From Bacteroidota bacterium (GTDB lineage: Bacteria; Bacteroidota; Bacteroidia; AKYH767-A; OLB10), in NCBI GenBank assembly GCA_024643795.1, contig JAHEMF010000016.1:1-49326 (forward strand): a stretch of 49,326 nucleotides of DNA, written 5' to 3'. The notes beneath the pieces are model-generated. The model ran no database searches and was not told the DNA's origin. It was given only the letters and a program-made list of their open reading frames with translations. Positions within the stretch are counted from its first letter, which is position 1. Every line of letters begins with the position of its first letter. Positions 1 through 49,326 of this stretch are shown piece after piece. Position numbers and translations under genes: made by a program.

Positions 1-2
1 AA

Positions 3-1223
3 CCTTTTACTTTCTTAAGGACGCTGGGAAAGCAAAAGGTTGTATTACATGAATATATGCCGAAAAAGGACCTCACCAACTTTTTTAACCCGATAAAAAA
101 GTTTACTCAGCAGCCGTTTCAGCCCTATAATGTGGTCATTCTGATACTGGAAAGTTTTTCAACCGAGTACATTGGATATTATAATGAGGGTGTGGGGTAT
201 ACTCCTTTTCTGGATTCACTTCTGGCCCACTCCTATACTTTCAACAACTCATTTGCCAATGCCAAGCGTTCCATCGACGGGCTGCCTGCTATCTCATCAT
301 CATTACCGGCATTGTTACCTGAGTCTTATATAACATCTGTATACAGTGGCAATAAGCTTTCCGGTATTGCTGGCTATCTGGATGAGAAAGGATATGAATC
401 GTCGTTCTTCCATGGAGGTAACAATGGAACCATGGGCTTCGACAATTTCACCCTCACAACCGGATTTAAAAATTATTATGGAAGAAGTGAATGCAAAGAA
501 TGCCGTTACGACGGACAGTGGGGAATTTATGATGATGATTTCTATAACTTCTTCATCAGTAAAATGAATACCATGCACCAACCGTTTGTAAATTGTTTCT
601 TCAGCTTATCGTCGCATCACCCATACAACATACCACCTGATCTTGCAGCTTCCTTCCCTTCTGATGAATCACCACTGTACCGAAGCATCCGGTATGCCGA
701 CTATTCATTGGGTAACTTTTTCAAAAATGCTTCTCAAACCAATTGGTACAGTAACACTTTATTTGTGATCACTGCCGATCATACAGGGCCTTCATCCAAT
801 ACCCGCTACAATAACCCAGTAGGAGCCTTCAGAGTGCCTGTTGCTTACTTTATGCCTTCTGTGCTTGAACCACAACAAAGTAACACCATAACCCAACAAT
901 GCGATATTGTACCCAGTATATTAGATCTGCTGAACTTTGACAAGCACTTTGTAGCTTATGGAAACAGCGTATTCAACACAAATACTCCCAAATTCTCTGT
1001 AAATTATAACGGTAATACTTTCCAGTGTATTAATGATAAATTTGTTGTTCAGTTCGATGGCGAAAGTGTTACCGGAGTCTATGATCTGAAAACTGACACC
1101 GATCTGAAAAATAATATTTATTCTGCAAACGATCCTGAACAGGTCCTGCTGATCAAGAGTATGAAATCATTTTTGCAGCAATTCAATGCTGCAATGGATA
1201 AAAACCAACTGACGCCGAGGTAA
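3..1223 (+). CDS. LTA synthase/sulfatase-family phosphoglycerol transferase, 5'-truncated by window edge
   Basis: The frame is open to the left edge, so the methionine at 57 is internal and the gene begins outside the window; only the extracytoplasmic catalytic domain is visible. Seen: the family opening NVVILILESFSTEY, then FANAKRSIDGLPAI, where LtaS-type enzymes carry their nucleophile (Ser here rather than Thr), and the late metal-binding VITADHTG motif. Family knowledge: such alkaline-phosphatase-superfamily enzymes move glycerophosphate or a related group from a lipid, usually phosphatidylglycerol, onto a polymer or glycan and leave diacylglycerol. The missing N-terminus would hold about five membrane segments. 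The next gene starts one base after the stop and encodes a diacylglycerol kinase, which suits DAG recycling. The acceptor in this Gram-negative organism is unknown. Confidence 0.85.
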   Translation, partial: PFTFLRTLGKQKVVLHEYMPKKDLTNFFNPIKKFTQQPFQPYNVVILILESFSTEYIGYYNEGVGYTPFLDSLLAHSYTFNNSFANAKRSIDGLPAISSSLPALLPESYITSVYSGNKLSGIAGYLDEKGYESSFFHGGNNGTMGFDNFTLTTGFKNYYGRSECKECRYDGQWGIYDDDFYNFFISKMNTMHQPFVNCFFSLSSHHPYNIPPDLAASFPSDESPLYRSIRYADYSLGNFFKNASQTNWYSNTLFVITADHTGPSSNTRYNNPVGAFRVPVAYFMPSVLEPQQSNTITQQCDIVPSILDLLNFDKHFVAYGNSVFNTNTPKFSVNYNGNTFQCINDKFVVQFDGESVTGVYDLKTDTDLKNNIYSANDPEQVLLIKSMKSFLQQFNAAMDKNQLTPR

Positions 1224-1224
1224 G

Positions 1225-2160
1225 ATGAATCTCACTTATTTATTTATTGTGAACCCTGTGGCTGGGCTGGGCAGAAATCATCTGATCGAGGATATGATAC
1301 ATGGCTGCGCCCGCACTTGTGGTTGTGATGCTGAAATTATTTATACAAAGGGTCCGGGGCATGCTGCCGAAATTGCTCAAAAGGCTGTGGAAGAAATGCG
1401 AGCTACAGTAGTGGTGGTTGGAGGTGATGGTACAGTTAATGAAGTTGCTGCTGTTACCATGAGAACAGGAACTGCACTTGGAATAGTTCCAGGTGGCTCG
1501 GGGAACGGCCTTGCACGACACTATGGAATTTCTATGAAACCATACAACGCCATCCATACCGCACTGCTGCGAAATGCTGTGATACAGGATGCCGCTTCTA
1601 TTAATGACATGGTATCTTTCAACGTTAGTGGCATAGGGCTGGATGCTTTGATAGCACATAAATTTGATTCTGCAAAAACAAGAGGATTTAACACTTATAT
1701 GAAGATCCTGTTGAAAGAGTTACCCGGAAGAAAAGTATTTCATTTGGATGTTGAAACTGACCAGGGAAGCAATTCAGGGGAGTACCTGCTTACTTCTATT
1801 TGCACTGCATCGCAATTTGGTAACAATGCAGTTATCAATCCACATGGTAGTCCTTTCGACGGACTTGCAGACCTGGTGATGGTAAAAGATGTACCTTTTT
1901 ACGGAGTACCTTCTATGTTATACAGAGCCTTCTATGGTGATTTTTCAAGATCACGGTATGTGACCACACGATCATTCAAATGGTGCAACATAAAAAGCGA
2001 AACAGCCCTGCCACTTCACATCGATGGTGAAGTTCGTGGGTTCCATCACGAATTTAAAATACAATCATTACCCAGAAGTCTTTACATAATAGTACCCAAA
2101 CATGTCACACAAAAACAAGAAAAGAGACGGTATCGTTTACAGCACGAATCCGGATTTTGA
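1225..2160 (+). CDS. Diacylglycerol/lipid kinase (DagK/YegS/BmrU family)
   Basis: 311 residues, normal for the family. The N-terminus reads FIVNPVAGLGR, followed by the nucleotide-binding VVGGDGTVNEV at about residues 71-81 and the GIVPGGSGNGLARH loop near residue 95, all diagnostic of DAGK-catalytic proteins. It probably phosphorylates diacylglycerol to phosphatidic acid at the inner face of the cytoplasmic membrane, although sphingosine or other lipid substrates cannot be excluded. Only one base separates it from the upstream LTA-synthase-like gene, implying translational coupling. Its last 20 residues, after the usual family end near IIVPK, are encoded in the same DNA as the start of the following SUI1 gene in another frame. 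Confidence 0.92.
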   Translation: MNLTYLFIVNPVAGLGRNHLIEDMIHGCARTCGCDAEIIYTKGPGHAAEIAQKAVEEMRATVVVVGGDGTVNEVAAVTMRTGTALGIVPGGSGNGLARHYGISMKPYNAIHTALLRNAVIQDAASINDMVSFNVSGIGLDALIAHKFDSAKTRGFNTYMKILLKELPGRKVFHLDVETDQGSNSGEYLLTSICTASQFGNNAVINPHGSPFDGLADLVMVKDVPFYGVPSMLYRAFYGDFSRSRYVTTRSFKWCNIKSETALPLHIDGEVRGFHHEFKIQSLPRSLYIIVPKHVTQKQEKRRYRLQHESGF

Positions 2161-2449
2161 TCCTGATGCTTCAAAGAATAATGATGGTGAAGAGGTACTA
2201 GCACCTAATCAACAGCAGCTGCGCATCTGGCTGGAAACCAACCACCGTGGTGGTAAAAAAGCCAGTGTGATCAAAGGTTTTGTTGGTCCTGAGTCTGAAT
2301 TGCTCACACTGGGCAAAGAATTGAAATCGTCTATGGGTACCGGTGGCTCTGTCAAGGACGGTGAAATCATCATACAAGGCGACTTCAGAGACCGGATTCT
2401 TGAGTTCCTGACAAAAAAAGGATACAAAGCAAAAAAAGCCGGAGGGTAA
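2102..2449 (+). CDS. SUI1/eIF1-like translation factor (YciH family)
   Basis: 115 residues. An acidic, poorly conserved N-terminus (about 35 residues) precedes a SUI1 domain recognised by LETNHRGGKKASVIKGF, then a gap-and-helix region and the signature TGGSVKDGEIIIQGDFRD. Members resemble eukaryotic eIF1 and Escherichia coli YciH, which affects start-site fidelity; the role in Bacteroidota is not established. The ATG at 2102 lies 59 bases inside the lipid kinase gene in a different frame. The overlap is long, but the residues after this start (SHKNKKRDGIVYST) look like a normal family N-terminus, so I accept it. The next methionine is too far inside the domain. Confidence 0.88.
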   Translation: MSHKNKKRDGIVYSTNPDFDPDASKNNDGEEVLAPNQQQLRIWLETNHRGGKKASVIKGFVGPESELLTLGKELKSSMGTGGSVKDGEIIIQGDFRDRILEFLTKKGYKAKKAGG

Positions 2450-2475
2450 TTATCTTACATGTAGAGTTTATGTTG

Positions 2476-3621
2476 TCAAACAACTGACCTTACCTTCGCA
2501 CCCTCTATCACTCTTTTATAATACTCCTCATATTTCGGCATAATAACGTTTATATCGAACCGTGAGGCCTGCATGAGTGCGTTCATCTTGAATCGGGCAA
2601 GTTTGCTTTCATCGGTAAGCAGGTCTATTGCATGAGCTGCCATATCATCCACATCACCTACATCACTCAGGTAGCCTGTTTCACCGTGAATATTAAGCTC
2701 CGGCATTCCGCCGGAATTGGTTGATATCACCGGCACCTGACAAGCCATGGCCTCCAGCGCAGCAAGTCCGAAACTTTCGGTCTCTGATGGCATAATGAAC
2801 AGGTCACAGACAGAAAGTATCTCTTCAATAGCCTCCTGCTTACCTAAGAATCGTATGGAATCACAGCTGGCAAGTTCGCGGCATAATTTTTCAATGGCCG
2901 GGCGTTCCGGACCATCACCTATCAGCAGCAGCTTGGCAGGTATCTTTGTAATAATCTTCTCAAAAACCTTAACTACATCATCCACACGTTTTACCTTTCT
3001 GAAATTTGAAGTGTGAACAATCAGTTTTTCACCTGCAGGAGCTATAGCTTGCCTGAAATGGTCTTTGGGTTGTTTTGAAAAACGCTTCAGGTCAATGAAA
3101 TTATATATGACCTCTATGTCTTTGGTGATGGGGAAATTCTTGTAGGTATCGTCTTTTAAACTTTGAGAAACTGCGGTTATTCCATCTGAGTTATTGATGG
3201 CAAAGGTCACCACCGGTTCATACGACTGGTCTTTCCCCACAAGGGTAATATCTGTACCATGCAGCGTAGTAACAACCGGAATACTTATGTTCCATGTTTT
3301 TAAAATTTGCTTGGCCATCCATGCTGCAGAGGCGTGAGGTATAGCATAATGCACGTGCAATATATCAAGCTGCTCATATCGAACCACATCCACCAATTTG
3401 CTGGTTAGTGCACTTTCGTATGGTGCATATTCAAATAACGGGTAATTATTCAGAGTGACTTCGTGATATGATATGTTTTCGTGGAAATGATCCAGCCTGA
3501 ATGGCTGTCTGTAGGTGATAAAATGCACCGAATGACCTTTATCGGCCATAGCCTTTCCCAACTCGGTGGCAACCACTCCACTCCCCCCGAATGTGGGGTA
3601 GCATACTATTCCAATCTTCAT
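2476..3621 (-). CDS. bshA: N-acetyl-alpha-D-glucosaminyl L-malate synthase BshA
   Basis: 381 residues, a full-length GT4 glycosyltransferase. The opening KIGIVCYPTFGGSGVVATELG, the HVHYAIPHA segment, TTLHGTDITLVG and the C-terminal PSETESFGLAALEAMA with its E-x7-E pattern are characteristic of BshA. It joins UDP-GlcNAc and L-malate in the first step of bacillithiol synthesis, so the cell probably uses bacillithiol as its low-molecular-weight thiol. bshB and bshC are not in the window. The gene follows the GH3/beta-lactamase fusion on the same strand with a gap of 36 bases and may be co-transcribed. Its 3' end faces the SUI1 gene, with 26 bases between the two stops. Confidence 0.93.
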   Translation of the reverse strand: MKIGIVCYPTFGGSGVVATELGKAMADKGHSVHFITYRQPFRLDHFHENISYHEVTLNNYPLFEYAPYESALTSKLVDVVRYEQLDILHVHYAIPHASAAWMAKQILKTWNISIPVVTTLHGTDITLVGKDQSYEPVVTFAINNSDGITAVSQSLKDDTYKNFPITKDIEVIYNFIDLKRFSKQPKDHFRQAIAPAGEKLIVHTSNFRKVKRVDDVVKVFEKIITKIPAKLLLIGDGPERPAIEKLCRELASCDSIRFLGKQEAIEEILSVCDLFIMPSETESFGLAALEAMACQVPVISTNSGGMPELNIHGETGYLSDVGDVDDMAAHAIDLLTDESKLARFKMNALMQASRFDINVIMPKYEEYYKRVIEGAKVRSVV

Positions 3622-3657
3622 CAGGTTTTATTTATGACTAAACTACAGATAATACGC

Positions 3658-6618
3658 CTATTTGTTTTGCAGCAACTGATAAAATTGCTCCATAACATCG
3701 GTGCGGACGTTCATTTTAGCCAGTTTGTTATTCCGGGCAGTGGGGTAAACCCTGTTAGACAGGAATATATACACCATATCATACTCGGGATCGGCCCAGG
3801 CACAGGTGCCTGTAAAGCCTGAATGTCCAAATGCTCTGTCGCTGGCAGAAATACCGGTGGGCCCATCGGGTGTGCGTATCAGTTCCGGCTTATCAAACAC
3901 TAATCCCCTCCTGTTGAACGAGCCGTCATAATATTTGCTAGTGAATTTCTTTACCGTCTTTGCATCAATATAACGACGTCCGCCATAAGTTCCTTCGTTA
4001 AGCAACATCTGCATGATTACCGCCAGACTGTTGGCATCACAAAAAATTCCTGCATGACCCCCCATGCCTCCCATAAGTGCTGCCACCGGATCGTGAACAT
4101 AACCCTGTAACAATTCACACCGTAACACTGAGTCGTATTCGGTAGGCACTACCTGGTCAATCGGGAACTTTACAACCGGACTGCGTTCGATACGATAGAG
4201 ACCCAAAGGGTGATAAAAATTATTTTCTACATATTCATACAGTGTTTGTCCACTCACACGTTCAATAAGTTTTTGCATCATTATCATTCCCAGGTCAGAA
4301 TACAGATAACTTCCGGATTGAGTAACATCTGATTCTATAACCGCATTCCATATTTGTTCCTGATAAGAATCTTTTATGAAGTAACAACTCGTCACCTGTG
4401 TTGAATATCCTGTTGTAGGAAAGTCCTTCAAGATGGTAGTGTCAGGCAATCCATCAGCAAGCAGGTCTTTTACAAGCGATATTCCGGCTTTTAGTCCGGC
4501 ATTATGAGTAAGTATATCTGCTATGATCAGATTTTTCTTGTTACTATGTTTTAATTCAGGCAAGTATCTGGAAATTTTCTTTTCTACATCCAGTTTTCCA
4601 TCATCAACCAGTTTCATAAGCGCTATTCCGGTTGCTGCTATCTTTGTTATAGAAGCTATGTCGTAAAGGTCTGTTTCCCTTACGGGGATGGTTTTATCAT
4701 ACGTATGGTAACCATAGCTGCGGTTAAAGATCACCTTCCCTTTATGAGCCATCAGCACCCGGCAACCCGGCATGGCCGAAGTATCGAGAGCATGTTGAAT
4801 GATGGAATCAACTCTTGAAAGTTGTGTTCGAGTGATGCCATCTTCTTCCGGCAACTCAAATGAAAGCCTGTCGAGTGTTTCTGATTTATTGATCCCTGCA
4901 CCTACTTTCAGTCCTTCATATGGCGAAACCGGTAAATTGCCACTGAATGGAATAGCACCAAAAACGGCCTGGGCAGTAAAATACTGAGGCCATCCTGTAT
5001 CTTCATAAGCTATCACAAAGGCATCCGATTTGTTCATATCGGGTAACCGTGTTAGGGTATATGCATTTCCAAACATCACAACCACCAGCTTTACTTTGTC
5101 GTGCAAATTAAGGATGAGTTCATTCACCTTGTCGGATATACCATAGTTGGAAGTAGCTTGTGTGGAAGTATTATGAATACTCAATATCACATATTCGTAC
5201 CGTGATAATGAAGAGATCAGACTATCAGTCAGCGAACTTTCAGGTTCTCTATCACATCTGAAAAGTGAAACAGGAGCATAATTCAGCAGCATCCGCTGAA
5301 ATGGATTTGCCAAGGTATCGTTTATCACCAGCGATGCAATTCCCTTACGGGGATAATCCTCAATAGGCAATGTATTTTTGCGGTTCAGCAACAATGTTGT
5401 TGCATCCCTGTAAAGAGCCGATGAAAGATATTCTCCATTCTCATACAAGGATCCCTGTTTAACATCAGCAGCCTTTAACTCAGTAGGTGCTGCAACTATA
5501 TATTTGTATTTAGCCTGCAATATTTTAGTAACACTGTGATTGATCCTTTCTTGTGTGATCCTTCCATCGGCCACCGCTGCTATTATGCTATCAATAGCAA
5601 GCTTTACATTGCCTGAAAACAACAACACATCATTACCCGCCTGAATGGCTTTCACTTCAATTGTGCCCGGTGCAAAATTTGCCGCAACTCCTTTCATATT
5701 CAGAGCATCAGTGAAGATGAGACCTTTAAAACCCAGCTTCTGCTGCAATAGGGTATCGGTCATTTCCGGAGACAGCGATGCCGGCACTTTGTCGCCCTGA
5801 ATAAGGCGTGGTAAACTAATATGAGCCACCATCACCGATGCCACACCTGATTGGAAGATCTGTTTGAACGGATAGAGTTCTGTTGCATCCAGCGAATCCA
5901 GTGAACGATCAAGTACAGGGAGTTCCTGATGTGAGTCGGTATCAGTATTTCCGTGACCAGGAAAGTGTTTGGCACATGCCATAACTCCTTCATCCTGCAT
6001 TCCTTTCATGTAACTTATTGACAAGCGGGCCACTGCCTCTTTGTCCTCTCCGAACGACCTGCTGTTGATCACCGGATTTTTAGGATTGTTATTGATATCC
6101 ACCACCGGAGCGAAGTTTACATGAATGCCCATTGTCTTGCACTCTTTACCCACTTGCCTGCCCATACGGTATATCATGGAATCATTTCCATTAGCACCAA
6201 GGGTCATTTGCCGGGGGTAGCGTATTGTGCTGTCAAGGCGCATGGATATGCCCCATTCGCCATCTATGCCTATCATCAAGGGCACCCGGGCATTTTTTTG
6301 AAAACCGGCATTCATCCGCTGCTGCCTTTCAGGACCGCCCTGAAAAAAAATAACACCTCCCACCTTTTGCTCCCTGATGAATGAAAGCACTTCCTGCTCA
6401 TGGTCGGCATTTTTGTTGGAATAGGCTTCAACCATGAACAGTTGACCGACCTTTTCCTCCAGGGTAAGCGTTGAAAGGACTGAGTCGGCCCAGGAAATGG
6501 CTTCACCATCCTCTCCTGCTGCAGGCACAACGGCTACGGCCTCAGGAAGGGATGTAATTCCCGTAAAATGGTAAAGGAAAATGCCAAAGCAGGCGAAATA
6601 CCTGATATACTGCTTCAT
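3658..6618 (-). CDS. Secreted GH3 (NagZ-type) glycosidase fused to serine beta-lactamase-like domain
   Basis: About 986 residues using the ATG at 6618, which directly precedes a hydrophobic signal peptide (KQYIRYFACFGIFLY); the longer frame only adds polar sequence. Domain order: signal peptide; GH3 N-terminal barrel with the NagZ signature KHFPGHGNTDTDSH and nucleophile segment GLIFTDALNMKG; a GH3 C-terminal sandwich; then from about residue 590 a class C beta-lactamase/DD-peptidase-like domain with SxxK (ASITK), YSD (YLYSDLG) and HxG (FGHSGFTG). Probably an exported beta-N-acetylglucosaminidase acting on peptidoglycan or GlcNAc glycans, joined to a serine hydrolase that may act on the peptide or an ester. 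Such fusions are known in Bacteroidota; the substrate is not proven. It lies just upstream of bshA. Confidence 0.9.
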   Translation of the reverse strand: MKQYIRYFACFGIFLYHFTGITSLPEAVAVVPAAGEDGEAISWADSVLSTLTLEEKVGQLFMVEAYSNKNADHEQEVLSFIREQKVGGVIFFQGGPERQQRMNAGFQKNARVPLMIGIDGEWGISMRLDSTIRYPRQMTLGANGNDSMIYRMGRQVGKECKTMGIHVNFAPVVDINNNPKNPVINSRSFGEDKEAVARLSISYMKGMQDEGVMACAKHFPGHGNTDTDSHQELPVLDRSLDSLDATELYPFKQIFQSGVASVMVAHISLPRLIQGDKVPASLSPEMTDTLLQQKLGFKGLIFTDALNMKGVAANFAPGTIEVKAIQAGNDVLLFSGNVKLAIDSIIAAVADGRITQERINHSVTKILQAKYKYIVAAPTELKAADVKQGSLYENGEYLSSALYRDATTLLLNRKNTLPIEDYPRKGIASLVINDTLANPFQRMLLNYAPVSLFRCDREPESSLTDSLISSLSRYEYVILSIHNTSTQATSNYGISDKVNELILNLHDKVKLVVVMFGNAYTLTRLPDMNKSDAFVIAYEDTGWPQYFTAQAVFGAIPFSGNLPVSPYEGLKVGAGINKSETLDRLSFELPEEDGITRTQLSRVDSIIQHALDTSAMPGCRVLMAHKGKVIFNRSYGYHTYDKTIPVRETDLYDIASITKIAATGIALMKLVDDGKLDVEKKISRYLPELKHSNKKNLIIADILTHNAGLKAGISLVKDLLADGLPDTTILKDFPTTGYSTQVTSCYFIKDSYQEQIWNAVIESDVTQSGSYLYSDLGMIMMQKLIERVSGQTLYEYVENNFYHPLGLYRIERSPVVKFPIDQVVPTEYDSVLRCELLQGYVHDPVAALMGGMGGHAGIFCDANSLAVIMQMLLNEGTYGGRRYIDAKTVKKFTSKYYDGSFNRRGLVFDKPELIRTPDGPTGISASDRAFGHSGFTGTCAWADPEYDMVYIFLSNRVYPTARNNKLAKMNVRTDVMEQFYQLLQNK

Positions 6619-6715
6619 TGGCCTCAAAATAACAACATTTGTTTGATGAGTAGTGGTATCCACATTAACGGATAATCAACGTTATTATTAACAAAAGACA
6701 CTCTTTTAAAATCGA

Positions 6716-6723
6716 TACCTTTG
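6716..6723 (+). promoter_or_regulatory. Bacteroidota -7 element TACCTTTG
   Basis: TACCTTTG followed by CG matches the TAnnTTTG -7 consensus and ends 25 bases before the ATG of the small membrane protein that begins the mutL cluster. There is no clear TTG at the expected upstream distance, so only the -7 half is well supported. Confidence 0.6.
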
Positions 6724-6748
6724 CGATTAGACGTCAATCGCTTATCTG

Positions 6749-7018
6749 ATGAAGTTTCCATCCTTTTTTAAACCGCCTGGCCATAGGGTATTTGAATTCA
6801 AACCCCGCTACTACGATCCTAATAAGGAACGGCGTGAGCGGGCGGGTGCACCCTCGTATGGTTCTATGAGTCCGGCCGAGAGAGCCAAAGAAAGGATACG
6901 CGACCATTATAGCAACCGCAAAAAACACATCGATAACGGCGGCGAACGAAAAAGTATCATCCGTGTTATACTTATCGCATTTGTAATCTCAATTTTAATC
7001 TACTGGATCTTTGTCTGA
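6749..7018 (+). CDS. Small single-pass membrane protein upstream of mutL
   Basis: 89 residues. The first 65 are basic and polar (FEFKPRYYDPNKERRER, SPAERAKERIRDHY); the last 20 or so form a single hydrophobic helix (VILIAFVISILIYWIFV), so this is a tail-anchored or C-terminally anchored cytoplasmic protein. I do not recognise a named family with certainty; small proteins of this design with a PRYYD stretch occur beside mutL in other Bacteroidota as I recall, which argues that it is real. It has a good -7 promoter element upstream and sits 19 bases before mutL, so it probably leads that operon. Function unknown. Confidence 0.8.
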   Translation: MKFPSFFKPPGHRVFEFKPRYYDPNKERRERAGAPSYGSMSPAERAKERIRDHYSNRKKHIDNGGERKSIIRVILIAFVISILIYWIFV

Positions 7019-7037
7019 TCTATTATCATAAAACTTC

Positions 7038-8804
7038 ATGCCTGATATCATTCGCTTACTTCCTGATTCCGTTGCTAACCAGATCGCTGCCGGTGAGGTT
7101 ATTCAGCGTCCGGCGTCTGCTGTGAAGGAGCTCTTGGAGAATGCTGTTGATGCAGGAGCCATCAACATAACCCTCATTGTAAAAGATGCAGGAAAGTCAC
7201 TCATTCAGGTGGTAGACAATGGCAGTGGTATGAGCTATTCTGATGCACGCATGAGTTTTGAACGGCATGCCACATCCAAGATATCTCTGGCAGAAGATCT
7301 ATTTAAGATACGATCAAAAGGTTTCCGGGGCGAAGCACTAGCCTCCATAGCTGCAATAGCTCAGGTTGAAGTTAAAACCCGTAAGCCGGAGGAAGAAACC
7401 GGTACGCTAGTGACCATTGAAGGCAGTACGGTATCACAACATGAGATCACAGCTTGCAATGCCGGAACGTCGGTGTCAGTTAAAAATCTCTTTTTCAATA
7501 TCCCGGCACGTCGGAACTTTTTAAAATCAAACGCATCGGAAACGAAACATATTCTTGATGAGTTTAACAGAGTGGCTTTGGCGCACCCTGAGATCGCTAT
7601 GTCGCTGGTGCAGGATGGATTGGAAGTTTTCCGTTTGCAGTCGGGTAACCTCAGGCAAAGGATAACAGCTCTCATGGGCAACAACTATAATGAACGGCTA
7701 GTTCCGGTGCAGGAAGAAACCACCATTGTATCGGTAGAAGGATTTATAGGTAAACCCGAATTTGCAAGGAAGTCGAGAGGAGAACAATTCTTTTTTGTGA
7801 ACCGCAGATATATACGCGATGCTTACCTCAACCATGCTGTTGTTAATGCTTTCGAAGGACTTTTACCCCAGGGTTGTTTCCCTTCCTATTTTATCATGAT
7901 CAATATCGATCCTTCAAAGATCGATGTCAATATTCATCCTACTAAAACAGAGATCAAATTTGATGATGAACGAGCCATTTACTCCATCATCAGAGCTTCG
8001 GTGAAACGAGCATTGGGTAAGTTTGCAGTGGCTCCTTCTCTTGACTTCGATCAGGAGCATGCTTTTTCTATCCCTGTGAGTATGTACTCAAAACCACCGT
8101 CAGCTCCAAAGATCAATGTAAACCCTGGCTACAACCCTTTTAAGGAATCCGCACACAACCCTGCACCTTCTTCGCAGGCTGGCAGAAGCCAACTTTTTGA
8201 AATGCGTCAGGACGAAGACATTTCACGTTTAAAAGTTGCAGGTCAGATCGGCCTCAGCTTTATTCTATGTTTTAACGATAAGGAAGCCATACTTATTGAC
8301 CAACAATCGGCTCACGAACGCATATTGTATGAAGAGTTCAAGGTGCGTTTCGAAAAAAGTCAGTCGGTATCGCAACAAGATCTCTTTCCTGTTGTGATGG
8401 AATTCAGCCATTCTGACTTTGAACAGATCCGTGAACTTATGCCCGACCTACGTAAGTCAGGGTTCGACATGGATGAATTTGGCAGGAATACCGTTGTTAT
8501 ATCCGGATTACCGCCCGGTGTTAACAAAGGTTCTGAAAAACGTATCATTGAAGAGATACTGGAAGGTTTTAAAAACAATGTACCCGGCAATGATATAAAT
8601 CCCAGAGAAAAATTGTTAAGAAGTCTGGTCACTGCTATTGCCGTAAAATCCGGTCAAAAGCTTGATGAGCGCGAGATGCAGTTGATAGCCGATAAACTAC
8701 GCCATTGTTCACAACCAAATTTTAACTTCACCGGCAAAGCAACTTTCGTTACTTTAGCACCCGACGTGGTTGCCAATCTTTTTAAACAGCGATCATTAAA
8801 GTAG
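7038..8804 (+). CDS. mutL: DNA mismatch repair protein MutL
   Basis: 588 residues. The GHKL ATPase half is complete: ELLENAVDAGA, VVDNGSGM, HATSKI and FRGEALASIAAIA in the first 105 residues, then the transducer domain with HPTKTEIKF. It couples MutS mismatch recognition to downstream repair. In the C-terminal dimerisation domain the endonuclease motif usually written DQHA-x2-E-x4-E reads DQQSAHERILYE (from D421), so the histidine is Gln; the late CPHGRP-type metal motif is replaced around residues 563-569 by NFTGKAT. The nicking site therefore looks degenerate. It is followed by two rhomboid genes, with 13 bases to the first. Confidence 0.95.
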   Translation: MPDIIRLLPDSVANQIAAGEVIQRPASAVKELLENAVDAGAINITLIVKDAGKSLIQVVDNGSGMSYSDARMSFERHATSKISLAEDLFKIRSKGFRGEALASIAAIAQVEVKTRKPEEETGTLVTIEGSTVSQHEITACNAGTSVSVKNLFFNIPARRNFLKSNASETKHILDEFNRVALAHPEIAMSLVQDGLEVFRLQSGNLRQRITALMGNNYNERLVPVQEETTIVSVEGFIGKPEFARKSRGEQFFFVNRRYIRDAYLNHAVVNAFEGLLPQGCFPSYFIMINIDPSKIDVNIHPTKTEIKFDDERAIYSIIRASVKRALGKFAVAPSLDFDQEHAFSIPVSMYSKPPSAPKINVNPGYNPFKESAHNPAPSSQAGRSQLFEMRQDEDISRLKVAGQIGLSFILCFNDKEAILIDQQSAHERILYEEFKVRFEKSQSVSQQDLFPVVMEFSHSDFEQIRELMPDLRKSGFDMDEFGRNTVVISGLPPGVNKGSEKRIIEEILEGFKNNVPGNDINPREKLLRSLVTAIAVKSGQKLDEREMQLIADKLRHCSQPNFNFTGKATFVTLAPDVVANLFKQRSLK

Positions 8805-8817
8805 CCACTATCAGAAT

Positions 8818-9660
8818 ATGAGTTACCAGGAATTCAGGCCTTCATCATACAAACTTTTGCCTGATGTGATTAAAAATCTTTTAATCATTAATATTCTTGT
8901 GTGGTTGGCTCAGGTTGTGTTTTCTGATAAGCTTGGCTTCGACATCAACATGAAGTTCGGATTATATTTTCCACTTTCCGAAAATTTCAGTCCCATACAA
9001 TATGTCACTCACCTCTTCCTTCACGGAAGCTTCCTCCACATCTTCTCCAACATGTTTGCTCTATGGATGTTTGGCACCGTGCTGGAAAATGTTTGGGGAG
9101 GTAAAAGATTTTTGATCTTTTATCTGGTTACCGGACTGGGAGCCGCATTTATACACACACTTTCAACCTGGTATGAATTATCGCAGCTGCAGCATTCAAT
9201 AGACTTGTATGCATCGGCACCTAATGTTATGGACTTTCTGGCCTTTATGAAAGGTAACATCATGTACCTTCAGGGAGATGCTATAGACTCAATCAACAAT
9301 TTCATTAATCAATGGGAAATGGATCCTGATAATCAGGCCATGGCTGCCCAGTCCGTTGAATGGGCCAACAGCGTTGTCACGTACAAGATGAATATTCCAA
9401 CTGTAGGGGCTTCAGGTGCAGTATTCGGTGTGCTGCTGGCTTTTGGAATGTTATTTCCCAACACGGTCATTTACCTCTATTTTGCCATTCCAATCAAAGC
9501 AAAATATTTTGTTATATTGTATGGACTGTTTGAATTGTATTCAGGGTTCTCAAATAATCCCGGTGATAACATTGCACACTTTGCCCACCTTGGCGGGATG
9601 TTGTTTGGGTATATCCTGATAAAATACTGGAACAAGAACCGAAGAAATCATTTTTATTAA
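8818..9660 (+). CDS. Rhomboid family intramembrane serine protease (first of tandem pair)
   Basis: 280 residues. Catalytic features: the serine motif VGASGAVFGVLLAFG near residues 198-212 and the histidine in HFAHLGGMLFGYIL near the end; the conserved HLFLHGSFLHIFSNMFALWMFG helix is also present. Between the early helices and the serine helix there is a polar insertion of about 70 residues (from the ENVWGG region to NSVVTYKMN), longer than in the second copy. It should cleave transmembrane substrates within the membrane. It lies 13 bases after mutL and 13 before the second rhomboid, a tight cluster likely transcribed together. Confidence 0.92.
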   Translation: MSYQEFRPSSYKLLPDVIKNLLIINILVWLAQVVFSDKLGFDINMKFGLYFPLSENFSPIQYVTHLFLHGSFLHIFSNMFALWMFGTVLENVWGGKRFLIFYLVTGLGAAFIHTLSTWYELSQLQHSIDLYASAPNVMDFLAFMKGNIMYLQGDAIDSINNFINQWEMDPDNQAMAAQSVEWANSVVTYKMNIPTVGASGAVFGVLLAFGMLFPNTVIYLYFAIPIKAKYFVILYGLFELYSGFSNNPGDNIAHFAHLGGMLFGYILIKYWNKNRRNHFY

Positions 9661-9673
9661 CTGAGCAACAGGA

Positions 9674-10564
9674 TTGGCAATACTGGCTGAAATAAAAAGT
9701 GGATTTTACAGGTCCGAAGGATTATTCAGACTCATGCTTTTGAACGTGGGTGTTTTTGTGATCCTCAAGATTATCAAGCTAATATTATTTTTATCGGGTA
9801 GCTCTACCCTCTTCATTTTAGGAGGTATTGAATATCTGGCCGTTCCATCCAATTTCAATGAATTACTTTTTAAACCGTGGACCTTGCTTACTTATATGTT
9901 CGTCCATGAAGGCTTCTTTCACATTTTATTCAACATGCTCATCTTGTACTGGATGGGAAGGATATTCTGTGAATACATGGGATCTAAGAAGATTGTTCCG
10001 GTGTATATTATGGGAGGACTTGCGGGTGCTCTCACCTATATCATTGCATACAATCTCTTTCCGGTATTTGCCACAACCGTTGAATATTCAAAGCTTATTG
10101 GTGCATCGGCCGGAGTTATCGCTGTGATGGTAGCCATCGCCACCCTGATCCCTAACTATACAATTCATCTGTTATTTTTTGGAGGGGTGAAATTGAAGTT
10201 TGTAGCTATCTTTTCCATACTACTTTATGTCATCAGTATTCCAGATGGAAATTCTGGGGGTAATATCTCTCATTTGGGAGGTGCTCTCATGGGATATTTT
10301 TATACCATCTCCATGAAAAAAGGAAACAACATCGGTTCTTGGATAGAAAAGATATCTGCTTTCATAACTCAGAAGCGATCTGGCCGTATGAAAGTTGTAA
10401 AAGGAAATGCAGGTGTTGGAAAGAAATATTACGGTGGAACCGTCAAGCAAAGGGAGATGGCAATAGATGATATACTTGACAAGATCAGTAAGTCGGGATA
10501 CTCCAGCCTCACTGAAGAAGAAAAAGAAGTTCTTTTTAAAGCCAGCAATAAAAAAGGGCCTTAA
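9674..10564 (+). CDS. Rhomboid family intramembrane serine protease (second of tandem pair), TTG start
   Basis: About 296 residues. Serine motif LIGASAGVIAVMVA and histidine in GGNISHLGGALMGYFY give a complete Ser-His dyad; the FVHEGFFHILFNMLILYWMG helix is typical. After the membrane core there is a soluble C-terminal tail of about 75 residues with basic and acidic stretches. The start codon is TTG at 9674: no ATG lies between the previous gene and the first helix, and AILAEIKSGFYRS resembles family N-termini. It has diverged strongly from the preceding rhomboid, so the pair is either an old duplication or two subfamilies kept together. Confidence 0.88.
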   Translation: MAILAEIKSGFYRSEGLFRLMLLNVGVFVILKIIKLILFLSGSSTLFILGGIEYLAVPSNFNELLFKPWTLLTYMFVHEGFFHILFNMLILYWMGRIFCEYMGSKKIVPVYIMGGLAGALTYIIAYNLFPVFATTVEYSKLIGASAGVIAVMVAIATLIPNYTIHLLFFGGVKLKFVAIFSILLYVISIPDGNSGGNISHLGGALMGYFYTISMKKGNNIGSWIEKISAFITQKRSGRMKVVKGNAGVGKKYYGGTVKQREMAIDDILDKISKSGYSSLTEEEKEVLFKASNKKGP

Positions 10565-10574
10565 CTACTGAAAG

Positions 10575-11711
10575 GTGAATAAGAGACCTGATTCAAAACG
10601 GAAACGCAGAACAGGGATAACATCCTGGATCTCTGCTATTGTTGCAGGCTTAACAATCCTCAGCATCATAGCATCTAACCTCAACCCATCAAAGTTGTGG
10701 ATCTCAGGAGTTCTGGGTTTGCTTTTCCCCTACCTGTATCTGGTAAATCTTATTTTGCTGGTGGTAATGATCTCAAAAAAGAGATTACTGCTGATAATAC
10801 CACTTATCGCATTTTTTTCCGGGGTTAACAAGCTACCCCTTCTCATACAGCTCGATGGCAGTAATGGTAGGCCCGAATACGTATCGGATGTAACGGATGA
10901 ATTCAAACTGTTATCATTCAATGTGAGGGTCTTTGATCTGTATAACTGGACAAGAAATATTGATACTCGTGAGAAGATCTTTGTATATCTGGAAGATGAA
11001 GCACCTGATATATTATGTCTTCAGGAATTTTATTCATCAGATAATAATGAGTTCAATAATCAGGATCTCATTAAAAAACGACTGCAATATAAGTTCAATC
11101 ATATCCAGTATTCCATCACAGTCCGTGAAACAGACCACTGGGGCATTGCCACTTTCAGCAATTACCCTATAGTGAATAAAGGTGTGATCTATTTTGATGA
11201 ACACAAGTCAAATGCATGTATCTACACTGATATACTTTTGAAAAAAGACACTGTAAGGGTATTCAATACTCATTTGCAATCGGTAAAATTTGATGACAAT
11301 GATTACCGCTTCATAGAATCAATCGTAGGTAACGAGGAGGAGTCTCAAAAGATGATACGTACAAAGGCTATTATTACCCGCCTTATGCAGGCTTTTAAAA
11401 AGCGTGGCATACAGGCTTCTATTCTAGCCGATCATATTAATAAATCACCCTATCCGGTGATAATTTGCGGGGATTTCAATGATACACCGGTTTCATATTG
11501 CTATAAAATGATCAGCTCCAACCTTAACGACGCCTTCCGTGAAAGTGGATTAGGATTGGGCAGCACCTATTCAGGACCTATTCCGGGGTTACGGATCGAC
11601 TATATCATGCATGACAAGAAGATCCATAGCTATGATTTCAAGGTGGATAATGTAAAGTTAAGCGACCATTACCCCATCAGTTGCGCCTTTACACTCAAAC
11701 AACCCGAATAA
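10575..11711 (+). CDS. Endonuclease/exonuclease/phosphatase family protein, membrane-anchored, GTG start
   Basis: About 378 residues, start codon GTG at 10575, ten bases after the rhomboid stop. The first 100 residues contain a basic leader and three hydrophobic segments. The EEP domain follows with SFNVRVFD, ILCLQEF, WGIATFSNYPI, FNTHLQSV, IICGDFNDTPVS, GLRIDYIMHD and LSDHYPISCAF, covering the catalytic Glu, Asp, Asn and the terminal Asp-His. The fold cleaves phosphodiesters of nucleic acids, inositol phosphates or sphingolipids; the substrate cannot be read from the sequence. The active site probably faces the periplasm or the membrane surface. It closes the mutL-rhomboid cluster. Confidence 0.9.
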   Translation: MNKRPDSKRKRRTGITSWISAIVAGLTILSIIASNLNPSKLWISGVLGLLFPYLYLVNLILLVVMISKKRLLLIIPLIAFFSGVNKLPLLIQLDGSNGRPEYVSDVTDEFKLLSFNVRVFDLYNWTRNIDTREKIFVYLEDEAPDILCLQEFYSSDNNEFNNQDLIKKRLQYKFNHIQYSITVRETDHWGIATFSNYPIVNKGVIYFDEHKSNACIYTDILLKKDTVRVFNTHLQSVKFDDNDYRFIESIVGNEEESQKMIRTKAIITRLMQAFKKRGIQASILADHINKSPYPVIICGDFNDTPVSYCYKMISSNLNDAFRESGLGLGSTYSGPIPGLRIDYIMHDKKIHSYDFKVDNVKLSDHYPISCAFTLKQPE

Positions 11712-11849
11712 TATTCAGGTCATTTTTAAAATCATTAAATTTACAATTGTTAATTTTATATTAGATAATGGGTAAATCCGCAAAACTCACTTACTAGTGG
11801 GCATACCCTGATTCTTATATAAGGTATTTACTTCCTGATTACGAGGGGG

Positions 11850-11879
11850 TTGATAAAATGATTTAATAAATTAATTTTG
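11850..11879 (+). promoter_or_regulatory. Promoter of the orphan cas6-like gene (TTG-N19-TAATTTTG)
   Basis: TTG at 11850-11852 and TAATTTTG at 11872-11879 are separated by exactly 19 bases, matching the Bacteroidota consensus TTG-N(17-23)-TAnnTTTG. The ATG of the cas6-like gene is 45 bases downstream of the -7 element, leaving a short untranslated leader. With the strong terminator after the gene this makes a self-contained single-gene transcription unit. Confidence 0.65.
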
Positions 11880-11924
11880 ATGTTTCTTTACACCTAAATA
11901 CCAACTATTCAACGTTTTTCAATC

Positions 11925-12662
11925 ATGAGAATCAAAATTTCTTTTCTACGTGAACATTCTTCCGCAAATTCCATCCCCTTACATCACCAAAAACTGCTGA
12001 CAGATAGCCTTGGTATGTATATGGATGAGATCTCAGGCGACAGATCACTGTTTAATTTTTCATCACTCAAGGGTACTTCGAAGATCCAGAACGGATTCAT
12101 GCGTTTTCTTTCTTCCAAGATCACACTGGTAATTTCCAGCCGCAACCAGGAATTTGCCGAAGCTCTTGTAAAAAAGATCTTCGATAATCCACATCTGGCT
12201 GTAGGTAAAATGAATCTGGTGCCAAAAACATATGAGGTGATCCCTGACCCTTCATTTCAAACCAAGATGCGTTACCTGTGCATCTCTCCATTAATTATTT
12301 TTAATCCTGATAAAGAGAGTGAAAGAGCTCAGGATATAGTTGACCCAACTTCTCAGCAATTCTCTGACATACTTTACAACATTACTCTCGACAGGATGGA
12401 AAAGGCAGGTTTTACTGAAACCATGCTCAATGAATTTGCAGAATTCGAGGCACAGCCTGACATGGAGTACATCAATAAGATCAATGAATCAGGGAAAAAG
12501 TATGCCAGGATGTATAAATCAGCGGCCGGTAACCCTATGATGGGGTTCCTGTTACCATTCACCCTGCATGCACATCCCGATGTACATAAATTTATATGGG
12601 AATGTGGTATAGGTCAGCTCACTGAAGAAGGCTACGGAATGGTAGATATGGTGAAAGGTTGA
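11925..12662 (+). CDS. cas6: Cas6-like CRISPR RNA endoribonuclease, stand-alone
   Basis: 245 residues, the usual Cas6 length. Seen: a Cas6-style start (MRIKISFLREHSSANSIPLH), a central SPLIIFNP stretch, and near the C-terminus a ferredoxin-like strand ending in the glycine-rich loop GIGQLTEEGYG at about 228-238, the hallmark of Cas6/RAMP proteins (usually G-x-G-x5-GFG-x-V). Cas6 cuts CRISPR precursor RNA in repeat hairpins. There is no CRISPR array and no other cas gene here. The region that normally reads Leu-His-x2-Gly before the FTFS block reads MYMDEISGDRSLFNFSSL, so the usual catalytic histidine seems absent; other His at 10, 21 and 22 could substitute. Neighbours are housekeeping genes. 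Role unknown; possibly a domesticated RNA-binding protein. Confidence 0.82.
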   Translation: MRIKISFLREHSSANSIPLHHQKLLTDSLGMYMDEISGDRSLFNFSSLKGTSKIQNGFMRFLSSKITLVISSRNQEFAEALVKKIFDNPHLAVGKMNLVPKTYEVIPDPSFQTKMRYLCISPLIIFNPDKESERAQDIVDPTSQQFSDILYNITLDRMEKAGFTETMLNEFAEFEAQPDMEYINKINESGKKYARMYKSAAGNPMMGFLLPFTLHAHPDVHKFIWECGIGQLTEEGYGMVDMVKG

Positions 12663-12679
12663 TATCCAGATCAAGATCT

Positions 12680-12713
12680 AAAGAACAGGCTCAGCTTCCT
12701 GTTCTTTTTTTTT
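12680..12713 (+). terminator. Strong intrinsic terminator after cas6-like gene
   Basis: A perfect 10-bp stem (AAAGAACAGG at 12680-12689 with CCTGTTCTTT at 12698-12707) around an 8-base loop runs into a run of nine T. It isolates the cas6-like gene from the transporter downstream. Confidence 0.9.
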
Positions 12714-12784
12714 GCAGATATCAGTAATTCATAACATCCGTAAAAACACTCCCACAAAAATTAAAAGCAACACAATTCTAAATT

Positions 12785-14023
12785 ATGATCAAGAATAGTA
12801 AAATACTCAATGTTCTTGTAGTTGTTGCTGCTCTTGGATACTTCGTTGATATCTACGACCTGGTACTTTTTGGTATAGTTCGTAAGGCAAGCCTTATAGC
12901 CATAGGAATAACCGATGAGGTTCAACAAACCATGATAGGTGCCACTCTTCTTAATTGGCAGATGGGTGGAATGCTGATCGGAGGAATCATCTGGGGAATC
13001 TTTGGAGATAAACGGGGGCGGATCTCAGTTTTATTCGGTTCTATTCTGATGTACAGTTTGGCCAACATCGCCAATGGCTTTGTTGCTGATGTTTCATTCA
13101 TGGATCCGGTGATATTGTATGCTGCTTTACGTTTTATTGCCGGGGTGGGACTCGCCGGTGAGCTTGGAGCAGGTATAACCCTTGTAAGTGAGACCCTATC
13201 CAAAGAACACCGGGGATATGGGACCATGCTGGTGGCCACAGTTGGAATATCAGGTGCCGTAGTTGCCAACCTGGTCGCAGGAGCATTCGACTGGAAAGTA
13301 TCTTACTTTGTTGGTGGCGGTATGGGGTTGGCATTGTTGCTGCTCAGGATCGGTGCATATGAGTCGGGCATGTTCAGCCAGATAAAAACGGCTCATGTTA
13401 GCAAAGGAAATTTTCTGAGCTTGTTCAGCAGCTGGGCAAAAACAAAAAAATACTTGAGTATAATCCTGATAGCTGTTCCTGTGTGGTATGTTGTTGGAAT
13501 TCTGATGATCTTTTCACCTGAGCTGGGTAAAGTTATGGGGCTTGAGGGTATCAGTGCCGGTGATGCTATCATGTATTCCTATATTGGGATAACCTTAGGT
13601 GATTTTGCCAGCGGACTACTTTCGCAAATATGGAAGAGTAGGATCAAAGCACTGCGAATATTCATGATACTCACGCTAGTTTTCACCGTAGCATACTTTT
13701 TTGTTGCCTTTAAGTCATTATTCATGTTTTACACCATTGCGGTACTGGTTGGATTCTTCACCGGATACTGGGCTGTTTTCATTACCATGGCTTCTGAACA
13801 GTTCGGAACCAACATCCGGGCAACCGTAACCACCACTGCACCAAACTTTGTACGTGGGTCTGTTGTTCTGTTAACATCAGGTTTTCAATTATTTCATTAT
13901 TTAACAGGCAACCTGGTGTTATCGGCTGTAGTGGTAGGAGTAATCACCTTTATACTTGCATTTATTTCACTGGGCAGTCTGGAAGAGACCTTTGGAAAAG
14001 AACTGGATTATGTTGAAGAATAA
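12785..14023 (+). CDS. Major facilitator superfamily transporter
   Basis: 412 residues with about 12 hydrophobic helices. The MFS signature loop between helices 2 and 3 is present as GGIIWGIFGDKRGRISVLFGS, and the charged FVDIYDLVLFGIVRK in helix 1 plus AGVGLAGELGAGITLVSE in helix 4 resemble the metabolite:H+ symporter/sugar transporter branch. The substrate cannot be assigned; a carboxylate or sugar is likely. Loops are short and the central cytoplasmic loop carries IKTAHVSKGN. Its last 14 bases overlap the start of the CoA-binding protein gene, so the two are translationally coupled. Confidence 0.9.
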   Translation: MIKNSKILNVLVVVAALGYFVDIYDLVLFGIVRKASLIAIGITDEVQQTMIGATLLNWQMGGMLIGGIIWGIFGDKRGRISVLFGSILMYSLANIANGFVADVSFMDPVILYAALRFIAGVGLAGELGAGITLVSETLSKEHRGYGTMLVATVGISGAVVANLVAGAFDWKVSYFVGGGMGLALLLLRIGAYESGMFSQIKTAHVSKGNFLSLFSSWAKTKKYLSIILIAVPVWYVVGILMIFSPELGKVMGLEGISAGDAIMYSYIGITLGDFASGLLSQIWKSRIKALRIFMILTLVFTVAYFFVAFKSLFMFYTIAVLVGFFTGYWAVFITMASEQFGTNIRATVTTTAPNFVRGSVVLLTSGFQLFHYLTGNLVLSAVVVGVITFILAFISLGSLEETFGKELDYVEE

Positions 14024-14375
14024 AGTTCTTGTTTTAGGAGCCTCCCCCAGCCCATCGCGATATGCATACTTATCTGTGCAACGTCTCAGAGAAAAAGGAT
14101 ATCCTGTAATTGCTTTGGGTAAACAAAAAGGAACCATTAGTGATGTTGTGATACAACATGGCACCCCACCGGTTGACGATATACATACAGTTACAGTATA
14201 CCTATCTCAATCCAACCAGCAGTCTATTGAAGACTATATTCTATCACTTAAACCCGCAAGAGTGATATTTAATCCCGGTGCAGAGAACATTCCGTTTGAA
14301 AGAAAATTACACGCTGCGGGTATTGAAGTAATGGAAGCGTGTACTTTGGTGATGTTGTCTGTTGGCAGTTTCTGA
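14010..14375 (+). CDS. CoA-binding domain protein (CoA_binding_2 family)
   Basis: 121 residues from ATG at 14010, which begins MLKNKVLVLGASPSPSRYAY; the longer upstream frame runs inside the MFS gene and is not family-like. The whole protein is one Rossmann domain: GASPSPSRYA is the dinucleotide/CoA-binding loop, and VIFNPGAEN with MEACTLVML near the end is typical of the small YccU-like CoA-binding proteins. It probably binds CoA or a related nucleotide; no catalytic role is known. Its stop codon directly abuts the stop codon of the convergent histidine kinase gene (TGA immediately followed by TCA). Confidence 0.88.
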   Translation: MLKNKVLVLGASPSPSRYAYLSVQRLREKGYPVIALGKQKGTISDVVIQHGTPPVDDIHTVTVYLSQSNQQSIEDYILSLKPARVIFNPGAENIPFERKLHAAGIEVMEACTLVMLSVGSF

Positions 14376-15719
14376 TCAGTGCTGCGATGCATCGATATGA
14401 GGAAAGCGTAAAGTGAAACAAGCTCCTTTCATTTGTTTTGATTCTACACTTATTTGCACCCTGTGAAAGTCGGCTATAGTTTTTACTATCGGTAAGCCCA
14501 ATCCATAACTCTGTTGTCCATCTTCGCCGGCATGAAATCTTTTAAAACGATCAAATATATTTTCTACCTGTGAGCTTTCTATACCAATGCCCTCATCTGT
14601 AATCTGAACAACATAATCCTCATCTTCCTTCCAACCATTTACAATGATCTTACCATGAATATTATTGTACTTGATGGCATTATTGATTAAATTAAAGAAC
14701 ATGTTGAAAAGCAAACTCCTGTTGCAAGGGCTGAATTGCGACATTGGTTGCATGGTCTTGATAACTACAATATGCTTTTCCTCGATCAACTCTGAAAGTT
14801 CTGACAAAACTTCATCAATGAGTTCTTCAATCACAACTTCATCCTGTTTCAGGTACTGATCATTTTCAATTTTTGAGATCATCAAGAGTGCCTTAATGAT
14901 CTTGCTTAGTCTTTTAAGTGTTTTCTGTGAATCAAGGATCTTGTTCTCAAACTCCTCTGGAACCTCATTGTTAATGAGCATATTTTCCAATCTGTTCTGC
15001 AATATTGAAATTGGTGTCAACAACTCATGAGCAACATTTGCTATGAATTCCTTCTCAATCAAGAATGCATCCCTTGTTTTACGCATCAACTGATTGATAC
15101 TTTTATCAAGGTAGTTGAATTCATATGTATTGGTCTTATGTTCTTTAAAATTATAATTGGACGGATTTTGAGGAAGCTGAAGTTTTTCTTTAACGATCTT
15201 ATTGAAAGGCTTGAGCAGGATCCTTACAAATCCAATATCCATGAAAATAGATACCAGAATGAGAATGATCATCATGGCAAGAGTGAACTGTACAATTGTA
15301 ATGTTAAGTTGCTCAATAGTACCCAAACCTTCACCGATACTAAGCTGGTATAACTGATTATCATATACGAAAGACTGTCTTATTATACGATGTTTCAGGT
15401 TCTCTCCTCCTACATTCCACTCTTCATTCGCTATTACGGTTTCTGGTGGGTGGGCTTCATTAGACAGCGGTATGATAGATACAAATTCCTCCTTGAGTAT
15501 ATTGTAACTCTCAAAGCTACAATCCTGCTCCATTATGATCTCTTCAATACCACCACGACTGATGATCTTTAGCACCCTGTCTGAGCGGGCAATAAGCCGT
15601 TTATCAATATGATTATATACTACCTGTTGGGTAACCAGCGGCAAGATGAAACCAAAGGCAGCAATTATTAGTGCCTTGGAAAGCGCGTTGTATATAGCCA
15701 GCTTTACCTGGAGTTTCAT
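14376..15719 (-). CDS. Sensor histidine kinase of a two-component system
   Basis: 447 residues. Two membrane helices (about 14-32 and 140-162) bracket a periplasmic sensor region of roughly 105 residues without a recognised domain. A short linker leads to the HisKA domain with the phospho-acceptor in FIANVAHELLTPIS (about residue 230), then the HATPase domain with N box (LINNAIKYN), G1 box (ITDEGIGIE) and F/G2 region (IFDRFKRFHAG, SYGLGLPIVK). It should phosphorylate the response regulator whose gene ends one base upstream. The signal is not evident; the gene order places an aminotransferase first in the same run. Confidence 0.93.
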   Translation of the reverse strand: MKLQVKLAIYNALSKALIIAAFGFILPLVTQQVVYNHIDKRLIARSDRVLKIISRGGIEEIIMEQDCSFESYNILKEEFVSIIPLSNEAHPPETVIANEEWNVGGENLKHRIIRQSFVYDNQLYQLSIGEGLGTIEQLNITIVQFTLAMMIILILVSIFMDIGFVRILLKPFNKIVKEKLQLPQNPSNYNFKEHKTNTYEFNYLDKSINQLMRKTRDAFLIEKEFIANVAHELLTPISILQNRLENMLINNEVPEEFENKILDSQKTLKRLSKIIKALLMISKIENDQYLKQDEVVIEELIDEVLSELSELIEEKHIVVIKTMQPMSQFSPCNRSLLFNMFFNLINNAIKYNNIHGKIIVNGWKEDEDYVVQITDEGIGIESSQVENIFDRFKRFHAGEDGQQSYGLGLPIVKTIADFHRVQISVESKQMKGACFTLRFPHIDASQH

Positions 15720-15720
15720 A

Positions 15721-16395
15721 TTATAGATTTACCCTGTATCCTATCCCGCGAACTGTTTCAAGCCATTCGATATCTCCTTGTGTTCCCATTTTTTTACGCA
15801 GATTCTTAATATGTACATCTATATAGTTGGAATCATAATCGTCCTCCATGATATCACCCCATATATGTTCGGTCAGCTGCATACGGGTTAGCACTTTATT
15901 CTTATTAATGGCAAGGTAGTGAAGGATATCGAATTCCTTTTTTGTGAGGTTGATCAGCACTTCATTTTTTGTGACGGTACGATTATTTATATCCATCTCA
16001 AACTCACCGATATCAAACACATTGTTCTTCAAACCATGTTTTCTCCTTAAGATAGCCTGCATCCTTGATTGGAGTTCAAGCAAAGAAAAGGGTTTGGCCA
16101 AATAATCATCGGCACCCAGATCTAGGCCTTTAATTTTATCATCGAGTTCACTGCGCGCAGTTAAAATGATAAACGCAGCATCGCTGCCACCATCTTTAGC
16201 TTCCCGCAACAGGTCGAACCCACTGTAGTCGGGTAAACCAATATCAAGCAGTACAAAATCATATGAATTCACGAACACCTTTTCCGATGCACTCTTTCCG
16301 GTAAAGGCCACATCACAGTTAAATCCCTGATGTGTTAAAAATTCTTCCATTTCATGAGACAGACTCTTTTCGTCTTCTACGATCAATACATTCAT
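15721..16395 (-). CDS. OmpR/PhoB-family response regulator
   Basis: 224 residues. The receiver domain holds acidic pocket EDEKS, the phospho-acceptor in YDFVLLDIGLPDYSG (about Asp52), the conserved Thr in IILTARSE and Lys in LAKPFSL. The C-terminal winged helix shows LTKKEFDILHYLA and the usual ending DVHIKNLRKKMG followed by VRGIGYRVNL. It is a DNA-binding transcription regulator paired with the histidine kinase one base downstream. It starts two bases after the aminotransferase stop, so the three genes probably form one transcript. Confidence 0.95.
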   Translation of the reverse strand: MNVLIVEDEKSLSHEMEEFLTHQGFNCDVAFTGKSASEKVFVNSYDFVLLDIGLPDYSGFDLLREAKDGGSDAAFIILTARSELDDKIKGLDLGADDYLAKPFSLLELQSRMQAILRRKHGLKNNVFDIGEFEMDINNRTVTKNEVLINLTKKEFDILHYLAINKNKVLTRMQLTEHIWGDIMEDDYDSNYIDVHIKNLRKKMGTQGDIEWLETVRGIGYRVNL

Positions 16396-16397
16396 AA

Positions 16398-17594
16398 TTA
16401 TTTATTTGCAAGGGTTTCTTCGATACTTTCCAAAATAACTTCACAAGAGGTGAAGATTTCATGATCAGTAATATTTAAGGGAGGAGCAACGCGCATACAA
16501 TGTGGAGCAAAGAGGAACCAATCCGTTATCACTCCTTTTTCAATGCACTTTTTGATAATCTTCATATTCAGGTCCACATTAGCAAAATCAAGAGCCATAA
16601 GTAATCCTTTAGATCTTACCTGATGTATAGATGAGTGTTTCAGTTTTGATCTGAACATCTCCTCCTTAGCAAGGATATCTTCTGCATCAATGTCCACCAA
16701 CACTTCGAGTGCTGCCAGAGCTGCTGCTGCACATACCGGATGGCCACCGAAAGTTGTTATATGTCCCAACACTGGATCGTGAGTAAGCGATCGCATGATC
16801 TCGCCAGTGGAAATGAAAGCTCCTATCGGCATACCCCCACCCATTGCTTTTGCCAGCACCAAAACATCGGGGACAACTTCTGCATCCATATAAGCCATGA
16901 GAGCACCTGTTCGTTTAAATCCCGTTTGTATCTCATCAAAGATCAGCAACGTTCCTGTTCGGGTACATACTTTGCGCAATTCATTTAAGAAACCTGCTTG
17001 GGGGAGCACCACGCCTGCTTCAGCCTGTATAGGTTCAACGATTACACAGGCAGTTTCATGAGTGATCATTGACAGTTGATCAAGGTTGTTGTAATCGAGA
17101 ATGGTGACTCCAGGCAATAAAGGCCTGAACCCTTTTTTAAATTCTTCAGAACCCATGATACTCAAAGCACCCTGGGTACTTCCATGATAAGAGTTTCTGA
17201 ATGATACTATATTTTGCCGCCCTGTAAATCTTTTGGCAAGTTTCATGGCTCCTTCTATTGCTTCGGCTCCAGAATTAACAAAATAAACACTAGACAGATT
17301 TGCTGAAAGCAATGATGTTATTTTTTTTGCAAATAAGGTTTGTGGATGTTCAATATACTCGCCATATACCATCAGATGCATAAATTTTGCTGTCTGCTCA
17401 TTCACTGCTTTCACTACTGCGGGATGTGTGTGGCCGATATTACTCACAGATATTCCGGCAATCAGATCGATGTATTCCTTACCATTAATATCGGTGAGTA
17501 TGCATCCATGGGCTTTCACAATTTCAAGCATCATAGGTGCCTGAGAAGTTTGGGCCATATGCCTCAGAAATATTTCACGGTGAGTTGGTTGCAT
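16398..17594 (-). CDS. Class III PLP-dependent aminotransferase
   Basis: 398 residues. Fold-type I class III signature: YFVNSGAEAIEGAMKLAKRF for phosphate binding, FRNSYHGST, LIFDEIQTGFKRTG with the PLP-ring aspartate, and VLVLAKAMGGGMPIGAF with the Schiff-base lysine. It transfers an amino group, typically from an omega-amino acid such as ornithine, acetylornithine, GABA or lysine, to 2-oxoglutarate. The exact substrate is not resolvable, and no arginine, ornithine or GABA pathway genes lie nearby. It is the first gene before a two-component system, only two bases away; whether regulation and function are linked is inference. Confidence 0.92.
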   Translation of the reverse strand: MQPTHREIFLRHMAQTSQAPMMLEIVKAHGCILTDINGKEYIDLIAGISVSNIGHTHPAVVKAVNEQTAKFMHLMVYGEYIEHPQTLFAKKITSLLSANLSSVYFVNSGAEAIEGAMKLAKRFTGRQNIVSFRNSYHGSTQGALSIMGSEEFKKGFRPLLPGVTILDYNNLDQLSMITHETACVIVEPIQAEAGVVLPQAGFLNELRKVCTRTGTLLIFDEIQTGFKRTGALMAYMDAEVVPDVLVLAKAMGGGMPIGAFISTGEIMRSLTHDPVLGHITTFGGHPVCAAAALAALEVLVDIDAEDILAKEEMFRSKLKHSSIHQVRSKGLLMALDFANVDLNMKIIKKCIEKGVITDWFLFAPHCMRVAPPLNITDHEIFTSCEVILESIEETLANK

Positions 17595-17645
17595 AATGCA
17601 AAACTAATGATTCTTAAAAGAGAGGCTATGATTATAAAATACAAA

Positions 17646-17666
17646 GGCCGGGTTGGTGACCCGGCC
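17646..17666 (-). terminator. Intrinsic terminator after Spy-like gene
   Basis: GGCCGGGT (17646-17653) pairs perfectly with ACCCGGCC (17659-17666) around a 5-base loop. On the minus strand the stem is followed by a T-rich stretch (TTTGTATTTT). It lies 27 bases past the stop of the 17693-18175 gene and ends the sigma-factor cassette. Confidence 0.85.
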
Positions 17667-17692
17667 TGCTATATTGGTTAAAGCTAAAATAT

Positions 17693-18175
17693 TTACCTGG
17701 GAGCGGGTTTCCTCTGATTCCGCTGGTTATTATTAAGCATTTTAAGCAGTTCCCGCTTAAAGTCCTCATCGGCCTTGTAAAGCTTGGCCACCTTTTTCAT
17801 AGGTAAGACTTGCTTGAATTGATTCTGATATTTTTTACGGATGTCTAATTCAGCCTGACGAAACTCCAGCTCACTATCAACCAAAACCTCCAGTTCTTTG
17901 TCGGAAATCTCATCAATATTATTCCTGAGCTTCATAGCCTGACCTCTGTGATCTTTTCGTAGTTGATCAAGCTCGTTGTTAAATTGATTATAAACCGGCC
18001 AGAATTTCTGTGACTCTTCAGTAGAAAGATCCAAAGCTTTAGTAATGAACCCGATCTTCATCGATTCAACTTCCTCTCTCTTTTCCTTCCTGTCTTCGGG
18101 ACCGGGAGGCTGAGCCTTGGCAGCTCCACACAACATGATCAACAATACAATTAATATATAATTTCTTTTCATCAT
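17693..18175 (-). CDS. Periplasmic Spy/CpxP-like sensor protein of the ECF sigma cassette
   Basis: 160 residues with a cleavable signal peptide (KRNYILIVLLIMLCGAAKAQ) and a highly helical, charged body. The segment ALDLSTEESQKFWPVYNQF is an LTxxE-type repeat seen in Spy/CpxP and in Bacteroidota proteins annotated as sensors of ECF sigma factors; a long amphipathic helix rich in Glu, Lys and Arg follows. It probably acts in the periplasm as a chaperone or stress sensor. Its start overlaps the stop of the anti-sigma candidate by ATGA, so it is translated with it. The mechanism of signalling is inferred from context. Confidence 0.82.
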   Translation of the reverse strand: MMKRNYILIVLLIMLCGAAKAQPPGPEDRKEKREEVESMKIGFITKALDLSTEESQKFWPVYNQFNNELDQLRKDHRGQAMKLRNNIDEISDKELEVLVDSELEFRQAELDIRKKYQNQFKQVLPMKKVAKLYKADEDFKRELLKMLNNNQRNQRKPAPR

Positions 18176-18624
18176 AACTCATTTAATATTTGTGATACTT
18201 CAATATTGTTTTCAATCAGGTAATCAACAACAGGTTCATTACTGGCAAGGTTTTGATCACCGGAAACAGAGCTGGAAGAGTATGTGTCAACGATCATCTT
18301 TTCTTCCAGCTCATAAAGCAGATCAGAATTTTCGATAGCTTCAAAAGTAATACTGTCGGCAACCTTTTGGTCTTTCTCTTTATTGATCACTACCAAATAA
18401 ACGGCACCCAGCAAGATCACTACCAAAGCTGCCAATTTAAGTGGAAGTATGTTGGCATCCAACAATCGGCTGAAGCGGGAATCATGCCGGCCTGAACTAA
18501 CTTTATTACTGATAGCACCCTGCAACTCATCAAAATAGCCTTCCGGAGCTACATAGGGGTCTTTCTTAGGCCACCCGCGTGTGATCTCCTCTTCCTTTTC
18601 CTCTTTATCTGATCTCATTTTCAT
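18172..18624 (-). CDS. Single-pass membrane protein, putative anti-sigma factor
   Basis: 150 residues: a charged cytoplasmic N-terminus with the Bacteroidota motif YVAPEGYFDEL (about residues 24-34), one membrane helix (PLKLAALVVILLGAVYLVVI, about 62-81), then an acidic periplasmic tail. No zinc-binding anti-sigma (ZAS) motif is visible. The topology and the position between an ECF sigma gene and a Spy-like gene suggest a membrane anti-sigma that releases the sigma factor on envelope stress. The sequence itself does not match a named family I can cite. It lies 38 bases after the sigma factor gene. Confidence 0.75.
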   Translation of the reverse strand: MKMRSDKEEKEEEITRGWPKKDPYVAPEGYFDELQGAISNKVSSGRHDSRFSRLLDANILPLKLAALVVILLGAVYLVVINKEKDQKVADSITFEAIENSDLLYELEEKMIVDTYSSSSVSGDQNLASNEPVVDYLIENNIEVSQILNEL

Positions 18625-18662
18625 AACAAATATAATTTATGACCATTCTCGTAAATAAGAGT

Positions 18663-19211
18663 TTAATGGTTCTTAAGATATTTTTCGATCTTATTAACTG
18701 CATGATGGTAAGAGGCTTTCAATGCTCCTACCGTTACACCTAATATTTCTGAAATCTCATCGTACTTCAATTCATCATAATACCGCATATTAAATACCAA
18801 TCGTTGCTTTTCAGGTAATGAAAGAATTGCCTTTTGAAGTTTAAGTAATAATGCATCGCTATCCATGTATTCCGAATCTTCGATCTTATTGGCCAGATAA
18901 TTCTCATAGCTGGTCATTGAGAAAATTGTTCCTATACGTTTACGTTTCAGGAATGTCATTGATTCATTGGTTGCGATCCGATAAAGCCATGTAAACAATT
19001 TTGCCTCCGACCTGAAATTCCCCAAACCTTTCCAGGCTTTGATGAATGTATTCTGTACCACATCGTTGGCGTCATCATGATCAACTACCAGTCGGCGTAC
19101 ATGTTGATAAACACGTTGCTGATAAGTTTGGACAATGATATTGAATGCATAGTTGGGATTACTCCCATCCTGAAAAAGCAATATCAATTCTTCATCCGTG
19201 TATTTACTCAT
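18663..19211 (-). CDS. ECF-type RNA polymerase sigma-70 factor
   Basis: 182 residues using the ATG at 19211 (MSKYTDEELILLF), a typical start; the longer frame would overlap the transketolase gene and adds a non-conserved proline-rich leader. Region 2 reads YQQRVYQHVRRLV, DANDVVQNTFIKAWKGL and FTWLYRIATNESMTFLKRKR; region 4 reads LPEKQRLVFNMRYYDELKYDEISEILGVTVGALKASYHHA, with helix-turn-helix. No extra C-terminal domain is present. It directs RNA polymerase to stress promoters and is likely held by the membrane protein encoded next. It begins 46 bases after the transketolase gene. Confidence 0.94.
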   Translation of the reverse strand: MSKYTDEELILLFQDGSNPNYAFNIIVQTYQQRVYQHVRRLVVDHDDANDVVQNTFIKAWKGLGNFRSEAKLFTWLYRIATNESMTFLKRKRIGTIFSMTSYENYLANKIEDSEYMDSDALLLKLQKAILSLPEKQRLVFNMRYYDELKYDEISEILGVTVGALKASYHHAVNKIEKYLKNH

Positions 19212-19257
19212 ATTTTTGCCGGGCGCACGTGAACCCGCGGATGGTTTCGGGTGTGCC

Positions 19258-20226
19258 TCAGTTGCCTGCTGTCTTTCTTGAGAGCAGTTTTTGAGCTTTT
19301 TTAACGATATCTGAACTGTCGAGTCCATATTTTACCAAAAGTTCTGCCGGCGTTCCACTTTCTCCAAAAACATCTTCAACTGCCACTATTTCCATGGGTA
19401 CCGGGTCGGCCAGTGCCAGTACATGTGCTACAGCCTCTCCCAAACCACCATTGCGCTGGTGTTCCTCTGCCGTTAACACACATCTTGTTTTAGCAACAGA
19501 ACTTATGACTGCTTTGGCATCCAAAGGTTTAATTGTATGCATATTGATCAGATCCACAGAAACTCCTGCCTTGGCCAGCTCCTCAGCTGCCTGAACTGCA
19601 TTCCAAACCATATGACCACAAGCAATGATAGTGATATCTGTACCGGAGAGCATTTGTTGTGCTTTACCTATCACAAATTCTTCGTTAGGGTCAGTGAACA
19701 CAGGCCATGCCGGTCGTCCAAAACGGAGATATACCGGACCATAGTATTTAGCAATCGCCAGTGTGGCCTGCTTGGTCTGGTTATAGTCGCAAGGGTTGAT
19801 GACCACCATATTAGGAAGCATCCTCATCATTCCTATATCTTCAAGGATCTGATGTGTTGCTCCATCCTCACCTAACGTAAGTCCGGCATGAGATGCGCAT
19901 ATCTTAACATTCTTTTCAGAATAAGCTATTGACTGTCGGATCTGATCATAAACCCTGCCGGTAGAAAAGTTCGCAAAGGTACCGGTGAAAGGCACCTTAC
20001 CCCCTATAGCCAGCCCTGCCGCTACGCCCATCATGTTTGCTTCTGCAATACCAACCTGGAAGAACCTTTCAGGAAATTCCTTTTTAAAAGCATCCATCTT
20101 AAGTGAGCCGGTAAGGTCGGCACACAATGCAACTACCTCGGGATTTGCTTTCCCTGCTTCCAGCAATCCTGCCCCAAATCCTGAACGTGTATCTTTTTTT
20201 TCGGTGTAAGTATATTTCTTTTCCAT
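19258..20226 (-). CDS. Transketolase, C-terminal (pyrimidine-binding) subunit
   Basis: About 322 residues from the ATG at 20226 ([20 protein letters not shown]), the usual family start; an ATG at 20256 is possible. Motifs: [15 protein letters not shown], the catalytic-glutamate segment [19 protein letters not shown], and [14 protein letters not shown], followed by the C-terminal transketolase domain. With the N-terminal subunit encoded 1.4 kb upstream it forms a two-polypeptide transketolase (TPP enzyme of the non-oxidative pentose phosphate pathway) moving two-carbon ketol units between sugar phosphates; a DXS-like role is less likely. The two subunit genes are separated here by a secreted vWA gene. 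Confidence 0.92.
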
Positions 20227-20268
20227 AGATGAAACCTGTAATTCAGTTGTTTCCATTTTTATTTCCAA

Positions 20269-21660
20269 TTATCTGGTTAATGATATCACTTCTGACGATC
20301 CGCTTGTGATACGAAATGTTTTTTCTATTGTGTACTCCGACTCTCTTGCATTTTTTGCACGATAGATAACCTTATATGTTCCGGGTAACAAGGTCACACT
20401 TTCTTTTGTTCCCGATTCAGATAAATTATAGATCCACTGGAGTGTGTTATTCTTGTATTCATATACACCTCCATAGCCATAACCGCTGGATACAAATGTT
20501 GCAATTCCCGGATTAGGGACCTGAACAGTTGTGGTCTTACTTTGAGATATGGTCACATCTTTAATATGCATCCGTGGTAATGATAAAACCTCAAGATCAT
20601 AGGTACCATTCAGATACCGGGTTGTGGTGTTAAAATCCTGTACATGCAATGTATTCATTTCTCCCGACCGCCTTACAATACACTGTAATTTGCGATAATC
20701 TCCAAAACCTTCAAACTTAAGATTCAGGTCACCCTGACCACAATCAATCCCTACCGTAGTATGCTTACCGGGATAGGATACTACACTGTCAAGAGAAACT
20801 GAAGGTAATGTATGCACTACTATCCTGTAGGTATAAAGCGGATCAACAACAAGCGTGTCAGGCCTCCCTTTGTTATTCATGGTATGAATAAAATTGTATT
20901 TGATCTCTCCTGAATTCATATCATAAAAGGTCATATTAACGTTTGTCTCGTTAGCATAACCTTTATCATCCAGCAGGTTCACTTGCAGGGTAGTATTGTT
21001 CAGTGCCTGAGAAATCACAACATTTAAAATACTGGCAAATGCATCTTCGGTTGACGCATCATAAAATGTACCTACACAATCGAACGCTGTTTTGTAATCT
21101 TCAGACATATTCAGTCCAATGACAAAAGGCTTAAGAAAGATCCCTTTTTTCTGTAGCATCCGCGAAACGGCGCATGGATCGCCATCGCATTCTTCAATTC
21201 CATCAGTGATCAGGATAATAATATTCCTGCCTGGATCGGATGGAAAATCGTTGCCACATGCCTCCAGAGAGAGTGCTATAGGTGTTGTTCCGCTGGGTTT
21301 GATCCCGGCGAGCTTTTCTTTTATCTCTTTGCCATTTCTGTGATGAAAGGGAACTTCCAGCTTGTTGTCATCACAATCTTGAGGAGGAAACTTTTTAGTA
21401 TGACCGTAAACATGCAATGCGGTCTGGACATGATTGAGTCTGTCAAGACTATCCACAAGGTGATTCATAAGCTTACGAGCCACCTCATATTTAATATCAC
21501 TTTCCCATCTGCCATACATACTCTGACTGGCATCAAACAAGAAAAGTATACGTGTATCCGGAAGACCGCTATCAACTGCTTTTCTGGATTGCGAATGAGC
21601 TATCCCTGAAAAGAGGCTAAAGAAAATGATTAATCCGAGTATGTAAGTATTGAAATTCAA
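20269..21660 (-). CDS. Secreted von Willebrand factor A domain protein
   Basis: 463 residues. A signal peptide (NTYILGLIIFFSLFSGIAHSQ) precedes a vWA domain with a complete MIDAS: DASQSM (about residue 43), the threonine in KPSGTTPIAL and the aspartate in ILITDGIEE. Cysteines in DCDDNK, EACGND, EECDGDPCAV and FDCVG probably form disulfides. The C-terminal 250 residues are beta-rich, resembling repeated Ig-like or transthyretin-like domains (TYKVIYRAKNARESE), without a T9SS tail. Likely a metal-dependent adhesion protein in the periplasm or on the surface. It sits between the two transketolase subunit genes, about 42 bases before the second and 7 after the first, with no visible metabolic reason. 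Confidence 0.85.
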   Translation of the reverse strand: MNFNTYILGLIIFFSLFSGIAHSQSRKAVDSGLPDTRILFLFDASQSMYGRWESDIKYEVARKLMNHLVDSLDRLNHVQTALHVYGHTKKFPPQDCDDNKLEVPFHHRNGKEIKEKLAGIKPSGTTPIALSLEACGNDFPSDPGRNIIILITDGIEECDGDPCAVSRMLQKKGIFLKPFVIGLNMSEDYKTAFDCVGTFYDASTEDAFASILNVVISQALNNTTLQVNLLDDKGYANETNVNMTFYDMNSGEIKYNFIHTMNNKGRPDTLVVDPLYTYRIVVHTLPSVSLDSVVSYPGKHTTVGIDCGQGDLNLKFEGFGDYRKLQCIVRRSGEMNTLHVQDFNTTTRYLNGTYDLEVLSLPRMHIKDVTISQSKTTTVQVPNPGIATFVSSGYGYGGVYEYKNNTLQWIYNLSESGTKESVTLLPGTYKVIYRAKNARESEYTIEKTFRITSGSSEVISLTR

Positions 21661-21667
21661 TTACGTA

Positions 21668-22513
21668 TCAGTAGTCGCCAATAGTTTCAGGCAGCTGCCC
21701 AAGAGCTCTGTCTAGTTCCTCATCATTAGGTGCCACCCCATGCCACTTATGTGTATGCATCATATAATCGACACCGTTACCCATGATGGTATGCATGATG
21801 ATAACGACAGGTTTACCCTTTCCAGTATGTGTTTTAGCCTTTTGTAAGGTTTCAACAACATTTTCCATATTTGCACCATCCATGGATAATACATCCCAAC
21901 CGAATGCCTTAAACTTAGCGGCAATGTCACCCATATCAAGAACTTCACTGGTAGGCCCGTCTATTTGCTGGCCGTTAAGGTCAATTGTAGATATAAGATT
22001 ATCAACCTTGTTGGCAGCAGCAAACATTGCAGCTTCCCATATTTGTCCTTCCTGTAGCTCCCCATCACCGTGCAAGCTGTAAACCAAAGAAGTATCGTTA
22101 TTCAACTTTTTAGAAAGTGCAGCCCCCAGAGCGACTGACATACCTTGCCCCAATGAACCCGATGCAACTCTTATTCCAGGCAGACCTTCATGTGTTGCAG
22201 GATGACCTTGTAAACGTGAATTGAGTTTTCTGAATGTAGCTAGTTCTGCAACAGGGAAATAACCCTTGCGTGCAAGCACACTGTACCAAACAGGTGATAT
22301 GTGTCCGTTCGACAAAAAGAACATGTCTTCGCCCTTGCCATCCATTTTAAAATTCACCCCACCAAGTTTCATGATATTGAAGTACAGAGCAACAAAAAAC
22401 TCAACACAACCGAGCGAACCTCCCGGATGTCCCGATTTAGCATCATGTACCATCCTAACAATATCACGGCGCACCTGAGGTGCAAGTTTCTCTAATTCTT
22501 TCAGATCGGTCAT
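21668..22513 (-). CDS. Transketolase, N-terminal (TPP-binding) subunit
   Basis: 281 residues from ATG at 22513 (MTDLKELEKLAPQ). The thiamine-diphosphate domain shows DAKSGHPGGSLGCVEFFVAL, FFLSNGHISPVWYS, ASGSLGQGMSVALGAAL, YSLHGDGELQEGQIWEAAMF with the GDG...N metal motif, and IDLNGQQIDGPT. Together with the separate C-terminal subunit it makes transketolase. The MutS2 gene is divergent, with about 130 bases between the starts. The vWA gene follows seven bases after the stop, so all three are probably on one transcript. Confidence 0.93.
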   Translation of the reverse strand: MTDLKELEKLAPQVRRDIVRMVHDAKSGHPGGSLGCVEFFVALYFNIMKLGGVNFKMDGKGEDMFFLSNGHISPVWYSVLARKGYFPVAELATFRKLNSRLQGHPATHEGLPGIRVASGSLGQGMSVALGAALSKKLNNDTSLVYSLHGDGELQEGQIWEAAMFAAANKVDNLISTIDLNGQQIDGPTSEVLDMGDIAAKFKAFGWDVLSMDGANMENVVETLQKAKTHTGKGKPVVIIMHTIMGNGVDYMMHTHKWHGVAPNDEELDRALGQLPETIGDY

Positions 22514-22589
22514 GTTCACAAATGATTTGGCGCAAAATTCGCTAAAATGGCAGGGATGACAAACACATACTTATTAACACTTGTTGATA

Positions 22590-22619
22590 TTGTACTATTT
22601 GATGTATGGCGTAACTTTG
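22590..22619 (+). promoter_or_regulatory. Promoter of mutS2 (TTG-N19-TAACTTTG)
   Basis: TTG at 22590-22592 and TAACTTTG at 22612-22619 are 19 bases apart, fitting the Bacteroidota -33/-7 consensus. A transcription start about 6 bases past the -7 element would lie near 22625, which rules out the GTG codons at 22621 and 22624 as translation starts and favours ATG 22645 (or a near-leaderless ATG 22627). Confidence 0.65.
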
Positions 22620-22644
22620 GGTGGTGATGGATATCAATGGACAA

Positions 22645-24726
22645 ATGAAGGTTTTTCCTGAAAACTCGCTGCTGACAGAAGAATATGAAAGCATCAGGGA
22701 CCTTATTTCAGCGAATTGCATCTCTGAGATGGGTAGGCAACGATCGCAGGAGCTTTGGCCATGGTCTGATCCGGACATTATCAGGCAACAACTTTCCGTG
22801 ACCGGAGAAATGATGCAGATTGTTGAAGAGGAGTTGCCCTTCCCCTTTTCAGGATATATAGACACCACAGCGGTTCTTGCTGTTATATCTATTCAAAACA
22901 GTGCAGCTAACGAGAGCCAGTTCATGGCTTTAAGAATGATGCTAAGCACAGCAGACGATATTTTCAGATTTTTCAGTAAGCATACCACCAGGTTTAACAT
23001 GATGCGAACCTCAATTTTAGGGCCTACCAAACCAATAAAAAAGCCTGGAGAGCTGATTGACAATGTGTTGGATCAAAGCGGTCAAGTCAAGAATTCAGCC
23101 TCACCTGAATTGGGTAAGATACGCCGCTCGTTGCAACGGTCAAGGGTTGATGCCGACAAAGCATACCAAACTGCCATCAACAGACTTCGTAAGCAAGGAT
23201 GGACTGCGGATGCGGAAGAAAGCAGTCGCAATGGAAGACGTGTTATAGCTGTGGTAGCAGAACAAAAGAGGACAGTTAAAGGCATTGTTCATGATGCATC
23301 AGCCACCGGTAAAACTGTTTTTATTGAACCTGTTGAAACCATCGGCATCAACAATGACATTCTGGAACTGGAACAACAGGAAAAACTTGAGATCTACCGA
23401 ATACTTAAGGAACTAACCAGTCAATGCCGCCCATACAAGGATCATTTTTATGAGTTGCATGAGATCCTGGGTAAGCTGGATCTTCAAATGGCTAAAGCCA
23501 GGTTTGCCCGATATTCTGGCGCCTCCATTCCTGCAATAGAACCAAAACCCGGAGTTGAACTGAAAAAAGCATATCACCCCCTACTTTACATTCAAAATAA
23601 AAAGCAGAAGCAGGAAACAGTTCCGTTCGACATCGAGCTTGACTCAGAACAACGAATATTGGTTATAAGCGGACCCAATGCCGGAGGAAAAACAGTATGT
23701 ATGAAAACTATCGGGTTGCTGCAACTGATGGTGCAATCCGGCATACCTGTAACCTGCAATTCCGACAGCACATTCGGTGTATTCAATTCTTTGATGGTAG
23801 ATATTGGTGATGCACAATCGATAGAGTATGAATTAAGCACCTACAGTTCAAGACTTCGTCATATGAAAGTTTTTTTGGAAAATGCTTCAGACAAAACACT
23901 TTTTTTGATCGATGAATTCGGAACAGGTACCGATCCTAATTTAGGTGGTGCATTGGCAGAAGCAGTACTTGAAGACCTCAACAATAGAGTAGCATTTGGT
24001 GTTATTACTACGCACTATCTAAACCTGAAAGTATTTGCCGACCGCACCCCGGGTATAATAAACGGATCAATGGAATTTGATCTCAAAAAGCTAAAGCCTA
24101 TGTTCAGGCTGGTGGTAGGGAAACCGGGAAGCTCCTATACTTTTCTGGTAGCTGAAAGAAGTGGTCTCCCAAAAGCTATCATTAAGGCTGCACGTAAAAA
24201 GGTTCCCCGAAAAACGCTGTTACTTGAAAAACTTTTAAGTGAGATCGAAAAAGAGAAACTGTTATTATCAAGTTCAAAAGCTGAAGCAGATGCCAAGAAC
24301 AAGCAGTTAAAAGTGATGCTCGAAAAATACCAACAGCTTTCTGAAAAAACCGCAAATGATCATAAGGTTCGATCTGAACAATTTCAAAAATCAGAACATA
24401 AATTAAGGAAAGAGTCTGAAGAACAGTTCAGGAATTTTTTAAAGGAATGGAAAAAATCGAAAGACAAGAAAGAGGTATTTGACAAATATTACAGAAAGTT
24501 TGTAAAGAAAAAACCTTCACCTGATTCGAAAGAATCACAAAAGAAGAAGGAAGAAAAATTAAAGAAGCTGAGAGAGTTGATCAAGCCGGGAAGCAGGGTC
24601 AGATTGGAGAACGGATATTCAACAGGTATAGTAGATAAAATTGAGAACGATCGTGTTTTTGTTCTCTTTGGAGATTTTAAAACGCAATGCGACCTTATCA
24701 GCTTAAAACCTGTTGAAGACCAATAG
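22645..24726 (+). CDS. mutS2: MutS2-family ATPase without Smr domain
   Basis: About 693 residues from ATG 22645, chosen because the promoter just upstream makes earlier GTG starts unlikely. Order: helical lever/core domain; clamp with LRKQGWTADAEESS; MutS ATPase with Walker A SGPNAGGKTVCMKT (about residue 343), IGDAQSIEYELSTYSSRL, and Walker B LFLIDEFGTGTDPNLGG; a long coiled coil (about residues 510-650); and a terminal KOW-like segment SRVRLENGYSTGIVDKI. It stops there, whereas many MutS2 proteins continue with an Smr endonuclease domain of about 80 residues. Canonical MutS2 acts on recombination intermediates or collided ribosomes; an Smr-less form would bind and use ATP but not cut. Confidence 0.9.
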   Translation: MKVFPENSLLTEEYESIRDLISANCISEMGRQRSQELWPWSDPDIIRQQLSVTGEMMQIVEEELPFPFSGYIDTTAVLAVISIQNSAANESQFMALRMMLSTADDIFRFFSKHTTRFNMMRTSILGPTKPIKKPGELIDNVLDQSGQVKNSASPELGKIRRSLQRSRVDADKAYQTAINRLRKQGWTADAEESSRNGRRVIAVVAEQKRTVKGIVHDASATGKTVFIEPVETIGINNDILELEQQEKLEIYRILKELTSQCRPYKDHFYELHEILGKLDLQMAKARFARYSGASIPAIEPKPGVELKKAYHPLLYIQNKKQKQETVPFDIELDSEQRILVISGPNAGGKTVCMKTIGLLQLMVQSGIPVTCNSDSTFGVFNSLMVDIGDAQSIEYELSTYSSRLRHMKVFLENASDKTLFLIDEFGTGTDPNLGGALAEAVLEDLNNRVAFGVITTHYLNLKVFADRTPGIINGSMEFDLKKLKPMFRLVVGKPGSSYTFLVAERSGLPKAIIKAARKKVPRKTLLLEKLLSEIEKEKLLLSSSKAEADAKNKQLKVMLEKYQQLSEKTANDHKVRSEQFQKSEHKLRKESEEQFRNFLKEWKKSKDKKEVFDKYYRKFVKKKPSPDSKESQKKKEEKLKKLRELIKPGSRVRLENGYSTGIVDKIENDRVFVLFGDFKTQCDLISLKPVEDQ

Positions 24727-24736
24727 AGCTATTTAA

Positions 24737-25123
24737 TCACCAGTCGTCAAATGTCAGAAAATCATCCAGGTCTCTCCTCTCCTTTTTTGTTGGCCTGCCC
24801 ATTCCCGGAGTACGCCAAGCTGCACGAGCTGCTGCGTGTGCTTTCATTTTACCGATCTCTTCCTGAGATGTCACTTCCTCTGCAAATTCACTCACCTTCG
24901 ATGCAGGTTGTCTGCGCTGCACCCCTTTTATCACTTTAAAGACCCTTAGAAAGGGGCCAAACCGTATACTTATCACATCGCCTTCTTTTACGGCTCTGGC
25001 AGGTTTAATGGCAACATCTCTGATAAGTACCTTATCTCTGTCGCAAGCTTCAGCTGCTATAGCCCGGGTCTTGAATACTCTAATGGCCCACAAAAATTTA
25101 TCGGCTCTTACCTTTTCATCCAT
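24737..25123 (-). CDS. Hsp15-like S4-domain RNA-binding protein
   Basis: 128 residues from ATG 25123 (MDEKVRADKFLWAIRVFKTR). The S4 domain occupies the first 60 residues (FLWAIRVFKTRAIAAEAC, VLIRDVAIKPARAVKEGDVI), followed by a basic C-terminal tail ending in GRPTKKERRDLDDFL, as in Escherichia coli Hsp15 (HslR). Hsp15 binds free 50S subunits carrying stalled nascent chains and helps recycle them. The longer frame from 25156 adds a non-conserved leader. It is convergent with mutS2 (10 bases between stops) and divergent from ychF. Confidence 0.9.
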   Translation of the reverse strand: MDEKVRADKFLWAIRVFKTRAIAAEACDRDKVLIRDVAIKPARAVKEGDVISIRFGPFLRVFKVIKGVQRRQPASKVSEFAEEVTSQEEIGKMKAHAAARAAWRTPGMGRPTKKERRDLDDFLTFDDW

Positions 25124-25187
25124 TGATCCGAATATAACAAAAAGCCCTGAAAGCACTTGTTGATAGCAAATGAAGGCAGGTAATCAT

Positions 25188-25195
25188 TACCTTTG
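25188..25195 (+). promoter_or_regulatory. -7 element TACCTTTG of ychF
   Basis: TACCTTTGCGCCC is a textbook Bacteroidota -7 region, ending 27 bases before the ychF ATG. No TTG lies at 17-23 bases upstream; TTGTTGAT occurs at 25157-25164 with a longer spacing. A minimal ATG-AAC-TGT-TAA reading frame (25208-25219) sits in the leader. Confidence 0.6.
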
Positions 25196-25222
25196 CGCCC
25201 TTAAATTATGAACTGTTAAGTT

Positions 25223-26323
25223 ATGGGCTTAAAATGCGGAATTGTTGGGCTTCCTAATGTGGGTAAATCAACATTATTCAATTGTTTATCAAATGCCAAG
25301 GCCCAGTCGGCCAATTTTCCATTTTGTACCATAGAACCCAATATTGGAGTTATCACTGTTCCTGATGAACGTCTGGAAACACTAGAGAAGCTTGTAAAAC
25401 CTCAACGGGTACTACCTACCACTATAGAGATCGTTGATATTGCCGGACTGGTACGTGGAGCCAGCAAAGGCGAAGGTTTGGGCAACCAGTTTCTTGCCAA
25501 CATCCGCGAAACCGACGCCATTATCCACGTGCTGCGATGTTTTGATGACCCCAATGTGGTTCACGTAGATGGCAAAGTAGACCCTTTGCGGGATAAAGAA
25601 ACGATAGATATGGAGCTGCAGCTAAAAGATCTGGAGTCTATTGAGAAGAAGATAGCAAAAGTTGAAAAAGCAGCACGTGTTGGAACTGACAAAGAAGCTA
25701 AGAAAGCTTTCGATGTATTAAGAACTTTTAAAGAGCACCTTGAAAAAGGACAGCCAGCAAGGTCGGCTCCCGTCTCAGAAGAAGACAAGATCTTTGTTGA
25801 AGATAGTTACCTGCTGACAGACAAACCTGTACTTTATATTTGCAATGTTGATGAAAAATCAGTGGTAACTGGTAATGAATATGTGACAAAAGTTAAAGAG
25901 GCAGTGAAGGATGAGAACGCTGAAGTGCTGGTTATTGCAGCTGCTGTTGAAGCAGATATTGCAGAGATGGAGAACTACGAAGACCGAAAACTTTTTCTGG
26001 AGGACATGGGGTTGAGTGAATCTGGTGTAAGCAAACTCATAAAAGCAGCCTATCGCCTTCTCGACCTCTACACATACTTTACTGCCGGCGAAAAAGAAGT
26101 TAGAGCATGGACCATTCACAAAGGAATGACCGCCCCGCAGGCAGCCGGAGTAATTCACTCCGATTTTGAAAAGGGTTTTATCCGTGCAGAGGTGATAAAA
26201 TATGACAATTTTGTAAAATACGGATCTGAAAACGCATGTAAAGAAGCCGGAAAGCTAGCTGTAGAAGGCAAAGAATATGTAGTGGCCGACGGAGATATCA
26301 TGCACTTCCGTTTCAACGTATAA
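25223..26323 (+). CDS. ychF: Redox-regulated ribosome-associated ATPase YchF (OLA1 family)
   Basis: 366 residues, standard length. The OBG-type G domain begins [18 protein letters not shown]; further marks are [36 protein letters not shown] (in place of canonical NKxD, hence ATP preference), and the C-terminal TGS domain with [20 protein letters not shown] and a final [11 protein letters not shown]. It is a universally conserved P-loop protein that binds 70S ribosomes and affects translation and oxidative stress responses. Independent transcription is suggested by a -7 element upstream and a terminator directly after the stop. Confidence 0.97.
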
Positions 26324-26351
26324 AAAAACCCCGAATTCCTCGGGGCTTTTT
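26322..26351. terminator. Bidirectional intrinsic terminator between ychF and LVIVD/T9SS gene
   Basis: CCCCGA (26329-26334) pairs with TCGGGG (26340-26345) over a 5-base loop, flanked by a run of A on the left and T on the right. It can terminate ychF and the convergent minus-strand gene ending at 26368. Confidence 0.88.
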
Positions 26352-26367
26352 ACTTTATCAAGAAGCT

Positions 26368-28749
26368 TTATTTAACAGCATTTACAATTATTGGCTTCGA
26401 TACACCGGACGATGATATCATTCTAATCAGGTAAGTACCTGTTGACAGATCATCGCCAATGACCATGAAACCATTGTTGGTATCAATGGCAATTCTTCTC
26501 ACCAACCTTCCGGAGATATCAGAAACTTCAAGAATGGAATTGGCATCCACTGCATTGAGGTCATAAGTAATGGTAATGTTTGAATTGAAAGGGTTGGGAT
26601 ATGCGCTCAGCGAAAAAGCGTCATCAGATTCACTGATACCTACAGGACCTTCTGTTACTTCGAAGCGATCCAGTCCGCCTTCAACAATATTAAATACCGG
26701 TCCCCAGTCTGCTGTTTCCACGATCAACTGCATATTTGCCGTTGGAGGCAGATACTGTGCGATATAATATGTTTTGCTCAACCATGAGGCATTACCAGCT
26801 GTATTTGGAAAGATACTCTCCAACGTAACGGTAGTTAGTCCGTTGGTAAGTTTAACCGTCATGGTATCATCGGCCTGACCACCACCATTATTACCTCCGT
26901 TATAAAACCAACGATAGTAGTGAACCTGTGGGTTGAGGAACATGCTGGCATCAAACACAGGAGATGTTAGTATGGTATTACCTCCATCTACATCATTATC
27001 CCATGGGCCACCTCCACCATTATCAGTTACGTAGCACTTATCCCTGCAGTCGCCATTGGCATCAAATTCAGGATTTGCCTGTCCTCCACCAAATACAGTG
27101 GTACCAATAGGCTCACCACGTTCCCAGGAATTCCCTGAAACCCCACTAACGGTCCAGTTAAAGTCGAATGTAAAATCATCATAGATTCCCGGTTGCAATG
27201 TTATTGAAATAGGAACTGAACTACTGTTGACAGCAACGTTGTTTGAACAGTATGTAACATATCCCCATGCACCCGCATCCACATTATAATTATCGGGGAA
27301 GAATCCGGCTATCACAAAATCACCGTTTGCATTTGTGGTGATGACATTATCAAAGTTGCTATTAAAAATATTAACCTGAGCATTAGGGATACCAAGTCCG
27401 GTAGAACCATCAACCACCTGACCGGTAGCAGTGAAGGCTGATGCCGGATTGAGTTCAATGAATAAACTGGTTAACTGATTATTAGTCAGTGTAACTCCGG
27501 TGATAGTTTTGGTGGTATACCCCAATCTTGTTACTGTTACATCATATACTCCGGATGTAACAGTTCCAGTTTTAAACTCACCTATAGTATTTGTTACCTC
27601 ATTCAATGGCAAACCTACCACTTGTACGGATGCGTTTGCCAGAGGAAGTCCTGATATACTATCCACAACAATACCTTCCAGCCAACAGGCATGTTTATAA
27701 TCTGGTGTTAACACAAACAAACCATTATCAATATCAGATACCACTATTGTACCAGATGGCAGGAATGGATAAACACCCCAGCATCCGTTAAACCCATTAC
27801 CACTACCCTGTGTGTAGGTGTCGTAACGTCCAACTTCCACAAGATTAGATGGCCTGCTGCCATCAACAATTGAAATGCCGTCCTTGTACCACGATGTGAC
27901 TGCGTAATCATTTACTATATGGGTATTATGAACGATGGATCCGGAACCGGGTGTAGTTTGAAAGCGGTCAAGTTCGGTAATGTTTCCAAGATCAGTAATA
28001 TCATAAGTGGCCAAGTATGAATCAGTAGTCTCATCGGTTGTAAATAAGACTGAACCTTCATCATTGAGCCAGGTATTGTGTGTAAAATTGGTAGGCGTGT
28101 TCTGCTGAGCAAGTAAAACCGGATTCGCTTTATTAGCAAGATCATAAACTGAAAAATAGCCATCATAAATATGACCACCCCATAAAGTATCGTTCCGAAC
28201 GTAACCGTCGTGTATATATGAACCTGGCGTATGCCCCATGTAAACAGGGTTCCATGGATCAGCAAGATCAACTACCAATGCCGAACCATTAAAAAGGTTT
28301 GATCCATATAAGTACACAAAGCCATCATCAACATGTAATGCGTGAATTGTTTCAAGTTGATTATTGATAGCACCGGTACCTTTCCAGTTTTTAAATTGAA
28401 CAGAATCGGGCAGGTAATCAAGGTTAACGATCTGTAATCCCTGATTGCCTCCTTCAGTTGTAACATAGGCATAGTTCTGCCATGTCTTTACCTCTCTCCA
28501 TGAAGAATTTGGTCCGGGAACTGTAAAAGCAATAAATGGATTATCAGGATCTGTTACATCAACAATGGATAAACCATTATAATAACCAACTAAGGCATAC
28601 TCATTTCCCTGAGCGTCAACATGACCCCAGATATTAGACAGCTCAACTCCGTATGGTATAGTTGAACGTAATGTAAGATTGTAATTCTGTGCATCAGCTG
28701 CAGCAAATAATACAAATACAAAGGTTAAAGTAAGTAGTAGTTTTTTCAT
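26368..28749 (-). CDS. Choice-of-anchor B (LVIVD) protein with carboxypeptidase-regulatory-like domains and T9SS sorting tail
   Basis: 793 residues from ATG 28749 (MKKLLLTLTFVFVLFAAADAQ, a clear signal peptide); a start at 28809 only adds a leader. First come LVIVD/propeller repeats (GLSIVDVTDPDNPF, GLQIVNLDYLPD, SALVVDLADPWNPV, ISIVDGSRPSNLV), then CWLEGIVVDSISGLPLANASVQV and VVDGSTGLGIPNAQVNIF, two carboxypeptidase-D regulatory-like beta-sandwiches. An aspartate- and glycine-rich lectin-like sandwich follows (about 510-700), then a T9SS tail (AYPNPFNSNITITYDL). It is a surface or secreted protein, probably binding or structural; no catalytic residues are seen. Transcribed alone, with a -7 motif at 28769-28776. 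Confidence 0.88.
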   Translation of the reverse strand: MKKLLLTLTFVFVLFAAADAQNYNLTLRSTIPYGVELSNIWGHVDAQGNEYALVGYYNGLSIVDVTDPDNPFIAFTVPGPNSSWREVKTWQNYAYVTTEGGNQGLQIVNLDYLPDSVQFKNWKGTGAINNQLETIHALHVDDGFVYLYGSNLFNGSALVVDLADPWNPVYMGHTPGSYIHDGYVRNDTLWGGHIYDGYFSVYDLANKANPVLLAQQNTPTNFTHNTWLNDEGSVLFTTDETTDSYLATYDITDLGNITELDRFQTTPGSGSIVHNTHIVNDYAVTSWYKDGISIVDGSRPSNLVEVGRYDTYTQGSGNGFNGCWGVYPFLPSGTIVVSDIDNGLFVLTPDYKHACWLEGIVVDSISGLPLANASVQVVGLPLNEVTNTIGEFKTGTVTSGVYDVTVTRLGYTTKTITGVTLTNNQLTSLFIELNPASAFTATGQVVDGSTGLGIPNAQVNIFNSNFDNVITTNANGDFVIAGFFPDNYNVDAGAWGYVTYCSNNVAVNSSSVPISITLQPGIYDDFTFDFNWTVSGVSGNSWERGEPIGTTVFGGGQANPEFDANGDCRDKCYVTDNGGGGPWDNDVDGGNTILTSPVFDASMFLNPQVHYYRWFYNGGNNGGGQADDTMTVKLTNGLTTVTLESIFPNTAGNASWLSKTYYIAQYLPPTANMQLIVETADWGPVFNIVEGGLDRFEVTEGPVGISESDDAFSLSAYPNPFNSNITITYDLNAVDANSILEVSDISGRLVRRIAIDTNNGFMVIGDDLSTGTYLIRMISSSGVSKPIIVNAVK

Positions 28750-28768
28750 TGGGATAATTTGAGGGTAC

Positions 28769-28776
28769 CAAAAGTA
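28769..28776 (-). promoter_or_regulatory. -7 element TACTTTTG for the LVIVD/T9SS gene
   Basis: Read on the minus strand the sequence is TACTTTTG, a match to TAnnTTTG, 19 bases before the ATG at 28749. No matching TTG was found at the usual -33 distance, so the call rests on the -7 half only. Confidence 0.45.
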
Positions 28777-28857
28777 GGGAATAATGAATCTTAATGCATG
28801 ATGGAACAAATTTAGTGGAGATCTGTTTTGAGCCGTGTCCTGTGATCATGAGGTTTT

Positions 28858-30054
28858 CTACATTTTAGTGAGATCCGCAAAGAACATTGTATCTGAATGC
28901 TCGTTGATCCCGCTTATTAATGATTTTGCATTCAATTGATAACCAAGTTGTTGAGTGCAATATTCAATATTTTTTTCATTTTCATCATAGAATACTGAGC
29001 ATGTGATATAAAAAAGCTGCTGACCTGTGTGGGCATTTTGAGAGATGTTTTGAAGCAGCTTACGTTGTAGATCTGTAAACTGTTCAAGTGCAGATTCTTG
29101 AAATAATACAAGGTTTTCAGGATGTCGGGACCAGGTACCAGAGCCTGTACAGGGAACATCAGCAATTACGGCATCAAATGATGCAGACTCTGAAATTGAA
29201 GGAATTGAATTAGTTGCGTCCAGCTCTTGTGTTTGAATGGAGGTGATCTCCGATCTGCGAATCCTTGTTTTGAAGTTTTTGATGATGGATGGCCTGGTGT
29301 CGCTCGAAACGATCTTAATCTTTGGAAACTTATCCGCCAAAAAAAGCGATTTACCTCCTGCACCACAACAGCAATCCCACATTGAATTCAAATCAGTCAG
29401 GTCAGCCTGGTCAGCTGCAAGTTGCGATGATCGATCCTGGATCTCAAAAAATCCTTTGTTATATGATTCGGTATTCACCAAATCTGTTCCACTATCAACA
29501 GACCAGATATGTTCATGCAGCTGATCTACTGAGAACTTAATTGATTTCAAATTAAATTCTTTAGAAATAGAATTTGAATAATTCTTTCGCACTCTTAAAA
29601 ATACTCTCGGTTGCTCAAGCATGCTGTTTCCGTAAATTACAGGATCGATACCATTGGACAGTTGAAGTTGAAAATCAAATATCCTGTTAAAGTCAAAATT
29701 CTTAACAATTGCTGACACCAACTCCATCAGTTGTTTTTTATCTGAGTCGGATTGCGGTAGTTTACCACTGATTCCGGGATGTAACTGCTCAAGCAGCTCA
29801 AAGCCACTTTTACTCCTCAGTTCACCAAAGATTACTAAAGCAGCAATAAGCCTGTCATGAAAAGCGTCAACAGGAACAGACCTCCCAATTCTGTAATAGG
29901 CATAAACCACTGCAGATATAAATCTTCTGTCAGAAGAGCCCATCGATCTGTGTGACCTGAAATAGGCTTTCAAATAATAGTGTAATGGGATTGAACCGTC
30001 GTAATTCCGAATTACGTCAGCAAGGATATTTATTCTTGAAGTGGCTCTTGACAA
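28858..30054 (-). CDS. RsmB/NOP2-family RNA cytosine-5 methyltransferase, TTG start
   Basis: About 398 residues. Start is TTG at 30054, four bases after the parC stop; no ATG exists between the upstream stop codon and the conserved N-terminus SRINILADVI. The N-terminal third is an RNA-binding helical region; the SAM domain shows MWDCCCGAGGKSLFLAD (motif I), VIADVPCTGSGTWSRHPE with the motif IV cysteine, and YITCSVFYDENEKNIEYC with the motif VI catalytic cysteine. Both Cys used by m5C methyltransferases are present. It methylates a cytosine in rRNA or tRNA; the position is not determined. Likely last gene of the parE-parC transcript. Confidence 0.9.
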   Translation of the reverse strand: MSRATSRINILADVIRNYDGSIPLHYYLKAYFRSHRSMGSSDRRFISAVVYAYYRIGRSVPVDAFHDRLIAALVIFGELRSKSGFELLEQLHPGISGKLPQSDSDKKQLMELVSAIVKNFDFNRIFDFQLQLSNGIDPVIYGNSMLEQPRVFLRVRKNYSNSISKEFNLKSIKFSVDQLHEHIWSVDSGTDLVNTESYNKGFFEIQDRSSQLAADQADLTDLNSMWDCCCGAGGKSLFLADKFPKIKIVSSDTRPSIIKNFKTRIRRSEITSIQTQELDATNSIPSISESASFDAVIADVPCTGSGTWSRHPENLVLFQESALEQFTDLQRKLLQNISQNAHTGQQLFYITCSVFYDENEKNIEYCTQQLGYQLNAKSLISGINEHSDTMFFADLTKM

Positions 30055-30058
30055 AATA

Positions 30059-32146
30059 TCAGAACTCTAGTTTAGCCTGAACCTTTTTTTTATCAGGATC
30101 GGAGGATTGTGCTGTTGTATTTTTACCACCTTTCACAGCAACTTCTTTAACTTTTGATACAGCAAACTTAGTGACCACATTTCCTATTGCCGCACGACCC
30201 TTGACTAAAAGTTCACCAAAATCAACCTCTATGATCTTATTCCTGAGTTTTGGACGAGGTCGCAAGATAACTTCCACTTTTGGCGCATAGGTGTCATCAG
30301 CAACAGCTAAATAAAGTACCCGTGATTTCTCAGTTCCTTTGGTAAGGTCATACACTTTATCTCTTGTAACACCTCCAACCGTAAATCTTTTCATCAGAAC
30401 CGGACCTTTGTTTCCATCCTGATACAACATATTATAAACGGTTGATTCATCATTCTTTTGAAAAATGCTGATATGCTGGATATCCTTTCCAAAATAATTT
30501 TTTTCACTGATACGCGATACGACAAGTTTGCCATCACCTGTAATTGCGATCACATCATCAAGGTTAGAACAATCAGTAATAAACTCATCTTTCTTTAGTC
30601 CATAACCAGCAAAACCTTCTTCTCTGTTCACATAGAGCTTGGAGTTAATGGCGATCACATTTTGTGCTACAATAGATTCAAACGATTCGATCCTGGTCTT
30701 TCTCTCCCGCCCTTTACCATATTTTTTCAAAAGATCTTTAAAATATGCGATTGCATAGTTCTTGAGATTCCCAAGATCAGCTTTTATCTGTTTGATATCA
30801 GCTTCGATGGCCGCCAGTTTTTCTTCTGCCCGTTTAGAATCATATTTTGATATCCGTTTGATCTTTAATTCGGTCAAGCGTACTATGTCTTCATATGTCA
30901 CAGGTCGTTTCAGGAATTTCAAGTACGGCTTCAACCCTTTCGTGATCGTGTCTATGATCTGTTCCCACGTCTCACATACTTCTAACGCTCTGTATATTCT
31001 TTTTTCAATGAATATTTTTTCAAGTGAAAGATAATGCCAGTCTCTTTCCTTTTCATCCAGTGCGATCTCCAATTCCATTTGGAGAAGATCCACTGTATTA
31101 CGTGTAGAAACTCTTAGTATATCATTAACTCCCATGAATCTGGGGCGCCCTTCTTCAATGATGCAGGAATTAGGTGAGACCGAAACCTCACACTGCGTAA
31201 ATGCAAAGAGTGCCTCAATAGCCTTTTCGGTATCCTGAGATGTTTCCTGATGCAGGTGTATGAGGATCTCAACTTCTGAAGATGTATTATCCTCTACTTT
31301 TTTGATCTTAATTTTCCCTTTGTCTACTGCAGCGATTATTGATTCAATAACAGAAGTTGTAGTGGTTCCGAAAGGTATCTCTTTGATAACAAGTGTTTTC
31401 TTATCCAGCTTGTCAATAACAGCTCTGACCCTTATTCTGCCACCACGCAACCCTTCGTTATATTTTGAAAAATCTGCCACTCCACCCGACTGAAAATCAG
31501 GAAGAAGGTCAATCTTTTTATTTCGAAGCACATCAATACTTGCCTGCAACAACTCACAGAAATTATGAGGTAATACTTTTGAAGCCAGTCCAACAGCGAT
31601 ACCTTCCACACCCATTGCTAATAAGAGTGGAAATTTAACAGGTAGTGTAACCGGTTCTTTATTTCTTCCATCATATGACAGCTGCCATACAGTTGTTTTA
31701 GGGTTAAAAGCCACCTCGATGGCAAATTTCGACAACCTTGCTTCAATATATCTTGAGGCCGCTGCAGAATCACCTGTCAGAGTATTTCCCCAATTACCCT
31801 GGGTATCAATAAGCAGATCTTTTTGTCCTACCTGAACTAATGCATCACCGATAGAAGCATCGCCATGGGGGTGATACTTCATAGTGTTACCTATGATATT
31901 GGCAACCTTATTATATCTGCCGTCTTCCATTTCATTCATGGAATGAAGAATACGCCGCTGCACAGGCTTCAAACCATCTTCAATATAAGGCACAGCCCTC
32001 TCAAGAATAACGTATGAAGCATAATCAAGGAACCAGTCTTTATACAATCCAGCAATGGCCGCGGTATCTGCACCTGCATGTTTCTCAGGAGATAGTTTTA
32101 CAACCGCTTCTGATGCTTTGCTATCTTTTTTATTCTTTTTTGCCAT
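30059..32146 (-). CDS. parC: DNA topoisomerase IV subunit A
   Basis: 695 residues from ATG 32146 (MAKKNKKDSKAS); the frame upstream opens at TTG only. Breakage-reunion domain: VQRRILHSM, KVANIIGNTMKYHPHGDASI, and the catalytic tyrosine in AASRYIEARLSKF. A coiled-coil tower follows (RAEEKLAAIEADIKQIK), then a beta-pinwheel C-terminal domain of about 190 residues and a lysine-rich end. With ParE it decatenates chromosomes and relaxes supercoils by passing DNA through a double-strand break. The protein is shorter than the 850-900 residues I associate with many Bacteroidota homologues, mostly at the C-terminus. It lies 14 bases after parE. Confidence 0.93.
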   Translation of the reverse strand: MAKKNKKDSKASEAVVKLSPEKHAGADTAAIAGLYKDWFLDYASYVILERAVPYIEDGLKPVQRRILHSMNEMEDGRYNKVANIIGNTMKYHPHGDASIGDALVQVGQKDLLIDTQGNWGNTLTGDSAAASRYIEARLSKFAIEVAFNPKTTVWQLSYDGRNKEPVTLPVKFPLLLAMGVEGIAVGLASKVLPHNFCELLQASIDVLRNKKIDLLPDFQSGGVADFSKYNEGLRGGRIRVRAVIDKLDKKTLVIKEIPFGTTTTSVIESIIAAVDKGKIKIKKVEDNTSSEVEILIHLHQETSQDTEKAIEALFAFTQCEVSVSPNSCIIEEGRPRFMGVNDILRVSTRNTVDLLQMELEIALDEKERDWHYLSLEKIFIEKRIYRALEVCETWEQIIDTITKGLKPYLKFLKRPVTYEDIVRLTELKIKRISKYDSKRAEEKLAAIEADIKQIKADLGNLKNYAIAYFKDLLKKYGKGRERKTRIESFESIVAQNVIAINSKLYVNREEGFAGYGLKKDEFITDCSNLDDVIAITGDGKLVVSRISEKNYFGKDIQHISIFQKNDESTVYNMLYQDGNKGPVLMKRFTVGGVTRDKVYDLTKGTEKSRVLYLAVADDTYAPKVEVILRPRPKLRNKIIEVDFGELLVKGRAAIGNVVTKFAVSKVKEVAVKGGKNTTAQSSDPDKKKVQAKLEF

Positions 32147-32160
32147 AAAAATCAATTACC

Positions 32161-34083
32161 TCAGGCCACCTGAGTTTCCAGTTCAGCTTCAGTATTTTCT
32201 AATTCAGTATTTTTTGAAGGAGCTGTGACATCCACGATCGTTTCCTCTTCAAGCTTAAGGTTTTCTATAATGAACTCCTGGCGTTCGGGTGAGTTCTTAC
32301 CCATGTAGTAATCGAGCAACGAGTGCAATGAAGTTTCCCCATGCAATTCTACTCGATCAAGTCTTATATTCTTACCAATGAAGGCCTTGAATTCGGAAGG
32401 ACTTATCTCACCTAAACCTTTAAATCGGGTTATCTCAGGTTTTGGTTTAAGTTTCTCAATAGCATTCAACCTTTCAGTATCTGTATAACAGTAAATAGTT
32501 TCCTTTTTATTACGTACTCTGAATAATGGAGTTTGTAAAATATACAAATGACCATTTCGAACAACATCCGGAAAAAATTGCAAGAAAAAGGTCATTAACA
32601 ATAACCTGATATGCATACCATCAACATCTGCATCTGTAGCAATAACGACGTTATTATAACGAAGATCTTCCAATCCGTTCTCAATATTTAGTGCATTCTG
32701 TAACAGGTTGAACTCTTCATTCTCGTACACAATCTTTTTGGTTAGTCCGTAACAATTGAGTGGCTTTCCTTTGAGTGAGAAAACGGCCTGAGTACTCACA
32801 TCTCTGGCCATGGTTATGGATCCACTGGCAGAATCACCTTCTGTGATGAACAAGGTTGAATTTAAATTGTCTTTATGTTTACTATTCAAATGTACTTTAC
32901 AATCACGAAGTTTACGATTATGCAGATTTGCTTTTTTTGCCCTTTCGTTGGCCAGCTTTTTAATTCCTGCTATCTCTTTTCTTTCACGTTCCGATTGCTG
33001 AATCTTTTTAAGCCAGGCATCAGCCACAAGTGGATTCTTGTGCAGGAAATTATCCAGCTCACGTTTTACAAAATCATTAATCCAATTTCGCAATGACGGG
33101 CCCCCAGGATAAGTATTCTGAGATCCAAGCTTTGTTTTAGTTTGTGATTCAAAAACCGGCTCCTGAATCCTGATGCTTATAGCTGCAGTAATACTTGTCC
33201 TTACATCACTGGGGTCGAAATCCTTTTTATAAAACTCTCTTGCTGTTTTTACCAGTGCTTCCCTAAAGGCTGCCTGGTGAGTACCACCCTGAGTAGTATG
33301 TTGACCATTTACGAATGAATAATAATCTTCGCCATAAGCTACAGTATGTGTGAAAGCTATTTCCATGTCATCACCCGTGAGGTGGATAACCGGATATAAT
33401 CCTTCATCTGACAGGTTATCATTTAGAAGGTCAAGTAATCCGTTTTCAGATGTAAATGTTTTTCCATTGAAGTTGATGTTAAGTCCAACATTGAGATAAG
33501 TATAATTACGGATCATAGACTCAATAAATTCACTACGGAATTTATATCCCGAGAACACCTCGCCATCAGGAATAAAAGTTATGATAGTTCCATTATCCTC
33601 ATCAGAAGCCTTTGGTTTTGATTGCAATGTTAACTCTCCTTTAGCGAATTCAGCCACTACCGTTTTGCCATCGCGTACAGATTGAACCCTGAAAAAATCA
33701 GACAATGCATTCACAGCTTTTGTACCCACACCATTTAAACCAACCGACTTTTGAAAAGCCTGGCTGTCGTACTTTCCTCCGGTATTGATCTTTGAAACGC
33801 ATTCAACAACCTTTCCTAATGGGATTCCTCTTCCATAATCGCGAATCTCCACTTTTCCATCTGCTACAGTTATATCGATAGCATCGCCATAACCCATCAC
33901 AAATTCGTCAATTGAGTTGTCTATAACTTCTTTTACCAATACATAGATGCCATCGTCTCGAGAGCTACCATCCCCAAGCTTACCTATATACATACCCGGC
34001 CTGAGCCTGATGTGCTCACGCCAGTCGAGCGACTGTATACTGGCTTCGGTGTAATTACCTTCTATTTTCTTGCGTTTTGCCAT
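32161..34083 (-). CDS. parE: DNA topoisomerase IV subunit B
   Basis: 640 residues from ATG 34083 ([17 protein letters not shown]); the longer frame adds a non-conserved leader. GHKL ATPase motifs: [20 protein letters not shown] (N box), [13 protein letters not shown] (G1), and [14 protein letters not shown] (G2). The TOPRIM half carries [13 protein letters not shown] and [18 protein letters not shown] for metal binding, ending in [10 protein letters not shown] and the acidic tail. It drives ATP-dependent strand passage with ParC. Adjacency to parC and the ParE-like length support topoisomerase IV rather than gyrase B. parE is the first gene of a parE-parC-methyltransferase run. Confidence 0.95.
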
Positions 34084-34300
34084 AGTTTTCACCAAAAGCT
34101 CAAAGTTAGCAACTTTGCTCGAGGCGCGGTGTATCGAAACCTTTGCCACTATTGAGTTTTCAACCATTATGTGTTGAAACCGAGACTGGGTGTTTATAAC
34201 TTACCTATTGAAAATCACCTATCTAATGACTACATGAAACTTAAATGACAAGATCATTTATACCTCGAAAAAGATTCTTTATCCTGTTATAATAAAATAA

Positions 34301-34328
34301 AAAAACCCCGGGGATTCCGGGGCTTTTA
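34301..34328 (-). terminator. Intrinsic terminator after first alpha/beta hydrolase gene
   Basis: CCCCGG (34306-34311) pairs with CCGGGG (34317-34322), loop GGATT, with an A run on the left (a T run on the minus strand). It lies 29 bases past the stop of the minus-strand hydrolase gene and upstream of parE, which it insulates. Confidence 0.85.
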
Positions 34329-34350
34329 AGCTCTTAATTAAACCTGCTGA

Positions 34351-35586
34351 TCACTGGATCAATAATGGTTTTGTTATTCGCTGGGAGTTACCATCAGTGA
34401 TAGACAGCATGTAATGTCCCGGAGCAAGCCCATCTGTTGGAAGGTCGATTGTGTTATTATCCGCATCCAGGATCACTGTTTGATCGAATAATTTCTGACC
34501 CATTGTGTTATAGATCGCAATATTTGATTCAACTTTTTCAAAAGAACCTACATCAATGGTCAACTTACTGTTTGGAGCAACTGGGTTAGGGTAGATCTTC
34601 ATCCTGTAGATATATCCATCTTCTGTAACTGCTTCTCCGGCCATTCTGGGGGCTGATGGTACAAAACAGTTGTTGACATAAACTATATCTGCTAAAGTTG
34701 TCATTTTATCTATAAACAATGGCCATGCGAGAGCATTATACTTCATATAATATCTAAGGAAACTAACTGAAAGCATGTTGCTATAAAGATTTGTTGAGTC
34801 AGAAGTATAGCCGGATGCAGTGCAATTTTTCTCATCCTTGGTACACTTATTATTATCCATAGCAAACTGACAGTGTGTTGCTTCCAGCTGGTTGATGTAT
34901 ACCTTACAAGGTGATGCCAGACTGTTGAAAAGGTCCTCCTGATTACCAGAAGCAGGAACAATACAATCTTTTCCTCCTGAGAATACCAATGCAGGTACTG
35001 AGATATTTTGTGCAGCTGCAATTGCTGAAGGTGATGTTTCAGCTGCTGCCAATGTAAATAAAGCTGCAACACTAGGTTTCATTTCGGCAGCAAGAAATGC
35101 TGCTCCTCCGCCTGATCCATGCCCGCTCAAACAAGCTTTATTATTATAACGACCATAGAACATAGAAGCCGGATCAGCTTTCATCTTTTCAAATTCATTG
35201 ATCACGAATACCATATCTTTTGCGAAATCCATTGCATCCATATTATTTCCCATTTCGGACTTCGGAAATGCCATCATGAAACCTCTGGGCACATAAAAAT
35301 CTTTCAAGTAAGTATAGTAATGTACAGGCGTACCTTCACCATGACCAAAAACTATGAGTGGGAATTTTTTGTTTGCAGGAGCTGCTACTGGTTTATTACT
35401 ACCAGCTACGTCTGATGGATAGAACACCACAACATTGATAGAACGCAATCCCCGCGAACTGTCAACCATTGATAGATTTGTTTTACTGATCTCGTAATCA
35501 ATTTGCGCACTTGCCATTCCTGTGAACATACTCATGCATAAGACCCCGGCAAGTAATCTCATTCTTCTAATGTTTAAATTTTTCAT
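34351..35586 (-). CDS. Secreted alpha/beta hydrolase with T9SS tail and altered nucleophile elbow (paralog 1)
   Basis: 411 residues. Signal peptide (RLLAGVLCMSMFTGMASAQ), an alpha/beta-hydrolase domain of the chlorophyllase/dienelactone-hydrolase/PET-hydrolase-like type, then a T9SS type A tail from about residue 330 (IYPNPVAPNSKLTID ... HYMLSITDG). Acid SGGKDCIVP and histidine LEATHCQF are conserved with the paralog at 46705. At the nucleophile elbow, however, this copy reads GHGSGGG (Gly155-Gly161) where the paralog reads GHSMGGG: the canonical Ser position 157 is Gly and a Ser sits one place later. Activity is therefore uncertain. Several Cys (DCIVP, SPCKV, HCQF, NKCTKDEKNC, NNCF) suggest disulfides. 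Exported to the surface or medium; substrate unknown. Confidence 0.88.
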   Translation of the reverse strand: MKNLNIRRMRLLAGVLCMSMFTGMASAQIDYEISKTNLSMVDSSRGLRSINVVVFYPSDVAGSNKPVAAPANKKFPLIVFGHGEGTPVHYYTYLKDFYVPRGFMMAFPKSEMGNNMDAMDFAKDMVFVINEFEKMKADPASMFYGRYNNKACLSGHGSGGGAAFLAAEMKPSVAALFTLAAAETSPSAIAAAQNISVPALVFSGGKDCIVPASGNQEDLFNSLASPCKVYINQLEATHCQFAMDNNKCTKDEKNCTASGYTSDSTNLYSNMLSVSFLRYYMKYNALAWPLFIDKMTTLADIVYVNNCFVPSAPRMAGEAVTEDGYIYRMKIYPNPVAPNSKLTIDVGSFEKVESNIAIYNTMGQKLFDQTVILDADNNTIDLPTDGLAPGHYMLSITDGNSQRITKPLLIQ

Positions 35587-35867
35587 CTTTAATTGGTTTA
35601 ATTATTTGCTTATACCCCAATGTATCCCATCATAAAGCATGAGGGTAGATGAAATTTGGTCAACCATGCTGGATTTATGGCTAACAAAAGAATTTGGATG
35701 GTAAATAACCAAAGAAATAGATTTACAGAAAAACCCCGATGATCAGTGAGTAACCTACAATATACTGAATATTAGCTATTTATAGAATAAGCAAGGAATT
35801 ACAATATGACTCATCATATCAATAAACCCCACAGACGGTGACAAAAAGGAAATCTTTAGCGGATGTA

Positions 35868-36614
35868 TCAGCTAACCGGTTCAGGGTCTGCTTTTACAAG
35901 TTTTATCACTCCAACGGCATCTAATACTTTGATGACCGGATAGGTAGGATCGATCTCCCACCATTTTGTTCCAAAATTTGGCCTTGAGGCAAAATGATGG
36001 TGATTGTTTTGAAATAACTCACCTCCTGTAACAAAGTCGAAAGGCAATGTATTTTTAGAATGGTCATGCTCATTATAGTTCCTGTAACCATACTTGTGGC
36101 CTGCCCAATTAACTATAGCACCATGAACCGGTCCCATTAGAAAATGTACAGGAAGCAAGAGGAACATCCACCATTCAGTTGCGAAGGCCATATAAAATAA
36201 CACATATCCGGTTCCAAATAATATACGGCTGATCCAGGAGTCGCCCATATTATCAACCGCATCCCATTCAGGTAAATTCTTTTCAAACTTCTCCTCTATT
36301 TTGTAGGTGCCATGTTGTATTCCACTATAGATCTTTTTGGTTTCCCACATCATGGTAAATACCTCTTTAAAAAAGTGAGGTGAATGTGGATCCTTATCAG
36401 TATCTGAATACGCATGGTGCATTCTGTGCATCACAGCATATGCCCTGGGAACCAGGTATGAAGAACCTTGAGTAATATACAGCATCAGGTAAAAGAATTT
36501 TTCCATGAAGGATGACATGGTGAACATCTTATGAGCTGAATATCGGTGTAGAAAGAATGTCTGGCTAAATAATGAAAGGTACCAGTGCGCAAGAAAGAAA
36601 ATCAGAATTGGCAT
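35868..36614 (-). CDS. Membrane fatty acid (acyl-CoA) desaturase
   Basis: 248 residues with four hydrophobic stretches. The three histidine boxes of delta-9-type acyl-CoA desaturases are present: HRYSAH (about 23-28), HRMHHAYSD (about 63-71) and NNHHHFASRPNFG near 204-216, plus GHKYGYRNY. It inserts a double bond into acyl chains using a di-iron centre, oxygen and an electron donor, adjusting membrane fluidity. The family is often longer (about 300 or more residues); here the N-terminal membrane pair is short. It stands alone, with a -7 element on its 5' side and about 280 bases of empty sequence downstream. Confidence 0.92.
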   Translation of the reverse strand: MPILIFFLAHWYLSLFSQTFFLHRYSAHKMFTMSSFMEKFFYLMLYITQGSSYLVPRAYAVMHRMHHAYSDTDKDPHSPHFFKEVFTMMWETKKIYSGIQHGTYKIEEKFEKNLPEWDAVDNMGDSWISRILFGTGYVLFYMAFATEWWMFLLLPVHFLMGPVHGAIVNWAGHKYGYRNYNEHDHSKNTLPFDFVTGGELFQNNHHHFASRPNFGTKWWEIDPTYPVIKVLDAVGVIKLVKADPEPVS

Positions 36615-36639
36615 TAATTATCTTTATTTGATTAGGCTG

Positions 36640-36647
36640 CAAATTTA
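36640..36647 (-). promoter_or_regulatory. -7 element TAAATTTG for the desaturase
   Basis: The minus strand reads TAAATTTG (TAnnTTTG), 25 bases before the desaturase ATG. No convincing -33 TTG was located at the standard spacing. Confidence 0.45.
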
Positions 36648-36730
36648 GTGAATACCGGCTATTAAAGTAACATGATAATTATCAGTTTATTCATTAATAA
36701 TGAACAAGTTCCACAAATACCTGCAAATAC

Positions 36731-37708
36731 TTAGTCGGTATGACCGGGAATTGAACTCTTTTCAATCTTATTCAGCTCCAGGTCAATGGTATCCGGGGTT
36801 TGTTCATCCATTGAGACATCAAACAATTCAGGCGATGGCTGGCCGGCTTCAATCCATGCCGAATACCAAAGATCGGCCAATGTTCTGATGGAGCCGGTGA
36901 ACCTACGCTCCACCATACCATTAAGCAATTCATGGTAGCGGTCACAAAACTCTTTTGAATATGTTGTTGTTTTGGACTTTCCCTTCAGTTCAACTGTCAT
37001 TTTCATGTCAATAGGAACATCATTGGTTGCTAACAATTCATATTCAAGAACGCTATCAATAGCTGCATAACTACCTTTAACAGAATTCCAAACCAAAATG
37101 TTTACATCATCCACAAAAGAGGCCTTCCCCACAAGGGTATTATAAGACGCTCCATATAATTCGGGCAACCTTGATTCCCACAAACCATGAATACCGTGTT
37201 GATCAGTAAGCTGACCATTATAATTAGAAGTGCAATGTAACGGCACATGTGCATCCGCCACATAATGCCCAAGGTCGGCTGAAAGCTTTATAATTCGTTC
37301 ACCGTTTTTATTTTTAAATGCTTCAATCAAACTTGAATAGACCCAGGTGATCTTCCATGGAACAATACCATGTTCCATCAAGGTATCTTCGGTAAACTTT
37401 ATAACTGCCAGTGACCATGAAGTGGGTATAGAATCAAATGGATGATCGCCATAGTGATCCAGATCAATATAATGACAAGAGGCTTCACCTTCCACAGCAT
37501 ACCTGCGTTTATCAGGATTTACTGCTGACCGCTCCAATTCATCAATATGTAGTTTGAAAAAATAAAATAATGGCTTTGGCAATGCATACACTGCCATCTT
37601 GTTAATACGCTGATGTGCCCAAAACCCCCAGGCTCCTGCAGAGAATGGAATGATAAAGGTAAAAAGTATCAGACAAATTTTAAGTATGTGAATTCGAAAA
37701 GCATACAT
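36731..37708 (-). CDS. Secreted zinc-dependent phospholipase C / S1-P1 nuclease-like protein
   Basis: 325 residues. A signal peptide (ICLILFTFIIPFSAGA) is followed by mature WGFWAHQRINKMAVY, placing the N-terminal Trp and a His as zinc ligands as in phospholipase C/P1 nuclease. Other ligand regions: ASCHYIDLDHYGDHP, ADLGHYVADAHVPLHCTSNY and QHGIHGLWESRLPE. The tri-zinc fold cleaves phosphodiester bonds; Bacteroidota homologues are annotated as zinc-dependent phospholipase C, but nuclease activity is equally possible. No T9SS tail, so it is probably periplasmic. A phosphate-scavenging role is inference. The comB-like gene lies 19 bases upstream on the same strand. Confidence 0.85.
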   Translation of the reverse strand: MYAFRIHILKICLILFTFIIPFSAGAWGFWAHQRINKMAVYALPKPLFYFFKLHIDELERSAVNPDKRRYAVEGEASCHYIDLDHYGDHPFDSIPTSWSLAVIKFTEDTLMEHGIVPWKITWVYSSLIEAFKNKNGERIIKLSADLGHYVADAHVPLHCTSNYNGQLTDQHGIHGLWESRLPELYGASYNTLVGKASFVDDVNILVWNSVKGSYAAIDSVLEYELLATNDVPIDMKMTVELKGKSKTTTYSKEFCDRYHELLNGMVERRFTGSIRTLADLWYSAWIEAGQPSPELFDVSMDEQTPDTIDLELNKIEKSSIPGHTD

Positions 37709-37727
37709 AAATTATTTTTTAAATGTG

Positions 37728-38465
37728 TTATCCGATAGATTGCATAACATCCAGTTTGAAAATTGAATCTCCTTTCATAGCCGGAATAACATCAGTTTGA
37801 TTTGGTGTTAAACAAAAGGTCACATCCTCTTCAATATTAAGCTTTGATAAACGCTTTTTATGTGATGAACGTGACAAAAATCCCTGAAGGTCATCCTTTG
37901 CTAAGTCGTACAGGTACATTGAAGTTAAAACGGAGTCTCTGTGATTGTTGAGTTCAAAATCAGGTAGTAACTGCTGAGCCAATGCTCCGGCAAACAAGGT
38001 ATCTTCCAGATTCACTGCATTCTTCCACCCTGCACATAAACAAATAACATTCTTGTTTTGTCCTCTGAGCCAATTTGCAAGAGAGTCAAGATTAAGAAAA
38101 GAACCTATCACTATCTGAAAAGCATTTTTACGAGCCACTTCTATTGCATGCGTACCATTGGTAGTTGTAATTGCAATGTCTTTGTCTTTAACATCATCAG
38201 ACATATAACTGAATGGTGAGTTACCCATATCAAATCCATCAACCATCTCACCTTTTCTCTCTGCCGCTACCAAATAACCTTTGGAGCGGTAAGAAAAACT
38301 TTGTTCCACACTTGAAACAGGTACCATACTACGTACCCCATTATGGAATGCAATACAAATAGATGAAGTTGCCCTCAACACATCTATCACAACCACTATA
38401 CTATCACTTCCATCGTACAAGTGATACAATGCCGGTGACAGACAAACATCAATTGTTCTTTTCAT
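37728..38465 (-). CDS. comB: 2-phosphosulfolactate phosphatase (ComB family)
   Basis: 245 residues. ComB features: VVVIDVLRATSSICIAFHNG near the N-terminus, VAAERKGEMVDGFDMGNSPF, ITTTNGTHAIE and LCAGWKNAVNLEDTLFAGAL. ComB hydrolyses 2-phospho-3-sulfolactate to 3-sulfolactate and phosphate, with Mg2+. In archaea this feeds coenzyme M; bacteria carry ComB without that cofactor, and its use here (sulfolactate for sulfonate or sulfolipid metabolism, or a different phosphatase role) is unknown. No comA is visible. It probably shares a transcript with the phospholipase-like gene 19 bases downstream. Confidence 0.9.
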   Translation of the reverse strand: MKRTIDVCLSPALYHLYDGSDSIVVVIDVLRATSSICIAFHNGVRSMVPVSSVEQSFSYRSKGYLVAAERKGEMVDGFDMGNSPFSYMSDDVKDKDIAITTTNGTHAIEVARKNAFQIVIGSFLNLDSLANWLRGQNKNVICLCAGWKNAVNLEDTLFAGALAQQLLPDFELNNHRDSVLTSMYLYDLAKDDLQGFLSRSSHKKRLSKLNIEEDVTFCLTPNQTDVIPAMKGDSIFKLDVMQSIG

Positions 38466-38556
38466 AAATATGTTGTGCTATTTGGGGATTCTAAATTCGT
38501 CACTAAAATAATTAACGGTTCCAATTGAAACTATGGATCACAAAATTAACAATACC

Positions 38557-39639
38557 TTACTTTTTGACGAATGGAACTTTTATTATACTGGATTTCAATA
38601 ACTTATCTCTTACTTTGATGAAGATTTGAGTACCTTCAGATGATAATTCTGATTTTACATATCCCATCCCGATAGCTTCATTTAGAGTTGGGGACATGGT
38701 ACCTGAAGTTACGATTCCGATCTCATTGCCTGATTCATCACAGATCTGATAACCCTTCCGGGGGATACCCTTTTCCATCATTTTAAAGCCTACTAATTTT
38801 CTGACAACTCCCTGTTCCTTTTGCAATTTTAATGCAGAACTATTATTAAATTCTTTACTGAACTTAGTGATCCAGCCTAATCCGGCTTCAATTGGTGAAG
38901 TTGTATCATCAATATCATTACCGTACAAACAAAATCCCATCTCTAGTCTAAGTGTATCTCTTGCACCCAAACCTGCAGGTTTAAGTCCAAACTTCATACC
39001 TTCTTTCATAATTGCATCCCAAATGGTATCGGCATACTTATTTTCAAAATATATCTCAAATCCACCAGCTCCGGTATAACCTGTATTTGACACAAGCACA
39101 TTTTCACAACCCGCAAACACACCCTTTTGAAAAGTATAATAAACCATATCATTAAGGTTCATTGAGGTAAGCGGTTGTAAGATCTTTGTAGCATCAGGAC
39201 CCTGAACAGCAAGCAAGGAGGTTTGGTCAGAAATATTATGCATTTCTACATCATGTGAGTTGAATTTCATAATCCAATCCCAGTCCTTTTGAATGTTTGA
39301 TGCATTAACAACCAGCATATATGTTTTATCATCAATACAATATACAAGCAGGTCATCAACAATACCCCCGTCATTATTTGGAAAGCAGGAATACTGGATC
39401 TTACCTGGCACAAGCTTTGAAGCGTCGTTGGTCGTTACCTGTTGTATGAGTGCCAGTGCATTAGGCCCTTTAAGTATGAATTCACCCATGTGTGAAACGT
39501 CAAAAATACCAGCAGATTTTCTGACAGCATGATGCTCATCATTTATACCGCTATATAACACAGGCATATCATAGCCGGCAAATTCCACCATTTTAGCTCC
39601 TAATGCAATATGCTTTTGTGTAAGTGCTGTTGTCTTCAT
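38557..39639 (-). CDS. gcvT: Glycine cleavage system T protein (aminomethyltransferase)
   Basis: 360 residues. Typical GcvT sequence: [74 protein letters not shown] (folate-binding region) and [17 protein letters not shown]. It transfers the aminomethyl carbon from the H-protein lipoyl arm to tetrahydrofolate, releasing ammonia. gcvH and gcvP are not in the window. Its start overlaps the stop of the upstream glycosyltransferase gene by ATGA, so the two are translationally coupled despite unrelated functions. Confidence 0.95.
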
Positions 39640-40724
39640 TTATTCTTTATGATTTCTTTGAACGCGCGAAGGTAAACATCCTTTTGAGAAGTAACAGAAT
39701 ACCTATTTACAACTGTATCACGCCCAGCCATTCCTAAACTGAGCCTCAACTCTTTATCTAAGATAAGTTTCGATATTTTATTGATCCACTCATTTTCTGT
39801 ACCTGCCAAAAACCCATTTTCGCCATCCCTGATGATCTCACTATTAACTCCTACCGGTGAAATAACAGAAGGTATACCTAACGACATATATAACAAAGCT
39901 TTGAACCCGCATTTACCCCGCGTCCATTCATCATCCGGCAACGGCATCAATCCAATATCAATCTCACACAACTCATCAATTTCTCTGGCCCTCTTCCATG
40001 CTAACCCTTGAATACCCAAGTCTTCGTCAATAAATTCAGCGTCACCAATCACTTTAAAATACACCTGGTCACCAAATTTATGTTTCAATGCCAACAATAC
40101 ATTTCTGGCCTCTTTCAGGTATTTGGTTGTTGTTGAGCTCCCACTCCAACCTATACATATTGCTGATGAATTATTTTGCTTGATACATGGTTTGAAAAGA
40201 TCGGTATCCAAAGTAGTTGGAATAACAACAACATTTCTGCACCATTGTGAAGCATAATCTGCAAGATATTGATTGCCGGCAATCACAAGATCAGCCAAAG
40301 CAATAATCCGTGAGGTTTTTGCAGGGTTTTTCAACCAGCCTAACTTCCTGTTTGCATCTGACACATCATGCTTCCATATTGCATCATCGTAATCAAATAT
40401 CAATTTAGCTTTTGATCTGGCTAACATTTTTTCAAAAAACACTGATCCCGTCATGAAAGCTTCTCGCTGAATAAAAATAATGTCGTATCGATTCCTGCGA
40501 AGAACATCTTTAGATCGTTTCCACACACTTTTTAGAAAAATGAAGAATTTGGAAAAAATATTACCGGGACTATAAAAAATAAGATCATCCTTTTCTGAGA
40601 TAAGCCAAGAATAGTCATATTCAAAACCATTCTCCTTAAGATACTCCATATACTGTTCGTATCTGAATCGTTGAGATGGAGAACGATCTGGTCTGTGAGA
40701 TGCAATAAAAAGTACTCTAGGCAT
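39636..40724 (-). CDS. Glycosyltransferase family 4-like protein
   Basis: 362 residues, GT-B fold. The N-terminus [27 protein letters not shown] and the central [10 protein letters not shown] are characteristic of a Bacteroidota GT4 subgroup; the donor-binding half shows [46 protein letters not shown] and [14 protein letters not shown] (Glu pair in the C-terminal domain). It transfers a sugar from a nucleotide donor onto a cell-surface polysaccharide, O-antigen or glycolipid. A sugar-nucleotide dehydratase (capD-like) is divergently transcribed 318 bases away, consistent with envelope polysaccharide work. Donor and acceptor cannot be read from sequence. Confidence 0.9.
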
Positions 40725-41042
40725 TCCGGATCAGTTTTGATAAATGTGGTGGATAAAAGAACGGAACAAAATGTAAATCCGTGATCTCATATTTTGAAAA
40801 TGTTAATATAACTAACTATGATCGCTGAATAATTTCATTTAAAAATTCGACATATGGCTGATCCTCACCCTCTTACCTCTCTACTTTTTTTCAAGCGCCG
40901 CTCAATCTTTCAATTCCGATGTACCTCAATCGGTTGCTACAAAATTAACAATACCTATTAGATTAAGGCGTAAGCCAATGCCAATTAACTCCTTCATTTT
41001 CAAAAAAATGGATAATTTTACATGAAATGATCGGATCAGAAA
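40725..41042. other. Intergenic region between divergent glycosyltransferase and capD-like genes
   Basis: This 318-base stretch should contain both divergent promoters, yet I find no exact TAnnTTTG element on the plus strand and only an off-by-one sequence near the glycosyltransferase start. It is AT-rich and without strong hairpins. Most of its right half (40843-41025) is an open frame with signal-peptide character, described separately. Confidence 0.6.
40843..41025 (+). pseudogene. Possible remnant of a secreted protein gene (no canonical start)
   Basis: A 60-codon open frame lacks ATG, GTG or TTG at its head but translates to a basic/hydrophobic stretch (KFDIWLILTLLPLYFFSSAA) followed by QS and a polar tail, exactly what a signal peptide with an Ala-x-Ala-like cleavage site looks like. 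The codon before it is TAA; CTG at 40858 or ATA/ATT could serve as a weak start. It ends at TGA 41023-41025, 17 bases before the capD-like ATG. Either the 5' remnant of a decayed exported protein gene or a chance frame in AT-rich DNA; I cannot decide. Confidence 0.3.
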
Positions 41043-42923
41043 ATGTTTAACCGAAACCTACCAAGAGGTGCCATTTTTCTAATGGATCTGGCAGTAAGCT
41101 TTATCTCCCTGATACTCGCTTATGAAGTAAGATTTAATTTCATAATACCTGAAGCGGAAATAAGGACTTTTATCTGGGTTTTTCCTTTAGTACTTATCAT
41201 ACGTTCCATAAGTTTTGTAGGATTCAAGACCTATGCGGGAATAATACGTTACACAAGCACTTACGACGCGAAACGGATATTTTTCACCATTCTTTCAGGA
41301 TCGGCATTTTTCGCAATTATCAATCCGATGACTTATCTAGTCTGGGGGATTTTCGCTATCCCCTATTCTATTATAATCATTGATTTTCTGGCAACCATAT
41401 TCATGATGATAACGATAAGGATATCGGTTAAACTACTTTACCACGAACTTAAATTTGGAGACAAGGAGATGTCATCTGTTGCCATTTTTGGTGCAGGAGA
41501 AGCCGGTTTGATCGCCAAGCGTACCCTTGACAGGGATATGGGGACCCGTTATAAAGTGCTAGCTTTTATAGATGATGACCGATCTAAAAAAGGCAAAAAA
41601 ATGGAAGGAGTTCCTATTTACAACTCAGCAAACGGAATTGATAATATCCTTGCTCAGCTCAAAGTGGAAAGTGTTATTATCTCCGTCCAGCAAATTTCTA
41701 CTAAACGGAAGCAGGAAATAGTTGAAGCTTGCCTGAGAAACAAGATCAAAGTTTTAAATGTACCTCCAGTCTCAAACTGGATCAACGGACAATTATCATT
41801 CGGACAAATTCAAAAGATAAAGATCGAAGATCTGCTTGAAAGAGATACCATTGAACTTGATACGGCTGCTATCAGCAAGCAACTTGACAATAAGAGGGTT
41901 CTTGTTACTGGTGCTGCAGGCTCAATAGGTAGTGAGCTGGTTCGACAAATACTCAGGTTCAATCCATCATCAATTATACTGCTTGATATGGCAGAATCTC
42001 CTTTATATGATCTTGAAATGGAGATTAACGATCATCCGAAGTCAAAGATCACTGAATTTGTGATCGGTGACATAAGAAATCCTGATCGAATGCGGAACGT
42101 TTTCAGAACCTTTAAACCTGAAGTAGTATTTCATGCTGCAGCATATAAACATGTGCCATTAATGGAAGGCAACCCTTCAGAAGCCATTATGACCAACGTT
42201 CAGGGCACACGTGTTGTGGCCGACCTTGCAGCAGAGTTCGGAGTTGAACGATTTGTTCTTATCAGTACAGATAAGGCAGTCAACCCAACCAATATAATGG
42301 GTGCCACAAAAAGGATCGCTGAAATATATACTCAATCGCTGAACAGCATAAGTAAAACCCGTTTTGTTGCAACCAGATTTGGAAACGTACTGGGATCTAA
42401 TGGTTCAGTGATACCCCGATTCAGACAACAGATAGAGAACAGGCAACCCATCACAGTAACTCACCCCGATATTACCAGGTATTTTATGACCATCCCAGAA
42501 GCATGTCAGCTGGTTTTGGAAGCCGGGGCAATTGGCAAGGGTGGTGAGGTATTTATTTTTGATATGGGTGATTCTGTCAAGATTGTTGATCTAGCCAGAA
42601 AAATGGTTCAGTTAAGCGGACTTGAATTAGGCAAGGACATTCAGATAGTGTTTACGGGTTTGAGGCCGGGTGAGAAACTATATGAAGAGCTCCTTGCCAA
42701 TGAAGATAATACCGTACCTACACACCATAAAAAAATATTGATAGCTAAAATTCGTGAATACAATTACGATGATATCGCCAGAGGTATCACAGAACTGATC
42801 GCACTATTCGGTGCACAGAATAATCAGGCAATAGCTCAAAAGATGAAGGAACTTGTTCCTGAATTCCTTTCAAAAAACTCTGTTTTCGAGGTGCTTGACG
42901 AGAAAAAAAGTGTCAAACAGTAA
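41043..42923 (+). CDS. CapD/PglF/WbpM-type nucleoside-diphosphate-sugar 4,6-dehydratase
   Basis: 626 residues. Four membrane helices in the first 130 residues, a first Rossmann-like domain with VAIFGAGEAGLIAKR (about 149), and a second NAD-binding domain RVLVTGAAGSIGSELVRQIL (about 284). Catalytic region: VLISTDKAVNPTNIMGATKR, where Met replaces Tyr of the classic YxxxK triad as usual in this large-dehydratase family, and RFGNVLGSNGSVIPRF. It converts UDP-GlcNAc to a 4-keto-6-deoxy sugar, the first step toward bacillosamine, QuiNAc, FucNAc or similar sugars for capsule, O-antigen or glycoprotein. The divergent neighbour is a GT4 glycosyltransferase. No downstream aminotransferase or acetyltransferase is present. 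Confidence 0.93.
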   Translation: MFNRNLPRGAIFLMDLAVSFISLILAYEVRFNFIIPEAEIRTFIWVFPLVLIIRSISFVGFKTYAGIIRYTSTYDAKRIFFTILSGSAFFAIINPMTYLVWGIFAIPYSIIIIDFLATIFMMITIRISVKLLYHELKFGDKEMSSVAIFGAGEAGLIAKRTLDRDMGTRYKVLAFIDDDRSKKGKKMEGVPIYNSANGIDNILAQLKVESVIISVQQISTKRKQEIVEACLRNKIKVLNVPPVSNWINGQLSFGQIQKIKIEDLLERDTIELDTAAISKQLDNKRVLVTGAAGSIGSELVRQILRFNPSSIILLDMAESPLYDLEMEINDHPKSKITEFVIGDIRNPDRMRNVFRTFKPEVVFHAAAYKHVPLMEGNPSEAIMTNVQGTRVVADLAAEFGVERFVLISTDKAVNPTNIMGATKRIAEIYTQSLNSISKTRFVATRFGNVLGSNGSVIPRFRQQIENRQPITVTHPDITRYFMTIPEACQLVLEAGAIGKGGEVFIFDMGDSVKIVDLARKMVQLSGLELGKDIQIVFTGLRPGEKLYEELLANEDNTVPTHHKKILIAKIREYNYDDIARGITELIALFGAQNNQAIAQKMKELVPEFLSKNSVFEVLDEKKSVKQ

Positions 42924-42951
42924 CGCAAGGCTCACCCATGCACTGTTTGGC
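42912..42951 (-). terminator. Hairpin formed by the convergent coding ends of capD-like gene and miaE
   Basis: CAAACAGT (42914-42921) is a perfect inverted repeat of ACTGTTTG (42942-42949), enlarged by a wobble and a G-C pair, with a 20-base loop that contains both stop codons. On the minus strand the stem is followed by ACACTTTTTTTC, so it should terminate miaE inside the 3' end of the opposing gene. There is no T run on the plus side. Confidence 0.6.
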
Positions 42952-43516
42952 CCTTACCATAATCTTTTATAACCACTGCTTCATAGTCAAGCCATTGTTG
43001 CCACCTTTTATCTACATCAATTGAACCACCATATTTTTTTGCAAGCCCGGTGAAAAGAGTATAATGGTTTGCTTCGCTTATCATGAGCTCATTATAAAAT
43101 GCACTAAGTTCTTTATCATCTATATTCTCTGACAACACCTTGAAACGTTCGCAGCTGCGAGCCTCCACCATGGCAGCGAACAATAACCGATCAACAAGAA
43201 CTTCCTCCCTTGGTCCGCCTTTCATTAAAAATTCCATCAACCTGTTCACATAATCATCTTTTCGTTCCTTGCCAAGCGTATATCCTCTTTTTTTGATCTG
43301 TTGGTGTACCATTTCAAAATGAAGCAATTCCTCCTGACTTAGTTTAATCATTTCTGTGACCAACTCCTGGTGCTCCGGAAACTTGACCACAATAGATATA
43401 GCGTTTGAAACAGCCTTCTGTTCACACCAAGCATGGTCTGTAAGTATCTCAGCAATATTCTTTTCTACAACATTTTTAACCCACGATGGATCGGTAGGTA
43501 ATTTAAGTCTGAACAT
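42932..43516 (-). CDS. miaE: tRNA-(ms2io6A)-hydroxylase MiaE-like di-iron protein
   Basis: 194 residues from ATG 43516 (MFRLKLPTDPSW); the longer frame overlaps the neighbouring gene and is not conserved. Ferritin-like di-iron fold with Glu and His ligands: HAWCEQKAVSNAI, QEELLHFEMVH, LLFAAMVEARSCERFKVL and SEANHYTLF, in the spacing expected of MiaE. MiaE hydroxylates the isopentenyl group of ms2i6A37 in tRNA using O2. It starts 13 bases after the propeller gene stop and ends 8 bases from the stop of the convergent capD-like gene. Confidence 0.92.
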   Translation of the reverse strand: MFRLKLPTDPSWVKNVVEKNIAEILTDHAWCEQKAVSNAISIVVKFPEHQELVTEMIKLSQEELLHFEMVHQQIKKRGYTLGKERKDDYVNRLMEFLMKGGPREEVLVDRLLFAAMVEARSCERFKVLSENIDDKELSAFYNELMISEANHYTLFTGLAKKYGGSIDVDKRWQQWLDYEAVVIKDYGKGQTVHG

Positions 43517-43529
43517 TTTTATTGATCGG

Positions 43530-45506
43530 TTAAAATGAATAACAAACGATTTCAGTTGCGCTTTTTCTGTAGTAGATCTTGTTGGAGATTGCATCTACTT
43601 CGTATACCGGTTCTTTATCCTTACCCATATCAATGAACGACTCTTCCTTCCCATTATCTTTATTCACTTCCTGCAACCCGTAAAGTTTATCGCCTTTATC
43701 AACCATCATCAGCATACTTGTGTTGGATTCTGTTGTAGCTTTGAATCGGGTGTTCATTGCCTTGAATGCTTTGTCAGCGTATGTGAATCCGGCGTTAGAC
43801 AATTCCCCATAGGCCTGACTCATACCCTGTGTCAATCCCTTTGCTACAGCTGCATTTGCATCACCTTCTTCTACTTTTATGTCATTGGAAGCAGCCCCAA
43901 ATGCTGCTGATGCATACCCTGAAACGGCTCCTACATATGCAGCCCTCACAGCGTAAGCTGCAAGAAGTGCTCTTGTGATACCGGGTAAGCGAGGTGCAGG
44001 CAAATATTTTTGATATGTCAAAACGCCATTATAGTCAATCATAGCAATATTTTGTTCCGCGCTGACCACAATCCCTCCTTCTCTTAACTCAATATATTGA
44101 GGTTTTTCCTTTCCTTCAAATTTCAATTCAATGGTTGACATTGGTTTTACCGATCCACTTTTCTTATCTATCACATAAACTATCCCATCATCCAGGTTAA
44201 ATGCATATACAAACTCATCAGTTGTACCTGTAAGGTTTGAACCACCTTCCATTGGCTTATCCAAGGTCATTTCACCACTAGAAACCTGATAGATATTAGT
44301 TTCTTCATTAGTAATTACGAGTAATCCTGCTCCTGTTCTTATCACTTTTGAAACATCACCCTTAATATCAGCTGGCTTCTTGTACAAAGGTTCTAATGTT
44401 TCGCTGTTTAACATATATAAATAATTCTTAGATGAAGATCCTGAAAGCACACGTGTATTAACCAGAATTCCCTCCTTGAGTACCGAATAACCAAGAACAC
44501 TTCCTTTTACAGAAACACCTCTGCCTTTCTTACCTAAAACACTCTCACCAGTTTTATAATCGAGTACACTGATCCTTGAATTCCCGGAGCTCATAGGACA
44601 TATCACAAATCCTTTTTTGGCTGCGATAACCGTTCCAAGCATGTCAGGAAACTGTACCGGCGCCGGCCAAATATATTCACCGGACGACAGATCGAATGCA
44701 TTATACTGGTTTGAGTACACAATGGATTTTTCTCCGTTAACCGTTTTTTCAGTTTTTGTTTGAACAGCAACATAACATGCACCGGGGTTTTCTTCAGGGA
44801 CTAAAATATCTGCTACAAGGTCTTCTTGTTTTATAAGGCCCCCGGCACTACCCTTATCCATCATTTTCATAAATCCGGCCATTTTCTCAAACTTTGGATC
44901 CATACTCTTTTTCCAAACCTCATCACCTGTCTTCACTTCCATTTTAAAGACAAAAAACAAAGTAGAAACCAGACAATGTTCTTTATCAAGATCATAACAG
45001 GCCGACACCATTCCGAAATCACTGGATTTGGACCAAAGAGATTTCCCATTCGTCATTGATATCATTGAAAGTCCGGGGTCACCTGATCCGCTTTTCTTAC
45101 CAAGAACCAGAATAGCTCCCGACCGGTATAGGAAAAATCTATTGTCAACTGTTTCAAAGCCTGCATCCTTTGATGAGAATACCACGCTTCCTTCAATTGG
45201 TTCAATCATATATAAACCACCTGAAACATCAGTAATAGTTGCGAACGGTGTACCATCCAGGATTGTAAATGATGACTCAGGAGCACCAGCAAGATCTGCA
45301 TTGCTCCAGGTTATCTTACCTGTTTCAGGATCAACCCCGTGCAATCCCGCAGAACTATTCACAATAAGATATCCCAGTGGAGTTATCCTGCTCCAATTGA
45401 TGCTGCCCTTGAATCCCGCTTTCCAGGTTTCTGGTGTTTGACTAAAAACAGATACCGTGGTAAATAAACCTACGATCAATAATAATGTCAACTTTTTCAT
45501 ATTCAT
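43530..45506 (-). CDS. Exported PQQ-like beta-propeller protein with Ala/Gly-rich insertion
   Basis: 658 residues with a signal peptide (KKLTLLLIVGLFTTVSVFSQ). Seven or so propeller-blade repeats with Trp-docking character: PETGKITWSNADL, MTNGKSLWSKSSD, VKTGDEVWKKSM, DLSSGEYIWPAPV, LDYKTGESVLGKK, and others. Around residues 525-555 comes an unusual Ala/Gly/Tyr-rich hydrophobic stretch (RALLAAYAVRAAYVGAVSGY) followed by an alpha-helical segment, breaking the propeller. No PQQ-dehydrogenase catalytic residues are evident, so a binding or scaffold role in the periplasm or outer membrane is likely, like BamB-type proteins. miaE follows 13 bases downstream. Confidence 0.85.
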   Translation of the reverse strand: MNMKKLTLLLIVGLFTTVSVFSQTPETWKAGFKGSINWSRITPLGYLIVNSSAGLHGVDPETGKITWSNADLAGAPESSFTILDGTPFATITDVSGGLYMIEPIEGSVVFSSKDAGFETVDNRFFLYRSGAILVLGKKSGSGDPGLSMISMTNGKSLWSKSSDFGMVSACYDLDKEHCLVSTLFFVFKMEVKTGDEVWKKSMDPKFEKMAGFMKMMDKGSAGGLIKQEDLVADILVPEENPGACYVAVQTKTEKTVNGEKSIVYSNQYNAFDLSSGEYIWPAPVQFPDMLGTVIAAKKGFVICPMSSGNSRISVLDYKTGESVLGKKGRGVSVKGSVLGYSVLKEGILVNTRVLSGSSSKNYLYMLNSETLEPLYKKPADIKGDVSKVIRTGAGLLVITNEETNIYQVSSGEMTLDKPMEGGSNLTGTTDEFVYAFNLDDGIVYVIDKKSGSVKPMSTIELKFEGKEKPQYIELREGGIVVSAEQNIAMIDYNGVLTYQKYLPAPRLPGITRALLAAYAVRAAYVGAVSGYASAAFGAASNDIKVEEGDANAAVAKGLTQGMSQAYGELSNAGFTYADKAFKAMNTRFKATTESNTSMLMMVDKGDKLYGLQEVNKDNGKEESFIDMGKDKEPVYEVDAISNKIYYRKSATEIVCYSF

Positions 45507-45649
45507 TTTTTTAAAGTAATCGTGATTGACAAAAAGTATGCCATTACAAGATTATACATTTTTTTAAAAGATTTCAGAATGTGAGTAGACGAAATGGAAA
45601 GAAGCATACTCAACTTTTGATATATTTAACCTGTAATCAGCAATATATA

Positions 45650-46126
45650 ATGCGAATCATCTTGTTAATGCTTTGTTTCACAGCCATTTCAGTCAGCATT
45701 TTTGATGAATCTATTATCTGGACGTCACTTGCATGGGTAGCTAGTAGTGTTGATGCCTATGATGCTGCCATATTGCCCAGCGGCATTGCGGTATTCACAG
45801 AAACATATAAAAGAACTTTCTCTCAAGGAAATTTCAATCTAACAACAGCCAGCGGTCACGCTATGTTTATAGCCAGATGTGATCCCAATAGCTTAGTTAA
45901 TTGGGCATTTGCTGCAGGTTTAGCTGGAAATCATAGCGGGCGTCATACTACCTTAGATACACAGATTAATGTTTTGGTTGCGGGAGAATACGAGAAAAGT
46001 ATCACATTTTGCAGCACTACATTCTCAAACATAAAAATGGAAGATATCTTTGTAGTAAAACTGGATCTTTGGGGAAGTTTAATGTATGTTATCAGTGAAG
46101 GAAATAATAAAATAAGTTCATGTTAA
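45650..46126 (+). CDS. Hypothetical exported protein (possible beta-propeller/SBBP-repeat fragment)
   Basis: 158 residues from ATG 45650 (MRIILLMLCFTAISVSIF, a signal peptide); an upstream ATG at 45581 adds a polar leader. The body has repeat-like strands typical of Bacteroidota SBBP-type propellers (AAILPSGIAVFTETYKRTFS, INVLVAGEYEKSITFCSTTF, IFVVKLDLWGSLMYVIS) but only about two blades, so it may be a truncated member of a larger family. No function can be assigned. Its stop overlaps the start of the DUF4199 gene within ATGTTAA. Confidence 0.6.
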   Translation: MRIILLMLCFTAISVSIFDESIIWTSLAWVASSVDAYDAAILPSGIAVFTETYKRTFSQGNFNLTTASGHAMFIARCDPNSLVNWAFAAGLAGNHSGRHTTLDTQINVLVAGEYEKSITFCSTTFSNIKMEDIFVVKLDLWGSLMYVISEGNNKISSC

Positions 46127-46650
46127 AAACAGCAGCAATATTTGGCATAATAGCAGGTATCATACTTGTTTTTTCATTTTACCTAACTGTCCCCTCTGAA
46201 GGTGAAATAGACTTCACAAAAGGTGAAACTGTAGGGTTCAGTGTTATGATCATCGCCTTATCACTAACCTTTTTTGCAATACGATCGGTTCGTAATAAAA
46301 CCAACGGGTCATTTACTTTTGGTCAGGGGTTCAGGGCAGGACTTACTACAGTACTCATTGCTTCTGCCATTTATATAGCCGGATGGCTGTTTTTCTACGA
46401 AAAGGGTGGCGAGAACTTTATGCAACAATACCGAGATTTTAGCGTGGCACAAATAGAATCAAATCCTGGTCTTAATGAAGAGGCAAAAACCATTCAAATT
46501 ACAGAAATGGACAAGGGCTTTGAAACATATCGCGAAAGTGTATTTGTAAGAATACTTTACACTTTTGTTGAGATCTTTCCGATTGGGTTTCTGATCGCAA
46601 CCATATCCGCTTTGTTATTAAGAAAAAAGCAACCAGCATCAAATTCATAA
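46120..46650 (+). CDS. DUF4199 family membrane protein
   Basis: 176 residues with four hydrophobic helices: two near the N-terminus, one about residues 78-93, and a C-terminal one (IFPIGFLIATISALLL). The pattern IIALSLTFFAIRSVRNK, then SFTFGQGFRAGLTTVLIAS, is the DUF4199 signature, a family largely confined to Bacteroidota and of unknown function. The loop between helices 3 and 4 is acidic and about 50 residues long. Translated with the upstream hypothetical protein through a 7-base overlap. A hairpin terminator follows the stop. Confidence 0.85.
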   Translation: MLKTAAIFGIIAGIILVFSFYLTVPSEGEIDFTKGETVGFSVMIIALSLTFFAIRSVRNKTNGSFTFGQGFRAGLTTVLIASAIYIAGWLFFYEKGGENFMQQYRDFSVAQIESNPGLNEEAKTIQITEMDKGFETYRESVFVRILYTFVEIFPIGFLIATISALLLRKKQPASNS

Positions 46651-46652
46651 AA

Positions 46653-46687
46653 AAAAGGCTGTCAGTATTAAACACCAACAGCCTTTT
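46653..46687. terminator. Bidirectional terminator between DUF4199 and second hydrolase gene
   Basis: AAAAGGCTGT (46653-46662) pairs perfectly with ACAGCCTTTT (46678-46687), a 10-bp stem with a 15-base loop. A run of A on the left and T on the right serves transcripts from both convergent genes. Confidence 0.88.
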
Positions 46688-46704
46688 ATAACTAACAGGG
46701 TGAA

Positions 46705-47940
46705 CTATTGAATTAACAATGGTTTTGATATTCTCTGATAAAGTTTATCGGTCACAGTTATGATGTAGTTTCCGGCTGGCAATGCCTGTGTATCGATAGA
46801 TAAAGTATTTACACCTTCCTGCACAGTTACTTTACGACCAACAACTTGCTGACCAAGAGTATTGATGATATTCAGGTTAACTTCTGAAGTTTCTGTAGAT
46901 ATTACATCAATTGATATATTTTCATTAACATTTGCGGGATTAGGATAAACATTGAACTTGCTTAACAGTCCTTCAGTATCAGATCCATCTTCTGCAATTC
47001 TTGGAGGTGTAGGCACAAAGCAATTGTTAACGTAAACAACACCGGGCAGACTATCCATTTTACTAATGAATAAAGGCCATGCCAGGGCATTGTATTTCAT
47101 ATAATATCTCAGGAAACTCACTGATAGCATATTAGAATATAAGTTTGTTGTGTCTGCAGAAATATTGGAAGGTGTACAACCTGATTCACCTAAAGTGCAA
47201 AAGAAATTATCCATTGAAAACTGGCAATGGGTAGCCTCAAGTTGATTTACAAAAACCTTGCAAGATGAAGCCAGGTTATTGAACATATCTTCCTGATTTC
47301 CTGAGGCCGGAACAACACAATCCTTACCTCCTGAGAATACCAGAGCGGGTATTGTAATATTTTGAGCAGCAGCTATTGCCGAAGGATTGGTTTCAGCTGC
47401 TGCAATTGTGAACATAGTTGTAATGTTTGGCTTCATTTCAGCCGCCAGGAAAGCCGCACCTCCGCCCATACTATGTCCTGCAACACATGACTTATTATTA
47501 TATCTTCCATAGAAAAATGAATTAGGATCTAATTTCATCTTCTCCATTTCATCAATGATGAAAGCCATGTCTTTAGCAAATTCTTCATGGTCCGGGAAAA
47601 AACCGAATTCCGTTCTCGGATAAGCCACCATGAATCCTCGGGGAACATAAAAATCCTTTATGTATCTATAATAATGAATCGGAGTTATAAACCCATGCCC
47701 AAATACAATGAGTGGAAATTTTTTATTTGCAGGTAATGCCATGGCTACATTTGTACCCCCATTATCAGCAGGGTAGAAAATGACCACATTAACTTTCCGG
47801 TTGCTACGAGATGCATCAGTTAATGTCATGGTCTTCTTACCTATCTCATATTGAATCTGTGCATTCAAATCACCTGTTATAAAAAACAGTCCGATAAGTA
47901 ATACCACAATTGCCTTTAAATTAGTAATGTACGATTTCAT
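46705..47940 (-). CDS. Secreted alpha/beta hydrolase with T9SS tail (paralog 2, intact triad)
   Basis: 411 residues, the same length and architecture as the gene at 34351 and clearly homologous along the whole chain. Signal peptide (IVVLLIGLFFITGDLNAQ), hydrolase domain with oxyanion region KFPLIVFGHGF, nucleophile elbow VAGHSMGGGAAFLAAE (Ser157), acid FSGGKDCVVPASG and base QLEATHCQFSMD, then a T9SS tail (VYPNPANVNENISID ... KPLLIQ). The chlorophyllase/PET-hydrolase-like superfamily hydrolyses esters; a secreted esterase on an unknown ester, polyester or lipid is likely. A -7 motif lies at 47975-47982 and a bidirectional terminator after the stop. Confidence 0.9.
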   Translation of the reverse strand: MKSYITNLKAIVVLLIGLFFITGDLNAQIQYEIGKKTMTLTDASRSNRKVNVVIFYPADNGGTNVAMALPANKKFPLIVFGHGFITPIHYYRYIKDFYVPRGFMVAYPRTEFGFFPDHEEFAKDMAFIIDEMEKMKLDPNSFFYGRYNNKSCVAGHSMGGGAAFLAAEMKPNITTMFTIAAAETNPSAIAAAQNITIPALVFSGGKDCVVPASGNQEDMFNNLASSCKVFVNQLEATHCQFSMDNFFCTLGESGCTPSNISADTTNLYSNMLSVSFLRYYMKYNALAWPLFISKMDSLPGVVYVNNCFVPTPPRIAEDGSDTEGLLSKFNVYPNPANVNENISIDVISTETSEVNLNIINTLGQQVVGRKVTVQEGVNTLSIDTQALPAGNYIITVTDKLYQRISKPLLIQ

Positions 47941-47974
47941 AGAGTTAGATTTTGGATGAATAACAATACTGGGT

Positions 47975-47982
47975 CAAAAGTA
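47975..47982 (-). promoter_or_regulatory. -7 element TACTTTTG for hydrolase paralog 2
   Basis: On the minus strand the sequence reads TACTTTTG, 34 bases before the ATG at 47940. A -33 TTG at the standard spacing was not found. The paralog at 34351 has no equivalent exact element, so the two copies may be expressed differently. Confidence 0.45.
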
Positions 47983-48194
47983 TTTAATGCCTTTATCAGG
48001 TTGGTAACTATTTGGTCAATAGAACGCTTCACATGGTGAGGTATATTAATCATCAGGTGAACAGCTTTTATTGGTCACATTTAGCCCAATAAAAACCTAA
48101 TTATTGATGCTAGTAGCAATACCAGAACAGTTGGTTTATTTTGCCAATTCTGATATACTTAATATGAAAGTAATAAAACTTAATGATAAAAAAA

Positions 48195-48212
48195 AGCGAC
48201 CATAAGGTCGCT
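48195..48212 (-). terminator. Intrinsic terminator after the T9SS membrane-anchored gene
   Basis: AGCGACC (48195-48201) and GGTCGCT (48206-48212) form a perfect 7-bp stem with an ATAA loop; the minus strand continues into a run of about eight T. It lies 22 bases past the stop of the gene at 48235. Confidence 0.88.
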
Positions 48213-48234
48213 CGGAAAAACATTCTGTTCTGAA

Positions 48235-49122
48235 TTATCTTTTAATTATCCTGATGGATTCATTGAGATCATTATCACCAGCTACTCTGAGCAGGTAACG
48301 TCCCCTCTCAAGTCTGCTCATATCATCAAGCTTAACAAACTTAGCACCTGAAGTTAAATTCATGGTCTTGCTCGAAACCAGTTTTCCTTGCAAATCAAAT
48401 ATTGACAGCACTATTTCTTTATTCGATTCACTTTGTATTGTTACATTTAAGTGATCATTAAATGGATTCGGGCCAACCTGAACTTTGTCTTGAACAAAAG
48501 GCCCATTAAGTGAAACCATAACAGGATCAAAATACACTGTTTTACCATCCTGATCTGTTTGTGAAAGTCTGTAATATGACTTACCATTAAATGGTCCAAG
48601 ATCAGTGAGTTCATAGGTATGAGATGTAGACCCATTTCCGTTTGTTGGAACATTTCCCACCACTGCAAAATCCGTGAGATTTTTTGAACGCTCAACAGTA
48701 AAATAACGATTACTTACTTCGGATGATGTAGCCCATTCCAACTTTACTTTATTCATTCCTTGAGGACGAGCTGTAAATTCAGTTAAAGTTACCAATAAGG
48801 GAGTTGGTGATTCTGTAATAAATTGATTTATTGCTCTGATTTCGGAGCATGAATTTGTGATCACACTTGTAGTTATCCCTGATGAAGGAACTGAATCATA
48901 TGGAGAGAGAAAAACAGTTTGCGAATTATCAGGAGACATGTAAGTACCTCCTATTGAGGATGTGCAGCTAGTGGCCGATCTTGCCTCCTCAGTTTTAAAA
49001 GTTTGAATTCCTACAAAAAAAAGGGAGTACACAAATAATGATAAACCCACCATTCCTGCTCCGAATAATACCAGCCGGTAACGAGGTCTTAAGTTAGGTT
49101 TTTGTGTATATCTTTGATTCAT
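48235..49122 (-). CDS. Hypothetical T9SS type A sorting-domain protein with N-terminal membrane helix
   Basis: 295 residues. A basic N-terminus (QRYTQKPNLRPRYR) precedes a hydrophobic helix (LVLFGAGMVGLSLFVYSLFF) that may be an uncleaved anchor or a long signal peptide. After an unassigned Ser/Thr-rich segment with three Cys comes a fibronectin-like strand set common before Bacteroidota sorting tails (VKLEWATSSEVSNRYFTVER, YYRLSQTDQDGK), then the T9SS tail (VGPNPFNDHLNVTIQSE ... RGRYLLRVAG). No enzymatic motif is visible; probably a small surface protein. The same module (LEWAT...NRYFTVERS) is widespread in this phylum. Confidence 0.8.
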   Translation of the reverse strand: MNQRYTQKPNLRPRYRLVLFGAGMVGLSLFVYSLFFVGIQTFKTEEARSATSCTSSIGGTYMSPDNSQTVFLSPYDSVPSSGITTSVITNSCSEIRAINQFITESPTPLLVTLTEFTARPQGMNKVKLEWATSSEVSNRYFTVERSKNLTDFAVVGNVPTNGNGSTSHTYELTDLGPFNGKSYYRLSQTDQDGKTVYFDPVMVSLNGPFVQDKVQVGPNPFNDHLNVTIQSESNKEIVLSIFDLQGKLVSSKTMNLTSGAKFVKLDDMSRLERGRYLLRVAGDNDLNESIRIIKR

Positions 49123-49228
49123 TTATTTCAGTTCTGCGGATATTACGAAGCAAGGAGGGTGATTTTTCACAATGAGTTTTAAAATGCTCAAGATGATAGT
49201 CGCACAAAGCAACTATTGATAAAAATGA

Positions 49229-49326
49229 TCATTTCACCATTCTGAATGTTTCAGAGAAACTCTGATCACTTGTAATTTTGAGCACATAATTGCCTTTAGG
49301 TAAGTGTTCAAGGTTATTGAAACTAA
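49229..49326 (-). CDS. C-terminal end of another T9SS cargo protein, cut by the right window edge
   Basis: The minus-strand frame entering at the right edge reads SFNNLEHLPKGNYVLKITSD, continues QSFSETFRMVK and stops at TGA (49229-49231). The L-x-x-G-x-Y-x-L-x-I pattern and final basic residues are the last strands of a T9SS type A sorting domain. The rest of the gene is outside the window, so nothing else can be said about its function. It lies 107 bases upstream of the next T9SS gene on the same strand, giving two cargo genes in tandem. Confidence 0.8.
   Translation of the reverse strand, partial: SFNNLEHLPKGNYVLKITSDQSFSETFRMVK

Follow-up and report, generated by a model that had tools for sequence, protein, structure and literature searches.

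A solo Cas6-like protein family of Bacteroidota, probably domesticated outside CRISPR

RESULTS

The locus

We analyzed a stretch of 49,326 nt, here called the window. It contains a solo Cas6-like gene with an ATG start that encodes a protein of 245 aa (Table 1). The gene lies between those for an exo-endo-phosphatase protein (upstream) and an MFS transporter (downstream). The wider neighbours are housekeeping genes and include mutL, rhomboid proteases, ychF, and parE/parC-like genes, among others. No CRISPR-like repeats were found in the window. Both the housekeeping surroundings and the lack of repeats had been noted in a preliminary description of this DNA, and the repeat scan and neighbour annotation agree with it. 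No tRNA genes were found in the window, and a search across it gave zero matches to Rfam families. The window also encodes two 411-aa proteins that resemble each other (34351-35586 and 46705-47940). Both are secreted, alpha/beta-hydrolase-like, and end in sorting-type tails at the C terminus. These genes lie about 11 kb apart and appear to be a duplication.

The gene appears to have its own transcription signals. The promoter and the terminator that had been proposed for it were both located. The promoter motif TTG-N17-21-TAnnTTTG was present upstream of 7 of 30 family members, compared with 0.014 expected per region, an expectation taken from the whole window with no correction for intergenic DNA being A+T rich. 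The terminator search found 1 terminator versus 0.7 expected in shuffles. The 5' end of the gene showed no sign of a conserved RNA structure (fold z-score, 0.14), and near relatives shared no conserved leader upstream of it.

Table 1. Features of the solo Cas6-like gene, with positions in the window
Feature	Position	Strand	Basis
Bacteroidota-type promoter match, TTG-N19-TAATTTTG	11850-11879	+	Motif search
Solo Cas6-like gene, 245 aa, two RAMP-type domains	11925-12662	+	Profile matches and predicted structure
Codons P18-L-H-H-Q22; H21 family-invariant, mostly Tyr in CRISPR-linked Cas6	11976-11990	+	Alignment
Shortened helix/loop, about residues 36-41, at the site of the "LHxxG" catalytic-histidine segment of CRISPR-linked Cas6; segment absent	12030-12047	+	Alignments
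Codons F45-S-S-L-K49-G50; K49 invariant, family-specific	12057-12074	+	Alignment
Codons D179 to Y197; D179, Y182, K191, R195, and Y197 invariant, family-specific	12459-12515	+	Alignment
Codons of the C-terminal glycine-rich loop, C227-GIGQLTEEGYGMVDMV; glycines common to all Cas6	12603-12653	+	Alignment
Intrinsic terminator: 10-bp stem, 8-nt loop, T tract	12680-12714	+	Terminator search

Family identity and predicted fold

The window protein matched three Cas6 models, as its proposed Cas6-like identity would lead one to expect. It matched TIGR01877 at 2.6e-19 with 70.5 bits, which exceeds the equivalog cut-off of 58.65. It matched Pfam Cas_Cas6_C (PF01881) at 3.5e-16 with 60.6 bits (cut-off, 23) and PADLOC Cas6b at 4e-28. 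An AlphaFold2 model built with 56 homologues had a pLDDT of 94.5 and a pTM of 0.90. Comparison of this model with Cas6 crystal structures placed it in the Cas6 fold. The closest solved folds were 5yi6 (Z, 26.2), PH0350 (25.8), PF0393 (25.6), and Pyrococcus furiosus Cas6 (24-25), all at 2.2-2.3 Å. The protein thus combines the profile matches, predicted fold, and C-terminal glycine-rich loop by which membership in the Cas6 fold family was judged. On the profile matches and the AlphaFold model, it is a true Cas6-fold protein.

The catalytic segment and invariant residues

The catalytic triad of P. furiosus Cas6 is Y31, H46, and K52 (PMC3652601). In a profile alignment, that enzyme has an inserted stretch of about 10 residues, which includes the H46 context, compared with the solo family. 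In a multiple alignment, most CRISPR-type Bacteroidota Cas6 retain an LHxxG-like segment where the solo family has a gap. In the small f43 group, the loop is as long but has no histidine there. The canonical catalytic histidine, which lies in the N-terminal domain and is not universal, was absent from the window protein when it was aligned with CRISPR-linked Cas6 and PDB chains. The preliminary description had judged by eye that the context of this histidine was missing, and the multiple and profile alignments confirm it. The protein has the predicted Cas6 fold and lacks the catalytic triad, a combination that characterizes non-catalytic Cas6. The loss of catalysis itself is putative, since the histidine is also absent from some Cas6 enzymes that are active (PMC3652601).

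The solo family contains more than 20 invariant residues. H21, K49, D148, D179, Y182, K191, R195, Y197, and D241 are invariant in it and rare in CRISPR-type Cas6. S46 is likewise invariant in the family across deep divergence. G50, P100, S147, and M158 come close to the same pattern. Solo and CRISPR-type Cas6 have the four C-terminal loop glycines in common. A pair of adjacent histidines had been suggested as an alternative active site. The invariance of H21 fits this suggestion, but the residues are H20 and H21 and not H21 and H22.

Two proteins of another Bacteroidota family (f52; L224 and L229) are also Cas6-like. They lack the LHxxG segment and form a long separate branch of the tree. No cas1 was detected in one of the two f52 genomes (G088).

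Distribution

A protein search retrieved an orthologue from 41 of the 42 genomes of the window's order. The one genome without it is a 58% complete assembly. With TIGR01877, exactly one Cas6 was found per genome in this order, and it was always the solo gene. The same 42 genomes contained cas1 in 9 cases, type III RAMPs in 1, and Cas5 in 0. The genome with type III RAMPs (G009, contig C92; loci L052 and L175) encodes cas1 within an 881-aa frame beside an array. This frame is possibly a Cas6-RT-Cas1 or RT-Cas1 fusion.

Strong carriers made up 115 of 194 genomes in a second order, that of genome G055, which we take to be Cytophagales from the named relatives and the tree. The gene is single copy there, and its presence is largely all-or-none by family. 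A scan of about 85,000 species yielded 71 named solo loci. All of them carried labels of Bacteroidota groups (Bacteroidota, Bacteroidetes, Cytophagales, etc.) except one, which came from an unplaced MAG. Named carriers include Flammeovirga, Marinoscillum, Mangrovivirga, Bernardetia, Thermoflexibacter, and Raineya.

Relation to CRISPR genes

The source assembly contained 2.88 Mb in 110 contigs and was 99.8% complete. No Cas1, Cas3-HD, Cas5, or type III RAMP was detected in it; the search covered these four components. No CRISPR arrays were found in the 27% of the genome that was scanned. The array plus class 1 cas genes expected in the genome of a functional CRISPR Cas6 were thus not found, with the array part of this statement covering that 27%. 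Three loose array matches in the source genome were rejected as tandem repeats of tRNA-like and other pieces (L280, G000:C48:16785-17017; L281, C49:11100-11268; L292, C60:6724-6890). They have a period of about 72-83 nt and contain a palindrome, TCCCGAT..ATCGGGA. The units of L280 and L292 resemble pieces of an adjacent tRNA gene interrupted by the palindrome, which occurs about 20 times per Mb in the sampled source genome. This palindrome was considered as an RNA target of the solo protein. It is absent from the Cytophagales carrier loci examined, so no link to the protein was drawn.

The gene is kept irrespective of CRISPR genes. In a class-wide sample, cas1 was present in 10 of 27 genomes with the solo gene, which is the background rate (p, 0.5), versus 23 of 28 genomes with a canonical Cas6 (p, 7e-9). 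Across all Cytophagales, cas1 was found in 65 of 115 carriers and 16 of 79 non-carriers; this is above chance with kinship ignored (p, 4e-7). The co-occurrence is likely due to differences in lineage and genome size between carrier and non-carrier families. Several non-carrier families have genomes of 1.1-1.6 Mb. The other 50 of the 115 carriers lack cas1. In two genomes (G151 and G300), the solo gene and a canonical Cas6 are on different contigs, the latter less than 10 kb from cas1. Among 79 solo loci, none had cas genes near the solo gene, and a simple array detector gave no convincing array, its one hit being a weak 3-copy match (L108). Of the control loci that contain cas1 or canonical Cas6, 12 had arrays by the same detector.

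Descent and selection

A tree was built from Bacteroidota Cas6 proteins, 32 of them solo and 24 CRISPR-type. The solo proteins fell on one side of a branch with support of 100/99. Two pairs with measurable and moderate dS gave dN/dS values of about 0.04-0.05, which indicates strong purifying selection. Synteny is also kept: both orders have loci in which ychF immediately precedes the solo gene on the same strand. About 16 loci show this arrangement, and the gaps between the two genes are roughly 20-300 nt. Gaps of this size rule out a tight operon with ychF, and we use the adjacency as evidence of descent only. Distances between solo proteins were correlated with those between YchF proteins (Mantel r, 0.80), and 0 of 2,000 permutations were as high. 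Because the two genes are linked in most loci, this correlation reflects co-inheritance and is not independent evidence.

Seven Cytophagales loci (L105, L115, L117, L118, L120, L123, and L124) share a conserved block across several lineages. Its order is DUF3276 (PUR-alpha-like), a membrane protein (in most loci), ychF, the solo Cas6-like gene, and a conserved unknown protein.

No relatives of the solo family were found in viral contigs, and phage records gave no match to it. A phage origin was rejected on these results. In the window's order and in much of Cytophagales, the solo gene is thus a core gene with vertical inheritance.

DISCUSSION

Comparison with known systems

The solo protein is most like Pyrococcus Cas6nc (PF0393, PDB 3UFC; PH0350, PDB 3QJJ). 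These were best or near-best matches by sequence profile (62 and 53 bits) and by fold (Z scores of 25.6-25.8 and rmsd values of 2.2-2.3 Å). Like them, the solo protein is predicted to have a Cas6 fold without the canonical catalytic residues. Pyrococcus Cas6nc retains a longer loop at the catalytic site, unlike the solo family. It also differs in that the solo-family invariants define a separate Bacteroidota clade whose members often lack CRISPR genes. The hosts of Pyrococcus Cas6nc also carry a catalytic Cas6 and CRISPR. In PhCas6nc, the interdomain cleft is the site where unstructured RNA binds (PMC3727216).

P. furiosus Cas6 (PDB 3I4H and 3PKM) matches the fold with a Z score of 24-25 at about 2.2 Å. 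It shares the glycine-rich loop and an "HQ" after the first strand with the solo family, but in that family Y31 is not conserved and the segment with H46 is missing. Sulfolobus solfataricus Cas6 (PDB 3ZFV) resembles the solo family in lacking the canonical catalytic histidine. It is a weaker fold match (Z, 11) and is active in crRNA processing in a CRISPR host. The CRISPR-linked Cas6 proteins of Bacteroidota (24 sequences, from the class) have TIGR01877 membership and general fold motifs in common with the solo family. They mostly contain the catalytic-histidine segment, come from genomes or loci with cas1 and arrays, and lie on the opposite side of the tree. Solo cas1 genes and casposases are likewise cas genes outside CRISPR, but they encode a different protein. 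Casposases are genes of mobile elements, unlike the solo Cas6, which is a vertical core gene.

The Cas6 fold and non-catalytic Cas6 are already known. A search for solitary, orphan, or domesticated Cas6 in open-licence PMC papers found no such family described. What appears to be new is a Cas6 family free of CRISPR that belongs to the core genes of one order and much of another.

A probably domesticated Cas6

We consider it probable to very probable that this Cas6 was domesticated outside CRISPR. The best explanation of the whole, which we hold to be probable, is a long-domesticated Cas6 that the window's order and much of Cytophagales now pass on vertically as a core gene. The family was likely exapted across its lineages for a housekeeping role in RNA binding or RNA processing. 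Its RNA-contact site or active site would have been rebuilt, and it would be fully apart from CRISPR. The preliminary description had proposed a domesticated Cas6 with a changed catalytic site, maintained as a solitary unit and not as debris. This reading is largely supported: the gene is a single-copy core gene over two orders, its proteins form one clade, it is under strong purifying selection, and it does not depend on CRISPR genes.

If the protein is domesticated, binding without cutting is a somewhat better than even prospect, and we hold it somewhat likelier than cutting with a rebuilt site. The Cas6nc-like fold and the loss of the canonical segment make putative binding of single-stranded RNA in the cleft the most likely activity. 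The protein would bind single-stranded cellular RNA between its two RAMP domains, like PhCas6nc. It may act as an RNA chaperone or post-transcriptional regulator.

The main alternative, which also involves domestication, is a putative active endoribonuclease that processes or degrades a specific cellular RNA by cutting it with a rebuilt site (H21 plus K49, S46, and the K191/R195 strip). It is the main rival because SsoCas6 without the histidine still cleaves (PMC3652601). Active sites differ among Cas6 enzymes (PMC3652601, PMC3727216), and the invariance of H21, S46, K49, D148, K191, and R195 over deep divergence is consistent with such a site. The helix/loop of the canonical histidine is missing, however, and the nearest solved relatives include the non-catalytic Cas6nc. 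We regard a rebuilt nuclease as a real but lesser possibility, at roughly one chance in three.

The other alternatives fare much worse. A stand-alone anti-phage or other defence gene that uses the Cas6 fold would fit the Cas-derived origin. Defence genes are usually patchy and mobile, and the core-gene distribution, vertical inheritance, housekeeping neighbours, and lack of viral-contig matches make this reading improbable. An ordinary trans-acting Cas6 that serves an array elsewhere in the genome is more improbable still. A Cas6 gene may sit apart from arrays, and some carriers do have cas1 and CRISPR loci. The source genome, however, gave none of the four components searched for, and where a CRISPR locus is present in G151 and G300 it has a separate canonical Cas6. 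The lack of class 1 effector genes in the window's order, where the solo gene is nearly universal, largely refutes a trans-acting role there. A decaying remnant of a lost CRISPR locus would explain the missing catalytic segment, but it is refuted by purifying selection and is contradicted by the invariant residues, the gene's own promoter match and terminator, and an ORF that is intact in essentially every near-complete genome of the window's order.

Implications

Annotation models give this gene the name "CRISPR-associated endoribonuclease Cas6", a wrong label in a large set of genomes; a Bernardetia plasmid record is one example. Cultured Cytophagales carriers exist, among them Flammeovirga and Marinoscillum. 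Discussions of Cas proteins exapted for cellular work usually concern mobile elements or CRISPR systems as a whole. If the reading of the solo family as a domesticated Cas6 is true, a single Cas component has become a near-universal core gene in one bacterial order and a common one in another, probably as an RNA regulator or processing factor, and CRISPR can feed the host's own RNA biology.
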